From Chloracidobacterium thermophilum B (GTDB lineage: Bacteria; Acidobacteriota; Blastocatellia; Chloracidobacteriales; Chloracidobacteriaceae): a stretch of 64,000 bases of DNA. Both the position numbers and the translations under genes were made by a program. The stretch spans positions 496,001 through 560,000 of the forward strand of contig NC_016025.1 in the NCBI RefSeq assembly GCF_000226295.1. The letters are read 5' to 3'. Shown one piece after another: positions 1-64,000 of the stretch. How positions within the stretch are numbered: position 1 is the first letter of the stretch; every line of letters starts with the position of its first letter. The notes under the pieces are model-generated. The model was not told the DNA's origin, did not search any database, and saw only the letters and a program-made list of their open reading frames with translations.

Positions 1-296
1 AGATAGTCGTCCGCACCGATTTCGAGGCCCACGATGCGGTCCACATCGTCGCCGCGCGCCGTCAGCATCAGGGTTGGCACGTGCGACACGGACCGAATCC
101 GCTTAAGCGTCTCGAAACCATCCAGCCGGGGAAGCATCACGTCAAGAATGATGAGCGCATACGGTTCGCTCGTCGCCCGCCTCACTCCCGACTCGCCATC
201 GTGAACGACTTCGACGGCAAACCCTTCAGCCGTCAGGTACTCCACCACGAGTTCACAGAGTTCGGTGTCATCATCAATGACAAGCAGGCGTTCCAT
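1..296 (-). CDS. Response regulator, OmpR-type receiver domain (partial, C-terminus outside window)
   Basis: The reverse strand from the ATG at 296 reads about 98 residues of a CheY-like receiver and runs off the window edge, so any DNA-binding domain is not visible. The acidic pocket (VIDDD) near residue 6, the phospho-acceptor aspartate in LIILDVMLP, the TAR motif with the conserved threonine (LMLTARG) and the GADDYL loop are all present, in the order typical of OmpR/PhoB regulators. It would be phosphorylated by a sensor histidine kinase not seen here. It starts 18 bp after the hemH stop on the same strand, so the two may be co-transcribed. Family assignment is firm; the output domain is inferred. 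Confidence 0.85.
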   Translation of the reverse strand, partial: MERLLVIDDDTELCELVVEYLTAEGFAVEVVHDGESGVRRATSEPYALIILDVMLPRLDGFETLKRIRSVSHVPTLMLTARGDDVDRIVGLEIGADDY

Positions 297-314
297 GACG
301 AGTACCGCCCTGGT

Positions 315-1373
315 TTACCCCCTGGCCGCCTGTTCCGTCGCCTGCAACGGATAGCCTGCCGCCAGACGCGCGCGGACCAACCCGGCCAGACCACGGATGA
401 AAGCGCGGTGGCAGTTGAGTGCCGGAACACGGCGGAAATGGGGAATGCCGACCTCCTGGGCCAGCGCCTGGTACTGGATGTCGAGTTCGTACAGTGTTTC
501 GATGTGCTCGGAAACAAAGCTGATGGGAACAGTCAACACCTGTTCGTGGCCTTCGCCTGCCAGCCGCCGCAGGGTGTCTTCCGTGGAGGGTTCCAGCCAA
601 CGTACCGGGCCGACCTTGCTCTGAAAGGAGAGCCGATGTGGCGGCCGCGTCCCAAGCCGCCGCTCAAGCGCCGTCATGACGGCGGCAATGGTCCGCTCGT
701 GGTGCCGCAGGTAGGGATCGCCCCGCTCAACATACTTGGTCGGAATGCTGTGCGCGCTGAACAACAACTGAATCGCTTCCGGGCGCGGGTCGGGAAACCG
801 GCGCATTTCTTCCGCGATGAGATCGGTCAGCGCCGCAATGTAGCCCGGCTCGGTCTCATAATGTGTCACGTAGCTGCGCCGCATCTCCCGGACGCCACCG
901 TGCTGGTCAAAGCAGCGAATGAGCTTTTTGGCAGCCGCTCCCGTGGTGGTCACGGAAAAATGGGGAAACAGGGGCAGCACAACGAGGTGCGTGATGCGGT
1001 CCTGGAGCACCTGCTGAAACGTGCTTTCAATCAACGGATGCCAGCACACCATCCCGACATACACGCGCGCCTGAACCCCCTGGCAGGCCAGTTCATCCTG
1101 CAACGCCGCAGCCTGCTCAGTGGTGATACGCCGCTGTGGCGAGCCACCGCCAATTTTCTCATACAACCGCCGGGATTTGCCCCGGCGCAGCCGGGCAATC
1201 AACCAGCCAAACGGCCGCTGGAGCGCAGGAATGGGCAGACGGATGATGGAAGGGTCAGAAAAGAGATTCCGCAGAAAGGGCTCAACATCGGCCAGCTTTT
1301 CCGGCCCGCCCAGGTTGAGCAGCAAAACACCCAGGCGCACAGGTTGGGGACGCTTGAAAGGTCGAATGTTCAT
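315..1373 (-). CDS. hemH: Ferrochelatase
   Basis: The 352-residue product matches the length and conserved blocks of ferrochelatase, which inserts Fe2+ into protoporphyrin IX in the last step of protoheme synthesis. Visible signatures are the N-terminal VLLLNLGGPE block, the mid-protein LVVLPLFPHFSVTTTG segment (Y/F-P-x-(Y/F)-S type) and the SAHSIP motif carrying the catalytic histidine, followed by the SFQSKVGPVRWLEP block. The ATG at 1373 is the first in frame before LGVLLLNLGG. The response regulator follows 18 bp downstream. A TnpB element sits 111 bp upstream of the start codon, so it could affect the hemH promoter. It is probably cytosolic or membrane-associated. Confidence 0.95.
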   Translation of the reverse strand: MNIRPFKRPQPVRLGVLLLNLGGPEKLADVEPFLRNLFSDPSIIRLPIPALQRPFGWLIARLRRGKSRRLYEKIGGGSPQRRITTEQAAALQDELACQGVQARVYVGMVCWHPLIESTFQQVLQDRITHLVVLPLFPHFSVTTTGAAAKKLIRCFDQHGGVREMRRSYVTHYETEPGYIAALTDLIAEEMRRFPDPRPEAIQLLFSAHSIPTKYVERGDPYLRHHERTIAAVMTALERRLGTRPPHRLSFQSKVGPVRWLEPSTEDTLRRLAGEGHEQVLTVPISFVSEHIETLYELDIQYQALAQEVGIPHFRRVPALNCHRAFIRGLAGLVRARLAAGYPLQATEQAARG

Positions 1374-1480
1374 TGGTGATGAATTCCCGGAGAAATCAAC
1401 GCAGGCAGCCGCGGGGGTAGGGCACGAGGGACTATACGCAACTCGCCGGAGCGCGCCAAGTCACCCGTGCGTGAGAAAGT

Positions 1481-1484
1481 TTAC
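1481..1484 (+). other. IS target/left cleavage tetranucleotide TTAC (copy 1)
   Basis: The two IS copies become identical just after TTAC, which is preceded by T in both. IS200/IS605 elements of the IS608 type insert 3' of TTAC and the target stays at the left end. For the TnpB nuclease the same sequence would be the TAM. Assignment is by comparing the two copies in this window. Confidence 0.75.
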
Positions 1485-1501
1485 CGAAAAAACGCCGTAA
1501 A

Positions 1502-1522
1502 GCCCTGCACTTTAGGGCAGGG
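1502..1522. repeat. Left-end hairpin of IS copy 1
   Basis: CCCTGC (1503-1508) can pair with GCAGGG (1517-1522), or GCCC with GGGC in an offset fold. Subterminal imperfect palindromes like this are what TnpA recognises in IS200/IS605 ends. The same hairpin occurs at 61689-61709. Confidence 0.7.
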
Positions 1523-1573
1523 ATATAAGGCGCACGCTGTTTTATCAAGCCAAACCTGTGATAAAATAGCAGT

Positions 1574-2836
1574 ATGAGAGTCATGGAAGCCAAGCTACTC
1601 AACGGGACAGCAGAGCAGTATCAGGCTCTGGATGAAGCCATCCGTACCGCACAGTTTGTCAGAAACAAATGTGTGCGGTACTGGATGGACAACAAGAGCG
1701 TCAACAAAGCTGTTCTCTATGCCCACTGCAAAGACCTGGCCAAAGAGTTTGACTTTGCCAGGAAGTTAAACTCAGCGGCAAGGCAGGCAAGTGCAGAGCG
1801 AGCTTGGGCTTCCATTTCCCGGTTCCATACCAACTGCAGAAACAAGGCGGTCAGGAAAGGGTATCCCAAGTTCAAGAAGCATTGCCGTTCTGTGGAATAC
1901 AAGGTATCTGGCTGGAAGCTGTCAGGGGATGGGATGACTATCTCGTTCACCGATGGCTTCAATGCTGGTGCTTTTGCTCTGTACTGCAATGGTGAGGCAA
2001 GACACCATATCCTAAACTCCAAAATCAATCGGGTGCGGGTGATACGCAGGGCAGATGGGTACTATGCTCAGTTCTGCCTGGATGTGGAGCGCAAAGAGCA
2101 GGGAGCATACACAGGCAATGTGATTGGCATTGACTTGGGCTTGAAGGCTTTCTACACCGACCAGAACGGCAACCCTGTAGAGTATCCTAAGTTTTTGAGG
2201 CGTAGTGAAAGGAGGTTAAAGCAACACCAGCGCAGATTAAGTCGGAAGTTCAAGAAGAGGGCAAAATCCCAATCCAAGAACTACCACAAGCAAAGAAAGC
2301 GACTGGGCAAAGTGCATCTGAAAGTCCAACGCCAGCGTAAAGACTGGGCAATTAAGCAGGCACGGTGCGTGGTGGCATCTCACGATGTCGTGGCGTATGA
2401 AGACTTGCAGGTGAAGAACCTGGTCAAAAATCATCATCTTGCCAAATCCATTCATGATGCTGGCTGGTCTCAATTCACTGCGTGGCTGGACTACTACGGC
2501 AAGGTGTGGGACAAGGCAGTCGTCAGCGTACCGCCGCAGTACACCACACAGGACTGTAGTCACTGTGGGCATAGGGTAGTAAAAACCCTATCCACCAGAA
2601 CCCATAGTTGTCCTCAATGTGGATTTGAATCAGACAGAGACCAGAATGCGGCTTTGAACATCCTCAAGAAGGGACTAAGCATCTTGGGAATGGAGTGGCA
2701 AAACAGTACCTTTGGGCAAAAGGGAACTGCCTCGAAAGAGGGAACGCTTGGGGAGAGATGCACCGCTGCTTTAGAGGGGCAACCTGATGAAGTAAGTGCG
2801 CTCGCAGAACCAAGAACAAGAATCCCCTGCCTTTAG
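1574..2836 (+). CDS. tnpB: RNA-guided endonuclease TnpB (OrfB_IS605), intact
   Basis: The 420-residue protein has the complete TnpB architecture: an N-terminal wedge/REC-like region, then RuvC-I (GIDLG, D187), RuvC-II (AYEDL, E276), a zinc finger with two CxxC pairs, and RuvC-III (DRDQNAALNIL, D356). TnpB proteins use an omega RNA made from the element's right end to cut DNA next to a TAM. The ATG at 1574 follows a GATAAAAT-like -10 sequence at about 1558. The last codons and the stop lie inside the right-end hairpin, where the guide RNA scaffold is expected. The low-GC codon use is unlike the neighbours. No TnpA partner is present in the element. Confidence 0.93.
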   Translation: MRVMEAKLLNGTAEQYQALDEAIRTAQFVRNKCVRYWMDNKSVNKAVLYAHCKDLAKEFDFARKLNSAARQASAERAWASISRFHTNCRNKAVRKGYPKFKKHCRSVEYKVSGWKLSGDGMTISFTDGFNAGAFALYCNGEARHHILNSKINRVRVIRRADGYYAQFCLDVERKEQGAYTGNVIGIDLGLKAFYTDQNGNPVEYPKFLRRSERRLKQHQRRLSRKFKKRAKSQSKNYHKQRKRLGKVHLKVQRQRKDWAIKQARCVVASHDVVAYEDLQVKNLVKNHHLAKSIHDAGWSQFTAWLDYYGKVWDKAVVSVPPQYTTQDCSHCGHRVVKTLSTRTHSCPQCGFESDRDQNAALNILKKGLSILGMEWQNSTFGQKGTASKEGTLGERCTAALEGQPDEVSALAEPRTRIPCL

Positions 2837-2843
2837 GCAGGGG
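2824..2843. repeat. Right-end hairpin of IS copy 1 (likely 3' end of omega RNA scaffold)
   Basis: A perfect 8-bp stem, CCCCTGCC/GGCAGGGG, with a TTTA loop spans the tnpB stop codon and ends 7 bases before the TCAA end. In characterised TnpB systems the scaffold ends at the element boundary and the guide is the flanking DNA, here beginning at 2854. That an RNA is made is inferred. Confidence 0.65.
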
Positions 2844-2917
2844 AGTATGTCAAACACTTTGGTACTTGTTCGCACGCCGGCCGATAATACCCAGGCGCCC
2901 CCGGCTTTACAGATGCG

Positions 2918-3538
2918 TTACAGGCGCGGGCTGGCGTAGGTCATCACCAGATAGGCCAATGTTTCTTCAGCGCCCGGATTGGCATAGACGTGCGGTACAT
3001 CAGCCCGAAAATAGATGGCATCGCCGGGCAGAAGATGGATCGTCTCGCGGTCGCCAATCGTCAGCGCCAGGCAGCCCTGCTGCACGACCAGGTTTTCGTA
3101 CGTGCCGTCGGCATGCGGCTCGGCCACTTCGACGCACCCCACACTCAGCCGCAGTTCATAAAACTCGGCCCGCCGCTCGCGGTCAAAGGGAAAGAGGGCG
3201 CGGCTCTCAAAGCGTCCATCCTGGGAACGCAGCACCTTGGCGGCAGCGCGCGGCAACACCACCACAGCCTGCTCCGGCTCATCGCCCAGCAGATCGGCAA
3301 AGCGCACGCCCAACCCACGGGCAATCTTCCACAGGACGGCAATCGTCGGCGCGCTTTCGCCTGCCTCGATCTGCCCCAGCATGGCCCGGCTCACCCCGGA
3401 CTGCGCCGCCAGCCGCTCCAGGCTCAACCCACGTTGCCGGCGGAGCAGTTCGAGATTGCTCCCCACCCGCCGCTTCAGCTCAAGCGCTTCGGAGGCCGTA
3501 ACCTTTTCATGGTCAGATACTTTTGACCTCGGTTTCAC
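2918..3538 (-). CDS. XRE-family regulator with C-terminal cupin domain
   Basis: The 206-residue protein has an N-terminal helix-turn-helix at about residues 25-80 (LELLRRQRGLSLERLAAQSGVSRAMLGQIEAGESAPTI and following) and a C-terminal cupin_2 fold at about 135-200, with HADGTYE and LLPGDAIYFRADVPH as the metal- or ligand-binding motifs. Such HTH-cupin regulators usually sense a small metabolite and often control amine, amino-acid or stress genes; the ligand cannot be read from the sequence. It is transcribed divergently from the Rrf2 gene, with 150 bp between the start codons, so shared regulation is possible. IS copy 1 ends 64 bp beyond its stop codon. Confidence 0.88.
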   Translation of the reverse strand: MKPRSKVSDHEKVTASEALELKRRVGSNLELLRRQRGLSLERLAAQSGVSRAMLGQIEAGESAPTIAVLWKIARGLGVRFADLLGDEPEQAVVVLPRAAAKVLRSQDGRFESRALFPFDRERRAEFYELRLSVGCVEVAEPHADGTYENLVVQQGCLALTIGDRETIHLLPGDAIYFRADVPHVYANPGAEETLAYLVMTYASPRL

Positions 3539-3688
3539 GACTCATCACCCACCTGTGAACGAGCTGTCCGCCACTCGGTCGAAGCCAGGCAGATATTGTT
3601 GACGAAAAAGTAAAGTATTCGGTAAGGTGGATGGCACTGGAATCCGACCGAGGGAAAGCCCCGGATCATGAAGTAGAGTTTCACACCG

Positions 3689-4168
3689 ATGCGAATTACG
3701 GCGCAAGAAGAATATGGACTTCGCTGCCTCATCCAGCTTGCCCGCCAACCCGAGGGACAAGGGCTGACCCTCAAGCAGATTGGCGAGCGGGAAGGGATTT
3801 CCACGGCCAATGCCGGCAAGATTCTCTGGCTGCTGAGCAACGCCGGTATTGTGAAGTCGGCGCGCGGGATCAAGGGCGGCTACATGCTGGCCCGTCCGGC
3901 CGACCAGATCACGGTCAGCGAAGTCATCAGTGTTTTCGAGCATGCCGATCTGGAAGAACATTGCAAGAACTTTTCAGGCATTCAGGAAGTCTGCGTCCAC
4001 AACACAGACTGCGGCATCCGTCCGGTGCTGCAGATACTCAATGAGACCGTCAAGCAGGTTCTCAGCCGGATTACCCTCGCCCAGCTCGTCCACCACGAAT
4101 GTGAAGTGAGTGAACGGCTGTTTCAAATCCAGCGCCCGGCACGCTCTTCAGCGGCGATGTCCGTCTGA
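3689..4168 (+). CDS. Rrf2-family Fe-S-sensing transcriptional regulator of the suf operon
   Basis: The 159-residue protein is an Rrf2/IscR/SufR-type winged helix: MRITAQEEYGLRCLIQLA at the N-terminus, the recognition helix region STANAGKILWLLSNAGIV, and the wing GIKGGYMLARP. Three cysteines (C92, C102, C108) match the cluster-binding set of this family, so an Fe-S cluster probably controls DNA binding. It lies 78 bp upstream of sufB and is co-directional with the suf genes, the usual place for an autoregulated repressor of Fe-S assembly. The ATG at 3689 begins the conserved MRIT motif. Whether it behaves as IscR or as SufR cannot be decided from sequence alone. Confidence 0.9.
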   Translation: MRITAQEEYGLRCLIQLARQPEGQGLTLKQIGEREGISTANAGKILWLLSNAGIVKSARGIKGGYMLARPADQITVSEVISVFEHADLEEHCKNFSGIQEVCVHNTDCGIRPVLQILNETVKQVLSRITLAQLVHHECEVSERLFQIQRPARSSAAMSV

Positions 4169-4246
4169 CCGCCAGCGATTGGGCATCGGTGCGGGCCGTC
4201 CCCCGGCACACACACACTTGGTCAACCACGAGGAAGGAATATCGTC

Positions 4247-5683
4247 ATGAGCGCGCTTGCTGCCACCCTGGCCACACAGGAATACAAATACGGTTTTACA
4301 ACCGACATCGAATCCGATGTTGCCCCGCGTGGCCTCAATGAAGACATTATCCGGCTGATTTCGGCCAAGAAAGAAGAGCCGGCCTTTATGCTGGAGTTCC
4401 GGCTCAAAGCCTACCGGCAGTGGCTGAAGATGACGGAGCCAACCTGGCAGAACGTGACGTATCCGCCCATTGATTATCAGGACATCATCTACTACTCGGC
4501 GCCGAAGCCAAAGAAGAAGCTCAACAGCCTCGACGAAGTTGACCCAGAGCTGCTCGCCACCTTTGAAAAGCTCGGCATTCCCCTGCACGAGCAGAAAATG
4601 CTCGCCAATGTGGCCGTGGATGCCATCTTCGACAGCGTTTCGGTGGCCACAACCTACAAGGAAAAACTCCGCGAGCACGGCGTCATCTTCTGTTCCTTTT
4701 CAGAAGCCGTGAAGGAACACCCGGAACTCGTCCAGCGGTATCTCGGCACGGTCGTGCCCATCACCGACAACTACTTCGCGGCGCTCAACTCGGCGGTGTT
4801 CAGCGACGGTTCCTTTGTCTTCGTGCCCAGGGGCGTCCAGTGCCCGATGGAGCTGTCGAGCTACTTCCGCATCAACAACGCGGAATCGGGACAGTTCGAG
4901 CGGACGCTGATTATTTGTGAAGAAGGAGCATCGGTTTCCTATCTCGAAGGCTGCACCGCTCCCAAATACGACAAAAACCAGTTGCATGCCGCAGTTGTTG
5001 AACTCATTGCGCTGGAGGATGCCGAGATTAAGTACTCCACCGTCCAGAACTGGTATGCCGGAGACGAAGAAGGGCGCGGCGGCATTTACAACTTTGTCAC
5101 CAAGCGCGGCAAATGCCTGGGACGCAACTCGAAAATATCCTGGACGCAGGTTGAAACCGGCTCGGCCATCACCTGGAAGTACCCGAGCTGTGTGCTCATC
5201 GGCGACAACTCAGTGGGCGAGTTTTACTCCGTGGCACTGACCAACCACCGCCAGCAGGCCGATACCGGAACGAAAATGATCCACATTGGCAAAAACACGC
5301 GGTCGCGCATTGTGTCGAAGGGTATCTCTGCCGGGCGGTCGAACAACAGCTACCGGGGGCTGGTCAAAATCCTGCCCAGCGCTGAAAACGCCCGCAATTA
5401 CACCCAGTGCGACTCGATGCTCATCGGTCACGACTGTGGCGCAAACACTTTTCCCTACATTGAAGTGCAGAACCACACCGCCCGCGTCGAGCACGAAGCC
5501 ACGACTTCCAAAATCAGCGAAGAGCAAATCTTCTACTTCATGCAGCGCGGCATCCCGCAGGAAGACGCCATTTCGATGATCATCAGCGGCTTCTGCAAGG
5601 AAGTCATCCGGGAACTGCCCATGGAGTTTGCCGTCGAAGCCCAGCGGCTGCTCGGCCTCAAGCTCGAAAACTCCGTTGGTTAG
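4247..5683 (+). CDS. sufB: Fe-S cluster assembly scaffold SufB
   Basis: The 478-residue protein is full-length SufB, the core scaffold subunit of the SufBC2D complex on which nascent Fe-S clusters form. Recognisable stretches are [22 protein letters not shown], the [18 protein letters not shown] block, the beta-helix core [23 protein letters not shown], and the C-terminal [17 protein letters not shown] helix, with cysteines retained in [22 protein letters not shown] Shine-Dalgarno precedes the ATG at 4247. It is the first structural gene after the Rrf2 regulator, and sufC follows about 70 bp later. The repeated right-handed beta-helix matches SufD downstream. Confidence 0.96.
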
Positions 5684-5752
5684 ACACAACGCGCGCCATT
5701 TTTGACAGCCAGGGCGCAAGACACAGGGCAAGGTACAGAAAGGGATACGGCA

Positions 5753-6544
5753 GTGAAAGAAGCCCCAATCATACTTGACATCAAAAACCTCCACGCGGTC
5801 GTTGAAGACCGTCCCATTCTGCGTGGGGTCAACCTCACGGTGCGGGCCGGCGAAATTCGCGCCATCATGGGCCCCAACGGTTCAGGCAAAAGCACGCTGT
5901 CCAAGGTACTGGCCGGGCATCCCGATTACAAGGTCACGGCCGGTGAAGTCCTGTACTTCGGGAAAAACCTGCTCGAACTTGAACCGGATGAGCGCGCACG
6001 CGAAGGGGTTTTTCTGGCGTTTCAATATCCGATGGAAATCCCCGGCGTCAGCAACGCCACCTTTCTGCGCGCGGCCTACAACCAGCTCCGCAAGCACCGT
6101 GGCGAAGAAGAACTCGACCCGCTGGAGTTCGACGATCTGCTTCAGGAAAAGATCAAAATCGTGGAGATGGACCGCACTTTCATCGAACGGTCCGTCAACG
6201 AGGGCTTTTCGGGCGGCGAGAAAAAGCGCAATGAAATCCTGCAGATGGCCATTCTGGAGCCAAAGCTGGCTGTGCTCGATGAAACCGATTCCGGGCTGGA
6301 CATTGACGCACTGCGTATCGTGGCCAATGGCGTCAACCGGCTCCATACCGACGACAACGCCATCATCCTTGTGACGCACTACCAGCGGCTGCTGGATTAC
6401 ATCCAGCCGGATTTTGTCCACGTCCTGCTCGACGGGCGCATCGTCAAATCCGGCGGCAAGGAACTGGCGCTGGAACTGGAGCAGCGCGGCTACGACTGGA
6501 TTCGGGAAGAAGTCGAAGCCAAAGCGGCCGGAGTGGGGGCCTGA
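5753..6544 (+). CDS. sufC: Fe-S cluster assembly ATPase SufC
   Basis: An ABC-type ATPase that powers the SufBCD complex. Walker A is GPNGSGKST, the signature is [11 protein letters not shown], Walker B is [12 protein letters not shown], and the H-loop is TH in ILVTHYQRL. The Q-loop [12 protein letters not shown] is characteristic of SufC. I prefer the GTG at 5753 because a GAAAGGG Shine-Dalgarno lies 8 bases upstream and the product then starts at the conserved domain; a TTG at 5702 in the same frame would add 17 residues with no family match. The gene is followed two bases after its stop by sufD, so translation is probably coupled. Confidence 0.95.
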
Positions 6545-6546
6545 CC

Positions 6547-7869
6547 ATGAAAGCTGAAACGGCCAAAACGCCCAATCCCTTTGCCGAAGCCTTTGCCGCG
6601 CTAGCGCCGGCACGCGCCACCTCACCCTACGGACGGGTGCAGGAAGACGCCTTTGCCACGTTCGAGCGGCTCGGTCTGCCGACGGTCAGGGACGAAGCCT
6701 GGCGCTACACAAACCTTGCCCCCCTGACCAAACGCTCCTTTCGCCCCGCCACGGCGGACGGACTAATGGCCGCCAACCTGCAATCCGGGATTGCCTTCTT
6801 CGATGAGTCGGCAACGACACGGATGGTCTTCGTCAACGGCGCTTTCCAGGCGGCGCTCTCTGACCTCAGCGGACTGCCGGCAGGCGTCGAAATCCGGCGT
6901 CTCGATGGCCCGGCACCCCTGCCGGAAGCCGATGCTTCCTCCTTCCGGGCGCTCAATCTGGCGTTTCTGTCCGATGGCGTCACCATTCGGGTCGCACGTG
7001 GCAGAGCCGTGGCCGCGCCGATTGGACTGTTTTTCGTCACCGCGCCGACTGATGATGACCGCATGACACATCCGCGCGTCATCATCGAACTCGATGAAGC
7101 CGCCATTGCGACCGTCGTTGAGATTCACACCGTGCTGTGCGATGAGGAAGGACGGTTCGGCACACACCCTTACCTGACCAATGCCGTGACGGATGTACGG
7201 CTGGGCCAGGGGGCCAACCTGACCCACATCAAGGTGCAGACTGAAGGTTCTGCCGCCTATCACATTGCTGACCTTCGGGTGGACATCGGCCGGGGCGCAG
7301 CTTTCACGGGACACGCCCACGCCCTGGGCGGACAACTGTCGCGGCAGGACATCCGTGCCCGGTTTCTGGATGAAGGCGGCGAATGCCGGCTCTATGGTCT
7401 CCAGGCCCTGCGTGGACAGCAGCTTGCCGATACCCACGTGACGGTGGACCACGCCGTTCCCAACAGCACGAGTGAAGTGCTCTACAAGGGCATTTTTGAC
7501 GAACAGGCCCACGGTGTCTTTGACGGACGGGTCATCGTCCGCCACGGCGCCCAGCAGACAAACGCCGTCACCACCAACAAAAACCTGCTGCTCTCTGAAA
7601 AGGCGCGGGTGGATGCCAAACCCCAGCTCGAAATCTTTGCCGATGATGTCAAATGCGGTCACGGCGCGACCGTTGGACAACTTGACGAAGACGAAATTTT
7701 CTACCTTCGCAGCCGGGGGCTGACGCCGGCCGAGGCCCGCCGCCTGCTGACGTTCGGCTTTGCCCGTGAGGTCAGCGAAAAACTTCCCGTCCCCTCCCTC
7801 AAGGTTCGGCTCGACGGCGCGCTGGCCAAGCGCGTCGAACCATCAGCTTCTGGAGATTGTGTCTTATGA
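6547..7869 (+). CDS. sufD: Fe-S cluster assembly protein SufD
   Basis: The 440-residue product is the SufB paralogue SufD, which pairs with SufB on the SufC dimer and is needed for iron entry. It has the N-terminal DEAWRYTNLAPL motif typical of SufD, the central beta-helix (VRLGQGANLTHIKVQTEGSAAYHIADL), the TSEVLYKGIFDEQAHGVFDGRV block, and the C-terminal QLDEDEIFYLRSRGLTPAEAR helix with the conserved CGHGATVG. It starts two bases after sufC and its TGA overlaps the ATG of sufS (ATGA), so it is in the middle of a tightly coupled operon. Confidence 0.95.
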   Translation: MKAETAKTPNPFAEAFAALAPARATSPYGRVQEDAFATFERLGLPTVRDEAWRYTNLAPLTKRSFRPATADGLMAANLQSGIAFFDESATTRMVFVNGAFQAALSDLSGLPAGVEIRRLDGPAPLPEADASSFRALNLAFLSDGVTIRVARGRAVAAPIGLFFVTAPTDDDRMTHPRVIIELDEAAIATVVEIHTVLCDEEGRFGTHPYLTNAVTDVRLGQGANLTHIKVQTEGSAAYHIADLRVDIGRGAAFTGHAHALGGQLSRQDIRARFLDEGGECRLYGLQALRGQQLADTHVTVDHAVPNSTSEVLYKGIFDEQAHGVFDGRVIVRHGAQQTNAVTTNKNLLLSEKARVDAKPQLEIFADDVKCGHGATVGQLDEDEIFYLRSRGLTPAEARRLLTFGFAREVSEKLPVPSLKVRLDGALAKRVEPSASGDCVL

Positions 7870-9119
7870 CGGCTCACGCAGTTCTGGCAACGCCGCCCGC
7901 GCTCGATGTCACCGCTTTGCGGGCAGACTTTCCAACGCTCCGGCGCACCATCAACGGCCACCCACTTGTGTATCTCGACAATGCCGCCACCAGCCAGAAA
8001 CCGCAGGTGGTCATTGACCGCATGAACCGGTTCTACACGGAAGAATACTCGACCGTGCGGCGCAGCATTCACCTGTTGTCAGCCAAGGCGACTCAGGCTT
8101 ACGAGCAGACGCGCCACCTGGTGGCGCAACTCATCAACGCTCCCGAAGCACGCCAGATCATCTTCACGAAAGGTACGACCGAAGGCATCAACCTTGTGGC
8201 GCACGGCTACGGGCGGAAGTTCGTTGGCGCAGGGGACGAGATCATCATTTCGGCCACCGAGCACCACGCCAACATCGTCCCGTGGCAGATGCTGTGTGAG
8301 GAAAAAGGCGCACACCTGCGGGTTATCCCCGTGGATGATCGGGGCGAACTGATTCTGGAAGCCTACGAAAAACTCCTTACCGACCGCACCAGGCTCGTGG
8401 CTGTCGGCCACATCTCCAACGCGCTGGGCACGATTCATCCCGTGGAGGAAATCATCCGGCTGGCCCATGCCCAAGGGGTTCCCGTCCTCGTGGACGGCGC
8501 GCAGGCCGCGCCCCACATGCCGGTGGATGTCCAGGCGCTTGACTGTGATTTCTATGTCTTTTCCGGCCACAAAACCTACGGCCCAACCGGTGTCGGCATT
8601 CTGTATGGCAAGGCGGCGTGGCTCGAACGGATGAATCCGTTTCTCGGCGGCGGCGATATGATCGAAACCGTCACCTTTGAAAAGACGACCTACGCGCCGA
8701 TTCCCCACAAGTTCGAGGCCGGCACACCGGCCATTGCCGAGGTCATCGGACTGGGGACGGCTATCGAGTACATGCGCCGGATCGGGCTGGAAGCCATTGC
8801 AGCCTACGAGCACCAACTGCTCGAACAGGCCACAGAGCGGCTGCTGGCCATCCCTGGCGTCCGCATCATCGGAACGGCGCCCCGCAAAGCGGCCATCATT
8901 TCCTTCGTGATTGACGGCATCCATCCCCACGACATCGGCACGTTGCTTGACCAGGAAGGCATTGCCATCCGTGCCGGACACCACTGTGCGCAGCCTCTCA
9001 TGGCGCGGTATGGCGTCCCGGCGACGGCGCGGGCTTCCTTTGCGTTCTATAACCTGCCGTCGGAAATCGAAGCCCTTGGCGCGGCCATCGAGAAGACCAT
9101 TGCCGTCTTTGCCCTCTAG
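7866..9119 (+). CDS. sufS: Cysteine desulfurase SufS
   Basis: A group II, PLP-dependent cysteine desulfurase of about 417 residues that supplies persulfide sulfur to SufU and SufB. The PLP lysine is in the DFYVFSGHKTYGPTGVGILYG block, ATEHHANIVPW and VLVDGAQAAPH are cofactor contacts, and the catalytic cysteine lies in RAGHHCAQPLM with the short loop typical of SufS. The ATG at 7866 overlaps the sufD stop and has a CTGGAGA ribosome site nine bases upstream; an in-frame TTG three codons earlier is less likely. sufU follows 12 bp later, and SufU is the usual sulfur acceptor of this enzyme class. Confidence 0.95.
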   Translation: MTAHAVLATPPALDVTALRADFPTLRRTINGHPLVYLDNAATSQKPQVVIDRMNRFYTEEYSTVRRSIHLLSAKATQAYEQTRHLVAQLINAPEARQIIFTKGTTEGINLVAHGYGRKFVGAGDEIIISATEHHANIVPWQMLCEEKGAHLRVIPVDDRGELILEAYEKLLTDRTRLVAVGHISNALGTIHPVEEIIRLAHAQGVPVLVDGAQAAPHMPVDVQALDCDFYVFSGHKTYGPTGVGILYGKAAWLERMNPFLGGGDMIETVTFEKTTYAPIPHKFEAGTPAIAEVIGLGTAIEYMRRIGLEAIAAYEHQLLEQATERLLAIPGVRIIGTAPRKAAIISFVIDGIHPHDIGTLLDQEGIAIRAGHHCAQPLMARYGVPATARASFAFYNLPSEIEALGAAIEKTIAVFAL

Positions 9120-9131
9120 GGCGTCACCACC

Positions 9132-9581
9132 ATGAGCAACAAAAGTCTTTACGGCGAACAAATCATCTATCTGAGCAAGCACCCGAAGAACTTTCGGGCC
9201 ATCGAGAACGCACAGTACAAGTGTGAAGGGGCCAATCCGCTGTGCGGCGACCGGGTGACGGTCTATGTCAACGTCGGGCCCGATGACACGCTGGAAGATG
9301 TGGCTTTCCAGGGGGCCGGTTGTGCTATCTGCATGGCGTCCGCCTCGATGATGACCACCAGCGTCAAGGGCAAGAAGCGGGCCGAGGCCGAACAGCTCTT
9401 TGAGGAGTTTCACCGCCTTGTCAAGGGTGAGCTTGACCCCGCGCGTGAACCTCATCACCTCGGCAAACTCACCATGTTTGAGAACGTCAGCCACTATCCG
9501 GTGCGCGTCAAATGCGCCAGCCTGCCCTGGCATGCGCTGCACAATGCGCTGGAAAACCAGCCGGCAGCCTCAACCGAATGA
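9132..9581 (+). CDS. sufU: SufU sulfur-transfer/scaffold protein
   Basis: This 149-residue IscU-fold protein ends the suf operon. The three conserved cysteines are in GANPLCGD, GAGCAICMAS and VRVKCASLPWHAL, and the aspartate of PLCGD is the fourth zinc or cluster ligand. The insertion between the second and third cysteines (KKRAEAEQLFEEFHRLVKGE) is diagnostic of SufU rather than IscU. In Gram-positive systems SufU is a zinc-bound sulfur shuttle activated by SufS; the same role is inferred here from gene order. There is no SufE or SufA in the window. Confidence 0.93.
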   Translation: MSNKSLYGEQIIYLSKHPKNFRAIENAQYKCEGANPLCGDRVTVYVNVGPDDTLEDVAFQGAGCAICMASASMMTTSVKGKKRAEAEQLFEEFHRLVKGELDPAREPHHLGKLTMFENVSHYPVRVKCASLPWHALHNALENQPAASTE

Positions 9582-9698
9582 GCGACACAGGGCGCGCAGC
9601 GAGCCGAACGGCCACAGAGCCAGCAAGTCGCGCCCGGTTGAACCAAGCTGTCAAACTTGACCTGCCGCCACTGTGATTATCCCGTCTGCAACTGTTGG

Positions 9699-11012
9699 CT
9701 ATGGACGTTTCCGGCGCGCCAGGCGCGTCCGAACCGTCCCGTCTGGACGCGGCGGTGTCGCCTGAAGGGCCAGAAGTGCCGTCTGCACTCCTGACCGCGC
9801 ACCGGGCGGAACCCGCAGGCGATAGTTGGCCGGGACGGTATAGGTCAGCAGTTCCGGGTTGTAACTGCGGATGACTTCCGGTGAGAGACCGGCCTGGGCG
9901 GCAACAGTTCGCAGGTCCACCGTGGAGGTGACAGGCAACACGTCGTAGCGGAGTGGCGCTTCACGCGGCACATTGTGAAAGCCGTAGAGTTCCGGGTGCT
10001 TGGCGATGAGAATCATCGAAAGGATGATCGGCACATAGTTTTGCGTCTCACGGGGTAACAACCCCTGCCGCTGCAGTGACCAGAAATCCTGGTAACGGCT
10101 GCGTGCCAGCGCCCGCTCGACATTGCCTTCACCGCAGTTGTAGGCCGCCATCGCCAGCAGCCAGTCACCATTGAAGCGTTGGTGAAGCCATTTCAGATAG
10201 CGGGCAGCGGCACGGGTGGGCTGCTCGATGCCGCCCCGCTCGTCAATCCAGGCATTCTGCACCAGTCCGAACCGCGCTCCGGTGGAAGGAATAAACTGCC
10301 AGATGCCATAGGCAGCAGCCGGTGAAAGGGCGCCCGGATTCCACCCGGATTCGGCCTGAGCCAGCCATACCAAATCCTGCGGCACGCCTTCTTCAGCAAA
10401 GATGCGCCGGGCCAGGTCGAGATAGCGTCCGCTCCGGCGCAAACCATTGATGATTGTCGCCCGTCCGGCACCACGGGTGAAGTAGGCCAGAAACCGCCGG
10501 ACTTCAGGCGTCGCCGCCACGGCCGTGAAGTCCAGTTCACCACGCACTTCAACGTCGGCGAGATCAGCATCGGAGACCACAACATCCCGCAGCAGATCGA
10601 GCGGCGAAGGCGTAAAACGTTGCTCACCCCAGCCCACTTCGGTCTGCTGCATCTGGAGGTCGTAGTAGCGGATGCGCTCAATCAACTGGCGATAATAGGC
10701 GTTGAGCGCCGGATGCGCCCGCGCGCCGGTCGGGGATTCCAGCAACACATCCAGCGCCAGGTTGAAGTATTCGCGCGCCGACTCCGAACGGTTGGCATCA
10801 AACGCCCGTGTGCCCAGGACAAAGTAGTTCTCCGCCCGTTCGGTCAGGGCACGGACCCACTCCGGCGGCGGCTCATCGCCGGGAAGGTTCATTCCGGGAA
10901 AGACAAGGTCGCGGGGTGGCGCGGCTGGCAGCGCCGTTCCCTGGGCGGCTGCCGAACCGGTGAACAAGACCGCTCCCAAGCACCAAGCTATCCCAAACTG
11001 CCAAACCTTCAT
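9699..11012 (-). CDS. Membrane-bound lytic murein transglycosylase D-like protein with LysM
   Basis: The 437-residue protein begins with a signal peptide (LGAVLFTGSAAAQG) and carries a lytic transglycosylase SLT fold in its middle third: the catalytic glutamate lies in LVWLAQAESGWNPGALSPAAAYGIWQFIPSTG, followed by the AAYNCGEGNVERAL motif. The C-terminus (LRTVAAQAGLSPEVIRSYNPELLTYTVPANYRLRVPPG) is a LysM-like peptidoglycan-binding domain. It would cleave the glycan strand to 1,6-anhydromuropeptides in the periplasm. The order of parts matches MltD. It is a single gene, on the opposite strand to suf, and I see no clear terminator between the convergent ends. Confidence 0.88.
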   Translation of the reverse strand: MKVWQFGIAWCLGAVLFTGSAAAQGTALPAAPPRDLVFPGMNLPGDEPPPEWVRALTERAENYFVLGTRAFDANRSESAREYFNLALDVLLESPTGARAHPALNAYYRQLIERIRYYDLQMQQTEVGWGEQRFTPSPLDLLRDVVVSDADLADVEVRGELDFTAVAATPEVRRFLAYFTRGAGRATIINGLRRSGRYLDLARRIFAEEGVPQDLVWLAQAESGWNPGALSPAAAYGIWQFIPSTGARFGLVQNAWIDERGGIEQPTRAAARYLKWLHQRFNGDWLLAMAAYNCGEGNVERALARSRYQDFWSLQRQGLLPRETQNYVPIILSMILIAKHPELYGFHNVPREAPLRYDVLPVTSTVDLRTVAAQAGLSPEVIRSYNPELLTYTVPANYRLRVPPGARSGVQTALLALQATPPRPDGTVRTRLARRKRP

Positions 11013-11130
11013 TGATTTAACCCGTCAGAACGCATGCCGTGCTTCAGTTGTCGGCTGGCTGCTTCCACAGACAAACCCGATAGACTCTTGGCACCAGACA
11101 TCTGCCCGGTGCTATGGCATAGCCGCTAGG

Positions 11131-11742
11131 CTATACGCTTTGTTGTGTGGTCTGCAAGCCAGACGCTGCCTCTGGCTCCGGCTTGACGACTTCGAGCGTG
11201 GCGTGGATGTCCCGCGCCCGAATGATGAAACTGAGGTATTCCTCCCAGGTTTTGCGAAAGATTCGCCAGCGTGGATGCCGGTTGACGGCATTGACAAGCC
11301 AGGCCACGCCCAGCCAGCGCCACAGGCGCAGGAAGGTGATCTCGATGCGGAGCAGGCGAAAGCCGCCGCCAGCGTAGTGCGCCGCCGGATGCCCGACAGC
11401 GAAATAGTCAAAGCTGTAGGCGCTCAGATGCCAGCGGTGTGTCGGGTCATTCCACGAACCGAGCGACGAGTAATGCGGCGTCTCGATGTAGAGCCGCGCC
11501 CCCGGTGCTGCAATGCGGTGCAGTTCAGCCAGAAAGGCCGGAACCGAGGCCACGTGCTCGATGACGTGCCGGGCGTGGATTTCATCAAACGCCCCGTCAG
11601 GAAACGGATAGGGGATGACGTTCAAATCGTGGACGACATCCACGCCGGGCAAAGCCACCTGGTCTAATCCAATTGCCCCCGGCAGCTTCCGTCGTCCGCA
11701 ACCCACATCGAGCCGGCGGCATTCCCTCCGCGCAGCGTCCAT
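11131..11742 (-). CDS. Class I SAM-dependent methyltransferase
   Basis: The 203-residue protein has a Rossmann-fold methyltransferase core: motif I is LDVGCGRRKLPGAIGLD, followed by the acidic post-I segment VVHDLN, the FDEIHARHVIEHV motif IV and the PGARLYIETPHYSS motif. This arrangement is the Methyltransf_11 type often found in cell-surface polysaccharide or lipid modification. The substrate cannot be told. Its start is 2 bp from the stop of the truncated helicase gene at 11745 on the same strand, so the two probably form an operon. The C-terminal part contains several basic and aromatic residues but no recognised domain. Confidence 0.8.
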   Translation of the reverse strand: MDAARRECRRLDVGCGRRKLPGAIGLDQVALPGVDVVHDLNVIPYPFPDGAFDEIHARHVIEHVASVPAFLAELHRIAAPGARLYIETPHYSSLGSWNDPTHRWHLSAYSFDYFAVGHPAAHYAGGGFRLLRIEITFLRLWRWLGVAWLVNAVNRHPRWRIFRKTWEEYLSFIIRARDIHATLEVVKPEPEAASGLQTTQQSV

Positions 11743-11744
11743 GG

Positions 11745-13373
11745 TCAGTCTTCAACCGGCGGACGGCGAATGGCATAGATGGCCGCCCGCGCCTGCTCCG
11801 CCAGCTTGGGATGCGAAGCCGAAAGGCCGGCCAACTGCCCCAGCAAATCTGAGGTACGCAGCAACAGCCGCGCCACATCGCCTTCAACGGCTTCGGTCAT
11901 GGCCAGCAGGGCCTCCCAAGTGCACTGTCCATCGGCCCATGTCCACAGCAACCGGCCGGCATCGTAGTCAATCGTCATCGTGCAGTAGTTGTCATAGCGC
12001 GCCTGCACATCAGCAATGGCGTAGGCAATACCGCGCACCTGCCGCAGCGGACGCAGATATTCGGCGCGGGTTTCTTCATAGAGCGGAAACTCGCGGTCTT
12101 CGGCGGCAATGGCTCCACACAGGGCGGCCAGGTGACGCGGGCTTTCGACATCGAGGATGCCAGCCCGGATCAGCTCACCGACGAAAACCGCATTGTCCAC
12201 CCGCAACTGTGCGGCCCACCGCCCATCGGCCGTCGGCTGCCAATGCTGGTCAAGATAACCGTAGTGCTGCAACACAGCGACACATTTTTTGAAGCGTTCC
12301 CACAGACCGTTTTCGATTTCAGAGCAACGGGCCGCAAGGTGCTCATAGCGCCGCTGGGCTTCCAGCATTTCCGCTGCGCGGGGCGCACAGTTGCTGACCT
12401 GCGAGCACGTGGAACAGGGAAAATCGGCGGCGGCGGCTTCGAGCCGTCTTACCGTGTTCACAGCCGCTTCATAATCGGCGCGGGTGTCGGGATCATCAAG
12501 ATCGAGCTGCCGTTTGGCATTTTGCCAGCGGCGCAGTTGCTTGCGTGCTGCCGCCAGTTCACGGGCAATCGGACGGTACGCGGCAAAGGTCTGGGCGCGG
12601 TCGCCGGCCGGGCACAATTCGGCGTCGGCATCAAGCAGGGCTTTGACTTCCTGAAGTCGTGGCCGCAGGCGGTCAGCGAGCTTCCGGTTCTGAAAGTGCC
12701 GGAAACTGCGCTCGATGAGACTGCGGGCTGCCTGGGGCGACATTTTCTGAAGCAGGTTGAGCGCCATGGTGTAGTTGGCATCAAAGGCGCTTTCGACCGG
12801 CTCCGGCGGGCTGAGCAGTTTTTCGGCAATGACGTGCATATCCTGGAAGGGGCCGGGCACGAAAATGGCAAACCCGACCCGGTCACGTCCCCGCCGGCCG
12901 GCGCGGCCGGTCATCTGGGCCAGCTCGAAGGCCTTGATGTCCCGGTGGCCGTCATCGGAGCGCAGGCTGGAAGCCGTAATCACCACGGAGCGCGCTGGCA
13001 TGTCAATTCCGGCGGCCAGTGTCGAGGTCGCAAAAACGGCGCGCAGCGCGCCAGCCGCCATCGCCCGTTCGACGACGTGTTTCCAGGCCGGCAACTGGCC
13101 GGCGTGGTGGGCGGCAATGCCCTTTCGCAACAGCAAAAAGAACTGCCGGTGCTGTTCGACGTAGGTGGCTTCGTCGGGGTACTCCGCAACGATATTGGCA
13201 ATGCGCCGCTGCTGCTCGCTGGACAAATCCGGCAGGCGCGTCCGGCGGAAGCTGTCCACGGCTTCGTCACACCCACGGCGACTTGGAAGGAAGATGATGG
13301 CTGGCGTGAGGTCGTACTGAAGCAGTGTGTTCAGCACATCCGGGAAGGAAGCCGGTTCAAATGGCAGACGCAC
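11745..13373 (-). CDS. Superfamily II (Ski2/Mtr4-like) helicase C-terminal half; RecA1 domain absent
   Basis: The 542-residue product starts at the second RecA domain: ILPAIIFLPSRRGCDE-like motif IV, motif V (TSTLAAGIDMPA, 116-127) and motif VI (QMTGRAGRRG, 153-162), then a long helical DSHCT-like region ending near residue 535. There is no Walker A, no DEAD/DEVH box and no upstream sequence that could encode them; the frame closes with a stop shortly before the GTG start. Cysteines C320, C323 and C329 (CSTCSQVSNC) may bind metal. Without RecA1 it cannot hydrolyse ATP alone. It may be a relic or a partner for a separate RecA1 protein. The methyltransferase follows directly. Confidence 0.75.
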   Translation of the reverse strand: MRLPFEPASFPDVLNTLLQYDLTPAIIFLPSRRGCDEAVDSFRRTRLPDLSSEQQRRIANIVAEYPDEATYVEQHRQFFLLLRKGIAAHHAGQLPAWKHVVERAMAAGALRAVFATSTLAAGIDMPARSVVITASSLRSDDGHRDIKAFELAQMTGRAGRRGRDRVGFAIFVPGPFQDMHVIAEKLLSPPEPVESAFDANYTMALNLLQKMSPQAARSLIERSFRHFQNRKLADRLRPRLQEVKALLDADAELCPAGDRAQTFAAYRPIARELAAARKQLRRWQNAKRQLDLDDPDTRADYEAAVNTVRRLEAAAADFPCSTCSQVSNCAPRAAEMLEAQRRYEHLAARCSEIENGLWERFKKCVAVLQHYGYLDQHWQPTADGRWAAQLRVDNAVFVGELIRAGILDVESPRHLAALCGAIAAEDREFPLYEETRAEYLRPLRQVRGIAYAIADVQARYDNYCTMTIDYDAGRLLWTWADGQCTWEALLAMTEAVEGDVARLLLRTSDLLGQLAGLSASHPKLAEQARAAIYAIRRPPVED

Positions 13374-13526
13374 GTCGCAACTCCACGAACAGGATTGAAG
13401 CCATCTCTACCACTGGTGCGCCCTGGCGCAGGTGCGTGCTTGGCGTGTGGTCGCATACAGTGTACCGTAGGCTTTCCGGTCAACAGTGTGCTGCGGGACG
13501 TTACCCTAATCCGGGAGGAAACGGTG

Positions 13527-13817
13527 ATGGAAATTCTAACCCTGCAAAACCCTGACATTCAACACAACTGCACGGTCAAGAAAGTGGATGACAAAGGCAA
13601 GGAAAGTGTCTGCAACGGTCACCTGCGGGAATGGCTGACCGTGCCGGACGAGCTGCGCAAGCAGTTGAAGCCTGGAGAAACCTACTACCGGTGCCGCCGC
13701 TGCGGGGCTGTCTATCGCGGTCCAATACGTCGCCATCTGCGGGGCGTCCAGGTGTCCAACCGGTCCATCGTGCCGCAACCGCCGCTCCCGACGCAGTTTC
13801 CCGTCGTGGAGGTGTAG
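13527..13817 (+). CDS. Small zinc-ribbon-like protein of unknown function
   Basis: A 96-residue protein beginning MEILTLQNPDIQHNC. It has a good GGGAGG ribosome site nine bases before the ATG at 13527, which is why I choose this start over a much longer upstream reading that is antisense to the helicase. Cysteines come as HNC, VCNGH and a CxxC knuckle in YYRCRRCGAVYRGP, enough for one zinc site. The tail is rich in proline and valine. I do not recognise the family; it could be a nucleic-acid-binding zinc ribbon. A run of degenerate 7-bp repeats begins 8 bases after the stop codon. Confidence 0.65.
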   Translation: MEILTLQNPDIQHNCTVKKVDDKGKESVCNGHLREWLTVPDELRKQLKPGETYYRCRRCGAVYRGPIRRHLRGVQVSNRSIVPQPPLPTQFPVVEV

Positions 13818-13824
13818 CCACAGG

Positions 13825-13859
13825 GTGAATGGCGGATGGCGAATGGTGGGTAGTGGATA
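13825..13859. repeat. Degenerate heptad repeat array, site 1
   Basis: Five consecutive 7-bp units: GTGAATG, GCGGATG, GCGAATG, GTGGGTA, GTGGATA. They resemble the heptads at 14714, 16174 and inside IS copy 2. Nothing is coded here with confidence. Confidence 0.65.
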
Positions 13860-14072
13860 GCAGCCGGGGAGCATTCGTGCCTTATGGCATTGTTCCGAGG
13901 CTCCCTGACCGACTGGAGACGCGGCTGATTTTGTGCAGGAGCTCAAATCTCCTGCCGCAAGAGAACGTCAACAGCGTGTTGAGCGCCTGCGGCGAAATCG
14001 GGAAGCAGCCGATCAGGCTTGTGCAAGCACGGCGTCACTGACTGCTATCCACATTTCGACGGAGCGAAAATT

Positions 14073-14378
14073 ATGGAAACAAACATACGACAGACTCACG
14101 CAGATTTGATAAAGGCCATCACAGAGATTGCTGCGGCCATGCCCCTGGCGCGCACGGTACAACTTTATCAATTTGCGCTCTTCCTCAAAACACATCCGTT
14201 GCCCGGCGAAGAAACCTTTGAAGAAGTGGCAGCGGATGAAGCGATATGGGATACGCAATTTGCGGCAACCAACGATGATAAGCTGGCGGCGCTGGTAGTG
14301 GCAGTCGAAGCCGGGATAAATGAAGGTAAAGTATTGCCGATGTTCGATGCACACGGTGAATTCATCGAGCATCAATGA
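14073..14378 (+). CDS. Putative antitoxin of a RelE/ParE-type toxin-antitoxin pair
   Basis: The 101-residue product (METNIRQTHADLIKAITEIAAAMPLARTVQLYQFALFLK and on) is acidic towards its C-terminus and is predicted mostly helical, as expected for an antitoxin that wraps its toxin. The ATG at 14073 has a GGAGCG site seven bases upstream; a longer reading from 14019 has no such site. Its stop overlaps the toxin start by four bases (ATGA), which is the typical coupled arrangement. No classic DNA-binding motif is obvious. Identification rests on the neighbour and gene order. Confidence 0.7.
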   Translation: METNIRQTHADLIKAITEIAAAMPLARTVQLYQFALFLKTHPLPGEETFEEVAADEAIWDTQFAATNDDKLAALVVAVEAGINEGKVLPMFDAHGEFIEHQ

Positions 14379-14638
14379 ATTCACAAACCACTCCGTCATT
14401 CTGGAAACATTACTGGGCTTTGCCACCAGAAATCCGTCAGCGAGCACGGCAGGTTTACAAATTGTGGCGAGATAATCCAGCCCATCCAAGCCTTTTCTTC
14501 AAGCGAGTGAAAGAAAGCCAGCCAGTTTACTCAATACGCATTGGTTTGGGATACAGAGCGCTTGGATTGCTGAGAGGTGATACGGTAACGTGGTTTTGGA
14601 TTGGTACGCATGACGAATATGAACGGCTTCTCAAGTAA
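14375..14638 (+). CDS. RelE/ParE-superfamily toxin (HigB/RelE-like)
   Basis: An 87-residue basic protein that fits the RelE/ParE toxin fold: helical FWKHYWALPPEIRQRARQVYKLWRDNP followed by the beta-strand block VYSIRIGLGYRALGLLRGDTVTWFWIGTHDEYERLL, which is characteristic of this toxin group. Such toxins usually cleave mRNA at the ribosome. Lysine and arginine residues in the strand region could be catalytic. The start overlaps the antitoxin stop. Heptad repeat arrays lie on each side of the pair (13825 and 14714), which suggests a small mobile cassette. The toxin appears intact. Confidence 0.85.
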   Translation: MNSQTTPSFWKHYWALPPEIRQRARQVYKLWRDNPAHPSLFFKRVKESQPVYSIRIGLGYRALGLLRGDTVTWFWIGTHDEYERLLK

Positions 14639-14713
14639 AAATCAGCAAATACCCGCCCTGCCACCCAACATGGGCCTCCCAGCCGACGCCGCTTCGGGGC
14701 GCGACGGCATGCT

Positions 14714-14757
14714 GTATGGCTGGTGGCTGGTAATTAGTGGCTAGGACTGGGTATGGG
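14714..14757. repeat. Degenerate heptad repeat array, site 2
   Basis: Units in 7-bp phase include TGGTGGC, TGGTAAT, TAGTGGC, TAGGACT and GGGTATG. The array lies between the TA pair and the MNT/HEPN pair. It matches the reverse complement of the array at 16174-16208 in style (GCTGGTG, ATTGGTG). Confidence 0.6.
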
Positions 14758-14783
14758 CTTTGGAAGGTCATGAAGTTGGAAAC

Positions 14784-15104
14784 ATGATTGACGAACAAAC
14801 CCTGCAAGAAATTGTCCGGCGGATTGTGGCAGCGGCGCAGCCCAGCCGGGTGATCCTGTTCGGCTCCTATGGCCGTGGCGATGCCGACGCTGGCTCTGAC
14901 CTGGACCTCATGGTGATCAAACCGGAAGTGTCCGACCCGTACAGCGAAATGATCCGCCTGCACGAAGCCGTGGGCCCGATTGGCCCGGGGATGGACGTGC
15001 TGGTCTATTCCGAGGCCGAATACCAACGACGCAGCCAGGTACCGGGCACCGTCCTGTACTGGGCGCGCAAGGAAGGGAGGGCCTTGTATGGAGCCGCATC
15101 TTGA
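14784..15104 (+). CDS. mntA: MNT-family nucleotidyltransferase (MNT/HEPN antitoxin)
   Basis: The 106-residue protein has the minimal nucleotidyltransferase motif: GSYGRG at 27-32, then SDLDLMV with D39 and D41 as metal ligands. MntA antitoxins of this type AMPylate a tyrosine of the neighbouring HEPN RNase to silence it. The ATG at 14784 begins the domain directly; an upstream in-frame ATG at 14760 would add eight residues. The HEPN gene starts inside its 3' end (15088), so the two are translationally coupled. It appears intact although its partner is frameshifted. Confidence 0.85.
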   Translation: MIDEQTLQEIVRRIVAAAQPSRVILFGSYGRGDADAGSDLDLMVIKPEVSDPYSEMIRLHEAVGPIGPGMDVLVYSEAEYQRRSQVPGTVLYWARKEGRALYGAAS

Positions 15105-15514
15105 AGAGGCGTGGCGGTCACTGCGCCTGGCAGATCGTGACATCAAGGCTTTTGAAGTTCTGAAAAAGGAGCCGGAGGTTCATCTTTCCATTGTCTATTT
15201 CCACGCCCAGCAGGCAGTGGAGAAATCACTCAAGGCGGTCTTGTTTGCGCAACAGATCGAAATTCACGCGCACACACGATTTGGTCAAACTGGCGCGTCT
15301 GCTTGGGGATCAAGGCATCGTGTTGCCGGTCAAGGAAGAGCAACTCCGCCGACTCAATCCTTTTGCCGTTGCCTTCCGCTACGACGATATGGAAATCGCG
15401 CCTGTCGCACAGGAAGGTATGACGAGCCTGATTGCGGAGATTCGCCGCTGGGCAGAGGCAGAAGTGCGCGCGGCAACGAAACGTGAGGAAAGCTATGGCC
15501 CGGACGAGCATTGA
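15088..15514 (+). pseudogene. hepT: HEPN-domain toxin, frameshifted in a CA repeat
   Basis: The first frame reads MEPHLEEAWRSLRLADRDI through the HEPN helix YFHAQQAVEKSLKAVLF and IHAHT. The protein then continues in the next frame with DLVKLARLLGDQGIVLPV to EESYGPDEH. Restoring one CA unit in the GCGCACACACGAT tract near 15275 gives IHAHTHDLVKL, the normal HEPN sequence, so the gene has lost two bases in a dinucleotide repeat. As it stands, the product is truncated about halfway. HEPN toxins are RNases; this copy would be inactive unless slippage restores the frame. Sequencing error is an alternative. Confidence 0.8.
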
Positions 15515-15824
15515 CTGGCTCATCATCAACTTGCCCCCCAGCATCACTGGCGCTATGACTGCGAGACCCCCACTTTTGACCCGGTTGAAGGTCCGCCGCC
15601 CGGCCGGTTATGTGGCGGCCTCGGGCAATTCCCAGACCTTCGCCCCCGGCATCTTCGTGAAGATGGTACCGGTCAACGTTGGCGTCTGACCGGTTGTTGA
15701 CGGCGGTGGGTTTCGTATGACGCAAAAACCGCTGCGCAAGGGAACATCACCTGGCGCAGCGGTCTTGAGGTCCCGGACAGAAAAGGCGGCTGAAAAGCCC
15801 TTCGCAAGCTGAGCTTTTCCTGCT
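15515..15824. other. Intergenic stretch after the HEPN gene
   Basis: About 310 bp without a gene I can support. In the frame directly after the HEPN stop there is a stop-free reading (YDCETPTF, then GRLCGGLGQFPDLRPRHL, ending TGC at about 15698) with host-like codon use but no start codon and no family match, so it may be the tail of a decayed gene. The rpmB terminator lies at 15723-15764. Confidence 0.5.
15723..15764 (-). terminator. Rho-independent terminator downstream of rpmB
   Basis: On the minus strand ACCGCTGCGC pairs with GCGCAGCGGT around a 16-base loop and is followed by TTTTTG. It lies about 60 bases beyond the rpmB stop. Confidence 0.75.
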
Positions 15825-16061
15825 TCAGATTTTCCTGCCCTCTTCCCGCATTTTCTTCAGGACGTACTCAATCCCATACCGGTTGATGGTTTTGATGGCG
15901 CGCGCCGAAAGACGCAGCCGCACCCACCGGTTTTCACTCGGCACCCAAAACCGCTGCCGTTGCAGGTTGGGCAGAAAACGCCGCTTCGTACGGTTGTTCG
16001 CGTGCGATACGTTGTGGCCCGACATCGGGCGCTTTCCGGTCACTTGACAAACCTTGGCCAT
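15825..16061 (-). CDS. rpmB: 50S ribosomal protein L28
   Basis: The 78-residue basic protein is L28: the N-terminal [34 protein letters not shown] and the central [29 protein letters not shown] are the conserved family blocks. L28 sits at the large-subunit surface near the E site and helps 70S assembly. It has a single cysteine, so it is the zinc-free form. It is transcribed alone on the minus strand with its own terminator. The ATG at 16061 gives the standard length. Confidence 0.97.
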
Positions 16062-16173
16062 GACATCTCACCTCGCTTCCCGCGCAGCTCCAAAAGTCGG
16101 TGTTTATAGCCCAAGTCGTTTTCGTCCGCAACCCGAAAACCAAAAGCACCCGGACTGGCCACCGTCTCACCAC

Positions 16174-16208
16174 ATCCAATCACCAATCACCAGCCACTGG
16201 TCACTAGT
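16174..16208. repeat. Degenerate heptad repeat array, site 3
   Basis: Units in phase are ATCCAAT, CACCAAT, CACCAGC, CACTGGT, CACTAGT. Read on the minus strand this is ACTAGTG, ACCAGTG, GCTGGTG, ATTGGTG, ATTGGAT. The array runs into the stop codon of the HEAT protein. Confidence 0.65.
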
Positions 16209-17517
16209 CACGAACAGCACCGGCACGGGTCTCAATCTGCCGGATGGCGCGGTTGGCAGCATTGACAATCCGGCGGTCACGGTCACTGAGGAATGGACGC
16301 AACGCCGGAAGATCATCGCGTGTCCCTACCTGTCCCAGCGCGCGCAGCATCCGCTCTGTGCCACGTGGTCCGGCTATGCGCAGGTAGGGATGCAGATCGG
16401 CCGTCCGCGTCAGTGAAAGCAGGTAGCTTTCGGCCTGCTCCCCATACCGGCGTGAGTCAAGCTGCCTAATCACATCCTGCAGAAACTCCCGGCGTCCCAG
16501 CCGGTAGAGCGCAAACGCCTGCGCCAGCCGTACCCGTTCGTCCTTCTCGGCGAGACGGCGGTTGGAAAGCTCATCCACGTAGGCCGTAGCCTCACAGCGT
16601 CCCAGCCCTTCGGCGGCAAAGCGGCGGCGCTCCGCACTCGGATGGTCGAGGTTTTCCCTGAAAACAGGCTCACTCATCGGATCGCCAATGCGCGCCAGGG
16701 CCGCGAGAATCCGCGTCTGCTGGTCGGCATCCCGTCCGGGCCGGGCAGCACGGTAGCGCGCCATCAGCGGCGTCACCGCCTCACGAGTCCGCAGCCGCCC
16801 CAGCGTCTCGACAGCCTGCCGGCGCACGTTGGCATCCGGGTCATCCAGATAGGGCAAAACGTGCAGGCCGTATTCTGGATGGCCAAACTTTGCCAGTACG
16901 CGGAAAATGTCCTCACGCAGGTCGGCATCGCCCAGCGCCTCGACCATGGCGCTCACCATGCTCTCACCCCGCAAAACGCCCAGCGCCCGCACGGCCGCCC
17001 GCCGGTTGTCCACCCGGGCGTCATCGCGCATGGCGTCGGCCAGGGCCTGCAGGACAGCCGGAGCAACCTCCGTACCCGGCAAAACCATGGTCGGATCGTC
17101 AGTTTCCAGGAAGGGATTGAAGCGGTCCAATCCGCGCCGGCGTGCAAAGACAAACTCGATGTCTTCCTCGATGTAAAACAGCAGCAGGGCGCGCAGTACG
17201 GCCCGCCGTACGTCGGCGTCCGGCTCGCGCAGGGCCTCGATGAGCGGTGGAAGCGTCTGTGGGTCCTTGATTTTCCCCAGCGCCACGGCGGCTTCGGCCC
17301 GCACCTGTGGGTCAAGATCGTTCCTGAGCACCTCCAGCAGCGCCGGGACGGCCGCCTGCAACCGGCGGTCGCCCAGTGCCACGGCGGCGCGCTGACGTGT
17401 GCGCCGGTCGGGACTCGTCAAATCGGCCAGGTAGCGGTCCTGCCCCAGCACCGGCAGCCAGAGGCCCACCACCCATCCCGCCAACCACAGCACAAGCAGT
17501 GAATGAAAAAAGCGCAT
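16204..17517 (-). CDS. Secreted or anchored HEAT-repeat protein
   Basis: The 437-residue protein starts with a signal sequence (MRFFHSLLVLWLAGWVVGLWLPVLGQ) and then carries at least ten HEAT/PBS-lyase-type repeats, each a helical pair such as QAAVPALLEVLRNDLDPQVRAEAAVALGKI. These form an alpha-solenoid scaffold for protein interaction. No catalytic motif is visible. I start at 17517 because it begins the signal peptide; a longer reading extends to 18063 but overlaps the thioesterase antisense. The last codons and the stop lie in a heptad repeat array, so the C-terminus may be newly formed. Confidence 0.85.
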   Translation of the reverse strand: MRFFHSLLVLWLAGWVVGLWLPVLGQDRYLADLTSPDRRTRQRAAVALGDRRLQAAVPALLEVLRNDLDPQVRAEAAVALGKIKDPQTLPPLIEALREPDADVRRAVLRALLLFYIEEDIEFVFARRRGLDRFNPFLETDDPTMVLPGTEVAPAVLQALADAMRDDARVDNRRAAVRALGVLRGESMVSAMVEALGDADLREDIFRVLAKFGHPEYGLHVLPYLDDPDANVRRQAVETLGRLRTREAVTPLMARYRAARPGRDADQQTRILAALARIGDPMSEPVFRENLDHPSAERRRFAAEGLGRCEATAYVDELSNRRLAEKDERVRLAQAFALYRLGRREFLQDVIRQLDSRRYGEQAESYLLSLTRTADLHPYLRIAGPRGTERMLRALGQVGTRDDLPALRPFLSDRDRRIVNAANRAIRQIETRAGAVRD

Positions 17518-17610
17518 AGGGGAGCCGATGCTAACCAACCGTTGACCGGGTTTCAATGAATGGACTAGCTTGCGGCGCGTCTCCCCACTTTTCCCGGTGG
17601 CTTGCAACCC

Positions 17611-18024
17611 ATGCCCGAACGAACCCTTCCGCCGACCCCGGCCATTCGGACAACCATGCTGCCCCGTGACACCAACGCGCTGGGCACGATTTTCGGTGGC
17701 GTCATTCTGAGTTACATTGACCTCGCCGGCGCCATCGAAGCCCGCCGCATTGCTGTGCATCGGTACGTCACCGTCGCCATGCGCGAAGTGGTCTTTGTCG
17801 CGCCGGTGTACGTGGGTGACACCGTGAGCTTCTACGCCCAGGTTGAAAAGATTGGGCGCACATCCATCACCATACGTGTCACGGTGGATGCCGAGCGGAT
17901 GCGTGAACCGAACACCGTCGTGCGCGTGACTGAAGCTGATGTGGTCTATGTGGCGATGAGCGACGACGGACGCCCCACCCCAATTTTTCCTGAATCCACC
18001 CCTCCGGCACACACCACCGTATGA
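17611..18024 (+). CDS. Acyl-CoA thioesterase, hotdog fold (YciA/BFIT type)
   Basis: A 137-residue single hotdog-domain thioesterase. The active-site block is [29 protein letters not shown], with the conserved N-x-x-G-x-x-FGG-x-(I/V) pattern and the aspartate, followed by [30 protein letters not shown]. Such enzymes hydrolyse acyl-CoA in the cytosol. The ATG at 17611 has a GGTGG site 10 bases upstream; an in-frame TTG at 17602 is a weaker start. The stop overlaps the cobO start (ATGA), so both genes are coupled, although no metabolic link between them is obvious. Confidence 0.9.
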
Positions 18025-18602
18025 CCCCATCGGACACACCCACCCCGGAAGCGCGCGCGGCAAAGCGCAAGCGCGTTCCCCTCGTCATCGTCAACACCGG
18101 TCACGGCAAAGGAAAAACCACAGCCGCACTGGGAACTCTGATGCGCGCCGTCGCCCACGGCTTCAAGGTCATCATGCTGCAATTCATCAAGACGACCGAA
18201 GACCCACGGTTTGGCATCTACGGCGAAATTCAGAGCGCCCAAAAGCTGGGCTTTGAAATTCTGCCGCTCGGCGACGGCTTCACCTGGGACACCAATGACC
18301 CCGAACGCGACCGGCAGACGGCCCGCCGCGCCTGGGAAATCTGCAAGGCCAAACTCCAGTCGCCGGAATACGACATCGTAGCACTGGACGAAATCACCTA
18401 CGCCTTCACCTTCGGCTGGCTCACCACTGCCGAAGTCATCGAAGCCATCCAGAACCGTCCGCCGCACATGCACGTCATTCTGACCGGACGGGATGCGCCG
18501 CCCGAAATCATCGAGATGGCCGACCTGGTGACAGAAATGCGCGAAGTCAAGCATCCCTTCACCACCCGGCGCGTCGTGGCGCAGATTGGCATCGAGTTCT
18601 GA
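18021..18602 (+). CDS. cobO: Cob(I)yrinic acid a,c-diamide/cobalamin adenosyltransferase
   Basis: The 193-residue product is a CobA/CobO/BtuR adenosyltransferase, which adds the 5'-deoxyadenosyl ligand to reduced corrinoids using ATP. It has the P-loop [12 protein letters not shown] near residue 28, the MLQFIK segment and the C-terminal Walker B-like block [13 protein letters not shown], followed by the conserved [23 protein letters not shown]. Length and motifs fit the family. It follows the thioesterase with a four-base overlap. The BtuF-like lipoprotein at 45612 could supply its substrate, but that is inference. Confidence 0.93.
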
Positions 18603-18761
18603 ACCATTCCCTCGAAACGTTTTCCCTGCCTGAGCCGGAGAATGGCCGGGCAGCCGTCTACTCACAGGAAGCTGACACCAAGGACGTTGGGTTGGGAACC
18701 TTTGGGCGTGTGATACGTCCACAGCGCCGCATATCACCCAACTTCGTGGAGGTCAGCCAAT

Positions 18762-20438
18762 ATGACGCGCCTGTTTTCACTTGTCCTGGCCGGACTTACC
18801 ATCGGCACGGCAGCCGTGGCCGGATACCTGGAACGCACCTCACCAACTCCTGTGCCCATCACCATCCCCCAGCCCCCTGAAGCTGACGACCTGCCACCCG
18901 AACCCCAGCCCACTCCACGACCGGCTTCCGATCCGGGACGGAAACTTTCCCCGAAGGAAGCCGTGGCCGGATACCTGGAACGCACCTCACCAACTCCTGT
19001 GCCCATCACCACCCCCCAGCCCCCTGAAGCTGACGACCTGCCACCCGAACCCCAGCCCACTCCACGACCGGCTTCCGATCCGGGACGGAAACTTTCCCCG
19101 AAGGAAGCGGCGGAGTACCAGCGCACCATTGCCGCCACAGCCGGCATGGTGCAAGACGCCCAAGCCATTGCCCTGGCCCAAAAATACGGCCTCGACATCG
19201 TCAACCTCACCTGGGAAGACACCGGACGCTACAAAAACTCCGCCGTCGGCCCCAACATCAGCGACATGACCATCCAGGTCGGCTTTGAAGACCCCACTAC
19301 AAGACAGTTCCAAGTCACCTGCATGCCGGTCATCCGCTACCCCAACTTCCGGGACCTCACCTGCGACCTCGACCCGCGCGACTTCACCCTGCTTGTGGGC
19401 AATCACCACGGGCAACCCCTGCGGCGCGTCTCGCTGTACGACTTCCTCGCCCATCCGCGTTCGTATCTGACCAACCCGGCTTCGTGGCGCGGCGAAAAGC
19501 ACAGCCTGCTGGCTCCGCGCGACACCCGGGTACTCGTCAGCGCCCAGGCGTGTTTCCTGCCGATTCCCAAGAGCGGCAAGGCGACGTTCAACCCCGTGTT
19601 GTTCAACTACCAGTCCAAGAAAGGCGACCCGGCGGTGCTGACGATTCTGGCCACACGGGAAGGGACGAGCGTCACCATCATTGACAATGAACGGGATGCG
19701 TTTCGCAGCGGCAGTGTGTGGGGGCAGCGGTTGTTTTTCAATGCCAACGGGCAGCGGGCAAGTCTGACGGGCGAACGGGAGAGTGACTTTGTGGCGAAGG
19801 GGGGCGATCGGACATCGCCGACGCCGGGCGCGCCGGGTCAGACTTCAGGACTCAACCTGGTGCTGCTCATTCAGGTGCCACTCAAACAGCGGACACTTCC
19901 CCGAAGCAAGCCTCCAATGGTTCCGGGCATTGCCTACGAGTCAAAGGCAGCAGGCATGCCCGCCCCGCGCGCCAGCGACATCGAAAATGCCGTCATCGGA
20001 CACGGCGATCTGGAAGGGCCCTTTACCGAGATTGATAACCTCGCCATCGAACGCGATGAACGCTTCCCGGTGCGCGTCACGGTTCAGTTTTACAAAGCGA
20101 CCTCGAACGGCGTCGCCACGGAAGCCGACATTGCGGCTATCAAGGCCAACATCGAGCGCATCTACGCCCAGAGCACCGATGTGGGCAGCCTCGTCACCGG
20201 CGGCGAAACCGGACGGGTGACGGAATACGATGGTGTCAAGGTACAGCCGACGGACTGGTGGGAAGACTTCTGGGAACGCTACGAAGCGAGCACCGGCATT
20301 TCACGCTACGAAGCCATCCGGCGGCTGCGCGAGCTGTTGGGAACGAACTTCCGGCAGCAACCGGTCTGTGAACTCTACCTGCGCGATCTGCTGCGCTCAG
20401 CAGGCAGGAAGCACCCACACCGCAAGCCAGCCAGCTAA
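18762..20438 (+). CDS. Hypothetical protein, paralogue A, with duplicated proline-rich leader
   Basis: The 558-residue protein starts with a hydrophobic segment (LFSLVLAGLTIGTAAVAG) that may be a signal peptide or anchor. A proline-rich linker with PEADDLPPEPQPTPRP follows and occurs twice because of an in-frame 147-bp tandem duplication. The remaining 445 residues, from KLSPKEAAEYQ, match paralogue B at 21657. I do not recognise the family; the body contains predicted beta-rich segments and no catalytic motif. The first 342 residues of the shared part are encoded by DNA identical to paralogue B, while the C-terminus (after about residue 450) diverges. It ends in a strong terminator. Confidence 0.8.
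   Translation: MTRLFSLVLAGLTIGTAAVAGYLERTSPTPVPITIPQPPEADDLPPEPQPTPRPASDPGRKLSPKEAVAGYLERTSPTPVPITTPQPPEADDLPPEPQPTPRPASDPGRKLSPKEAAEYQRTIAATAGMVQDAQAIALAQKYGLDIVNLTWEDTGRYKNSAVGPNISDMTIQVGFEDPTTRQFQVTCMPVIRYPNFRDLTCDLDPRDFTLLVGNHHGQPLRRVSLYDFLAHPRSYLTNPASWRGEKHSLLAPRDTRVLVSAQACFLPIPKSGKATFNPVLFNYQSKKGDPAVLTILATREGTSVTIIDNERDAFRSGSVWGQRLFFNANGQRASLTGERESDFVAKGGDRTSPTPGAPGQTSGLNLVLLIQVPLKQRTLPRSKPPMVPGIAYESKAAGMPAPRASDIENAVIGHGDLEGPFTEIDNLAIERDERFPVRVTVQFYKATSNGVATEADIAAIKANIERIYAQSTDVGSLVTGGETGRVTEYDGVKVQPTDWWEDFWERYEASTGISRYEAIRRLRELLGTNFRQQPVCELYLRDLLRSAGRKHPHRKPAS
18813..19106 (+). repeat. 147-bp in-frame tandem duplication inside paralogue A
   Basis: Unit 1 (18813-18959) and unit 2 (18960-19106) differ at only one base that I can see (ATC versus ACC, Ile to Thr). 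Each unit encodes 49 residues starting AVAGYLERTSPTP and ending GRKLSPKE, so the reading frame is kept. Confidence 0.9.
19088..20113 (+). repeat. 1026-bp direct repeat, copy A
   Basis: This stretch is base-for-base identical to 21707-22732, including all synonymous positions. The first difference after it is C20114 versus T22733. The two are 2619 bp apart and in the same orientation. Confidence 0.92.
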
Positions 20439-20454
20439 GGCCAAACCGGCCATT

Positions 20455-20485
20455 GCCCGACGTGGCCACCACGTCGGGCGTTTTT
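20455..20485 (+). terminator. Rho-independent terminator after paralogue A
   Basis: CCCGACGTGG pairs perfectly with CCACGTCGGG around a two-base centre and is followed by CGTTTTT. Paralogue B ends with the same stem sequence. Confidence 0.85.
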
Positions 20486-20491
20486 GTGCTC

Positions 20492-21409
20492 TCAAGTGTT
20501 TGCGGTTTTTCCAAGCTGACGCCAGACAATGACGCCAACCACGATGGCCCCGCCAATGAGCGCCATAGCGGACGGCCGTTCACCGGTGGCCAAGGCGACC
20601 CAGATAGGATTCAGGATTGGCTCCAGCATCGCCAGCAGGGTGCTTTCCAGCGCCGAGACGCGGCTGACCCCGATGGCGAACAGGACGTAAGCCACGCCAA
20701 TCTGAAGTATTCCCAAACCGGCGAGCAGCCAGAGGGTGGTGACTGGCAACGGAAGCGAAGCCACAATAGCCGGAGCGCAGCACAGGGCCGTCAGGGCATT
20801 GCCTAGGGCAATCAGGACGAGACTTGAGGGCGGCGTGCCGCCGGTCGGCGGCTGGGTGCGGGCATCAGCCCGCAGGCAGATGGCAATCCCGGCAAAGCCG
20901 ATCCCGGAGACAATGGCCAGCAGGTTGCCGAACATCCCGGACGGACTGAGCCGGTCCAGAAAAAACCACGCCATGCCAAAGAAACAGCCGCCGATGGACC
21001 AGCGGTCGCGGCGATGGATGGGTTCACCGAGCAGCGGCCGCGCCAGTACGGCAACAAAAATGGGCGCGGTGTATTGCAGCAAAATGGCATTGGCCGCCGT
21101 GGTGAGCTTGTTGGCCCAGGTAAAGGCAATCATGGTCAACGCATAGCTGGCCGCACCCCACCACACGTAGCGCCGCGCGAGCGTCGTCTGGAGCAGATTG
21201 CCTTGGTGTGATGCCTGCTGCCAGAGCAGCGCCGCGGCCAGCACGAAGAGGGCAAAGAAACTCCGCACACCGGCGATGGCAAACGCATCGGCGTGGGCTG
21301 ACTTGATGCCGACGCCGCCGAGACTCCAGAGTGCCGCAGCCGCGATGACGCACATGATGCCGAGCCACTGTCGTTGCTGCATAAAAGGTAAAGTAAGGCT
21401 GAACTCCAC
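20492..21409 (-). CDS. EamA/DMT-superfamily transporter
   Basis: The 305-residue protein has about ten hydrophobic segments in two repeated EamA halves (IMCVIAAAALWSLGGVGIKSA; MFGNLLAIVSGIGFAGIAICL), with the conserved ending LEPILNPIWVALATGERPS and GGAIVVGVIVWRQ. DMT transporters of this class export amino acids or other metabolites across the inner membrane; the substrate is unknown. An ATG at 21382 (MQQRQW) is an alternative start. The gene lies between the two copies of a 1026-bp direct repeat on the opposite strand, so recombination between the repeats would delete it. Confidence 0.9.
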   Translation of the reverse strand: MEFSLTLPFMQQRQWLGIMCVIAAAALWSLGGVGIKSAHADAFAIAGVRSFFALFVLAAALLWQQASHQGNLLQTTLARRYVWWGAASYALTMIAFTWANKLTTAANAILLQYTAPIFVAVLARPLLGEPIHRRDRWSIGGCFFGMAWFFLDRLSPSGMFGNLLAIVSGIGFAGIAICLRADARTQPPTGGTPPSSLVLIALGNALTALCCAPAIVASLPLPVTTLWLLAGLGILQIGVAYVLFAIGVSRVSALESTLLAMLEPILNPIWVALATGERPSAMALIGGAIVVGVIVWRQLGKTANT

Positions 21410-21656
21410 TTCCTTCAGGGATTGACACGGTCACGTATCATGTTCGCGTGTCACGGTTACGCGCGTTGTGCTGCGTTTTATGACGCATTGTAAGAGACGC
21501 CAGCAGTAAGCCTCTTTCGGTCAGGCCATAGCTCCGTGGGCGTCCATCTCTGGCGGTTGGCCTGACCTGACGCGCGCGTTTTTGCCCAAACCAACCGGTG
21601 ACGGAATTCATCCGCCGCCATGTGCCCCACACGCAACCTGCCTGGAGGACAATGTC

Positions 21657-23060
21657 ATGCCCAAAAGCAAGCCATCCAAAAATCCAGCAACATCGGCCCC
21701 GGCACCGAAACTTTCCCCGAAGGAAGCGGCGGAGTACCAGCGCACCATTGCCGCCACAGCCGGCATGGTGCAAGACGCCCAAGCCATTGCCCTGGCCCAA
21801 AAATACGGCCTCGACATCGTCAACCTCACCTGGGAAGACACCGGACGCTACAAAAACTCCGCCGTCGGCCCCAACATCAGCGACATGACCATCCAGGTCG
21901 GCTTTGAAGACCCCACTACAAGACAGTTCCAAGTCACCTGCATGCCGGTCATCCGCTACCCCAACTTCCGGGACCTCACCTGCGACCTCGACCCGCGCGA
22001 CTTCACCCTGCTTGTGGGCAATCACCACGGGCAACCCCTGCGGCGCGTCTCGCTGTACGACTTCCTCGCCCATCCGCGTTCGTATCTGACCAACCCGGCT
22101 TCGTGGCGCGGCGAAAAGCACAGCCTGCTGGCTCCGCGCGACACCCGGGTACTCGTCAGCGCCCAGGCGTGTTTCCTGCCGATTCCCAAGAGCGGCAAGG
22201 CGACGTTCAACCCCGTGTTGTTCAACTACCAGTCCAAGAAAGGCGACCCGGCGGTGCTGACGATTCTGGCCACACGGGAAGGGACGAGCGTCACCATCAT
22301 TGACAATGAACGGGATGCGTTTCGCAGCGGCAGTGTGTGGGGGCAGCGGTTGTTTTTCAATGCCAACGGGCAGCGGGCAAGTCTGACGGGCGAACGGGAG
22401 AGTGACTTTGTGGCGAAGGGGGGCGATCGGACATCGCCGACGCCGGGCGCGCCGGGTCAGACTTCAGGACTCAACCTGGTGCTGCTCATTCAGGTGCCAC
22501 TCAAACAGCGGACACTTCCCCGAAGCAAGCCTCCAATGGTTCCGGGCATTGCCTACGAGTCAAAGGCAGCAGGCATGCCCGCCCCGCGCGCCAGCGACAT
22601 CGAAAATGCCGTCATCGGACACGGCGATCTGGAAGGGCCCTTTACCGAGATTGATAACCTCGCCATCGAACGCGATGAACGCTTCCCGGTGCGCGTCACG
22701 GTTCAGTTTTACAAAGCGACCTCGAACGGCGTTGCCACGGAAGCCGACATTGCGGCTATCAAGGCCAACATCGAGCGCATCTACGTCCAGAGCGAAGATG
22801 CCGGCAGCCTTGTGACCGGCGGCAAGACCGGACGGGTCACGGAGTACGAGGGTGCCAAGGTGCAGCCAACAGACTGGTGGGAAGACTTCTGGGAACGCTA
22901 CGAAGCGAGCACCGGCATCGGACGCTACGAAGCCATCCAGCGGCTGCGCCAGCTTCTGGGTTCGCATTTCCGGCAGGAACCGGTCTGCGAGCTGTACCTG
23001 TGCGATCTGTTGCGATCATCGGGACTCAGGAAACCAGATTCCAAGCCCGCCACCCTCTGA
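21657..23060 (+). CDS. Hypothetical protein, paralogue B
   Basis: A 467-residue protein with a GGAGGA ribosome site eight bases before the ATG at 21657. The leader is short and lysine-rich (MPKSKPSKNPATSAPAPK) with no signal peptide, unlike paralogue A. From KLSPKEAAEYQ the sequence equals paralogue A for 342 residues and then diverges (VQSEDAGSLVTGGKTGRVTEYEGAK versus AQSTDVGSLVTGGETGRVTEYDGVK). The function is unknown. The different leaders suggest that A is exported or membrane-bound while B is cytosolic; this is inferred from the N-termini only. Confidence 0.8.
   Translation: MPKSKPSKNPATSAPAPKLSPKEAAEYQRTIAATAGMVQDAQAIALAQKYGLDIVNLTWEDTGRYKNSAVGPNISDMTIQVGFEDPTTRQFQVTCMPVIRYPNFRDLTCDLDPRDFTLLVGNHHGQPLRRVSLYDFLAHPRSYLTNPASWRGEKHSLLAPRDTRVLVSAQACFLPIPKSGKATFNPVLFNYQSKKGDPAVLTILATREGTSVTIIDNERDAFRSGSVWGQRLFFNANGQRASLTGERESDFVAKGGDRTSPTPGAPGQTSGLNLVLLIQVPLKQRTLPRSKPPMVPGIAYESKAAGMPAPRASDIENAVIGHGDLEGPFTEIDNLAIERDERFPVRVTVQFYKATSNGVATEADIAAIKANIERIYVQSEDAGSLVTGGKTGRVTEYEGAKVQPTDWWEDFWERYEASTGIGRYEAIQRLRQLLGSHFRQEPVCELYLCDLLRSSGLRKPDSKPATL
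21707..22732 (+). repeat. 1026-bp direct repeat, copy B
   Basis: Identical partner of 19088-20113; see that entry. Divergence on both sides of the tract is sharp at the 5' end and gradual at the 3' end. Confidence 0.92.
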
Positions 23061-23103
23061 CCAGAGCCACAGTTGATGGGCCGGAGGTGATAGGCCGGAT
23101 GTC

Positions 23104-23136
23104 GCCCGACGTGGCACAGCCACGTCGGGCTTTTTT
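23104..23136 (+). terminator. Rho-independent terminator after paralogue B
   Basis: GCCCGACGTGG pairs with CCACGTCGGGC around a five-base loop and is followed by TTTTTT. The stem is nearly the same as the terminator of paralogue A, so it was part of the duplicated unit. Confidence 0.85.
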
Positions 23137-23213
23137 CCTGCGCGCAGCTTTTCCAAGTGCAACACGGAGCTGGGAGCTTTGCGTCCGGCCGGACACGCTT
23201 TCAGGCGCAGGTC

Positions 23214-23780
23214 TTACGGCTCGATGAGGCCGAAATTACCATCCGGGCGACGGTAGAGCACACCAACGCGATCCGTGACCATGTTGCGGAAAACAACAAA
23301 CTGGTCCTTCGGCGACAGACTGGCCGCCGCGTCATCCGGCGTCATGGGTTTGATGGCATAGCGGCGCGTCGGAATGATGCGTGGTTTTTTCGTGGCCTCT
23401 GGCGCAGCTTCGTCCGCCGTCCCCTCGGCTTCCGAACGGGCCGCTTCGGCTGCCGCCGTGACTTCCTTGACGCTGGCGCGGGTCTTCCGTTTGGTCTCAA
23501 CCTTTTCCTTGAGCTTGTTGACCTGGCGGGCCAGCTTTTCCGTCGCCTGGGTGATGGATTGGTACATGTCGTCGGTCGTAGCCTTGCCGGTCAGGACCTG
23601 CTCACCCATGGTCAGCACGAGTTCTGCCAGGTTACGGTGTTTCTCGATGGCCATGGTGAGATGCAGGCGGATATGGTCCCGGTCATCGAGCAGTTTGGCA
23701 ACTTTCTTGGTTTGCTCGCGGGCAAACTTCTTGATGGCAGGTGTCAGGGTGAAGTGCCGTACAGTAAAGTCAAGTTTCAT
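23214..23780 (-). CDS. hpf: Ribosome hibernation promoting factor, long form
   Basis: The 188-residue product has an N-terminal RaiA/HPF domain (MKLDFTVRHFTLTPAIKKFAREQTKKVAKLL to LARQVNKLKEK, residues 1-100), a basic and alanine/glutamate-rich linker, and a C-terminal dimerisation domain (KPMTPDDAAASLSPKDQFVVFRNMVTDRVGVLYRRPDGNFGLIEP). This is the long HPF type that binds the 30S subunit and joins 70S into 100S dimers in stationary phase. The start at 23780 begins the conserved domain; a longer frame to 23903 adds unlike sequence. It converges with paralogue B. Confidence 0.93.
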   Translation of the reverse strand: MKLDFTVRHFTLTPAIKKFAREQTKKVAKLLDDRDHIRLHLTMAIEKHRNLAELVLTMGEQVLTGKATTDDMYQSITQATEKLARQVNKLKEKVETKRKTRASVKEVTAAAEAARSEAEGTADEAAPEATKKPRIIPTRRYAIKPMTPDDAAASLSPKDQFVVFRNMVTDRVGVLYRRPDGNFGLIEP

Positions 23781-24015
23781 TGTTGACGAAAAAACTCCTG
23801 AGTTGACATCCGTTCCGCTTAGGGACTGGAAATTCCCGGCCGTGCAGGCGTTGTGTTCCGTGTCCCCTCCGATGGGCTGTCTTGAACCTGGTAACGCCTC
23901 CATTATAAGACGGCAAAGCCGGCCACGCTATTTTTTCCCTGGCTGGCAGACGCTGCCACCTTCGGACTCAGGGCAAGAATAGACGGCGTGTTGTGGGCTG
24001 ACTCAGCAGCAGGCA

Positions 24016-25062
24016 TCAGCGGGAGGGCGGTTTGCGCCCGGCGCGCCGTTCTGCAGGCGAAGCCGGCGCGGCCAGACCTTCCAGCAGCAGGTCAACGATG
24101 TCGGCAATGAGCAGGTGGCCTTCGGCTTCGCTGCAATAGTCCACGACCGGGATGTCCTCAACCGTAATGGCCATGGCAATGCGTCCGTGTTTCGTATAGA
24201 CGATGCCGATGTCACTGCGCAGATGGTCCAGTGCGCCCGGCTTGTTGGCAACTTCAACACCACGCAGGCGCCGGCCGATGCCCTCCCGATACTGCTGGCG
24301 TTTCATAATGGCCAGCATTTCCCGTGACGCCTCCGGGCTGACCATCGTCCCGCGCTCCAGACCTTCCAGCAGCCGGACCATCTCGCGCGGGGTCGCGACG
24401 CCGATGCCGTACTTTTTGTTTTCTTCGAGGTTGCTCTCGCGGAAGGTGCTTTCACCGCCACCGGCGATCTTGCGCAGGGAACGGATGTGCTCGAAACCCA
24501 TCTTTGCCAGGCGGTCATTGACCGCATCCGTGGTGATCCGGTCAAGCAGGATGTTGGTGGCGATGTTGTCACTGACGACAATCATCAGCCGCACGGCATC
24601 ACGGACGGTGATCTGGGTGCCCGGCGTCAGCTCAAACAGCACGCCGCCGTCTTCATACTCATGCCGCCGGACGACGGTCAGCTTGTCATCCCAACGCAGC
24701 CTGCCTTCGGCCACCTGGGCGAAGACTTCCACCATGATGGGCACCTTGATGGTGCTTGCCGTCCGCACCCTGGCATCCGGGTTGTAGCCGAAGGTTTCAC
24801 CGGTATCGAGATTTTTGGCGAAGCAGAAGACCTTGCCTTTGAAAGCCGCCAGCCGACGCTGCAGGCGGCGCATCATGGCAGCCGTCTGGCGTGCCGGACG
24901 CTCCACCGCTGGCGCCTCCGCTCCAGCGGTAGCCGCGCCGGACTGTGCCAGCGCCGATACCGGCAGTCCGCCCCACAGCCCGCCGGTTACACTCCACAGG
25001 CTGAAACAGACCAAGCCGAGACTTGCCCGCCATATCAGACGGGAACCGGTGCGTACCAACAC
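24016..25062 (-). CDS. Class A beta-lactamase-like serine hydrolase
   Basis: The 348-residue protein has an N-terminal signal segment (LGLVCFSLWSVTGGLWGGLPVSALAQ) and a serine beta-lactamase/PBP-type fold. The active-site serine and lysine are in TASTIKVPIM, the SDN motif is VVSDNIATN, an omega-loop glutamate occurs in FRESNLEENKK, and the third box reads NKPGALDHLRSDIG, i.e. KPG where most class A enzymes have K(T/S)G. It is probably exported to the periplasm. It could be a true beta-lactamase or a related peptidase; the altered third box makes the substrate range uncertain. Confidence 0.82.
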   Translation of the reverse strand: MLVRTGSRLIWRASLGLVCFSLWSVTGGLWGGLPVSALAQSGAATAGAEAPAVERPARQTAAMMRRLQRRLAAFKGKVFCFAKNLDTGETFGYNPDARVRTASTIKVPIMVEVFAQVAEGRLRWDDKLTVVRRHEYEDGGVLFELTPGTQITVRDAVRLMIVVSDNIATNILLDRITTDAVNDRLAKMGFEHIRSLRKIAGGGESTFRESNLEENKKYGIGVATPREMVRLLEGLERGTMVSPEASREMLAIMKRQQYREGIGRRLRGVEVANKPGALDHLRSDIGIVYTKHGRIAMAITVEDIPVVDYCSEAEGHLLIADIVDLLLEGLAAPASPAERRAGRKPPSR

Positions 25063-25094
25063 GTTGAACCCTCACCAACGAATGGGCAAAAACG

Positions 25095-25129
25095 AAACAG
25101 CGCGCATCGGATACGTCCGACGCGCGCTG
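25095..25129 (-). terminator. Terminator-like hairpin downstream of the HNH gene
   Basis: On the minus strand ACAGCGCGC pairs with GCGCGCTGT, followed by TTCGTTTTTG. It begins directly after the HNH stop codon and precedes the beta-lactamase-like gene. Confidence 0.6.
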
Positions 25130-25675
25130 TCAGGCGGCCGCCGCATCGTCAAGGTAGAGATACTTACGCCACTCCGGACGGGACGCCGCAGCATGATGCA
25201 GCGCCGTCAGATCAAGGTCGTGCCACAGAGCCGCCGGATTTGACAGCAGGGGCATGCGAGCCTCATCCGGGGTCCGGTCGCCTTTGCGCTGATTGCAATC
25301 ATGGCAGCAGGCACAGAGGTTTTCCGGGACCGACTGCCCACCCCGCGACCGGGGCACAATGTGGTCCAGCGTCAGGTCAGCAGCCGTGCCTCGCTTGTTG
25401 CAGTATTGGCACCGATACCGGTCGCGGATGAGTATCTTCGCCCGCAACCCACCTGCCGAACGCCGCCGCTTGCGGACGTTGACATACTCGTGTAACCGCA
25501 CCACCGAGGGACAGGCGAACGTAAAGCGTACCGTTCGCAAAACCCGGTCGCCATCCTTTTCAAGGACCTCGGCCGTCCGCTGCCAGACCATACGTAAAGC
25601 GCGTGGCACCGAAACCAGACCGAGCGGTTCATACGAGGCATTGAGCAGGAGGACTTTCCGTTGCGCAATGATCAA
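25130..25675 (-). CDS. HNH endonuclease family protein
   Basis: About 181 residues with the pattern of the widespread bacterial HNH nucleases: VLLLNASYEPLGLVSVPRALRMV at the N-terminus, then a zinc-stabilised CQYC and CCHDCN pair enclosing DHIVPRSRGG, with KGDRTP after it. H and N of the motif would coordinate the catalytic metal. A TTG at 25675 has an AAGGAG site nine bases upstream and starts just before the conserved domain; a longer frame continues to 26029 but lacks family similarity. It is a single gene of unknown role; it may act in DNA repair or defence. Confidence 0.85.
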   Translation of the reverse strand: MIIAQRKVLLLNASYEPLGLVSVPRALRMVWQRTAEVLEKDGDRVLRTVRFTFACPSVVRLHEYVNVRKRRRSAGGLRAKILIRDRYRCQYCNKRGTAADLTLDHIVPRSRGGQSVPENLCACCHDCNQRKGDRTPDEARMPLLSNPAALWHDLDLTALHHAAASRPEWRKYLYLDDAAAA

Positions 25676-25844
25676 GCTCGCACTCTCCTTCCGTACAAGC
25701 CCAGACGGCGCGACCCCGCCAGGAAACAGAGCCAGGCACACCTGGGGCATAGGGGTTGCCCTATGATGCGTGAAACCTGCGCAAACTGACAACCCCTTGT
25801 ATCGGCAGTGAGTGACGCCTTTCAGCTTCATCCAGCACTTCTGC

Positions 25845-26798
25845 TCAGGAAGCCGTGGAACTGTCTGCTTCGTCCCGGCGACGACGGATAACTTCAACCG
25901 TACAGGGCGCGTGGGCGACAATGGCCGACGACACACTCCCGATGAAAAACCGCTCTGCCCCGGAAAGATCGCGCGTACCAAGCATGATGGCATCGGCGGG
26001 CCACTTCTCGGCGATGTCCAGTAAAACACTCTTGGGATCGCCTTCGATGACTTCCCGCGACAGGGTCACTTTCCAATCGGGATAGGCTGCCAGCAGTTTT
26101 TCCTGTACTGCCGTCGCGGCCTCGGCCGCGGTGCGGCGCAGTTCATCAATCGTGTCGGATGGCACGACAGCCACGCTGCTCCCCAGGATGTCGCTGCTGA
26201 AATACTCGAAGACGCCGGTTGCCGTCACCAGCTTGACCTGGGTCTGGGGTGGAAAATGGCGTGCCGCCAGCGCCGCCACAACGACTTCCGAAGCCGGGGT
26301 TTCATCCACGCCGACCAGAATGCGCAGCGGCTCACTGTCAGGACGTTCCAGCCGGCGGCCAATCCGCACGGCTGCGCGTGCCTCCAGCATGACCTTGCGT
26401 GACACGCTTCCGAAAAACAGCCGCCCCAGGGTCGAGCGCCCGTGGGAACCCAACACAATCAAATCCGGCGACCACTCATCGGCAAATTTGAGAATCTCGC
26501 GGGCCGGTGCACCGGCGCGGGTTTCCTCACGCACGACCCACTGCGGAAAGCGGCGGCGGAGAATGTCCGCAGCGCTGCGTGCCCAGTGGCGCGGCACAGC
26601 CAGACGGGCGTCTTCGAGATACAGAATTTCCTCTGGGGTTCGTGGTGGAAACAGTGGCACCCGGTCGGCAATGGAAAGGACAACGGCTTCACCCTCCGGC
26701 GGCAATCCGGCGTGAACCAGGTCGGAAATGGCGGCAAAGCTCGCCGGGGAGCCATCCGTGGCAACCAAAACCTTACGAACCGTGTAGTCAGCAGGCAT
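25845..26798 (-). CDS. Tandem universal stress protein (UspA x2)
   Basis: The 317-residue product has two UspA domains, at about 8-150 and 160-305. The first starts VRKVLVATDGSPASF and has the ATP-binding LIVLGSHGRSTLGRLFFGSVSRKVM (G2xG9xG(S/T) pattern); the second starts LRILVGVDETPASE and has AIMLGTRDLSGAERFFIGSVSSAIV. An AAGGAG site lies eight bases before the ATG at 26798, which decides the start over a long upstream reading. These proteins bind nucleotide and act in stress survival. It stands alone on the minus strand, divergent from the aldo/keto reductase. Confidence 0.9.
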   Translation of the reverse strand: MPADYTVRKVLVATDGSPASFAAISDLVHAGLPPEGEAVVLSIADRVPLFPPRTPEEILYLEDARLAVPRHWARSAADILRRRFPQWVVREETRAGAPAREILKFADEWSPDLIVLGSHGRSTLGRLFFGSVSRKVMLEARAAVRIGRRLERPDSEPLRILVGVDETPASEVVVAALAARHFPPQTQVKLVTATGVFEYFSSDILGSSVAVVPSDTIDELRRTAAEAATAVQEKLLAAYPDWKVTLSREVIEGDPKSVLLDIAEKWPADAIMLGTRDLSGAERFFIGSVSSAIVAHAPCTVEVIRRRRDEADSSTAS

Positions 26799-27022
26799 GA
26801 GGGCATCTCCTTTGAATACAGTCCACCCGGACGGGGCCGCAGAGGGCAACGCCGTAACGGATCGGGTTTCTGTCATGAGTCTATAACGTAACGCCCTTTT
26901 GGCCGGGCCGTTTTTCAGCGAAAGGTCATTCCATGCCCGTCCGGTTTGGTCTATGAAGCAGGGACGGCACGCCCGGCGTCCACGGTCGGGTGCGGCCGAT
27001 GTCTCTGAACTGAGGAAAAGCC

Positions 27023-28054
27023 ATGATGCGATACAAACTGCTTGGCGCCAGCGGACTGCGGGTTTCCGAACTCTGCCTGGGGACAATGACCTTCGGCGAG
27101 GCCTGGGGAACCGGTGCCTCGAAGGATGAAAGCCGCGCGATGTTTGAAGCCTATGCAGAAGCTGGGGGGAACTTCCTTGACACAGCAAACTTCTACACCA
27201 AAGGCGAAAGTGAGACGTTCATCGGGGAGTTCATCCGGGGCGAACGCGAACGGTGGGTCATTGCGACCAAGTACAGCCTTGACACGAGCGGCTGTGGTGA
27301 AGTCAATGCCTCCGGCAACCACCGCAAGAACATGATGCAGGCGGTCGAAGCCAGCCTGCGCCGTCTTCAGACGGATTACATTGATCTGCTCTGGCTGCAC
27401 GTCTGGGACTTCACCACGCCCATTGAAGAAGTCATGCGTGGTTTTGACGACCTCGTACGCCAGGGCAAGGTGCTCTATGCCGGAATCTCCGACACACCCG
27501 CCTGGATTGTGGCTTCCGCCAACACTCTGGCTCAGCTTCGGGGCTGGACGCCCTTCGTCGGCCTTCAGATTGAATACTCCCTGCGCGAACGAACCCCCGA
27601 ACGCGAACTGCTGCCAATGGCCGCGCATTTCAACATTGGCGTCACGGCCTGGAGTCCGCTCGGCGGTGGCGTACTGACCGGCAAGTACAACAATCTCAAG
27701 GAAGGTGATCCCCTTCCCGGACGCCTCAAAACCACCAAGGAGCGCGACCGGGAACTGGCTCAGCTTGTCATGACGATTGCCGAGGACATCGGACGCTCAC
27801 CAGCGCAGGTAGCCCTGAACTGGTTGCGCCAGCGCCCCCAGCCGATCATTCCGATTCTGGGCGCACGGACACTGCCCCAGCTCAAGGACAACCTTGCCTG
27901 TCTGGATTTCAGCCTCAGCGAAGAACACCTGGCGCGGCTGACTGAAGCCAGTGCCATCGAGCTGGGCTTCCCACACCGGTTTTTCCAGGGAGAAACCGTC
28001 CGGCAATTCGCATTTGGCGGCGCACTCGACAAGATAGACTATCCCCGCCGCTGA
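27023..28054 (+). CDS. Aldo/keto reductase
   Basis: A 343-residue NADPH-dependent oxidoreductase with a TIM-barrel fold. Signatures are MRYKLLGASGLRVSELCLGTMTFG, FLDTANFY with the catalytic aspartate and tyrosine, IATKYSL with the lysine, LWLHVWD with the histidine, and the NADPH-binding LTGKYNN and PIIPILGARTLPQLKDNL. Members reduce a range of carbonyls; the specific substrate is unknown. The length is normal and all four catalytic residues (D, Y, K, H) are present. It is the only gene on the plus strand between the divergent UspA gene and the convergent SOD gene. Confidence 0.93.
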   Translation: MMRYKLLGASGLRVSELCLGTMTFGEAWGTGASKDESRAMFEAYAEAGGNFLDTANFYTKGESETFIGEFIRGERERWVIATKYSLDTSGCGEVNASGNHRKNMMQAVEASLRRLQTDYIDLLWLHVWDFTTPIEEVMRGFDDLVRQGKVLYAGISDTPAWIVASANTLAQLRGWTPFVGLQIEYSLRERTPERELLPMAAHFNIGVTAWSPLGGGVLTGKYNNLKEGDPLPGRLKTTKERDRELAQLVMTIAEDIGRSPAQVALNWLRQRPQPIIPILGARTLPQLKDNLACLDFSLSEEHLARLTEASAIELGFPHRFFQGETVRQFAFGGALDKIDYPRR

Positions 28055-28082
28055 AACGACGGCCGCCGTTCGATGCACACAT

Positions 28083-28826
28083 TCAGGCGGCCTTCCGGGC
28101 CGCCTCGAAGCGAAGACCGGCAGCCGTCCAGTCGAGCGCATCCCACACAGCGGCAACATACTCGGCGCGGTGGCTCTGATACTTCAAATAGTAGGCGTGC
28201 TCCCAGACATCAATGACCAGCAGCGGAACTGCTCCCCACACGGTCAGGTCCTGGTGCTTCTCCACCTGCAACACCATCAGCCGCCGGTCGAGCACGTTGT
28301 AGGCCAGCACGCCCCAGCCCGATGCCTCAACGGCCACCGTTGCCTTGGTCAGATGGGCTTTGAGCTTGGCCAGGTCGCCAAAATCCCGGTCGATGGCGCG
28401 GCTCAGGTCGCCTTTGGGTTCGCTGCCCCTGGCAGGCGTCAGGCTCGTCCAGTAGAGCGTGTGCAGGACGTGTCCCGAACCGTGAAAGGCCAGTTCGCGC
28501 GACCAGTGCTTGACGAGATCGAAGTTCCCTTCGGCACGGGCGGCGGCAAGCTGCTTCAGCGCCTTGTTCGCGCCATCAACATACGCCTTGTGATGTACGT
28601 CGTGGTGCAGGCGTACCGTCGCTTCATCAATGACCGGCTCCAGGTCCTTGTACTTGTACGGAAGCGGCGGCAGCACAAACTGCCCTTCAGCATCGGTCAG
28701 ACGGCTGGCGGCAGCCAGCTTGTCGTCGTCCACCGCAGAAGCCAGTGCCTCAAAGGTGCTTCCCAGGGCAAAGCCAGCGGTCGTCAGGGCGGTTGCCTTC
28801 AGGAATGTGCGTCGGGATTCAGTCAT
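28083..28826 (-). CDS. Fe/Mn superoxide dismutase with Tat signal peptide
   Basis: The 247-residue protein starts MTESRRTFLKATALTTAGFALG, a clear twin-arginine signal (SRRTFLK) with a hydrophobic stretch, so it is probably folded with its metal in the cytosol and exported. The mature part is a full Fe/Mn-SOD: HHDVHHKAYVDGANKAL, the second ligand histidine in FHGSGHVLHTLYW, and DVWEHAYYLKYQ with the aspartate and histidine ligands. It removes superoxide in the periplasm. Start 28826 is the first ATG giving the Tat signal. Metal preference cannot be settled by eye. Confidence 0.92.
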   Translation of the reverse strand: MTESRRTFLKATALTTAGFALGSTFEALASAVDDDKLAAASRLTDAEGQFVLPPLPYKYKDLEPVIDEATVRLHHDVHHKAYVDGANKALKQLAAARAEGNFDLVKHWSRELAFHGSGHVLHTLYWTSLTPARGSEPKGDLSRAIDRDFGDLAKLKAHLTKATVAVEASGWGVLAYNVLDRRLMVLQVEKHQDLTVWGAVPLLVIDVWEHAYYLKYQSHRAEYVAAVWDALDWTAAGLRFEAARKAA

Positions 28827-28911
28827 CGAAAGTATGCTCCTCACAGTGACACAGGCTTGTTCAGCCGGGACATCCGGGGGGCAGGGACAGGTAGGTAGTG
28901 CAGTCCGCAGT

Positions 28912-29484
28912 TCAGGTGGTAGCGCCGCGTTGCCAGCGTTGGGCAGCCTGGGCCACGCGCGCACCAAACCGTCTTGCCGTGGCCAGGTCGCCCTCGGACG
29001 GCCCCGTGCTGCCGTGATCGGATTGGGCGGCCGCGCCGAGCATGCTTCCAATCCGGTTGATGGCGTCGTCAGCGCGTCCGGCTGGCAGTTCTGCCTGTCC
29101 AACCCACAGCATGCCGTGCTGGGCGGCAAAAATGGCCAACTGCACGAGCGTATTGAGTTTGTCACCACTCAGGCTGCCGGAGTTGGTAAACCCGGCGGCA
29201 ATTTTGTCTTTCCACGCCTGCTGAAGCCAGCGGCGCGACGTGGCATCCATAAAGGTTTTGAATGGCCCCGACACGCTCCCCATGTAGGTTGGCGAACCAA
29301 ACACAATGGCATCCGACCTATCCAGGGTTTCCCAGTGGTTTTCAACGTCCTCGACACGGATAAGCTGCGCCGAAACCCCCGGCACACTTTGGACGCCTTC
29401 GAGAACAGCGGCCGCCTGCGCAGCCGTGTGGCCGTAGCCACTGTGGTAAACAATCGTTACGCTCGTCATGGTTTTTTGCATCAC
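28912..29484 (-). CDS. WrbA-like flavodoxin family NAD(P)H reductase
   Basis: The 190-residue protein has the flavodoxin fold with the FMN phosphate loop VYHSGYGHTAAQA, the FGSPTYMGSVSGPFKTFMD motif that covers the isoalloxazine ring, and GFTNSGSLSGDKLNTLVQL. It resembles WrbA NAD(P)H:quinone oxidoreductases that protect against quinone stress, which would fit next to the superoxide dismutase on the same strand. The exact reaction is not determined. An ATG four codons into the frame (MTSVTIVYHS) is an alternative start. Confidence 0.9.
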   Translation of the reverse strand: MMQKTMTSVTIVYHSGYGHTAAQAAAVLEGVQSVPGVSAQLIRVEDVENHWETLDRSDAIVFGSPTYMGSVSGPFKTFMDATSRRWLQQAWKDKIAAGFTNSGSLSGDKLNTLVQLAIFAAQHGMLWVGQAELPAGRADDAINRIGSMLGAAAQSDHGSTGPSEGDLATARRFGARVAQAAQRWQRGATT

Positions 29485-29526
29485 TCCAGAGGTCTTTCCC
29501 CGCGTCCGGTGGCGTGCAGGAGTTGA

Positions 29527-29814
29527 CTACATACCCGCCGGCACAGAGGTTTCGGCCCGTTTCGGAACGTGCGTCAGGCAATCCGAGGCACTGCACTCTG
29601 GAAACATCACGTGGAAGTCCCGGAGCAGGCGCAGACAGCTTTCAAGTTCCTGACTCAGCCTGCTGTGCAGGACGGGATCGGTGACAGGGACGTGCAGCAG
29701 CAGCTCGGATATGGTCTCGAACCGTACCTGCACCTGGGTGTAAAAGTGCTCGCACCCCATATCGAAGCACTTTTCGGGCGGAAAATCGAAGCGACAATGG
29801 TGAGCCATAAGCAT
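29527..29814 (-). CDS. Small cysteine-rich hypothetical protein
   Basis: About 95 residues from the ATG at 29814 (MLMAHHCRFDFPPEKCFDMGCEHFYTQ). It has five cysteines and several histidines, compatible with binding a metal, but I do not recognise a family. A TTG at 29859 would add 15 residues. It lies upstream of the WrbA-like gene on the same strand, 42 bp away, so it may belong to that operon. Confidence that it is a gene is moderate. Confidence 0.5.
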   Translation of the reverse strand: MLMAHHCRFDFPPEKCFDMGCEHFYTQVQVRFETISELLLHVPVTDPVLHSRLSQELESCLRLLRDFHVMFPECSASDCLTHVPKRAETSVPAGM

Positions 29815-30023
29815 CGGGCGGGGACGTTTATCGTCGCGCCGGAACAGGTGTGAGGGCAAGTGCTCCGGCTGGCTATACTTTAGGGATGGATGCCGGAAGG
29901 GTCAATGTTTCTGCGTTCGGGACAGCCAGTCCGGGCAGACGCTGGAATGCGCTTGCGAGACCGGCCCAAGTCATATAAGGCTACGCAACCTTGACCAACG
30001 ATCTTGCAAACTGTTCAAGCCCT

Positions 30024-31061
30024 ATGAACCACATCTGGTCACGCCGTGCGTTTTTGTCCACGGCTCTTGCCACAACGGCGGCGGCAATCGTCCGCGGCGC
30101 TCCATCACAACCGATCGCTTTTGCCATCCACGGCGGAGCCGGCGTCATTGAGAAAAGTTCCATGACGCCGGAGCGCGAGGCGCAGTACCGGCTGAAACTG
30201 ACCGAAGCCGTCACGGCCGGCCACCAGGTCCTGAAGCGTGGCGGTACGGCGCTGGATGCCGTGGTGACGGCCATCGTCCTGCTCGAAGATTCAGGCATCT
30301 TCAATGCTGGCAAGGGGGCTGTGTTCACCAGCGCCGGCACGTGTGAACTCGACGCCTCGATTATGAACGGGGCCAACCGGGCGGCCGGGGCCGTGGCCGG
30401 CGTCAAACGCATCAAAAACCCCATTCGTGCGGCGCGGGCCGTGATGGAGCATTCCCCGCACGTGCTGATGGTCGGGAGCGGTGCCGAAGCCTTTGCCGCC
30501 GAGCGCGGACTGACACTCGTTTCGCCAAAGTACTTCGGGACGGAAGAAGGTCGGCGCGAACTTGAAAAAATCAAGGCCGAGGAAGCCAGGCGCAAGAAAG
30601 TCGCCCGGCAGTTTCCATCTGAACCGGCGGCAGCAGCCAAGTTCGGGACAGTTGGCGCCGTGGCGCTCGATGCCCAGGGCAACCTCGCGGCCGGAACTTC
30701 AACCGGCGGGATGAGCAACAAACGCTTCGGGCGGGTCGGGGACTCACCCATCATCGGCGCTGGCACCTATGCCGACAATGCGACCTGCGCCGTTTCCTGC
30801 ACGGGGCATGGCGAGTATTTCATCCGGTCGGTTGTGGCCTACGACATTGCCGCCCTGATGGCCTACAAGGGCTTGTCCCTGAAGGAAGCCGCCGAAGAAG
30901 TCATCCTGCGCAAGCTCGTCACCATGGGCGGCATTGGCGGTGCGATTGCCCTTGACCGGCAGGGCAACATCGCCCTGCCCTTCAATTCACCGGGCATGCA
31001 TCGCGCCAGCATTGACCCGGACGGACGGCTTTTTGTCGGCATCTACCGCGATGACGGGTAA
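30024..31061 (+). CDS. iaaA: Isoaspartyl peptidase/L-asparaginase (Ntn hydrolase) with Tat-like leader
   Basis: The 345-residue protein is a plant-type asparaginase/isoaspartyl aminopeptidase. IAFAIHGGAGVIE begins the domain, LEDSGIFNAGKGAVFTSAGTCELDASIM contains the conserved glycine motifs, and the autocatalytic cleavage point is before the threonine of GTVGAVALD, which becomes the nucleophile; TSTGGMSNKRFGRVGDSPIIGAGTYAD is the substrate loop. The N-terminus SRRAFLSTALATTAAA is a Tat-type signal, suggesting export. The ATG at 30024 gives this signal. It hydrolyses isoaspartyl dipeptides or asparagine. Confidence 0.92.
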   Translation: MNHIWSRRAFLSTALATTAAAIVRGAPSQPIAFAIHGGAGVIEKSSMTPEREAQYRLKLTEAVTAGHQVLKRGGTALDAVVTAIVLLEDSGIFNAGKGAVFTSAGTCELDASIMNGANRAAGAVAGVKRIKNPIRAARAVMEHSPHVLMVGSGAEAFAAERGLTLVSPKYFGTEEGRRELEKIKAEEARRKKVARQFPSEPAAAAKFGTVGAVALDAQGNLAAGTSTGGMSNKRFGRVGDSPIIGAGTYADNATCAVSCTGHGEYFIRSVVAYDIAALMAYKGLSLKEAAEEVILRKLVTMGGIGGAIALDRQGNIALPFNSPGMHRASIDPDGRLFVGIYRDDG

Positions 31062-31148
31062 TGGGCCGGTGACGGCAGGCATCATTTCCTGCGGGCCGGG
31101 AAACCGCTAAGCTTCCGGCCACGGGGCTTTGCCGCCGGATTACCCTCT

Positions 31149-32174
31149 ATGACCTACGCCCATCCCCGGACCGTCCACCTGCACCCACTGCTCCGCGATG
31201 CCCACGGGCGCGTCATCCGCGACCTGCGCATTTCGATCACGGACCGGTGCAACTTTCGCTGCACCTACTGCATGCCGGACGAAGGCGTGACGTGGAAAGC
31301 CGCTGAAGAACTGCTCACCGTGGATGAAATTCTGGCGCTGGCGCGGGTGTTCGTCGGATTGGGGATCGAGAAAATCCGTCTCACCGGAGGCGAGGTGCTG
31401 CTGCGTGACGACGTTGTGGCGCTGACGCGCGCCCTGCGCCAGTTACCGGGGGTGAAAGACCTGGCGCTGACGACCAACGGCTACCGGTTCGAGCAGTATG
31501 CGGCCGCCTTGGCCGAAGCCGGACTGCAACGCATCACCATCAGCCTGGATTCGCTGCGCGAAGAAACCTTTCACCGCCTGACGCGCGTCAGGGCGCTGGA
31601 CCGCGTGCTGCGCGCCATCGAGCTGGCGCATCGCTACCGGCTCACGCCGGTGCGCGTCAACTGCGTGCTCATGCGTGGCGTCAACGACGGCGAAATTGAA
31701 GACTTTGCCGACTTTGCCCGCGCTTGGGATGTGAGCCTGCGGTTTATCGAATACATGCCGCTCGACGGGCCCGGCGAGTGGCAACCGACGCTGGTCGTGC
31801 CTGGCCGGGAAGTCCGCGCCCGCATTCAGGCGCGCTATCCGCTCATCCCCATCGCCGGACAGTCACCCAGCGAAACGGCCCGGCGGTACCGTTTCGCCGA
31901 TGGTGCGCCGGGTGAAATCGGCATCATTGCCCCTGTCACCGAGCCGTTCTGTGGCGCGTGCAGTCGCCTGCGGCTGACCGCCGACGGCAAACTTCGGACA
32001 TGCCTTTTTTCGGTCGTTGAGTATGATTTACGCGATGCGTTGCGGGCCGGGGCCGGGCAGCAGGAACTGGCCGCGCGCATCCTGACGGCGGTTGCCCAAA
32101 AAGAAGCCGGGCACCGCATCAACGAACCCGATTTCATCCCGCCGAGCCGCACGATGTCCTGCATTGGCGGGTGA
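31149..32174 (+). CDS. moaA: GTP 3',8-cyclase MoaA
   Basis: The 341-residue radical SAM enzyme makes 3',8-cyclo-GTP in the first step of molybdenum cofactor synthesis. The radical SAM cluster motif is CNFRCTYC, the second 4Fe-4S cluster is bound by PFCGACSRLRLTADGKLRTC, and the C-terminus ends in the required double glycine (SCIGG). The SAM-binding GGE reads GGEVLLRDD, with valine where most MoaA have proline. Length is normal. No other moa genes are in the window; the SCP2 gene follows with a 21-bp gap. Confidence 0.95.
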   Translation: MTYAHPRTVHLHPLLRDAHGRVIRDLRISITDRCNFRCTYCMPDEGVTWKAAEELLTVDEILALARVFVGLGIEKIRLTGGEVLLRDDVVALTRALRQLPGVKDLALTTNGYRFEQYAAALAEAGLQRITISLDSLREETFHRLTRVRALDRVLRAIELAHRYRLTPVRVNCVLMRGVNDGEIEDFADFARAWDVSLRFIEYMPLDGPGEWQPTLVVPGREVRARIQARYPLIPIAGQSPSETARRYRFADGAPGEIGIIAPVTEPFCGACSRLRLTADGKLRTCLFSVVEYDLRDALRAGAGQQELAARILTAVAQKEAGHRINEPDFIPPSRTMSCIGG

Positions 32175-32195
32175 TGCATGCCAAGGGAGGGCGTC

Positions 32196-32519
32196 ATGCC
32201 GGACAAACCCAGCTCGCCGATTGCAGCCATTTTCAGCAACCTTGAGAAGAAATACCGCCCCGGGGCCTACACCAAACCGACGACGTTTTACTTCTCGCTG
32301 GATGACGAGAAATGGACGGTGACGCTGGATGCCAAGGCTTGCCGCGTGACCAAGGGCAAGGTGACGGATCAGGCCGATGTGGTGTTGAAAACATCATCTG
32401 ACCTGTTCCTGCAGATGTGGCGCGGCGAATACCAGCCCGGCGCCGGCGATTTTTTCACCGGACGCATCAAGTCCAATGACCCACAGGCACTCAAGACCTT
32501 CATGGCGGCTTTCTCGTGA
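32196..32519 (+). CDS. SCP2 sterol-transfer-domain protein
   Basis: A 107-residue single SCP2 domain: FYFSLDDEKWTVTLDAKACRVTKGKVTDQADVVLKTSSDLFLQMWRGEYQPGAGDFFTGRIKSNDPQALKTFMAAF carries the typical pattern of strands and the final lipid-binding helix. Such proteins bind acyl chains or sterol-like lipids. A GGGAGG site five bases before the ATG at 32196 fixes the start. It lies just after moaA and 19 bp before the HEAT-TonB fusion gene, so the three may share a transcript. Confidence 0.88.
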   Translation: MPDKPSSPIAAIFSNLEKKYRPGAYTKPTTFYFSLDDEKWTVTLDAKACRVTKGKVTDQADVVLKTSSDLFLQMWRGEYQPGAGDFFTGRIKSNDPQALKTFMAAFS

Positions 32520-32538
32520 CACCGGGGGCCAGGATGCA

Positions 32539-33771
32539 ATGTCGGTCGTGAAGTTCCGGCACGGTTCCAGCTCCATGTTGTGTCTTATGGCCCTGACGCT
32601 GGCTGGCTGGCTGATGCTGGCCGGCGCATCCGTCCAGGGGCAGTCCCCGCCGGGGAACACGGCGGGCAACCGGCTGACGGTGCCGCAACTGGCGGCACAG
32701 CTTTCGGATGCCGATGTGGAAACCCGGCTGCGTGCCGCGCTCACCCTGCGGAAGCTGGGGCCGGCCGCCGCGCCAGCGGCAGCCGAACTCGTCAAGGCGC
32801 TGCGGGACGAGGACCCGCGTGTGGCGGAACAGGCGATGTGGACGCTGGCTTTCATCGGTTCGCCGGGGCTGGCCGCCGTTCCGACCCTGACGGCCATGGT
32901 TCGGGATGTGGATGAACCCAACCGCGTCACGGCAGCAGCCGTTCTGGGTTTGCTGAAACCGTCGCAGGCCGAACCGGCCGCAGCCCTCATCGAAGCCACC
33001 CGCAGCAGCGACGCCGAACTGCGGCGGGCGGCGGCGCTGGCCCTTGGTGCACTTGGAGCATCCGCACTTTCCGGCGTGACGCCCCTGGTACGCCTGACGA
33101 CTGACCAGAGCCGTGATGTCCGCCAGGCGGCCGTCACCGCGCTGGGACGACTGGGCGGCTATGCAGCTCCGGCGCTGCCGGCGCTACGCGCGCTGACGAC
33201 AGGTGACGACCCCGACCTGCGGCCGCTGGCGGCGGCCGCCGTCCAGCGGATTGAAAGTGATCTGGCGCGTCCGGTACGGACGGAGCCGACGCCACCGGCC
33301 ACGACGCCGCCTTCTGCACCTCCGGCCGAACCGCCGCCGGTTCAGGCGGCCAACGGGTCACAGGCCGACGTTCCGCAAACCCGACCCCGGCGGGTGGCGT
33401 CACGGATGGAACCGGCACCGGAGCGTCAACCTTCCCGTACCGAACCTTCACGTACTGCGCCGTCCCGTACTGAACCGTCGGAGCCATCGGCCGGGGCGGG
33501 CAATCGTACGGGTGTTGTGCTGTTGTCACAGGACAAACCGCGCTACACGCGGGAAGCCGCCATGCGGAACGTCACGGGCGTGGTGGTGGTACGGGTTGAG
33601 TTTCGCGCTGACGGGCGGATTGGCAACGTCGAGCTGGTTTCCGGGCTGGGCAGTGGTCTTGATGAGGAAGCCATGCGCGCCGCGCGGAGCATCCGGTTCA
33701 CCCCGGCCCAAGAAAACGGGCAACCCGTCACGACGACCATGGACATCAAGTACCGCTTCGTCAACCAGTAG
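32539..33771 (+). CDS. HEAT-repeat protein with C-terminal TonB domain
   Basis: The 410-residue protein has a hydrophobic leader (LCLMALTLAGWLMLAGASVQGQ), five or more HEAT repeats (residues 45-245), a long proline/arginine/serine linker with repeated SRTEPSRT units (245-325), and a C-terminal TonB_C domain (PRYTREAAMRNVTGVVVVRVEFRADGRIGNVELVSGLGSGLDEEAM to KYRF). TonB_C domains contact the TonB box of outer-membrane receptors. The HEAT part would be an extra interaction module. Two Oar-type receptors in this window are possible partners. The start at 32539 gives the leader. Confidence 0.85.
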   Translation: MSVVKFRHGSSSMLCLMALTLAGWLMLAGASVQGQSPPGNTAGNRLTVPQLAAQLSDADVETRLRAALTLRKLGPAAAPAAAELVKALRDEDPRVAEQAMWTLAFIGSPGLAAVPTLTAMVRDVDEPNRVTAAAVLGLLKPSQAEPAAALIEATRSSDAELRRAAALALGALGASALSGVTPLVRLTTDQSRDVRQAAVTALGRLGGYAAPALPALRALTTGDDPDLRPLAAAAVQRIESDLARPVRTEPTPPATTPPSAPPAEPPPVQAANGSQADVPQTRPRRVASRMEPAPERQPSRTEPSRTAPSRTEPSEPSAGAGNRTGVVLLSQDKPRYTREAAMRNVTGVVVVRVEFRADGRIGNVELVSGLGSGLDEEAMRAARSIRFTPAQENGQPVTTTMDIKYRFVNQ

Positions 33772-34175
33772 CCATCACAGCGAAATCCATCCAACTGATG
33801 GGCTGGCAGCCAAGCGGACTACTGCCATGCCCGGACAAGCACGGCTGACCTCTGGTTGCCGGACTGGCCCCTGTCAACAACGGCACGCCGCAGCGCCCGG
33901 GCAAATCCGCCCTTGACACCAGGATAACGGGCAATAACAATAAACGCCGTCCAGCTCACAGCATTGGTTGCTCCCTCGCTTTTGGGTATCGAAGGCGGCT
34001 GAAGCGCCTTCCTCCAGAAGCAGCGGGCGTCCGGTCTTCCGTGCACGCCTGCTGATTGGAAGAACCGGGCTTCATAGCCGGGAAGGTGGCTAAAGGCAAA
34101 CAGGACGGTCTTACTTACAAAAAACGTGTCATCGGGAATTGGATTGAAACATCGAACCGGGAAGGAGTTTGCCCA
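33772..34175. other. Intergenic stretch, no supported gene
   Basis: About 400 bp. The minus strand has an open reading of 75 codons (33819-34046) ending MHGRPDARC at its N-terminus, which resembles no family I know and lacks a ribosome site. A hairpin GAAGGCG/CGCCTTC lies near 33990. I see nothing else. Confidence 0.45.
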
Positions 34176-34982
34176 ATGTCAGACACTCTCGAACAGGCCA
34201 TTGCGGCTATCAAAGCCGGTGACAAAAACACCGGCGGGCAACTGCTCAATCAGGTACTGCAAACCGATCCCCAAAACGAAACAGCCTGGTTATGGATGAC
34301 CACTGTTGTTGGCTCAGATGAGGAAAGACGGAAGATTTTGGAGTATATACTATCCATCAATCCCGACAACGAAATTGCACAAAACAGCCTGGCCAAACTG
34401 AAGCCTCCGGTATCTCCGGCAACTGATATTCAGGTTGATCCCTATCCTACTCCTCCGCAGCAATTTGAGACTCCATTACAACCAGCACACAAGGCAGAGG
34501 AAAATGAAGCCGTAAGGAAATGTCCATATTGCGCGGAAACCATCAAAGCCGAAGCCATTGTCTGCCGGTTTTGCGGCAGAGATATAAAGACCGGGCAATC
34601 ACTCCCTACGACTGTTGCCATAAACCAAGACACGCCCTCTATATCACCATATCTTGTTCAACGCATTAGGGAGATGACATATTCAGGATGGTATATTATC
34701 CACATAACACCGACAGAAGTTCACCTAAGAAAACCCAAGAAATTTGGCATAGCTTTATATCTTTTCACTGTTATTTTCTTACATTCACTCACCACCATGT
34801 CCACGACGAAATACCATTATCAATATGGCTACTGTGACTACCCCCAAGAATGTATCATGAAACTCATACTTACAGCAGTTTTTGTGTTTTTTATAGCCGC
34901 TATAATCTATCTCTTGAGAAGAGATAGGATGCTTTGCTATACTGAAGAGCAACTTAGAAGAGAGAAAGAACGAAAATCTTGA
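34176..34982 (+). CDS. TPR/zinc-ribbon membrane protein, probably foreign
   Basis: The 268-residue protein has an N-terminal TPR-like pair (LEQAIAAIKAGDKNTGGQLLNQVLQTDPQNETAWLW), a proline-rich linker, a zinc ribbon (CPYCAETIKAEAIVCRFCG, residues about 116-134), and two hydrophobic segments near the C-terminus (FGIALYLFTVIFLHSL; LILTAVFVFFIAAIIYLL). GC content falls steeply along the gene and into the following 130 bp. The TPR plus ribbon combination is a style I associate with Chloroflexi; that is an impression, not a search result. A GGAAGGAG site precedes the ATG at 34176. Confidence 0.75.
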   Translation: MSDTLEQAIAAIKAGDKNTGGQLLNQVLQTDPQNETAWLWMTTVVGSDEERRKILEYILSINPDNEIAQNSLAKLKPPVSPATDIQVDPYPTPPQQFETPLQPAHKAEENEAVRKCPYCAETIKAEAIVCRFCGRDIKTGQSLPTTVAINQDTPSISPYLVQRIREMTYSGWYIIHITPTEVHLRKPKKFGIALYLFTVIFLHSLTTMSTTKYHYQYGYCDYPQECIMKLILTAVFVFFIAAIIYLLRRDRMLCYTEEQLRREKERKS

Positions 34983-35349
34983 ACAAACTTAGATTTTTTA
35001 CCGAAAATTCAACTGCTAAAATAATAAATATAATGACCTTTATCGTCGTGCTTTTTACTATATTAGCATTATTTTGAAATCTAATAAACTTTCGATAAAT
35101 TCAAAAAGTCAACTCATAACATAGCTTGCTTTTCATCCTTCTGGATAAAGAGAAGACTTCTGGTCCAAAGTGAGTAGAAGCCCAGCTTGGTAACTTTTTT
35201 CCAGAGATGAAGACCGGGCAGATAGTGATGTTGATTTCCTGGTTGACTTTGAACCCGGTCAAACCCTGCTTGACCAGTTACACGGCAAGCCTCGGACTTC
35301 AGGACGGGGAGGATGTCCAACCAGTCCCAAGGCACCATTTCCACACCCC
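34983..35349. other. AT-rich intergenic stretch
   Basis: The first 130 bp are strikingly AT-rich compared with the rest of the window. The remainder returns to higher GC and has an unrecognised minus-strand reading (35114-35359) that lies just beyond the stop codon of the broken propeller gene. No promoter, RNA or gene can be supported. Confidence 0.5.
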
Positions 35350-35750
35350 TCACCGCCACTTGCCAACCACCGGGCGGTCACTGACCAGCCCGTAGTTGAT
35401 TGGCACCGGCAGCGGCCCCGAAGCATTCCCGAAGCATTGGCACTGCTCAAAAAGAACTGGGCGCTCTGCGCCGTTGCCCGGAAAACACCTGGCGTATCGC
35501 GTCCATCGCTGTCCCAGTCGCCCGCCAGAGGCAGGTCTCCGGGCTGCGTTCCGGCGATGACCACCACCGGCACATCGGCAAAGCCGGGGGTGTTGCTGTT
35601 TCTGAGAAAGAACTGCCCCTGACGGAAAATCCCTACTGTTTCCACACCATCCCCGTTCCAATCCCCAGTCACGGGAATGTCGGATGCCAACCCACGGACA
35701 ACCAACCACCCGGCGAGCCGGCGTGGTCTTCTGAAACCTGATCTCCACAT
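35350..35750 (-). pseudogene. FG-GAP/VCBS-like beta-propeller fragment, broken by an 11-bp duplication
   Basis: The minus strand from 35750 reads VTGDWNGDGVETVGIFRQGQFFLRNSN and then LAGDWDSDGRDTPGVFR, two propeller-type calcium-binding repeats, up to NASG. There an 11-bp direct duplication (35417-35427 and 35428-35438) shifts the frame. Removing one unit gives NASGPLPVPINYGLVSDRPVVGKWR and a stop at 35350, so this was the original C-terminus. The 5' end also lacks a signal peptide, so only a fragment remains. Function of the parent was probably extracellular binding. Confidence 0.75.
35417..35438. repeat. 11-bp tandem duplication causing a frameshift
   Basis: CCCGAAGCATT occurs twice in direct succession. 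Because 11 is not a multiple of three, it changes the reading frame of the propeller fragment. Confidence 0.9.
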
Positions 35751-35762
35751 AGTTTCTCCCGG

Positions 35763-37454
35763 CTACCGCTTCTCCCGCCCGCCAAACCAGCGGATGCGGC
35801 TGACGATGACGCCAACGACGCACGTTACCAGACAGCCCACGGCGTTGAGCCAGAGAAAAGCGACCAGATCGGTTGCCGCCAACACCCAGACGACGCCCAT
35901 CCCCAGCAAAAGCCCGCTGATAGCACCCTGTCCATCGGCCCGTGGGTCAGCCACGGCCAGCACAAAAACGCCCAGCAGGGCCCCGTAAAACCACGAGCCA
36001 AAGCGGTTGACAACTTCAATGAGCGAGCCGAGATGCGTCGCATAGAGCGCGCCGACACAGGCCCAGCCGCCCCAGAATGCCGTTGCCAGCCTGCCAACCC
36101 TGACCAGCTCGGCCTCAGACGCTTCCGGCGCCCACCACCGATGGTACATATCCAGCGCCGTTGTCGTGGCCAGTGCGTTGAGTTCCCCGGCGCTCGTGGA
36201 CATGGCCGCGGCAAAGATGGCCGCCAGCATCAACCCCACCAGCCCCGTCGGAAGCTGGGACAGGACAAAGGTCGGGAAAATGTGGTTGGTGTCGTCGTAG
36301 GGGCGGCCGGTCGCCTCGGACAGAAGCTTCGTAGCCGCCCGGTGCAGAGCGTCACACCGCGCCTGCGCTTCCAGAAAAGCTGTTTCAGCAGAGGCTGCCG
36401 TCGCCGCATGTTCCCGCCGGACGGCCACGTAGCGAAGGGCCGCCTGCCGCCGTTCATCCGTTGCTACAGCGTAGTCGGCCGCAAGTTGGGCGTAGGTCTG
36501 GCGTGCGGCTTCATTCGCCAGTTCCACGTTTCCGGCAAACACGAGCGGCGGCGCCGGCGCAAACACGTAAAAAACGAACATCAGCACCCCAATCAGCAGC
36601 ACGGCTGCCTGGAGGGGAATTTTCACGAAGGCATTGAGCAGCAGCGACCGGCGCGCGGCATCCACCGAAGCCGCGGCCAGATACCGCTGCACCTGGCTTT
36701 GGTCACAGCCAAAGTAAGACAGAAACAGAAACAGCGAGGCCAGCAACCCTGACCAGACGGTGTACTTCTCGCGCCAGTCCAACGACCAGACCACAGCCGT
36801 GAGGCGTCCCGTAGCCCCGGCCACGTGCAGCCCTTCCCACAGCGAAACCGACGGCGGGAGCCTGGCAACCAGTACCCACAGCATCGCCGCCAGCCCGACC
36901 AGAATCACCACCATCTGTTTGACATCATTCCACGCCACAGCGCGCACGCCACCCAGAACGGTGTAGAGTGTCGTGACGACGCCCATAGCCAAAACCGTGA
37001 AGGTTTCCGGCCAGCCCAGCACGACGGACAACACCACGGCCGGCGCGGCAATGACGACGGAAGTGGCCAACCCCCGCGACAGCAGAAAAAAGAGGCTGGT
37101 GAGCGCGCGCGTCCGCGCATCGAAGCGCCGCTCCAGAAACTCGTAGGCCGTGAAGACATTGGCCCGGTGAAAGCCCGGTACGGCGGTGACGCACAGGATG
37201 ACCATGGCGATGGGAAGTGCAAAGTAAAACTGTACAAAGCGCAGGCCATCGGTGTAGCCCTGTCCGGTGGCGCCCACGAGCGTGATGGCCGAAAGCTGGG
37301 TGGCCATCACCGACAGCCCGACCGTCCACCAGCCCAGACTCCGGTCGGCCCGAAAGTAGCCGTCCGAGGTCTGTCCACGCCGGCCGGCGCGGAGGCCATC
37401 CACAATGAGGTAGGCAAAGTAGGCGGCGATGACAGCCCAATCGAGTGCGGTCAT
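35763..37454 (-). CDS. Sodium:solute symporter (SSS family)
   Basis: The 563-residue membrane protein has about 13 hydrophobic segments. Conserved pieces are SDGYFRADRSLGWWTVGLSVMATQLSAITLVGATGQGY in the first helices, AYEFLERRFDARTRAL, VLGGVRAVAWNDVKQ and the sodium-site helix LMLAAIFAAAMSTSAGELNALATTTALDMY. It would couple Na+ entry to uptake of a small solute that cannot be identified. A soluble insertion of about 90 residues (AARQTYAQLAADYAVATDERRQ and on) lies in one loop. Its ATG overlaps the kinase stop by four bases, so the two genes are coupled. Confidence 0.9.
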   Translation of the reverse strand: MTALDWAVIAAYFAYLIVDGLRAGRRGQTSDGYFRADRSLGWWTVGLSVMATQLSAITLVGATGQGYTDGLRFVQFYFALPIAMVILCVTAVPGFHRANVFTAYEFLERRFDARTRALTSLFFLLSRGLATSVVIAAPAVVLSVVLGWPETFTVLAMGVVTTLYTVLGGVRAVAWNDVKQMVVILVGLAAMLWVLVARLPPSVSLWEGLHVAGATGRLTAVVWSLDWREKYTVWSGLLASLFLFLSYFGCDQSQVQRYLAAASVDAARRSLLLNAFVKIPLQAAVLLIGVLMFVFYVFAPAPPLVFAGNVELANEAARQTYAQLAADYAVATDERRQAALRYVAVRREHAATAASAETAFLEAQARCDALHRAATKLLSEATGRPYDDTNHIFPTFVLSQLPTGLVGLMLAAIFAAAMSTSAGELNALATTTALDMYHRWWAPEASEAELVRVGRLATAFWGGWACVGALYATHLGSLIEVVNRFGSWFYGALLGVFVLAVADPRADGQGAISGLLLGMGVVWVLAATDLVAFLWLNAVGCLVTCVVGVIVSRIRWFGGREKR

Positions 37455-40210
37455 CGGCTCAGCAGACCTGGTATCCGGGAGGGCGTCAGGTCTGGGAGCC
37501 CGACACACAGCATCAGGTTGGGGGCGTCATCGCTGGCGGCCACGACCAGCGTCCGGCCATCGGGTGAGAAGGCAAAGCTTTCCGGCGGCGAACCAAAGAT
37601 GTCTCCAACAAGCTGGCGGCGGGTACGAGTGGTATCGGTGCCCGGACGAAAATCCTGGATGAAAATACCGCCGGTGCCAATGGTTGAAACCCAGGCGATC
37701 TGCTTCCCATCCGGGGACCACCGGGCCCGGCCATGGCTCAAACCGCCCAGTCCGACCTCAATGGAAAAGACCTGTTCGCCATCTGCCGTGCGGACGACCC
37801 GGATGGCATTGCCGGTGCCTTCCTTCATAGTGGTCACGTAGAGCAGGTACTGCCCATCAGGGGAGACTTCCGGCCACCGGGCGGGCATCTCGGCCACCAG
37901 ACGCTGCCCACCGGAGCCATCGGTTTTCATGCGCCACAGGCCATACTGGGGATGATCGCTCACCGTGAAGAAGACCTCTTTGCCGTCAGGTGATACGGTT
38001 GGGTTCTGGGCGCTGGCGCCAAACGCCGTCAGCGCCCGGCCGCGCGTGCCGTCCGGGTTGGCCGTCCAGATTTCAAATGTTCCGCTGCGGTTGGAACTCC
38101 AGTACAGGGCCGTGCCATCCGGTGCCACCACGGGGTCCCAGTCGGTGTCCGGGTGGGTGGTCAGCGGGCGGAGGCGTCCACTGCCGAAATCAAGCTGCCA
38201 GATGTCGTTGTTGCCGGTGCGGTTGGACGTAAACACCAACCCTTTGCCGTCCGGTGTGTAGCGCGGCTGGCGGTCAATGCTTGTGCCCTGGGCCAGGACC
38301 CGCATCTGGGGCATGTCGTTGGGGCGGGTGCCAAGCCGTACCTCCACGAGATTGCCGCGCCGCGAGCGCGCTTCATAAACCAGCTTTCCATTCCGCAGAT
38401 CACATACCGGTGCATCGTGCGGGAGTGCGGCAACGGTACGGCACTCCTCCGTCCGTACGTCAAACACCAGCACCCGCGCCGGGGTGATGATGTTCGGCGC
38501 TTCCGGTGACGTGGCCTGGATGGCCACCACGGCCGAACTGTCTTCCAGCCAGGCCGGACTCGACAGATAGCCACCACGCTCCTTTGGGTTAAGCTGGCGC
38601 GCTTCGCCGGTGGAGACCTTGACCAGAACCACCGGCGAGAAGACGTTGCCGGCAACCACATCCTTGACCAGCGCAATGTACTGTCCATCCGGCGACCAGC
38701 GTGGGCAGCGCAGCCGCAACCCCTCCAGCCGAGCGATGAGGCGCAGGTTGCTTCCATCACTTTCCACCTGTTCCAGCAGGGTCGAGGTGACACCCTGCCC
38801 CCGCACCCACCGGCTCAGGCACAACCGGCGGCCATCCGGTGCCCAGTCCCCATCCACGGCTTCCCTCGCAATTAGGCGCGGCTCACCGCCCAGCGACGAC
38901 ACGACGTAAAGCGCCGCCGCGCCATCATCCATCTGGCGGATGAAGGCTATCTGCTGGCCGTCGGGCGAATAGCGTGGGCGGCTGTCGTCACCATCCGTAA
39001 TGGGGACCTCGACCGCCTCGCCGGTAATGCGCTTGACCCAGATGCGCTGCCGTCCATCGCGCCGGGAAGCAAAAGCCAGGCTCTGCCCATCCGGCGACCA
39101 CGCCGGTGCGGTGTCACTTCCGGCGTTGGTCAGGTAGGTATAGGTCAAAAACAGCGGCTTCGACCGGCCGCTCCAGAGAAACGCCACGATGCCCCCCAGC
39201 AACACGACCGACAGCAGAGCACCACCTGTCCACCAGAGCATCCGGGAGCGGGCCAGCGCCGTTGCCGGGAGCAGCCTGCGCGTCGTCGGCAGCGGTGACG
39301 CTGACTTGTCGGCGGGCTGTGTGGACAGGTCCAGCCTGGTTTTTTCGGAAAGCCTCAGCAGCAGGGTTCGCAGGACAAAAGCCAAATCCTGGGCACTCTG
39401 GAAGCGTTGTGCCGGATGGCGCTGCAAGCACCGGACAAGCACCTGCCTGAGATCAGCCGGAAGCGATTTCGCTTCATCGAGCTGCTCAAAGGGATCATCC
39501 CGCAGGATTGAGGCCGTGACCTCCGCCGGGGTTGTACCCTGAAAGGCACGCTGCCCGGTAAAGACTTCAAAGAGCACACAGCCGAGCGCGAAAATGTCGC
39601 TGCGCCCGTCAAGCGCCGCACCGCGCACCTGCTCCGGCGACATGTACCCCACCGTGCCGACGACCATGCCCGGCAAGGTGCTGAAGGTATCGCTGTCATG
39701 CCGGGTTTCTTCATCTTCAGAAATGACCGTTGACTTCACCACCCGGGCCACGCCGAAATCGAGAATCTTGATCTGCCCGTCGGTCGTCAGAAAGATGTTC
39801 TCCGGCTTGAGGTCACGGTGAATGATGCCTTTCTGATGGATGGCCGCCAGCCCCTCGGCAATGGACACACCCAGACGGACGCCGTCGGCCAGGGGAATCG
39901 GACCGCGCCGCAGCCGCGCACGCAGGGATTCCCCTTCGAGATATTCCATGACGGCAAAGGCCGTCTCCCCTACCACATCAAAGTCATAGATGGCGCGTAC
40001 GTTGGGATGCGACAACTGTGCAATGGCGCGGGCTTCGCGTTCAAACCGCAACCGGATTTCCTGGTCGCTGGCCAGGTGCGGCGGCAGAACCTTGATCGCC
40101 ACATCCCGGTTGAGCTTGGTGTCGCGCGCCCGATAGACCTCCCCCATCCCACCGGCGCCGAGCTTTTCATAGATTTCGTAGTGGGCAAGGAACGTCCCAA
40201 GAGCAGGCAT
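37451..40210 (-). CDS. Ser/Thr protein kinase with TolB-like WD40 propeller
   Basis: The 919-residue protein has an N-terminal eukaryotic-type kinase (glycine loop GAGGMGEVYRARD, K40, HRDLKPEN with D133, DFG at 151-153), one transmembrane helix (SVVLLGGIVAFLW) and a C-terminal beta-propeller with many PDGQ/PDGK repeats (APAWSPDGQSLAFASRRDG). This layout is common in Acidobacteria: a cytosolic kinase sensing through an outer propeller. I use the ATG at 40210; a TTG at 40228 would add six residues. It overlaps the symporter start, suggesting that the symporter is part of its regulon or target set. Confidence 0.93.
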   Translation of the reverse strand: MPALGTFLAHYEIYEKLGAGGMGEVYRARDTKLNRDVAIKVLPPHLASDQEIRLRFEREARAIAQLSHPNVRAIYDFDVVGETAFAVMEYLEGESLRARLRRGPIPLADGVRLGVSIAEGLAAIHQKGIIHRDLKPENIFLTTDGQIKILDFGVARVVKSTVISEDEETRHDSDTFSTLPGMVVGTVGYMSPEQVRGAALDGRSDIFALGCVLFEVFTGQRAFQGTTPAEVTASILRDDPFEQLDEAKSLPADLRQVLVRCLQRHPAQRFQSAQDLAFVLRTLLLRLSEKTRLDLSTQPADKSASPLPTTRRLLPATALARSRMLWWTGGALLSVVLLGGIVAFLWSGRSKPLFLTYTYLTNAGSDTAPAWSPDGQSLAFASRRDGRQRIWVKRITGEAVEVPITDGDDSRPRYSPDGQQIAFIRQMDDGAAALYVVSSLGGEPRLIAREAVDGDWAPDGRRLCLSRWVRGQGVTSTLLEQVESDGSNLRLIARLEGLRLRCPRWSPDGQYIALVKDVVAGNVFSPVVLVKVSTGEARQLNPKERGGYLSSPAWLEDSSAVVAIQATSPEAPNIITPARVLVFDVRTEECRTVAALPHDAPVCDLRNGKLVYEARSRRGNLVEVRLGTRPNDMPQMRVLAQGTSIDRQPRYTPDGKGLVFTSNRTGNNDIWQLDFGSGRLRPLTTHPDTDWDPVVAPDGTALYWSSNRSGTFEIWTANPDGTRGRALTAFGASAQNPTVSPDGKEVFFTVSDHPQYGLWRMKTDGSGGQRLVAEMPARWPEVSPDGQYLLYVTTMKEGTGNAIRVVRTADGEQVFSIEVGLGGLSHGRARWSPDGKQIAWVSTIGTGGIFIQDFRPGTDTTRTRRQLVGDIFGSPPESFAFSPDGRTLVVAASDDAPNLMLCVGLPDLTPSRIPGLLSR

Positions 40211-40392
40211 AACAAACACGTCCGCCAAAGCAGGGGCGTCGGGATAGCGTCAGGTGAGCGGTGGCGTAAAGCACTGAGGGTTTTTACGATGGCTGGGAAA
40301 TAAGCTATAGGCAAGCGGTTGGACACGTCAACCAGGGCTGGTCGGCCACGGTGGCCCGGAATCAGGCTGTCTTCCTGACGCATCGAACCAGA

Positions 40393-40420
40393 GAAAAAAA
40401 TGGGGGTGCAGAGCACCCCC
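40393..40420 (-). terminator. Rho-independent terminator after the Oar receptor
   Basis: On the minus strand GGGGGTGC pairs with GCACCCCC around a three-base loop and is followed by ATTTTTTTC. It lies about 30 bases after the receptor stop at 40450. Confidence 0.9.
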
Positions 40421-40449
40421 GACAGAGTCAGTGGCCATTGTTTCTGGAT

Positions 40450-43400
40450 TTAGAACACATACCGCAGCACGAACTGCATGAACCGGGGTGGGTTCTGCAC
40501 GGACGTGAGCCGCCCAAAGTTGGGCAGCGGCTGGCTGCGGAAGGGATCGGTTGGCGTCGCCAAAGTCTGCACTCCGTCAAACGGCTGGAAGTTGGTCACG
40601 TTGAACACCTCCCACCGGAACTGAAGTGACTGGTTTTCGCTCCACGGCATGGTGAAGCTCTTGGCCAGGCTGGCGTCGAGGTTGGCGAAGCCTGGAAACC
40701 GGAAGATGTTGCGCTCGCCGGTCTCGCCGGGTCTGGCGCTGCGGAAGCTCTGGGAGGCAAAGACCGGATCGCGGAAGAGGTTGGGGTTGTTGCCGCGCGT
40801 CGGCGAAGATGAAATCTGCCGGATGCGCACGGCATTGCTCGGCACCTGCCAGTTGGTGGCATAGGCCGTACCGTCGCCCGTCGCCGCGCCGGCCACCCGC
40901 CCGGAGTTGTACCGGGCAATACCGCCAAGCTGCCAGCCACCGATGAACGCATCCACAAGGCGCGAAACGTTCCCAAAGAAGGCCCGCCCGCGCCCAAAGG
41001 GAAGCTGCACAACAAAGTTGGCATTGATGACGTGACGGAGATCAAAGTTCGAGACCGCCCGGTTGTCACGCTGCCGGAACGGATTGAGCACAAACCCGCC
41101 CCCGCCGAAAAAGCCCGCCGTCTGAAGCCCGGAGGCATCATCGAGCGACTTCGAGAACGTGTAGTTGAAATCCCACGTCAGGTAGTTCTTGTACCGCTGG
41201 CGGACCGTGATGGCCAACCCGTGGTAATCCGACGTGCCGAAGCTCCCAATCGTGTTGAGAGCGCCGTACTGCGGATGGAAAAACAGGTCCTCACCCAACG
41301 GAGAGATGCCACTGATGCCGTAGCCACCAGGGCGCGGGCTGTTGTTGAGGATAAGCTGAACGGTCGTCCAGTCAGCCGGACCCAGCAGCCCCCACGCACT
41401 TGGATTTTGAAGCATGGCATAGATGGCCTGGCTGTTCGTCATACCGGCCTGGATGCCGCCAAAGCCGGCAAAGAGGTTGGCCAGAATTCCCGGAAAGAGA
41501 ATGTTGTTGAAGTACGGAATGTTGGGAATCTGTGAAATCGGCGTGTTGTTACGGCGGAGGTCTTCAAGCTGACCGGCCGCAGTGTACCAGTCCACACCGG
41601 TGCGCGGATCAACCAGGTTGTTGAGCGCCATGACATCGCGCTGCGCGAGCAGATTCCGCCCCAGCCGTCCGATGTACGAGGCTTCAAAGAACAAACCGCC
41701 TGGAAGCTCCCGCCCATACGAGAAGTTCCAACTGAAGCTGCGGGGAAGGCGGGTCGTCTGGTCAATGGACTGCTCGATCCGCTGCTGGCCATCGTCTGGC
41801 TGGGTTAGCGGAAAACGCAACTGGGGCAGCGGGTTGATGCCGGGGAAGTTGCGGAAGTTCTGCCCCTGCGCCGTAAAGAGTGGCGCAAAAGGCGGACCTG
41901 TAAGCCGGAACTGCGCAAAGGATGTCTGCTGCTGCTGCACGAAGCCCAGCGTGTTGCGCTGGTCAAACTGCACGGCAATCTGCTGCCCGAAGTAGTCGTT
42001 GGTCAGGGCAAATCCCGCGCGAAACACCGATTGCTGACGGGTGCCAAAGAGCTTGCCCCAGAAACCTTCTTTGAAATCGGGCGTCCACGCTATGGCTACC
42101 CGTGGCTGCCAGTTGTTGTAGGCAAACTGGTAGAGCGGATCGCCGCCATTGGCCGGGCCGGCCAGCCGGATGGTGATGAGGTCGTTGAACGGTCGCCCCT
42201 GGGCAGCGCCAATGGCCCGTCCGCGCAGGAAGTCACCCAGCGGAATGTTCGTGCCGGCCTGAAAACCGTTTTGCTCATACACCGGGCGGCTCAACCCATA
42301 GCGGATGCCGTAGGTCAGCGTGAGGTTCGGCCGGATGCGCCAGATGTCCTGGAAGTAGAAGTCATACTCCTCAGCCGCAAATGACCGCTCCGTAGGGGTG
42401 CCGGCCGGAAGCAGGCGCCCCTGCTGATCGTAGGTCAGGAAAACCGTGTACTGGTTGATGCGCCCGATGAGCGCATTGACGGCATCCCGCACCGGCACGG
42501 CCCGGCCGGGTTGGATGGCCAGCCCCAGGTTGTTGACGGCAAAGGTGTTGATGGGAGCCGTCAGGCTTTGGGCGTAGAAAATCGGGTTGATGACCCCAAA
42601 ATCAAAAGCCTGCCCAAAACCCGTCCGCCGGTTGCGAATGATGCGGATGTTGGTCCCGAACTGAAACGTATGGTCGCCAAACACATACGTCGTGTCATTC
42701 GTGAAGTTGTGTGTCGGTACGATCCGGTCGAGCGTCCGGGCATTGAAGGTTGGCTGGAACACGAACCGGAAATTGATAAAGTTCTGCGCCGTATCACCCT
42801 GCTGACTGGTGGCGAAGCGGGTCAGACCATAGCGGAAGACATTTGTCCAGCGGTTGCTGATGTTCCACGTGTAGCCGGCCGCAATGCCAACCGGGTGCGA
42901 CCAGAGACGCTGCGCCGGAGTGTCGGGGAAAAAGGAGGTCTGGGTTTGCACGTCATACTGCACGTTGGCGCGGGCAAACAGCGTGTGCCGGCCGGCGTTG
43001 TCCACCTTCCAGTCGAGCCGTCCAATGTGGGCATTGAAGTCAAATGGCGTCGGCGCATTGAAACGAAAACCGCCAGTATTGACGCCATCCCCGGCACCAG
43101 CGTCGTTTGCCGGATAGCGACTGGCCGCCTGTGCCAGGTACGCCACCGCTGCCGGATTCAGCGCCGAACCGCCGCCTGCGGCCGCCAGTGCCGGAAACGC
43201 CTGGCTGATCTGCGCCGCCGTCAACGTCCGAATCCCGACTGGCGCGCCGGTGGCCGCATTGACGGCATTGAACCGCAGTTCGCCCCGTCCCAGGTGCGGC
43301 AGGGGAACGACGCGCAACACTGACTGCTGCGAGCGGTCACGCCGTCCTTCGTAGTTGTAAAAGAAGAAGAACCGGTCCTTGACGATGGGCCCGCCAATCG

Positions 43401-44268
43401 CACCCCCAAAGACGTTCTGCAACACCCGTGGTGTCCGCTGCCCGATGGCGTTGGTGAACCAGTTGCCGGCGTTGCCGATTGTCGGACGGTGGAAGAAAAA
43501 GGCCGAGCCGTGAAACTCGTTGGTGCCGCTCTTGGTGACGAGGGAGATCTGCGCCCCCGACGACCGTCCCTGGTTGGCGTTCGGGTTGCTCACCGTGACC
43601 CGGAACTCCTCAACCGATTCCGGCGAGGTACGCAGCACAGGCGCAAAGGCACTGTTGTTCTGCTGCTCGTTGATGTCCACGCCATCGAGCGTGATATTGC
43701 CCTGGTCGCTGCGCGACCCGCTCACCGAGCCGTCCGGGGCCACACCCGGCTGCAAGCTGAGCAGACCGGCAATGTTGCGCGCGGCCAGGGGCAGTTCGAG
43801 AATCTGCCGCTGGGCAATTGTGTTGCCGATACTGGCGTCCTGGCGGTTGACGATGGCTTCGGAGCCGCTGCCCGTCACGGTGACGGTTTCCGTCGCCTCA
43901 CCCACCGACAGCACCACGCCCACGGTTGTACTGCCATCCACCCGCGCGCGGATGTCCGGCTGTTCATAGACTTTGAAGTTTGTGGCTTCGACTTTCAGCG
44001 TATAGGTTGCCGCCGGAACGCCCGTGAAGGAAAAGGTGCCGGCCTCGTTTGTGGTTTGGGTGCGGGTCGTGCCCGTTGCCGGATTGGTCAGCGTCACCGT
44101 TGCTCCGGCAACCGCCGCGCCTTGCTCATCGGTCACGGTGCCGCGAATGGTCCCCGTCCCAATCTGGGCCATGGCGCTGAAGCCCAATGTCCCCAGGCAC
44201 AGCGCCAGCAGGAATAACCAGGACCAGCGCCCCCACCGTGTTGTGAAAGGAGATGCACAGGTGGTCAT
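40450..44268 (-). CDS. Oar-like TonB-dependent outer-membrane receptor 1
   Basis: The 1272-residue protein has a signal peptide (WLFLLALCLGTLGFSAMAQ), a CarboxypepD_reg-like domain (GTIRGTVTDEQGAAVAGATVTLTN, about 38-125), a plug region (LPLAARNIAGLLSLQPGV and the VDGVDINEQ-type motif) and a long beta-barrel ending in ...FMQFVLRYVF with a terminal phenylalanine for BAM insertion. Oar receptors are abundant in Acidobacteria and import or export unknown substrates with TonB energy. It is monocistronic with its own terminator, and paralogous to the receptor at 56180. Confidence 0.93.
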   Translation of the reverse strand: MTTCASPFTTRWGRWSWLFLLALCLGTLGFSAMAQIGTGTIRGTVTDEQGAAVAGATVTLTNPATGTTRTQTTNEAGTFSFTGVPAATYTLKVEATNFKVYEQPDIRARVDGSTTVGVVLSVGEATETVTVTGSGSEAIVNRQDASIGNTIAQRQILELPLAARNIAGLLSLQPGVAPDGSVSGSRSDQGNITLDGVDINEQQNNSAFAPVLRTSPESVEEFRVTVSNPNANQGRSSGAQISLVTKSGTNEFHGSAFFFHRPTIGNAGNWFTNAIGQRTPRVLQNVFGGAIGGPIVKDRFFFFYNYEGRRDRSQQSVLRVVPLPHLGRGELRFNAVNAATGAPVGIRTLTAAQISQAFPALAAAGGGSALNPAAVAYLAQAASRYPANDAGAGDGVNTGGFRFNAPTPFDFNAHIGRLDWKVDNAGRHTLFARANVQYDVQTQTSFFPDTPAQRLWSHPVGIAAGYTWNISNRWTNVFRYGLTRFATSQQGDTAQNFINFRFVFQPTFNARTLDRIVPTHNFTNDTTYVFGDHTFQFGTNIRIIRNRRTGFGQAFDFGVINPIFYAQSLTAPINTFAVNNLGLAIQPGRAVPVRDAVNALIGRINQYTVFLTYDQQGRLLPAGTPTERSFAAEEYDFYFQDIWRIRPNLTLTYGIRYGLSRPVYEQNGFQAGTNIPLGDFLRGRAIGAAQGRPFNDLITIRLAGPANGGDPLYQFAYNNWQPRVAIAWTPDFKEGFWGKLFGTRQQSVFRAGFALTNDYFGQQIAVQFDQRNTLGFVQQQQTSFAQFRLTGPPFAPLFTAQGQNFRNFPGINPLPQLRFPLTQPDDGQQRIEQSIDQTTRLPRSFSWNFSYGRELPGGLFFEASYIGRLGRNLLAQRDVMALNNLVDPRTGVDWYTAAGQLEDLRRNNTPISQIPNIPYFNNILFPGILANLFAGFGGIQAGMTNSQAIYAMLQNPSAWGLLGPADWTTVQLILNNSPRPGGYGISGISPLGEDLFFHPQYGALNTIGSFGTSDYHGLAITVRQRYKNYLTWDFNYTFSKSLDDASGLQTAGFFGGGGFVLNPFRQRDNRAVSNFDLRHVINANFVVQLPFGRGRAFFGNVSRLVDAFIGGWQLGGIARYNSGRVAGAATGDGTAYATNWQVPSNAVRIRQISSSPTRGNNPNLFRDPVFASQSFRSARPGETGERNIFRFPGFANLDASLAKSFTMPWSENQSLQFRWEVFNVTNFQPFDGVQTLATPTDPFRSQPLPNFGRLTSVQNPPRFMQFVLRYVF

Positions 44269-44622
44269 CTAAATCGTCCTCAAACTGTGGATTTCGGTTG
44301 CCCCACATCAGAAATGGCGGTTTCCCTGGCGGCTGAGGGAAGGTTGACGCCGGAAACCGGCCAAGCGATACGTTTTGCAGGGACAACTCACTTATACCTT
44401 ATAAGCAGGCAAATCGAGTACCAAAACGCGCCCCCCGATAACCCAGCCGACCAAACGCCGCAAAAGGTAAGCAAACACACGTATCCCAGACAGTACGGCG
44501 GGCAGGCGGGCCTGTCGGTCGGCGTCGGAAGCCACGTGGAGACCGGGCTTCCCTGACCGAAAATTCGGACAGGCATTCAGATTTTCGGTTTCTCCGGCCG
44601 GATTTTGGCAGCGCCACCGGAA
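44269..44622. other. Intergenic stretch between receptor 1 and the DUF3108 gene
   Basis: About 354 bp upstream of the receptor start. It should contain the receptor promoter, but I see no convincing -35/-10 pair, riboswitch or repeat. The readings on both strands look like antisense or random frames. Confidence 0.45.
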
Positions 44623-45585
44623 CTAGCGCCGCCGTTCGGGACGCAGCTCCGGGCGGAGCAGCGTATAGCCTACCAACTCGCCTGTCACCGTCACGCCCCG
44701 CGCCTTGAACTGTACCCGCACCGGCAGACGCGCGGCATCTTCTGATACCCAGAGCAGAAAGCTTCCCTTGTAACGGGTAAAGCCGGACTCGTAAGCCTTG
44801 AGTTCCAGCTTGCGGGCGCGAAAGGTTCCGGCACTGGTCTGGATACGTGCCACCTCTGGCGTCACCACCACCGGCAGGTCATAGATGCGGTCATCTTCTG
44901 TCAACACCATCGGGATGACCGCGCCGGGTGTGAGCGGATGCGTACGCAGGACGTACCAGAAGGTTTGCAGGTCGGTCGTCCAGCCCCGGGCCGGAAGCGT
45001 CCGGGTGTTGACCGCCCCTTCGCCGTTCTGTTCCAGTACCACGCGCTTTCCGTCCGTGCGGGCCTGGCAGGTCATCTGGAGGCGCTGGCGCTCGCGCTCG
45101 CGCAGTGTGCGCTGGTTATAAAGCAGCCCCAGATCAGTGGACTCGACTACGGAAAGGTATTCATTCCGCACGTCCAACCGCAGCAGCGCCGGAAGAAATC
45201 CGCGCGTCCGGGCCTGGGCGTGGAAGGCAATTCCCGCTGACGGCAGTGGACACGGCCCAATTTCCGGCTTGAGCTGGGCCACAAGTGCGGCTCTTGCAGG
45301 CTGGGCTTGATCGAGTGAAACCACAGACAGCACCAACTCCCCCAGTTTGCCGGACAGCGGGAAGCGCGAAAGACTGAACTCATACGTCAGCTTCTCGCCT
45401 ACGGCAAACGGAAATGGCGGCTGGATGGGAAAGGGCGGCGCAACGGTCGGCGTGCCTGCCGGCGTGGTATCGCTGACAGGCGCAGTGGGCGTCTGTCCCC
45501 GGGCAACCGTCACAGAAAGGCCGGAGAGAGCGGCCAAGAGAAGCATCCACAGGCAACAGAGGAGAAGTTTCAGTGGGAATCTCAT
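44623..45585 (-). CDS. DUF3108 periplasmic protein
   Basis: The 320-residue protein has a signal peptide (LLLCCLWMLLLAALSGLSVTVARG), a proline-rich segment and a DUF3108 domain: FAVGEKLTYEFSLSRFPLSGKLGELVLSV, DLGLLYNQRTLRERERQRLQM, and the closing FRARKLELKAYESG with a final beta sheet. DUF3108 proteins are periplasmic or outer-membrane-associated with no known activity. The ATG at 45585 begins the signal peptide; a longer frame to 45831 is antisense to its neighbour. It is 26 bp from the BtuF-like gene on the same strand, so both probably form an operon. Confidence 0.85.
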   Translation of the reverse strand: MRFPLKLLLCCLWMLLLAALSGLSVTVARGQTPTAPVSDTTPAGTPTVAPPFPIQPPFPFAVGEKLTYEFSLSRFPLSGKLGELVLSVVSLDQAQPARAALVAQLKPEIGPCPLPSAGIAFHAQARTRGFLPALLRLDVRNEYLSVVESTDLGLLYNQRTLRERERQRLQMTCQARTDGKRVVLEQNGEGAVNTRTLPARGWTTDLQTFWYVLRTHPLTPGAVIPMVLTEDDRIYDLPVVVTPEVARIQTSAGTFRARKLELKAYESGFTRYKGSFLLWVSEDAARLPVRVQFKARGVTVTGELVGYTLLRPELRPERRR

Positions 45586-45611
45586 GGTGCGGCCAGGTTT
45601 CAGGACAGTTG

Positions 45612-46631
45612 TCAGGGGCGTTCCGCAGATGGGAAAAGCCGGGCTTCGAGATGCTCGGCGGCGTCGGCAAGATGCTGGGAGACGGTCGTCAGCGCGCGGC
45701 TTTCCACCACCACCAGACGGTTGGGGTCCCGGCCGACGGCCGCCGCCACGGCCGGGTCTTCCAGCCACTGCCGGCGAACCGCATCTTCCTTGCCCGACTC
45801 GGCGCTCACCACAATGACATCGGGCCGCCACGCCAGAAGCTGCTCGGAACTGATCTGGCGAAAACCGACGATGCCCTGTTCGGCGGCAACGTTGACGCCT
45901 CCAACGGCGCGTACCAGGTCATCGAAGGTTGTCTCCGCGCCGGCGGTGAAGTGTGACCCGCCAAAGGACAGCATCCGCAGCGGCCGTCCACGCTGCCGCG
46001 CCCGTTCGCCAAGGGCCGCAAAGCGGCGGTCCATCCCGGCCACGAGGGCTTCGGCCGCCGCCGTTTCCCCAACCGCTTCGCCAATGGCACGGATGTTGGC
46101 TCGGATGTCAGCCAGACCGCCGAACCTGGTCAACCGATAGACCGGGGCCCCGCCAGCGCTCAGCAGTTCCACGAGTTCCGCCCGGCTGTAGCTGGCGACA
46201 AAGATAAGATCAGGCCGCAACTGAAGAATGGCCTCGGCGCTCCCGCCACACCGCCCCGCGACGGTTTGGGCGCGGTCGGCGCAGTAGCTGTAGCGCGCAT
46301 CGTCGGCCAGATGACTCAGGGCCACAAGGCGTTCCGGTGCGACCAGCGCGAGCAGGATTTCATCGGTTGCCACCGTCTGCGACACGATGCGCTGCGGTTT
46401 GGCCGGCAGCACGAGCTGGCGGCCGCTGCTGTCCGTCACGGTACGGGTTGGCGACGCCTTCCCTTCAGAGGCCCGTTCCCCCGAAGCCGACGGCGCGAAG
46501 GGCAGACACCCTGGCAGGACGGTCAGGACCAGCGCCAGTCCGGCACACCCGATGATCCTGATGATGCAATGACGAGCAGCCACACTTCCCCGGCAGGTTT
46601 CAAACGGCATTCGCGGCGTAGAGCTTAGCAT
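45612..46631 (-). CDS. BtuF/FepB-like ABC-transporter substrate-binding lipoprotein
   Basis: The 339-residue protein has a lipoprotein signal (GLALVLTVLPGC) and a periplasmic-binding fold of the cobalamin/iron-siderophore class: QRIVSQTVATDEILLALVAPERLVAL, LRPDLIFVASYSRAELVELL, GGVNVAAEQGIVGFRQISSEQLLAWRPDVIVVSAESGK and ALTTVSQHLADAAEHL. Two cysteines, in YSYCADRAQTVAGRCGG, could form a disulfide. It would deliver corrinoid or chelated iron to a permease that is not in this window. Ligand identity is unknown; cobalamin is suggested by BtuF resemblance only. An ATG at 46610 is an alternative start. Confidence 0.85.
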   Translation of the reverse strand: MLSSTPRMPFETCRGSVAARHCIIRIIGCAGLALVLTVLPGCLPFAPSASGERASEGKASPTRTVTDSSGRQLVLPAKPQRIVSQTVATDEILLALVAPERLVALSHLADDARYSYCADRAQTVAGRCGGSAEAILQLRPDLIFVASYSRAELVELLSAGGAPVYRLTRFGGLADIRANIRAIGEAVGETAAAEALVAGMDRRFAALGERARQRGRPLRMLSFGGSHFTAGAETTFDDLVRAVGGVNVAAEQGIVGFRQISSEQLLAWRPDVIVVSAESGKEDAVRRQWLEDPAVAAAVGRDPNRLVVVESRALTTVSQHLADAAEHLEARLFPSAERP

Positions 46632-46703
46632 TCAAAGCCTGGCTTCCCAACGTAGCGCATGTTCACGGGCATCAACCCGGCAAAACGGCACAGTCCGGTT
46701 CCT

Positions 46704-48899
46704 TCAGTTTTCAAGCGGCTCGCGGTAGCGTTGCAAATCCTCCGGTGTCACCTGGTCAGCAGGCGTCAGGCGGTAGTGTTTCTCTGCCATCAGGACCCAC
46801 TCACCGCTGTCCGTCCTGCCAAACATCAGCAAGGCAACCAGATCGGGTTGAATGAACTGCGCCACGATCGGCCGGCAAAGCAGGCCCGGAAACTTTCTGG
46901 CGCACATCGCAGCGTCCTGCTCAACCTGAACCAGGCTGGCTTGTTCCTGACGGCCTTTTGGGTGGCTGCCTTTGGCCTGAACGGGAAAGACGTAATGCAC
47001 GCCGTGCCTGTCCACACCGACATACAGTTCGTCGGTTTCGATTTGTCCGATGCCTGGCACAGTCGTGCGCAGGTGATTCTGCAGGGAGTAACAAACCGCA
47101 CCGGTGAACATATCTATCAGCCGGTTGTAACGCACCCTGGCCAGCAGGGCTTGTTCGTCGTCCAAAGCATAGCGGCTGACCAATCCCGGTGTGGCATCAG
47201 GTATTTTCGTCTCCGTAAGGTTCGGGTTAGGCACAATGCGCGCCAAATCAGCGTTCACCAGCACAAAGCGATAGCGTGACCTTCCAGCCGGCTGAATCAT
47301 CCATGCTTTGCCGGACGGTGCGGTGCCGGATACCGATGGCGGCAGGGGGGTGCGGTAGCGGAAGCTGTAGATGACATCACCCAGATTCTTCGGCAGTTCC
47401 ACCCCCGACGCCTGAGCTGCCCTGACGATGTCAGCCCGCGTAAAGCTGAATTCCGTCGCCCCCGGCTTGTAATTCTCCCTGAAGATATGTTCCACAATGC
47501 TGGCGTATTCTTTCGTCATGACGCCTCCGTTGCGCGCGTTTGGCAGGCTCCGGGCCTTGGATGTGCTGCCGAAGGCATTCCGCGCACCTGGCCAGTGCAG
47601 GACAACGACTTCCTCACGCAGCAGTTCGCGGGTTGCCGTTGCCAGCCGCGTGCGAAAGAGATCGATGCTTTCCACCTCGTAGCCCAAGTCCTGCGCCAGT
47701 TCGGCCAGGATTTGTCCCGTACGGATCAGCACGCGCAGATACGAAGCCTGGTCGCCAACGACATAGGCCAAGCGTGCACCAGGACGCAGCACCTGACGCA
47801 ACTCGGACAGATGGCGCACCATTCCACCAAAATACAGCTTTGTCACCCGGCCGTAGAGCCGTTCAAAACCGCTGGTCTTGCCAAGTTCCAGCCGGCGTGC
47901 CTCGATGCTCTCCACCAGGGCCTGGATGCGCGGACAGGCGGCGACCCAGCTATCGTCATCGTCCTCGCTGGTCACTCCGCGCGTGTTTGAGCGAATCAAC
48001 CCGCGCTTGAGGGCCTTGAGATCGGCGCGATCCCGGATGAAACCCAGTACAACGGACTCCAGGCGCGTCGTCCGGGTGTAGTCCTTCTCGTTCGGGTAGG
48101 GCGGTGACGTAAAGACAACATCAATGGACTGTGGCTGGAGCACATCCAAAAGTTGGCGCGCATCAGCGAGATACACCCGGGCCGGAGTGTCGCGTCCACG
48201 CATCTGGCGCAAATCCTGCGCCATGCACCTGACCCGCTCCAACCAACTGCTGACGACCGGCGCATCCGGCTTGACGGCTCCCACGCCCACCTCCGGGCCG
48301 AAACGGAGGTTGCTGATGGACTCAACCAGGGCCCTGGCGAGCGCCAGCAACTCGTGGTGGCGCCAACGGCTATCGGTATCGGCCTGCAAATGTTCGAGAA
48401 GAACGAGGGTTTTGTGCAGAGGGAGCGGACTTATGGAGTTGGTCAGCAGCAACTCCATCTGTTTCGGTGGAAGCTCTCTGAGTTCCAGAGGCGGTGGAGT
48501 GCGGTTGCCATTCGTCGCAGCAAACAGTCCAAACGCCTCATCGGCAATGCCAGACGCCCGAAGTGCCGCCCAAGTCTTGCCGGCAACCCATTCAGCGTGG
48601 ACTGACAACGCATCCGGGTCTGGACGCCAATCCACCTTGGTCCGGCTGGCAAACCAGGCCACGGGATTGCTTTCAATGCCGACGCTGGGAATGCCGAGCT
48701 TCTTGCATTCGACGAGGGTCGTCCCCGTTCCGCAAAATGGGTCGAGAACACAGTGGTGCTCCGAAACGCCAAACCGGTGCAGGTAGTGGCGCACCAGGTG
48801 AGGTGGAAACGACAGTACGAAGCGATACCAGTTATGAACCGGCTCGTCGGCGTCGTCCATCTGATTGTTCTGTGGAGAAAACTGGCGTGCGTCACGCAT
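46704..48899 (-). CDS. Fused DNA methyltransferase/putative endonuclease (single-chain RM-like enzyme)
   Basis: The 731-residue protein has an N-terminal amino-methyltransferase: SAM motif I DPFCGTGT at 53-60, followed by the catalytic TSPPY at 264-268 with YPNEKDYTRT, i.e. gamma-type order (motif I before IV), N4-cytosine or N6-adenine class. The C-terminal 280 residues hold a possible PD-(D/E)XK nuclease: DELYVGVDRHG near 623 and VFPVQAK at 637-643 (D then QxK). Host-like codon use suggests long residence. No separate specificity or restriction gene flanks it. tRNA-Arg lies 136 bp away. Nuclease activity is inferred from motif shape. Confidence 0.8.
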   Translation of the reverse strand: MRDARQFSPQNNQMDDADEPVHNWYRFVLSFPPHLVRHYLHRFGVSEHHCVLDPFCGTGTTLVECKKLGIPSVGIESNPVAWFASRTKVDWRPDPDALSVHAEWVAGKTWAALRASGIADEAFGLFAATNGNRTPPPLELRELPPKQMELLLTNSISPLPLHKTLVLLEHLQADTDSRWRHHELLALARALVESISNLRFGPEVGVGAVKPDAPVVSSWLERVRCMAQDLRQMRGRDTPARVYLADARQLLDVLQPQSIDVVFTSPPYPNEKDYTRTTRLESVVLGFIRDRADLKALKRGLIRSNTRGVTSEDDDDSWVAACPRIQALVESIEARRLELGKTSGFERLYGRVTKLYFGGMVRHLSELRQVLRPGARLAYVVGDQASYLRVLIRTGQILAELAQDLGYEVESIDLFRTRLATATRELLREEVVVLHWPGARNAFGSTSKARSLPNARNGGVMTKEYASIVEHIFRENYKPGATEFSFTRADIVRAAQASGVELPKNLGDVIYSFRYRTPLPPSVSGTAPSGKAWMIQPAGRSRYRFVLVNADLARIVPNPNLTETKIPDATPGLVSRYALDDEQALLARVRYNRLIDMFTGAVCYSLQNHLRTTVPGIGQIETDELYVGVDRHGVHYVFPVQAKGSHPKGRQEQASLVQVEQDAAMCARKFPGLLCRPIVAQFIQPDLVALLMFGRTDSGEWVLMAEKHYRLTPADQVTPEDLQRYREPLEN

Positions 48900-49388
48900 C
48901 GTTTTGGTTCACGCGGACTCCCGCAACCCCCGATTCGGCGCCATTCAAAACCTGCCAGACATCATTTCCATCCTCCGGCGGCTTGACAGCGCAGCTTCTT
49001 TCCGGGTAGCGATTGTCCGGCAGACGGCAGATGTGCTTGCGTAGCTCAGTGGATAGAGCAACCGCCTCCTAAGCGGTAGGTCGCCGGTTCGATTCCGGCC
49101 GCGAGCATCTTGCCGGCTGGCTCCGTCAGGCAAGTAACCGGCTTGGCGTCCCGGCAACCACCGGCAGGGCTGATCAATCCCAGTCACCCAAGCGGATGCC
49201 TACCACGGTAATGTGTCATCCCGAATGTCATCCCGCTGCGGCAGCCCGTCCTGATGGCAATCCAGCAGGTCGGGCAACGGTGCCTTCTGCCCGGCCGGAG
49301 GCCGGTGATACACAAGCTGCTGCCGCAAAGCCCGCCCACTGTATCAGCGGCCCCGCCTCCCTCAATCGGCAAATCCGTCGGCTCCAGT
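48900..49388. other. Intergenic region holding tRNA-Arg
   Basis: About 490 bp between the RM-like gene and the permease. Apart from the tRNA at 49035-49107 I see no supported feature; the plus-strand reading into the permease is antisense. Confidence 0.6.
49035..49107 (+). tRNA. tRNA-Arg (anticodon CCT)
   Basis: A 73-nt cloverleaf. The acceptor stem pairs GCTTGCG with CGCGAGC (one G-T wobble), the D-arm has AGCTCAGTGGATAGAGC, the anticodon stem CCGCC/GGCGG-type encloses loop CTCCTAA with anticodon CCT (reads AGG), and the T-arm is GCCGGTTCGATTCCGGC. The discriminator is A; CCA is not encoded. It is the only tRNA in the window. Confidence 0.93.
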
Positions 49389-51320
49389 TCAACCAACATG
49401 GACACAGGGGCGTTTTTCCGGGTTATCAACCGCTTTGCGCAGCACCTCGTGAACCACCGGAGCCGTGTCGCCTTCGCCCAGAAACAGATACTTGAAGGCG
49501 TAGCCAATCGGGCTGCCTTCCGTCCACCCAAAGTACACGTCGGGAATCACACCGGTTTCCTTCTGGGCATGGAGCAGAAAGGCCGCAATGGCGTTGGGCA
49601 CGGCCGGACTGTCACAGCGCAGAACACGGTGCTTCCCCACCGCCACCCCGTGGACTTCAAGCACCTCATCATTGAACTCGGAGGGATTGACGATCTGCAC
49701 CTCGAAAAACAGCACCGGTTCATCGTGGTTGATGCGGTGCACGCGCTTGAGTTCAGCGCGTTTGCGGGCATATTCCCGCTCGGTGCCGGTCTGGGGGCGG
49801 TTGGCCGCAATGCGGAGCATGTTGTTGCGGACGGCTTCGTGCAGAAACTTTTTGGCCTTGTCATCCAGAACGACCCGCTTTGTCCGCAACTCTGTCGCCC
49901 GCAGCGCCCGCGACACCAGCGAAACAAAGATGAGCGACAGAATGAACGCCAGGCAGACCTTCAGCCCCGTTGGGCGTTCGCGGATGTTTTCGAGCGTCGT
50001 GTAGGCAAACACCAACGCAATGGCAATGAAACCGGCGTAGGTCCAGCCTCCATCGCGGCGGGCCGAGATGACGACGGCAATCGAGGCCGACAGCATCAGC
50101 ATGAGCACGCCGGTGGCATAGGCGTCGCCCTGGGCTTCAATGCTGGCGTCGAAAAACCAGGTGACGAACAGTGTTACGCCCGTGATGACCACCACCAGTG
50201 GGCGATTCGCCCGCGCCCACTCCGGGGCCATGCCGTAGCGCGGCAGGTAGCGCGGAATGAGATTCAGCAGCCCGGCCATGGCGGAAGCGCCGGCGTACCA
50301 CAGAATGGCCGCTGTCGTCAGGTCGTAGAGCGTCCCAAAACCGACGCCGAAAAACTCGTGCGCCAGATAGGCCAGCGCGCGCCCGGCCGCCTTGCCGTTC
50401 GGTTCGAGCGCGGACGGCGGGATGAGCAGGGTCGTCACCAGCGAACTGCCAATGAGCGCCAGCGACATGATGACCGCCGCCGTCAGCAACAGCTTTTTCG
50501 CATTGCGGATGCGCCCGGCCGGGTTGTCGGGCGTGTCGGTCAGATCGCCCTTGATGAGGGGCATGACGGTCACACCGGTTTCAAAACCGGACAGACCAAG
50601 TGCCAGTTTGGGGAAAGCCAGCAGTGACAGCACGAAAATCAGCCACACATTGCCGTGGGAAGCACCCGCCGCCAATGCCTGCTGCCAGCGGGGAAACACC
50701 TCCGGGTGGGTGATGATTTCGTACAGCCCCCGGCCGATGACGATGACATTCAGCCCCATGAAGGCAATGACCAGCCCGACAGCCAGATAAATGGCTTCGG
50801 CAAAGCCCTTGAGAAAAATGGCTCCCAGCAGGACGAGCAGGAAAAAGGTCAGCAGCAACCGGTGGTCGAGCCAGTGCGGCGCGAAGGGATTTTCAATCAG
50901 GTGCTCGGCGGCGTCGGCCGCCGAAAGCGTGATGGTGATGACGAAATCCGTGGCGGCAAAACCCAGCAGACACAAAACGAAGGTCTTTCCCCGCCAGCCC
51001 GGCAGCAGTTGTTCGAGCATGGCGATGCTGCCCTGCCCGTTTGGGCTTTCGCGGGCCACACGCCAGTACATGGGCACCGCCCCGAACAGGGTCAGCGCCA
51101 CCAGAAACAGCGTGGCGACGGGTGCCAGCGCGCCCACGGCCAGAAAAGCGATGTAGGGCTGATACGCCAGAGTCGAGAAGTAATCCACACCGGTCAGGCA
51201 CATCACCTGCCACCAGGGCTTGGTGGGATGGGTGTGGACGCGGGCCTTGGCAGCGGAAAGCGTCCGATCACGTGCGCCTTCCAGAAACCAGGCCCTGAAC
51301 CGAACAATGGTGCGTAACAT
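49389..51320 (-). CDS. APC-superfamily amino-acid permease with cytosolic C-terminal domain
   Basis: The 643-residue protein has 12 hydrophobic segments of the APC type ([81 protein letters not shown]). After residue 480 there is a soluble C-terminal part ([26 protein letters not shown] to [22 protein letters not shown]) that is not part of the core transporter and may be regulatory. Proton-coupled amino-acid uptake is likely; substrate unknown. The start at 51320 follows the alignment of the first helix; a longer frame to 51659 has no family match. Confidence 0.88.
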
Positions 51321-51438
51321 ACATTTTTCAGTCGTCAGGCCTGTGCCTGAAGCCCTGACGACCGCTCCGGGGCAGCATTCTAAAGCATTTCGCAGTTTGG
51401 CCAAACTGAGCGAAACAAAGCCGCCGCCAGGGCGTGCG

Positions 51439-53970
51439 CTAGTCTCCGCTGCGCAGGATGCCGAGTGGTTTTTTGCGGAGGATGTCCCAACTGGCCACGC
51501 CCCCCACCAGAAGGACGAGCAGAAACGTTCCCCCGGCACCAATGAGCCAGTCTTCCCAGAACGGAAGCCACTCGCTGCGCAGGACGTAGCGGGTGATGTA
51601 CCAGCTTGCCCCCAGCGCCCCGCCGCCGCCGATGATGACGGCCGCCACAGCCAGCGCACCGTATTCGATGAGGGTCAGCCCGATAAGCGTCACGAAACGC
51701 GCCCCAAGGGTTTTGAGCAAGGCGGTTTCATACTGCCGCTGATAGCGGGTCAGGGTCACAGCCCCGATAAGCATGGCCACGCCGCTGAACACAACCAGGC
51801 TGCCAATTGTGGTCAGTGCCGATTGAAGGCCCTCCAGAATCGTGCGCACCGTTTTCAGGAACTCACTCGTCAGCGCGACCAGAACGTTGGGAGACACCCT
51901 GGTGACCGCTGCCGTCAGCTTGCGGTAGGCGTCGGGCGAGCGGTCAAGGACATCCGTTTTGACCGTTCCCAGGAAGGTCTGTGGCGCTTGCTCCAGAACC
52001 TTCCCCGGCCGGGCCACAATGGCAAAAAACTGCTGGCTGCGGCGCGGCTCGATGCGCCGGATACTGCTCACGATGCCGGTCACTTCCCGCCCCTGGATGT
52101 CAAGCGTCAGGCGGTCGCCGACACGCACACCGAGATTGTTTTGCAGAAAGGTCTCCAGCGACAGCTCCAGGGTGTCCGAGGGCGTGGGGGCCCACCACTT
52201 CCCTTCCACGACGGTTTCCCCGGCATCGAGTTCGGCCCGGTAGGTCAGGCGAAACTCACGGTCAACGGCTGCCCGCCGTCCGGCTTCCCGGATGGCGGCG
52301 AAGTCAATCCGCCGGCCGTTGATGGCTGTAATCCGCGCCGAGATGAGCGGAATAAAGGTCGGACGGGTTTGCAGATGTTGTTCCACGACGGCCCCGACCC
52401 GGTCGGTCTGGGAAGGCAGGACGTTGAACAACAACAGGTTCGGGAGGTTTTCGGCGGCCGCCAGATTGACGCTGTAGAGCAGATTGCGCTCCACCAGGCG
52501 CACGGTCAGGGCAAAGAACAGTCCCACGCCGACCGTCATCACAATCACGGCGGCCTGGTTGCCGGGCCGGCGCAGTGCCGCCAGTCCCTGCCGGAGGGTG
52601 AACAGGGGCACGTGCCGCCCCAGACCTGCCAGCCGGATGACCACCCAACTGACGGCGTAGAGCACCAGCAGGGTCACGGCCATGGCCTGGAACACGGTGT
52701 TGCCCAGACTGAATGAACCTGCCTGCCAGAGAAACAGTCCATACAGCCCGCCCAAAGCGACGAGTCCCACTGGAAGCGCCCAGCGCAGCGGCAGTGCCAG
52801 CGGTTCGACCCGACTGCGGAGGAGCAGATTGGGCTTGACATTGCGCACACCGGCCAGCGGGACGACCGAAAAGGCCAGCGCCACGATGAGTCCGACACCA
52901 AAGCCCTGCCCAATGGCAGACCAGGTCAGCTCGAACACCACCGGAAAGGGAAACTGTCCGGCGGCCTTTGGTCCCAGCCCCCGGACGGACAACGCCGCCA
53001 GTCCCCAGCCGCAGGCGCTGCCCAGCAGCCCCAGCATGGCCATCTGGAGTGTATAGACGCCAAACACGAGAGAACTGGAAGCGCCCAGACACTTGAGGAC
53101 AGCAATGGCGCGGATGCGCTGACCGATGATGGTGTAGGTGACACTGGCAATACCGACGCCGCCCAGCATCGTGACGGCAATGCCGACCAGTCCAAAAAAG
53201 TTTTCGGTTTCGTCCAGCGGCGCAGCCACACGGGCTTCACGGGCGCGGGCGGTCTCGACCGACACCCCGCTGTTCGTCGGCAGTTCCTGGCGCAGGGCAC
53301 GGGCCAGGTCGGCGATGCGGTCGGGACGGTCGCCAACGCGCAACCGTACGGCATAGGTGGCGCGTGCGTCAGGTGTCAACAGTCCCGTCGTTTTCATATC
53401 AGCCGCCGACATCAGAACGAGCGGTGACGCGCCGATGGCCGTCGGCGTATCCTCGCGGCGGAAGGTGCCGCGAATGGTGAACGTCTGATTGCCAATCTTC
53501 AGCGGCTTTCCCACGGCAGTGTCCAGGCGGTCCAGCAGGGATGCCGCCACGATAATCCCCCGCCCGGTCAGCAGGTCATAGTGGTACGTTCCGCTTTCCA
53601 GAAGGATTTGCCCATCGAGCGGGTAACGTTCATCCACGGCGCGCACAAGCACGCGCGTCGCTTCGTCCCGGTCAGTCACAACACCCGTCGCCAGCTCGAT
53701 GGCATCGGTGCGAGTGGCATCGGGAAAGGTGAGCAGGACGGCATCCAGACGGGGGCGCAACACCGCCAGCCGCCCGTAAGGCAACCGGACTTCCACATCG
53801 GCCGCCAGAAAGCCACGGGACTGCCGGACGAGCGCCACGCGCAGGTTCTGAATGGCCGAGCGGAGGGTGATGACCAGCCCTGTCCCCACAGCCAGGCAGA
53901 CGAGGAAAAAGACCATCTGACGCCAGGTGGCCCGCATCTCGCGCCAGAACATACGCAGGGCAAACAGCAT
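51439..53970 (-). CDS. FtsX-like ABC-transporter permease (YbbP/DUF214 type)
   Basis: The 843-residue membrane protein has an N-terminal helix ([25 protein letters not shown]), a large periplasmic domain, and two FtsX cores ([72 protein letters not shown]). The duplicated layout fits the YbbP permeases that pair with a LolD-like ATPase (YbbA). No ATPase gene is adjacent in the window. Such systems move lipids or lipoproteins or act mechanically in the envelope. The start at 53970 begins the first helix. Confidence 0.9.
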
Positions 53971-53992
53971 GGCAAGGTAGCCGGGGGCGGGG

Positions 53993-54775
53993 CTAAAAAA
54001 TCGTCCAGGAAGACGGCTCGGAGGGATCACCAGCCGGAGGATGATGGTCCATGCAACGGTAGGCAAGGCGCTGGCGGCGCTCCTCGCCGCCCACCCGGTG
54101 CGCATCGAGCAGCACCCGCTGCTCCCTGACCCGCAACCGATCAACGGCAAAGCCCACGTCCTCGACCATCATTTTCAGGCACACGGAAGTAAATCCCCAG
54201 AAGTTGCTTGCGTCTGCATTCGGCTGTCCCCGGTCCGGGAACCGTTCAGGGTCTGGGAGAAAGCGCATCACTGGCTCAGACCGCAGGGCTTCCGGCAACT
54301 CGGAATCTATGCAATAGGACTCAATCAGAAGCCGATGCGACGCCAGCGCCGCGCCGTTGGAAAGAGCGCGGTAAGGGTCGGCCGTGTGGTAGAGCAGCCC
54401 CAGCATAAGCACGATGTCAAACGGCCCATAGGCGCTCAACGAAGCGTCCAGAACATTGACCTGATGGTGTGGGATGTCCACGCCCTGAATCATGGACAGC
54501 AGCGCAAAGCCGGAGTTATCCCGGTGGCGGTAGTCGAACGCAACAACGGAGGCTCCCTGCCGATGCGCCCGGAAACTGAAATACCCGTTCGAGGCCCCCA
54601 CGTCCGCCAGGCGGATACCGGTCAGGTCTTCCGGCAGTTCCAGCTCCAGCCACAGTCCCTCCGGGTTGTACGTGCCATGCGTCCGAACACCAGGGATCAC
54701 CTCGAAATCGTGGTGCCAGTGGTGGGCTGCGATCAGCCGCCGGGCGGCATCTGTCTCCAGCATCTTCTCATCCAT
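53993..54775 (-). CDS. Class I SAM methyltransferase, DUF1698/CmoB-like
   Basis: The 260-residue protein has the motif ETDAARRLIAAHHWHHDFEVIPGVRTHG common to CmoB-like methyltransferases, SAM motif I LADVGASNGYFSFRAHRQGASVVAFDYR, and the FDIVLMLGLLYHTADPYRAL motif IV. CmoB-type enzymes modify tRNA wobble uridine, but many relatives act on sugars or small molecules, and the tail here (RVREQRVLLDAHRVGGEERRQRLAYRC) is not specific. The start ATG at 54775 is preferred to a TTG at 54802. It ends 22 bp before the permease start, same strand. Confidence 0.82.
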   Translation of the reverse strand: MDEKMLETDAARRLIAAHHWHHDFEVIPGVRTHGTYNPEGLWLELELPEDLTGIRLADVGASNGYFSFRAHRQGASVVAFDYRHRDNSGFALLSMIQGVDIPHHQVNVLDASLSAYGPFDIVLMLGLLYHTADPYRALSNGAALASHRLLIESYCIDSELPEALRSEPVMRFLPDPERFPDRGQPNADASNFWGFTSVCLKMMVEDVGFAVDRLRVREQRVLLDAHRVGGEERRQRLAYRCMDHHPPAGDPSEPSSWTIF

Positions 54776-55144
54776 TCCGTAGTCGCGGACGCATTTCCCC
54801 AACGGCCCGCAGGCTCAGCCGGTTGAAGGCACGTCACGTCGCAACGACTTGTTCAACATTCTTTTGCCGGACAGCATAGACCGGGGAACGATTCCGACAC
54901 CAGACTGCCCGGCCAGTTTTCCAATCAACCCGCAACAGCCCCAGAGGTCGTCTTCAGGCCCGGAGGTCGTCTTCAGGTACGGCCTGATGTGCATCCGCGC
55001 ATCTGCGTGCCAAAACCGGAAAAGGCACGTGGCGGATGCCCCTCCGCCCCGGCTGTGCCATCCGGCGCTGCACCCCCCGTCTGGTGTGCTACAACATCAC
55101 ATCCGAAAGTTCGGCAAAACCATTCAACCACATGGCGTCAGCTT
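54776..55144. other. Intergenic stretch upstream of proC
   Basis: About 369 bp. It holds a 19-bp imperfect tandem repeat at 54940-54977. The proC promoter should be here, but I see no convincing motif. A longer in-frame reading upstream of proC from 54989 has no family match. Confidence 0.5.
54940..54977. repeat. Two-unit 19-bp tandem repeat
   Basis: CCCAGAGGTCGTCTTCAGG is followed directly by CCCGGAGGTCGTCTTCAGG (one difference). It is too short and has too few units to be a CRISPR array. Confidence 0.75.
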
Positions 55145-55960
55145 ATGCTCTACGACAAAAAAATTGCCATCCTCGGCGTCGGCAAACTGGGTGAGGCACT
55201 GGTTTCAGGACTCGTCCGCCGGGCGGATGTTGAGCGTACCAATCTTATCGGCTCCGTAGCCCGGCAGGCTTCCCTGGCGCGGGTGGATTTGCGGCTTGGC
55301 ATTCCGGTCACGACCGACAATGCTGCGGCCGTCGCCGGGCGCGACATTGTCATTCTGGCCGTCAAACCCCAGAACATGACGGCCGTTCTCGAAAGCATTG
55401 CCCCGGCCGTTTCCGCGTCACAACTTTTCATCAGCGTGGCGGCATCGGTCAGTACGTCCTTCATTGAAGAACGCCTGCCGGTTCCGGCGGCTGTCATCCG
55501 CGCCATGCCCAATACGCCAGCGCTGCTCAACGAGGGCATGTCCGTCCTGTGCGCCGGCCGCCGCGCCACGCCGGAGCATCAGCGGTTGGCCGAGGAAATT
55601 TTCAGCGCCGTCGGGCGCACCGCCTTTCTCGAAGAAAAGCTCATGGATGCGGTTACGGGTCTGTCGGGAAGTGGCCCGGCCTACATCTACGTGGTGCTCG
55701 AAGCCCTGTCGGAAGCCGGCGTCAAGCTCGGCATTCCGCGTGACATTTCGACCCTGCTGGCGGCGCAGACCATGCTCGGCGCAGCGAAGCTGGCGCTGGA
55801 AACCGGACAGCACCCGGCGCTGCTGCGGGACAGCGTCACGACACCGGCCGGCTGCACCGTGGACGGGCTGCTTGAACTCGAAGAGGGCAAGCTGCGCGTC
55901 ACGCTCATCAAAGCTGTGGTGCGCGCTGCTGAGCGGGCCCGGGAACTTGTCAACAGCTAG
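55145..55960 (+). CDS. proC: Pyrroline-5-carboxylate reductase
   Basis: The 271-residue enzyme reduces pyrroline-5-carboxylate to proline with NAD(P)H. It starts with the dinucleotide-binding ILGVGKLGEALVSGL, has VILAVKPQNMTAVLE, the VIRAMPNTPALLNEGMSVL block, and the proline-synthesis signature in SGSGPAYIYVVLEALSEAGVKLGIPRD to SVTTPAGCTVDGL. Length and motifs are normal. The ATG at 55145 begins the nucleotide-binding domain, and a longer in-frame reading upstream is not conserved. It is a single gene before the second Oar receptor. Confidence 0.96.
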   Translation: MLYDKKIAILGVGKLGEALVSGLVRRADVERTNLIGSVARQASLARVDLRLGIPVTTDNAAAVAGRDIVILAVKPQNMTAVLESIAPAVSASQLFISVAASVSTSFIEERLPVPAAVIRAMPNTPALLNEGMSVLCAGRRATPEHQRLAEEIFSAVGRTAFLEEKLMDAVTGLSGSGPAYIYVVLEALSEAGVKLGIPRDISTLLAAQTMLGAAKLALETGQHPALLRDSVTTPAGCTVDGLLELEEGKLRVTLIKAVVRAAERARELVNS

Positions 55961-56179
55961 CAGGCAATGAACCTGCTGGCGGGCGGATGAATCGGGTTTC
56001 GGCAGGCGGCATTCCATAGACCTATTCCAGCACGCAATTGACGCTGTTTCAGACGCGGGCTATCTTTGCGTCACGCCGCTCAAAATGCTTGCTTCTGTGC
56101 AGGATGCGCCACACTTACAGTGCAGCATCACCCATGGGCGGCACGCAATTTCCCTCTGGAAAAAGGATAGGTAGCAGCC

Positions 56180-59100
56180 ATGGCCTTCGAGTGGTGTAAC
56201 GGAAGGTTGCGTCAAAACCGGATGATGGACAGCCGATGGTCTGCCCCGCAAAACGGCTGTCTGACGCAACTGTGTTGTGGACAAGCACTGGCAGGTGTGA
56301 TGTTGGCCCTGTGTTTCATTCTGGGTTTTGCCGTCTTTCCCGGCCTGGCCCAATCAGCCAGCACCGGGCAGTTACGCGGCACAGTTCGCGATCCCCAGGG
56401 GGCAGTAGTTGCCGGGGCAACGGTCACGCTCATTGAGCAGGCCACCGGCAGCAAGCGCGAAGTGACGACCGGCGGCAACGGCGACTACGTGTTCACCCTG
56501 CTCCCGCCCGGAAAGTACCGGCTGGAAGTCCGCTCGTCGGGTTTCAAGACGAGCGTGACCGAAAACATCACGGTCAACATTACCGGAGTGACAACGAATG
56601 ATGTTTCGCTTGAAATCGGAGAAGCGGCATCGGAGGTCATCAACGTTTCGGGCGAAGCGCCGTTGATTCAGGCTGATTCGGCCGCGCATGGGCGCGTCGT
56701 GGATGAGCGCAACATCCGCCAGCTTCCCCTGCCGACCCGCAACTTCCAGCAACTTCTGGCGCTTTCTGCCGGTACTGCCGCCAACATCTTCAACACATCG
56801 GAGGTGGGACGCGGCGACACGGCCATCAACGTCAACGGTCAGCGCACCACAAGCAACTCGATCATCATCAACGGCATTGACGCCAACTCGATTGGCACCA
56901 ACTCCTTTGCCAATCTGGCCGTTCCGGCCACCGACACCCTGCAGGAGTTCATCGTCCAGACAAGCCAGTACGATGCCTCGGCCGGACGCAACGCCGGGGG
57001 GATCGTGGCCGCCATCACCAAGAGCGGCACCAACGAGTTTCACGGCAACGCCTACTTCTTCCTGCGCGATCAGGCACTCAACGCCAACAACTTCTTTCTG
57101 AAACGGGGCGGGATTCCGCGTCAGGCCAACAACCGCAAGCAGTATGGCGGGACCATTGGCGGTCCTATCGTCAAAAACCGCCTGTTCTTTTTTGGTTCCT
57201 ACCAGGGAACACGTGAAACCAATGGCACGTCCACTAACAACAGCATTGCACCGTTCAATCCGGCGCCGGATTTGACCGACGACCGCTCCCTGGCAGCCAT
57301 CCGGGCCATTGCCCTGAGTCGCGCCCCTGGCTTTGCCCCCTTCATCAACTCAGCGGCATTTGCCAATTCTCCACAGGTGCGTTTGCTGCAGGCCCGCTAT
57401 CCCAACGGGGAGTTTCTCATCCCCAGCGGCAACGGGCGGACGACTGGCGTCCAGGTAGCCGAATCCACCTTCCGGGAAGAACAGTTCAACACCAATGGCG
57501 ACTGGCAAATCAACGACAACAACCGCGTGTCGGGCAAGTTCTTCTTTGCCAACAACACGGTCAAACAGGGCCTGTTTCGTCAGTTCGGCGGTGGGAACGC
57601 CCTGCAGTTGCCGGGCTATCCGGTGGATGCCATCACCAACAACCGCGTCACAACCGCTTCGTGGACGAGCATCATCACCCCGACGCTCATCAACGAATTC
57701 CGGTTTGGCTACAACCGCCTGATTACGCAGGGGAAACCCACCGAACCGTTCCGGGCGGCTGATTTTGGCATCAACTCGCCCAGCAGCGCGCGCTTTCCGG
57801 GTCTGCCGGGCTTTGTCTTCTCGAACATGTTTTCGGTTGGCCCGGCCACAACGTCCGACAGTTTCAACACCACGGAAGGCTGGACGTTCAACAACACGCT
57901 CTCGCTGACGGCCGGAGCGCACTCGATGAAGTTTGGCGGCGAAGTGCGTCCCTACCGCCAGCGGGTGTTTTTCAATGTCGGCGCGCGGGGACTGCTTCAG
58001 TTTACCGGCGGCTTTGCCAATGCAGCGGGACTGGGAGCCTTTGCGGCGCTGGGCATTCCTCCCGGCTCGGTCAACCGCGCACCCCAGTTTTTGCCCACCC
58101 TGCCCTTTACCGAGTTTTTGATTACCGGCGTCAATCCGGGACTGTCGTCGGTTGCTAACGGTTTGACCTCACCTTTCCTGTCGGTCATCTCGCCGGGCGG
58201 GGCCAAACGTGACTTCCGCGCCAACGACTTTACGTTCTTCTTCCAGGATGATTGGAAGGTCAACGACCGGCTGACCCTCAACCTGGGCGTCCGCTATGAC
58301 TACTTTGGCCCGTTTTACGAAGTGGACGGGTTGATGGCCACCTTTGATGAAGCTGTAGCGCGGTCGGTTGTTGGCGTCGGGCCCAATGGCGTTTCCAACC
58401 TGGCAGGCACCTTTGCCGGCTTCTTTGTGCCGTCCAACAACCGCGTGGGACTGCCGGGCATTACCCGCGACAGCCGGCGTGGCTTTACTGACCCGGACTG
58501 GAACAACTTTGCACCGCGCATTGGGCTGGCGTTCAAGCCACTGCCCACGGATCGGTTTGTCGTGCGAGGCGGCTATGGAGTTTACTATGACCGCTTCAAC
58601 GCCCGTACGGTCATCAACTCCAGCTTCAGCTTCCCGGTCTTTCCGCTTGTGCCGTTCTTCCCCGCCGTAGCCGGTGGCGGGCTTTCCAACCCCTTTGCTC
58701 CCATCCCGACCGCGCAGGGACCGATTGACACGGGCAATCCGTCGTTTTTCCCCGGCACAAGCTGCACCGGCGCACCCGGACCCAACCGTGGACTTCCCTT
58801 CTGCCTGGGCGGACGGCAGGTAGCCGTCCAGGGCATTTACCCCGGACGCTACTTGCGGACGCCTTACGTCCAGCAGTACTCGCTCGGCTTCCAGTGGGAG
58901 TTCATCAAGGACACCCAGCTTGAAGTCAGTTACGTCGGCTCCCAGACGCGCAAGCTGCAACGCTTCAAGAATGTCAACCAGCCCTTTGCCCCCGGCGGCA
59001 CGGTAAGTCCGTTCGGCACGATCCTGTCCCAGATTACCCAGCCAAGCCTGAACTCCTTTTCGGTCACGGTGCAGGAATCGTCGGCTGTAGCGAGCTACAA

Positions 59101-59818
59101 CTCCCTGCAGGCCACGGTGACGCGGCGGCTGTCAAAGGGACTTCAGGCGCTGGTCAGCTACACATGGGCACACGCCATTGATGAGTACTCCGGTCAGCTT
59201 TCGTCACTGGGAACCAGCGATGTGTCGCCGGATTTTGGCGACCAGGCTACCTTCCGTGGCAACCGTGCCACAGCGGACTTTGACCGGCGGCAGCGGCTCG
59301 TGGTGAGCTTCGTCTATGACCTGCCCAAGTTTTATGGCGGTGACAACTTTGCCCTCAAGGCGCTGGCGAACAACTGGCAGCTTTCCGGTGTTTCGATTGT
59401 CCAGACCGGGCTGCCCTTCACCATTACCAGCAGTACCGGGCTGAGCGACGGGGCACGCGCCTCCTACGCTCCGGTCGGACAGGGCAATGGTCGTCTCTCT
59501 GGCGATGTGCGCCGCCGCCTCGACCGGTACTTCGATACGAGCCGGTTTATTGCTTCAACTGGTGTTGGGAACTTTGGCACGGTCGGTCGCAACACCCTGC
59601 GGGGGCCGGCGCAGTGCAACACGGATTTCTCCGTTGTGAAGTTTCTTGTGTTCCGCGAGCGTTACCGGGCCGAGTTTCGGACGGAGTTCTTCAACATCTT
59701 CAACCAGACGAACTTCGCCAATCCCGGCAACGTGGTGGGAACGCCCAACTTCGGGCGCATTCTGGAGGCCACCACGGGGCCGCGTATCGTGCAGTTCGCC
59801 TTCAAATTCGCCTTCTAA
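56180..59818 (+). CDS. Oar-like TonB-dependent outer-membrane receptor 2
   Basis: The 1212-residue protein has a signal peptide after a longer N-terminus (GVMLALCFILGFAVFPGLAQSAS), a CarboxypepD_reg-like domain (GQLRGTVRDPQGAVVAGATVTLIEQATGSK), a plug (LPLPTRNFQQLLALSAGT; INGIDANSIG) and a beta-barrel ending ...GPRIVQFAFKFAF. The barrel has many aromatic girdle residues. The N-terminal stretch before the signal peptide is 35 residues, so an internal ATG (56224-56226, MMDSRW) may be the real start. It shares the architecture of receptor 1 but the two are clearly diverged. Substrate unknown. Confidence 0.93.
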   Translation: MAFEWCNGRLRQNRMMDSRWSAPQNGCLTQLCCGQALAGVMLALCFILGFAVFPGLAQSASTGQLRGTVRDPQGAVVAGATVTLIEQATGSKREVTTGGNGDYVFTLLPPGKYRLEVRSSGFKTSVTENITVNITGVTTNDVSLEIGEAASEVINVSGEAPLIQADSAAHGRVVDERNIRQLPLPTRNFQQLLALSAGTAANIFNTSEVGRGDTAINVNGQRTTSNSIIINGIDANSIGTNSFANLAVPATDTLQEFIVQTSQYDASAGRNAGGIVAAITKSGTNEFHGNAYFFLRDQALNANNFFLKRGGIPRQANNRKQYGGTIGGPIVKNRLFFFGSYQGTRETNGTSTNNSIAPFNPAPDLTDDRSLAAIRAIALSRAPGFAPFINSAAFANSPQVRLLQARYPNGEFLIPSGNGRTTGVQVAESTFREEQFNTNGDWQINDNNRVSGKFFFANNTVKQGLFRQFGGGNALQLPGYPVDAITNNRVTTASWTSIITPTLINEFRFGYNRLITQGKPTEPFRAADFGINSPSSARFPGLPGFVFSNMFSVGPATTSDSFNTTEGWTFNNTLSLTAGAHSMKFGGEVRPYRQRVFFNVGARGLLQFTGGFANAAGLGAFAALGIPPGSVNRAPQFLPTLPFTEFLITGVNPGLSSVANGLTSPFLSVISPGGAKRDFRANDFTFFFQDDWKVNDRLTLNLGVRYDYFGPFYEVDGLMATFDEAVARSVVGVGPNGVSNLAGTFAGFFVPSNNRVGLPGITRDSRRGFTDPDWNNFAPRIGLAFKPLPTDRFVVRGGYGVYYDRFNARTVINSSFSFPVFPLVPFFPAVAGGGLSNPFAPIPTAQGPIDTGNPSFFPGTSCTGAPGPNRGLPFCLGGRQVAVQGIYPGRYLRTPYVQQYSLGFQWEFIKDTQLEVSYVGSQTRKLQRFKNVNQPFAPGGTVSPFGTILSQITQPSLNSFSVTVQESSAVASYNSLQATVTRRLSKGLQALVSYTWAHAIDEYSGQLSSLGTSDVSPDFGDQATFRGNRATADFDRRQRLVVSFVYDLPKFYGGDNFALKALANNWQLSGVSIVQTGLPFTITSSTGLSDGARASYAPVGQGNGRLSGDVRRRLDRYFDTSRFIASTGVGNFGTVGRNTLRGPAQCNTDFSVVKFLVFRERYRAEFRTEFFNIFNQTNFANPGNVVGTPNFGRILEATTGPRIVQFAFKFAF

Positions 59819-59842
59819 CGGGCGACCGGGCAGCGCCACCCG

Positions 59843-59882
59843 GAAAAAACTAGCCCGGCACGGGGGTTCCGACCGTGCCGGG
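59843..59882 (-). terminator. Terminator overlapping the stop codon of the membrane protein gene
   Basis: On the minus strand CCCGGCACGG pairs with CCGTGCCGGG around a nine-base loop and is followed by CTAGTTTTTTCC. The stem covers the last codons and the TAG stop lies between stem and T-run. Confidence 0.85.
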
Positions 59883-60434
59883 TGCGCTGGCGGTGTCGGG
59901 CGGGTGGGTGGCGCGAACCGCTTCGATTTGACCTTTGACATAAAAGATAATGCCCAGCACGAGCAGGGTCGTCGTTGTGCTCTCAATGGCCACCGCCAGG
60001 GCAGCCACACCAAGCGACGTGCCGTTGAGGATGTCCAACGGAGCGTCAAACCACTGCTGTGCCAGGCTGCCCGTCAGTCTGGCCAGCGCCAGAAAGACAA
60101 GGCCGGAGACGAGCGTTCCGAAGCAGAACTGGATGACTTGCCGCCAGTTCCCAGCAAACCGCCCATCGAAGTCACCATGGGTCACTGTACCGGTATGGGG
60201 ACGGAGGAGATTGGAGACCACGCCGATGAGATTCCCCAGCGTCAGGGCAACCGTCAAATAGATGGCAAACCACGTCAGGAAGGCCCCAACCTCCACTGTG
60301 AATGTCCACCGGGGATGCGCAATGGCAAAGGCGGTCAGACACATGAAGAAATAGGCAATTGCCCAGAAGCCAGTGAAAACCGAAAAACGCGCCACGATGT
60401 CGCCAAGCTTGGCAGCGGGCAGGGGTGATGTCAT
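59850..60434 (-). CDS. Four-helix membrane protein of unknown function
   Basis: The 194-residue protein has four hydrophobic helices (VFTGFWAIAYFFMCLTAFAIA; AFLTWFAIYLTVALTLGNLIGVV; FCFGTLVSGLVFLALARLTG; VAIESTTTTLLVLGIIFYV) with a short charged N-terminus and a proline-rich C-tail (PPDTASAPGTVGTPVPG). The family is not recognised. It lies opposite and convergent to Oar receptor 2, and its terminator overlaps its own stop codon. Codon use is like the neighbours. Confidence 0.7.
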   Translation of the reverse strand: MTSPLPAAKLGDIVARFSVFTGFWAIAYFFMCLTAFAIAHPRWTFTVEVGAFLTWFAIYLTVALTLGNLIGVVSNLLRPHTGTVTHGDFDGRFAGNWRQVIQFCFGTLVSGLVFLALARLTGSLAQQWFDAPLDILNGTSLGVAALAVAIESTTTTLLVLGIIFYVKGQIEAVRATHPPDTASAPGTVGTPVPG

Positions 60435-60648
60435 AAGCCTTTACCTACACGCAAAGGATGGAAGCCGGGGGGACAACGTGATTATGCGGGCTGACCTGCA
60501 CAGCCAAGCGTGATGCAACATACGGCTGGGTGGAAGTTGTCCCGGAGTGGCTTGTTTCCGGTCCAGCTTTCACACACAATAGGCCAGTACCCAAGTGCAG
60601 TTGACTTCGGATGCGCCGGGATGATCTTCCCGGTCGAAAGAGGCGTCT

Positions 60649-61335
60649 ATGAGCAACGGAACTGGCATGCTCGGTAGGTTTTTTGGCTCGAAACCGGAAA
60701 GCAACCGCGATGAGCGCGACCGTCGCCATCATCATGAGGAACGGACGCACGAGCCGCCACGTCCACCGGAAGAGGACGTACCCCCGCACCTGCGCAGCTT
60801 TGAGTCCATTTATCGCAGCGCGCGCGTTCCAGTCTCGCCCTGTGGCGTTGAAGAGCTGGAAAAGATGATTGCCAACCCAATCATCGCCAATGCACCGCCG
60901 GAAACCAAGGTCATTGCCCTCAAGTTTGCGCTTGACCGCGAAGGACACACTATTGAAGAACCAAAGGCCGATGCGGCCCGCAAGGTCAAGGCGCTCGATG
61001 CGTACCACGGAACGCTGCTTCAGCGGGCCGACAGTCTCGAACGTCGGAATGCTGAGCGGTTCAAGGAAATGGAGGCGGAGCGCCTGGAATTCATCCGGCG
61101 GCAGGAAGAGGAAAAGGAACGCCTGGTTCAGGAAGCCCAGGAAGCCGAACGTCAGGCGCGGGAGTTTGAGGCGCGGCTCAACGCCGAACGCCAGCGGCTG
61201 TCAGAACTGTTGCGGCCATTCGTTGGAGAACTGGATTTCAACGAAGCCGACCTGGACTCCGTCCTTTCCGATGTGACACCGGCGCCGGAACCGGGCAGTC
61301 CCACATCGGTCATGGTTGATCCGAGCGTCCGCTGA
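60649..61335 (+). CDS. Coiled-coil hypothetical protein
   Basis: The 228-residue protein has a charged, histidine-rich N-terminus (SNRDERDRRHHHEERTHEPPRPPEED), a helical central part (VEELEKMIANPIIANAPPETKVIALKFALDREGHTIEE) and a long coiled coil (LERRNAERFKEMEAERLEFIRRQEEEKERLVQEAQEAERQAREFEARLNAERQRL, about 128-190). No enzyme motif is visible. It is probably structural or a scaffold. The EI24-like gene starts 45 bp downstream on the same strand and may be linked. Confidence 0.7.
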   Translation: MSNGTGMLGRFFGSKPESNRDERDRRHHHEERTHEPPRPPEEDVPPHLRSFESIYRSARVPVSPCGVEELEKMIANPIIANAPPETKVIALKFALDREGHTIEEPKADAARKVKALDAYHGTLLQRADSLERRNAERFKEMEAERLEFIRRQEEEKERLVQEAQEAERQAREFEARLNAERQRLSELLRPFVGELDFNEADLDSVLSDVTPAPEPGSPTSVMVDPSVR

Positions 61336-61380
61336 AAAAACCGGCTTCGGCGCGCGGCCCTGTCCCGGCGGGCATCACCT

Positions 61381-61671
61381 ATGTATGCCTTCTTGCGCGG
61401 CGCCGGCTGCCCTTGGCGCGCCATTCGTCTGCTGGTTCGCCAACCGGCGCTCTGGCGCTACGTTGCTATTCCGGTTGGTCTCAATCTTCTGGTTGGGGTT
61501 GTCCTGTACGCAACGCTGTTATTGGCCGGCTTTCGCTTCATCGCTATGCTTGTGGAAGGCTGGCCTGCGTGGATCGCCTGGCTGCTGCGCGGCCTGTTGG
61601 TTATAACGCTCTTTGTCACGTTGGGTTACGTGCTCGTGCGCTTTGGCGTGGTGCTCGGAGCGCCGTTTTAC
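61381..61671 (+). pseudogene. EI24/CysZ-like membrane protein, truncated by IS copy 2
   Basis: About 97 residues remain: MYAFLRGAGCPWRAIRLLVRQPALWRYVAIPVGLNLLVGVVLYATLLL, followed by two more hydrophobic helices up to VLGAPFY. This is the usual N-terminal half of the EI24 (DUF540/CysZ) family, whose complete members are about 250 residues. The gene is cut exactly at the TTAC target where IS copy 2 begins; the reading then runs into the element and stops at 61764. The rest of the gene is not found on the far side of the element, which is cyanobacterial DNA. Confidence 0.85.
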
Positions 61672-61688
61672 CGAAAAAACGCCGTAAA

Positions 61689-61709
61689 GCCCTGCACTTT
61701 AGGGCAGGG
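61689..61709. repeat. Left-end hairpin of IS copy 2
   Basis: Same sequence as 1502-1522 in copy 1: GCCCTGC with GCAGGG. Confidence 0.7.
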
Positions 61710-61760
61710 ATATAAGGCGCACGCTGTTTTATCAAGCCAAACCTGTGATAAAATAGCAGT

Positions 61761-62786
61761 ATGAGAGTCATGGAAGCCAAGCTACTCAACGGGACAGCAG
61801 AGCAGTATCAGGCTCTGGATGAAGCCATCCGTACCGCACAGTTTGTCAGAAACATACGTGTGCGGTACTGGATGGACAACAAGAGCGTAAACAAAGCTGT
61901 TCTCTATGCCCACTGCAAAAACCTGGCCAAAGAGTTTGACTTTGTCAGGAAGTTAAACTCAGCGGCAAGGCAGGCAAGTGCAGAGCGAGCTTGGGCTTCC
62001 ATTTCTCGGTTCTATACCAACTGCAGAAACAAGGCGGTCAAGAAAGGGTATCCCAAGTTCAAGAAGCATTGCCGTTCTGTGGAATACAAGGTATCTGGCT
62101 GGAAGCTGTCAGGAGATGGAATGTCTATCACCTTCACTGATGGCTTCAATGCTGGTGCTTTTGCTCTGTACTGCAATGGTGAGGCAAGACACCATATCCT
62201 AAACTCCAAAATCAATCGGGTGCGGGTGATACGCAGGGCAGATGGGTACTATGCTCAGTTCTGCTTGGATGTGGAGCGCAAAGAGCAGGGAGCATACACA
62301 GGCAATGTTATTGGCATTGACTTGGGCTTAAAGGCTTTCTACACCGACCAGAACGGCAACCCTGTAGAGTATCCTAAGTTTTTGAGGCGTAGTGAAAGGA
62401 GGTTAAAGCAACACCAGCGCAGATTAAGTCGGAAGTTCAAGAAGGGGGCAAAATCCCAATCCAAGAACTACCACAAGCAAAGAAAGCGACTGGGCAAAGT
62501 GCATCTGAAAGTCCAACGCCAGCGTAAGGACTGGGCAATTAAGCAGGCACGGTGCGTGGTGGCATCTCACGATGTCGTGGCGTATGAAGACTTGCAGGTG
62601 AAGAACCTGGTCAAAAATCATCATCTTGCCAAATCCATTCATGATGCTGGCTGGTCTCAATTCACTGCGTGGCTGGACTACTACGGCAAGGTGTGGGACA
62701 AGGCAGTAGTCAGCGTACCGCCGCAGTACACCACACAGGACTGTAGTCACTGTGGGCATTATGGTAGTAAAAACCCTATCCACTAG
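61761..62786 (+). pseudogene. tnpB: TnpB, frameshifted and missing RuvC-III
   Basis: The reading follows copy 1 through RuvC-I (GIDLG) and RuvC-II (AYEDL) to the first CxxC (CSHCGH), then a two-base insertion (CATTATGGTAG versus CATAGGGTAG) shifts the frame to a stop at 62786. Downstream the second CxxC and the DRDQNAALNIL block are absent because the heptad foldback took their place. The protein would lack the third catalytic aspartate, so it cannot cut DNA. Residue changes from copy 1 are few (for example KCVRY to IRVRY). Confidence 0.9.
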
Positions 62787-62812
62787 AACCCATAGTTGTC
62801 CTCAATAAGGAA

Positions 62813-62947
62813 GCAAGTGGCGAGTGGCGAGTGGTTCAGAGGCGAGTGGTGAGTGGCGAGTGGCGAGTGGTTCGGAAGGTAATTCGCTACTCGCTACTCG
62901 CTGCTCGCTACTCGCTCCCTGTTCGCTATTCGCTACTTGCCACTACA
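62813..62947. repeat. Heptad-repeat foldback (inverted repeat) inside IS copy 2
   Basis: The left arm (62813-62874) is built from GTGGCGA-type heptads and the right arm (62884-62947) from their reverse complements (TCGCTAC, TCGCTGC, TTCGCTA). The arms can fold into a long imperfect hairpin. Heptanucleotide short tandem repeats are well known in cyanobacterial genomes. Confidence 0.88.
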
Positions 62948-63065
62948 GTACCTTTGGGCAAAAGGGAACTGGGGAGAAATCCCGAACGACTGGGGAGATA
63001 AGCACCGCTGTCGCAGTAGGGCAACCTTCTGCGATAAGTGCTGTCGCTGAACCAGTAATCAGAAT

Positions 63066-63085
63066 CCCCTGCCTTTAGGCAGGGG
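63066..63085. repeat. Right-end hairpin of IS copy 2
   Basis: CCCCTGCC/GGCAGGGG with a TTTA loop, identical to 2824-2843 in copy 1. Confidence 0.7.
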
Positions 63086-63102
63086 AGTATGTCAACTAGC
63101 TT

Positions 63103-64000
63103 ATGCCGAAAACTATGTCATGGATTGCGATCGCTAGCGTTAGTTTGCTCGGTAGTGTGTTTGCCAGCGCCCAACTCCACCGCCCCATAGATAACCCTGC
63201 TGTTGTCAGTCTGAATTCGAGAGCGATCGCTGTTTTTGATCCTTTGACCTACCGCCCCATCGACCAGCGCATCGCCCAACTGAGGAGTAATGGCACTGAT
63301 CCGCGTCAGCGATTGTTGTTGGCTGACCTGTACCTGCAAAGCAATGACCCCCGCTCTGCCCTGAATGTCTTGGACAACCTAGAGCGAGATTATACCCTGC
63401 TGGCAGATTATGTATTGGTCAAACGGGCGCAGGCTTACCAGCTTGCCCAAGACAACCAGAATGCTAACCTAGTGTGGCAAGAAGTTTTAAGCAAGTATCC
63501 TAATAACCCCAGTTCGGCGATCGCCCTTGCCGCTTTGGGACGAGAAGCAGAACTGATCAGCCGCTTTCCCAAGCATCCCCTTACCCGCACTGCTCTGCTG
63601 AGGGCGATTAACCGCCAACCGCAACAGCGGCAGTCAGCCCTACAGCTAGTTACCTATTTCCCTGACACGCCGAACATTGTGCCGATTCTCAATCGCTTGG
63701 TGGCTGGGGGCAGTAATTTGACACCAGACCAGTGGTGGGCGATCGCCACTGCCTACTACGATAACTTTGAGTTTAGCCGTGCCGCCAATGCTTACGCCAA
63801 TGCCACCCCCAATAGTTTTACCGCCTATCGCATGGGCAGAAGTTGGCAGAGAGCAAGACAACCCCAACGGGCGATCGCCGCCTACCAAAGAGTAGTCCAG
63901 CAGTATCCCAATAGTCCCGAAGCTCCCAGAGCTTTGCTCCGTATTATGCAGATCGGGGATCAAAATCAAGCGAAACAAGCGAGCGATCGCATTGCCCGCA
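63103..64000 (+). CDS. Cyanobacterial-type soluble lytic transglycosylase, N-terminal part (partial)
   Basis: An open reading of 299 codons from the ATG at 63103 continues past the window end. It starts with a signal-like MPKTMSWIAIASVSLLGSVFASAQ and goes on as TPR-like helical pairs (RLLLADLYLQSNDPRSALNVLDNLERDY; QPQRAIAAYQRVVQQYPNSPEAPRALLRI), the layout of the superhelical region of Slt-type transglycosylases; the catalytic SLT domain would lie outside the window. Six HIP1 octamers (63127, 63223, 63517, 63739, 63871, 63983) and lower GC mark it as cyanobacterial. The start lies 8 bases after the IS end. Confidence 0.8.
   Translation, partial: MPKTMSWIAIASVSLLGSVFASAQLHRPIDNPAVVSLNSRAIAVFDPLTYRPIDQRIAQLRSNGTDPRQRLLLADLYLQSNDPRSALNVLDNLERDYTLLADYVLVKRAQAYQLAQDNQNANLVWQEVLSKYPNNPSSAIALAALGREAELISRFPKHPLTRTALLRAINRQPQQRQSALQLVTYFPDTPNIVPILNRLVAGGSNLTPDQWWAIATAYYDNFEFSRAANAYANATPNSFTAYRMGRSWQRARQPQRAIAAYQRVVQQYPNSPEAPRALLRIMQIGDQNQAKQASDRIAR

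Follow-up and report, generated by a model that had tools for sequence, protein, structure and literature searches.

The closest described relatives of the locus reported here are of two kinds. Insertion sequences of the IS608 type of the IS200/IS605 family, including tnpB-only forms, have a TTAC left site, a TCAA right end, hairpins near both ends and a TnpB protein, and horizontally acquired IS-bordered genomic islets are marked by foreign composition, foreign phylogeny, an IS at the edge and decaying genes. All of these traits recur at a locus on chromosome 2 of Chloracidobacterium thermophilum strain B. It differs from the IS608-type elements by having no tnpA, by a repeat-bearing subtype of the IS and by a solitary palindrome of head-to-head left ends where the foreign DNA stops on the right, and from the islets in that the transfer appears to have crossed phyla within one hot-spring mat, is common to two species and has breakpoints at base level. 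The island was not mentioned in the literature searched, the 2012 genome paper lying outside that search; the published strain comparison treats horizontal transfer in general and for phototrophy genes, with transposons unmentioned (PMC8245765).

The DNA analysed, hereafter the window, is a stretch of 64,000 nucleotides corresponding to C2:496001-560000 (chromosome 2) in the 2011 genome of strain B (G000; 3,695,372 bases in two contigs), a consensus built from 454 data on a non-clonal enrichment from Octopus Spring (PMC8245765). It was compared with the closed genome of C. aggregatum strain N (G004; 2,639,773 + 1,075,403 = 3,715,176 bases), which is axenic, was sequenced by PacBio Sequel and comes from Mushroom Spring, its group showing about 93.7% ANIb to strain B (PMC8245765). 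We consider it very likely that at least 5.3 kb of cyanobacterial DNA was transferred across phyla into Yellowstone Chloracidobacterium, where copies or remnants of an IS608-like element border it on both sides. It would be a recent case of transfer from a cyanobacterium to another phototrophic phylum in hot-spring mats, with base-resolved breakpoints and two species to compare, and it illustrates that, in a genome from an enrichment, a change of composition at a multi-copy IS is not necessarily the sign of a chimera, and that an independent strain genome can decide the matter.

The first-pass annotation had placed an abrupt switch in sequence character directly after the TCAA of the second IS copy of the window, and this switch is real. 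The TCAA ends at 63095 and the foreign DNA runs from 63096 (C2:559096) to about C2:564427, in total 5.33 kb, of which the window holds the left 0.9 kb (63096..64000) and some 4.4 kb lie past its end; since the chromosome continues there, the right end first given to the foreign tail was a mere window limit. The preceding 63 kb is indeed free of the octamer GCGATCGC, as all six sites of the window fall within 63127-63990 (chance of all six in the last 905 bases about 8e-12 under even placement), and 11 of the 35 sites in the genome lie inside the 5.3-kb segment against 0.05 expected. GC content drops to 52-55% directly past the junction and is 42-55% over the segment, compared to about 61% in host DNA, and GC3 is 0.48-0.59 in the island genes versus 0.70-0.78 in three host genes. 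Three other GCGATCGC sites of the genome occur within 11.4 kb at C2:178142-189542 and may mark further foreign DNA, and a GC dip to 45% at window positions 34001-35000, around an ORF of 308 aa that includes a cysteine-rich part resembling a zinc ribbon, is possibly another foreign gene.

All genes of the segment are on the + strand, in the order slt, rpmB (L28; L009:4455-4691, where L009:7428-7493 corresponds to C2:564428-564493), an XRE-cupin regulator (L009:4697-5284), a GntR/UTRA regulator (L009:5281-5991) and an ACR3 arsenite efflux transporter (L009:6291-7427; TIGR00832, 424 bits versus a cut-off of 283). The slt gene is in two parts split by an in-frame TAG (L009:2103-3362 and 3366-4202), and the two halves adjoin in Pseudanabaena too. 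The cyanobacterial-type Slt gene noticed earlier at the tail is thus cyanobacterial as claimed, but the window holds the N-terminal TPR half alone (63103..64000), the SLT catalytic domain lying past its end behind the TAG. A cyanobacterial origin of the tail, proposed from the letters alone, is borne out by the protein comparisons. For the SLT half, identity is 65% with Pseudanabaena and does not exceed 44% outside the cyanobacteria; in the SLT tree it groups with Pseudanabaenaceae (SH-aLRT 95-97). ACR3 has a position inside the cyanobacteria in its tree and shares 73-85% protein identity with cyanobacteria, 48-51% with other phyla and 32-43% with Acidobacteriota, other Chloracidobacterium included; against plasmid records it reaches 81% with Leptolyngbya and at most 51% with other phyla. 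The island rpmB encodes a second, cyanobacterial-type L28 with 78% identity to a member of the Pseudanabaena order versus 33% to the host's own L28 (rpmB; matched part 15879..16055, - strand), an affinity judged by identity and not by a tree. The segment is thereby shown, on sequence comparison, to be of cyanobacterial origin. The proteins are alike those of cyanobacterial slt, rpmB, XRE-cupin and acr3 genes of Pseudanabaenales and others (65% for SLT, 78% for L28 and up to 85% for ACR3), whereas the gene order differs, and the order slt-rpmB-xre-gntR-acr3 was not seen in any cyanobacterium searched. Near-identical donor DNA was not found among 386 cyanobacteria from across the phylum and 38 members of the Pseudanabaena order, the best DNA identity per gene being about 72-77%, and these searches named no donor. 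In one member of that order (L212, G439:C5:1-15000), slt and acr3 lie at most 5 kb apart as in the island, in a different arrangement; this lineage may be near the donor.

The IS200/IS605 (IS608-like) element that borders the segment, copy 2 (61672..63095, + strand), starts directly after TTAC with a hairpin-bearing left end (61672..61723) and finishes with a right end of hairpin and TCAA (63067..63095). Its tnpB is frameshifted and truncated, leaving a 341-aa ORF (61761..62786, + strand), while copy 1 (1485..2853, + strand, likewise after TTAC) has an intact tnpB of 420 aa (1574-2836). The left ends listed are located directly 3' of TTAC in 15 of 15 cases (13 distinct sites), the right ends read GGGGAGTATGTCAA, and copies 1 and 2 and the copy in strain N share the right end CCCCTGCCTTTAGGCAGGGGAGTATGTCAA, with TCAA beside an imperfect hairpin. 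TnpB matches PF01385 (E=2.9e-22) and NF040570, the RNA-guided type (226 bits versus a cut-off of 100). The Y1 transposase TnpA is absent from the element, and the three Y1_Tnp matches in the genome are all on chromosome 1; with no TnpA inside it, this is a tnpB-only IS that would require TnpA in trans. As to duplication or loss at the target, the empty sites in strain N, which are one-sided, would be compatible with clean insertion. Copy 2 belongs to a subtype in which heptamer-like tandem repeats (62816..62937) replace part of the tnpB 3' region. Relatives of this repeat type, with repeats AGTGGCG and TCGCTAC, are found at C2:795832, C2:353478, C1:1667280 and C2:135732, the right part of the subtype is 80% like the standard type, and similar repeats recur at C2:861-866 kb.

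Among the matches listed for seven Chloracidobacterium genomes, the IS occurs in strains B and N alone, both of which hold the segment. Strain B has at least 14 full copies, and 12 of 14 are on the 1.0-Mb chromosome 2, with 2 on the 2.7-Mb chromosome 1 (P about 9e-6 if copies were spread evenly). Many inversions on chromosome 2 have been described (PMC8245765). Outside the genus, all eight plasmid records similar to the IS DNA are cyanobacterial and all eight phage records come from cyanophages; Pseudanabaena phage PA-SR01 ranks first among these, with 70% over the full query. The best genomes are those of cyanobacteria, namely G211, which we take to be Synechococcus JA-2-3B'a, and G363, at 71-73% over most of the element; another G211 copy reaches 80% over 760 bases. 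The relatives in G211, G363, G440 and PA-SR01 have the same layout of TTAC, left hairpin, TnpB and a right end GGGGAGTATGTCAA, which was read directly in G211 and PA-SR01, but their DNA identity to the Chloracidobacterium IS is only 70-80%. The IS is, on these data, evidently cyanobacterial in affinity and not an identical shared element. The expectation that one IS family would be shared by an acidobacterium and a cyanobacterium holds, with the sharing limited to the family level: the best cyanobacterial copies have 72-80% DNA identity, so that the same element is in no sampled cyanobacterium.

In strain N the same locus, with collinear flanks, holds 3.1 kb of the segment (L009:4342-7480; 99.46% identity). 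The inner right junction is identical in the two strains, consisting of the ACR3 stop, TTTAC and an IS left end, and the outer edges differ. On the left side, strain B has the 5' part of an EI24/CysZ-family gene (61381..61671, + strand), confirming that the EI24-like gene left of the IS lacks its second half: it is cut after codon 97, directly behind TTTTAC. The orthologue in strain N is intact (246 aa; PF07264, E=1.7e-38), and at the corresponding site TTTTAC runs straight into AGCCGC. Beyond EI24, strain N has an Hsp70-TPR gene and then a UvrD-like helicase gene of which the first 97 codons remain, a short remnant of an IS left end interrupting it at TTTTAC. The cyanobacterial DNA comes next, and to its right lies a full IS ending in TCAA. 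The idea that this helicase gene has its tail in the right flank of strain N was dropped, since the supposed tail does not outscore shuffled sequences when compared with the homologue. The Hsp70-TPR/helicase DNA between EI24 and the island (3.4 kb) is absent from the strain B assembly, and slt is absent from strain N. At the right edge in strain B, a 66-base palindrome (L009:7428-7493, C2:564428-564493) consists of two IS left ends head to head and is flanked by TTAC on both outer sides; the host DNA beyond it holds a gene with orthologues in other Chloracidobacterium species. The solo IS end on the right adjoins a TTAC that strain N also has, without an IS there, which suggests that an oppositely oriented IS was formerly located there.

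Identity between strains B and N, per 500 bases, is a mosaic of 83-99.8% (C2:537-588 kb versus G004:C2:393-448 kb), with 99.2-99.8% in the island and mostly 97-99.6% in the right flank (565 to about 571 kb). This mosaic along the chromosome makes exchange between the species by homologous recombination likely, and suggests that such recombination may be frequent. The value of 99.5% taken alone as proof of recent spread is weakened by the same mosaic.

From the two end states we infer the following order of IS insertions and deletions. A relative of the Pseudanabaenales would have been the donor, with free DNA or a phage as possible vehicles, and the cyanobacterial DNA would have come to lie between two IS copies of the same orientation. 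In the lineage of strain B, recombination of an IS in EI24 with the IS left of the island may have deleted about 3.4 kb, comprising the EI24 3' half, the Hsp70-TPR gene and the helicase start; with EI24 whole in strain N, such an IS-IS deletion best explains the half gene, and recombination between two direct IS copies would be the simplest account of the strain B left side. On its right side, an inverted IS and the right-hand IS presumably collapsed to the palindrome of head-to-head left ends. Strain N would instead have lost the interior of the left IS together with slt, and the region was probably also exchanged between both species by homologous recombination. A sequenced virus as vehicle was considered and rejected: neither a match to the left end nor a relative of ACR3 turned up in IMG/VR contigs, the XRE-ACR3 part is matched by none of the phage records, and cyanophage relatives were found for the IS only.

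The simpler reading was originally held to be a chimera. Here a multi-copy IS common to both organisms would have led the assembler to fuse Chloracidobacterium sequence with reads from a cyanobacterium of the enrichment. A multi-copy IS does stand at the left joint, and the non-clonal culture behind the 454 consensus once contained the cyanobacterium Synechococcus JA-2-3B'a, since removed (PMC8245765). The strain N genome nevertheless overturns this reading, and refutes it for the shared 3.1 kb: the same DNA, locus and inner IS junction are present in an axenic, independently sequenced second species, and the different outer edges in B and N argue against one shared assembly error. Moreover, SLT is Pseudanabaenaceae-like and the segment is found at high identity in no searched cyanobacterium. 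We regard a chimera as extremely improbable. As most of the segment is also in the sister species, a real transfer is the preferred reading, and by virtue of the same locus in the PacBio genome of that species the segment is evidently a physical part of the recipient chromosome. It must be noted that, with slt missing from strain N, the window part 63096-64000 is confirmed only by being continuous, in strain B, with the stretch that both strains hold, and that the slt part and the EI24-IS-slt joint derive from the 454 assembly of strain B alone. The transfer could accordingly be real and the joint an internal mis-join at the strain's own multi-copy IS, the true left neighbour being the helicase gene as in strain N. 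Such an error is conceivable, for the repeat at the joint has at least 14 copies and the PacBio genome of the derived clone exceeds the 454 assembly by 61 kb (PMC8245765). It is nonetheless unlikely, given that the assembly of strain B lacks the Hsp70-TPR/helicase DNA of strain N, which is what a true deletion would lead one to expect, and that strain N is collinear with strain B in the flanks on either side of the block.

Within the preferred reading of a real transfer, IS copies may already have flanked the segment in the donor, and the IS-bordered block may have entered by composite transposition or by recombination with a resident IS. Direct IS copies on both sides of the block in the reconstructed ancestor, the cyanobacterial and cyanophage character of all similar plasmid and phage records, and the restriction of the IS to the two segment holders among the seven genomes (among the matches listed) are in keeping with such an entry. 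However, identity to the IS does not exceed 80% in any cyanobacterium sampled, later IS insertions into acquired DNA would give identical junctions, and the genomes yielded neither a second location nor a clean empty site that would fit a single-step insertion. An IS-bordered entry is thus possible and rather doubtful. One may speculate further that mat cyanobacteria, their phages and Chloracidobacterium all carry relatives of the same IS608-like element and that the IS thereby serves as a portable homology arm between phyla, by which IS-bordered cyanobacterial DNA is swapped into IS-bordered places on chromosome 2, and that it brought an arsenite pump of use where springs are rich in arsenic; we consider this an improbable reading.

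The island copies of strains B and N have 10 coding differences, 7 non-synonymous and 3 synonymous, which is about what would be expected without selection and too few to decide. With no sign of purifying selection, passenger DNA would be the cautious reading, and adaptive retention of ACR3 was set aside as unsupported by these differences. Arsenic-rich Yellowstone springs with acr3 genes and Chloracidobacterium have been reported (PMC13171826), so that use of the ACR3 pump by the host is possible. Elsewhere in the window, two paralogous genes (18762-20438 and 21582-23060) are 99% identical over at least 300 bases, and the first of them has a 147-base in-frame tandem duplication.
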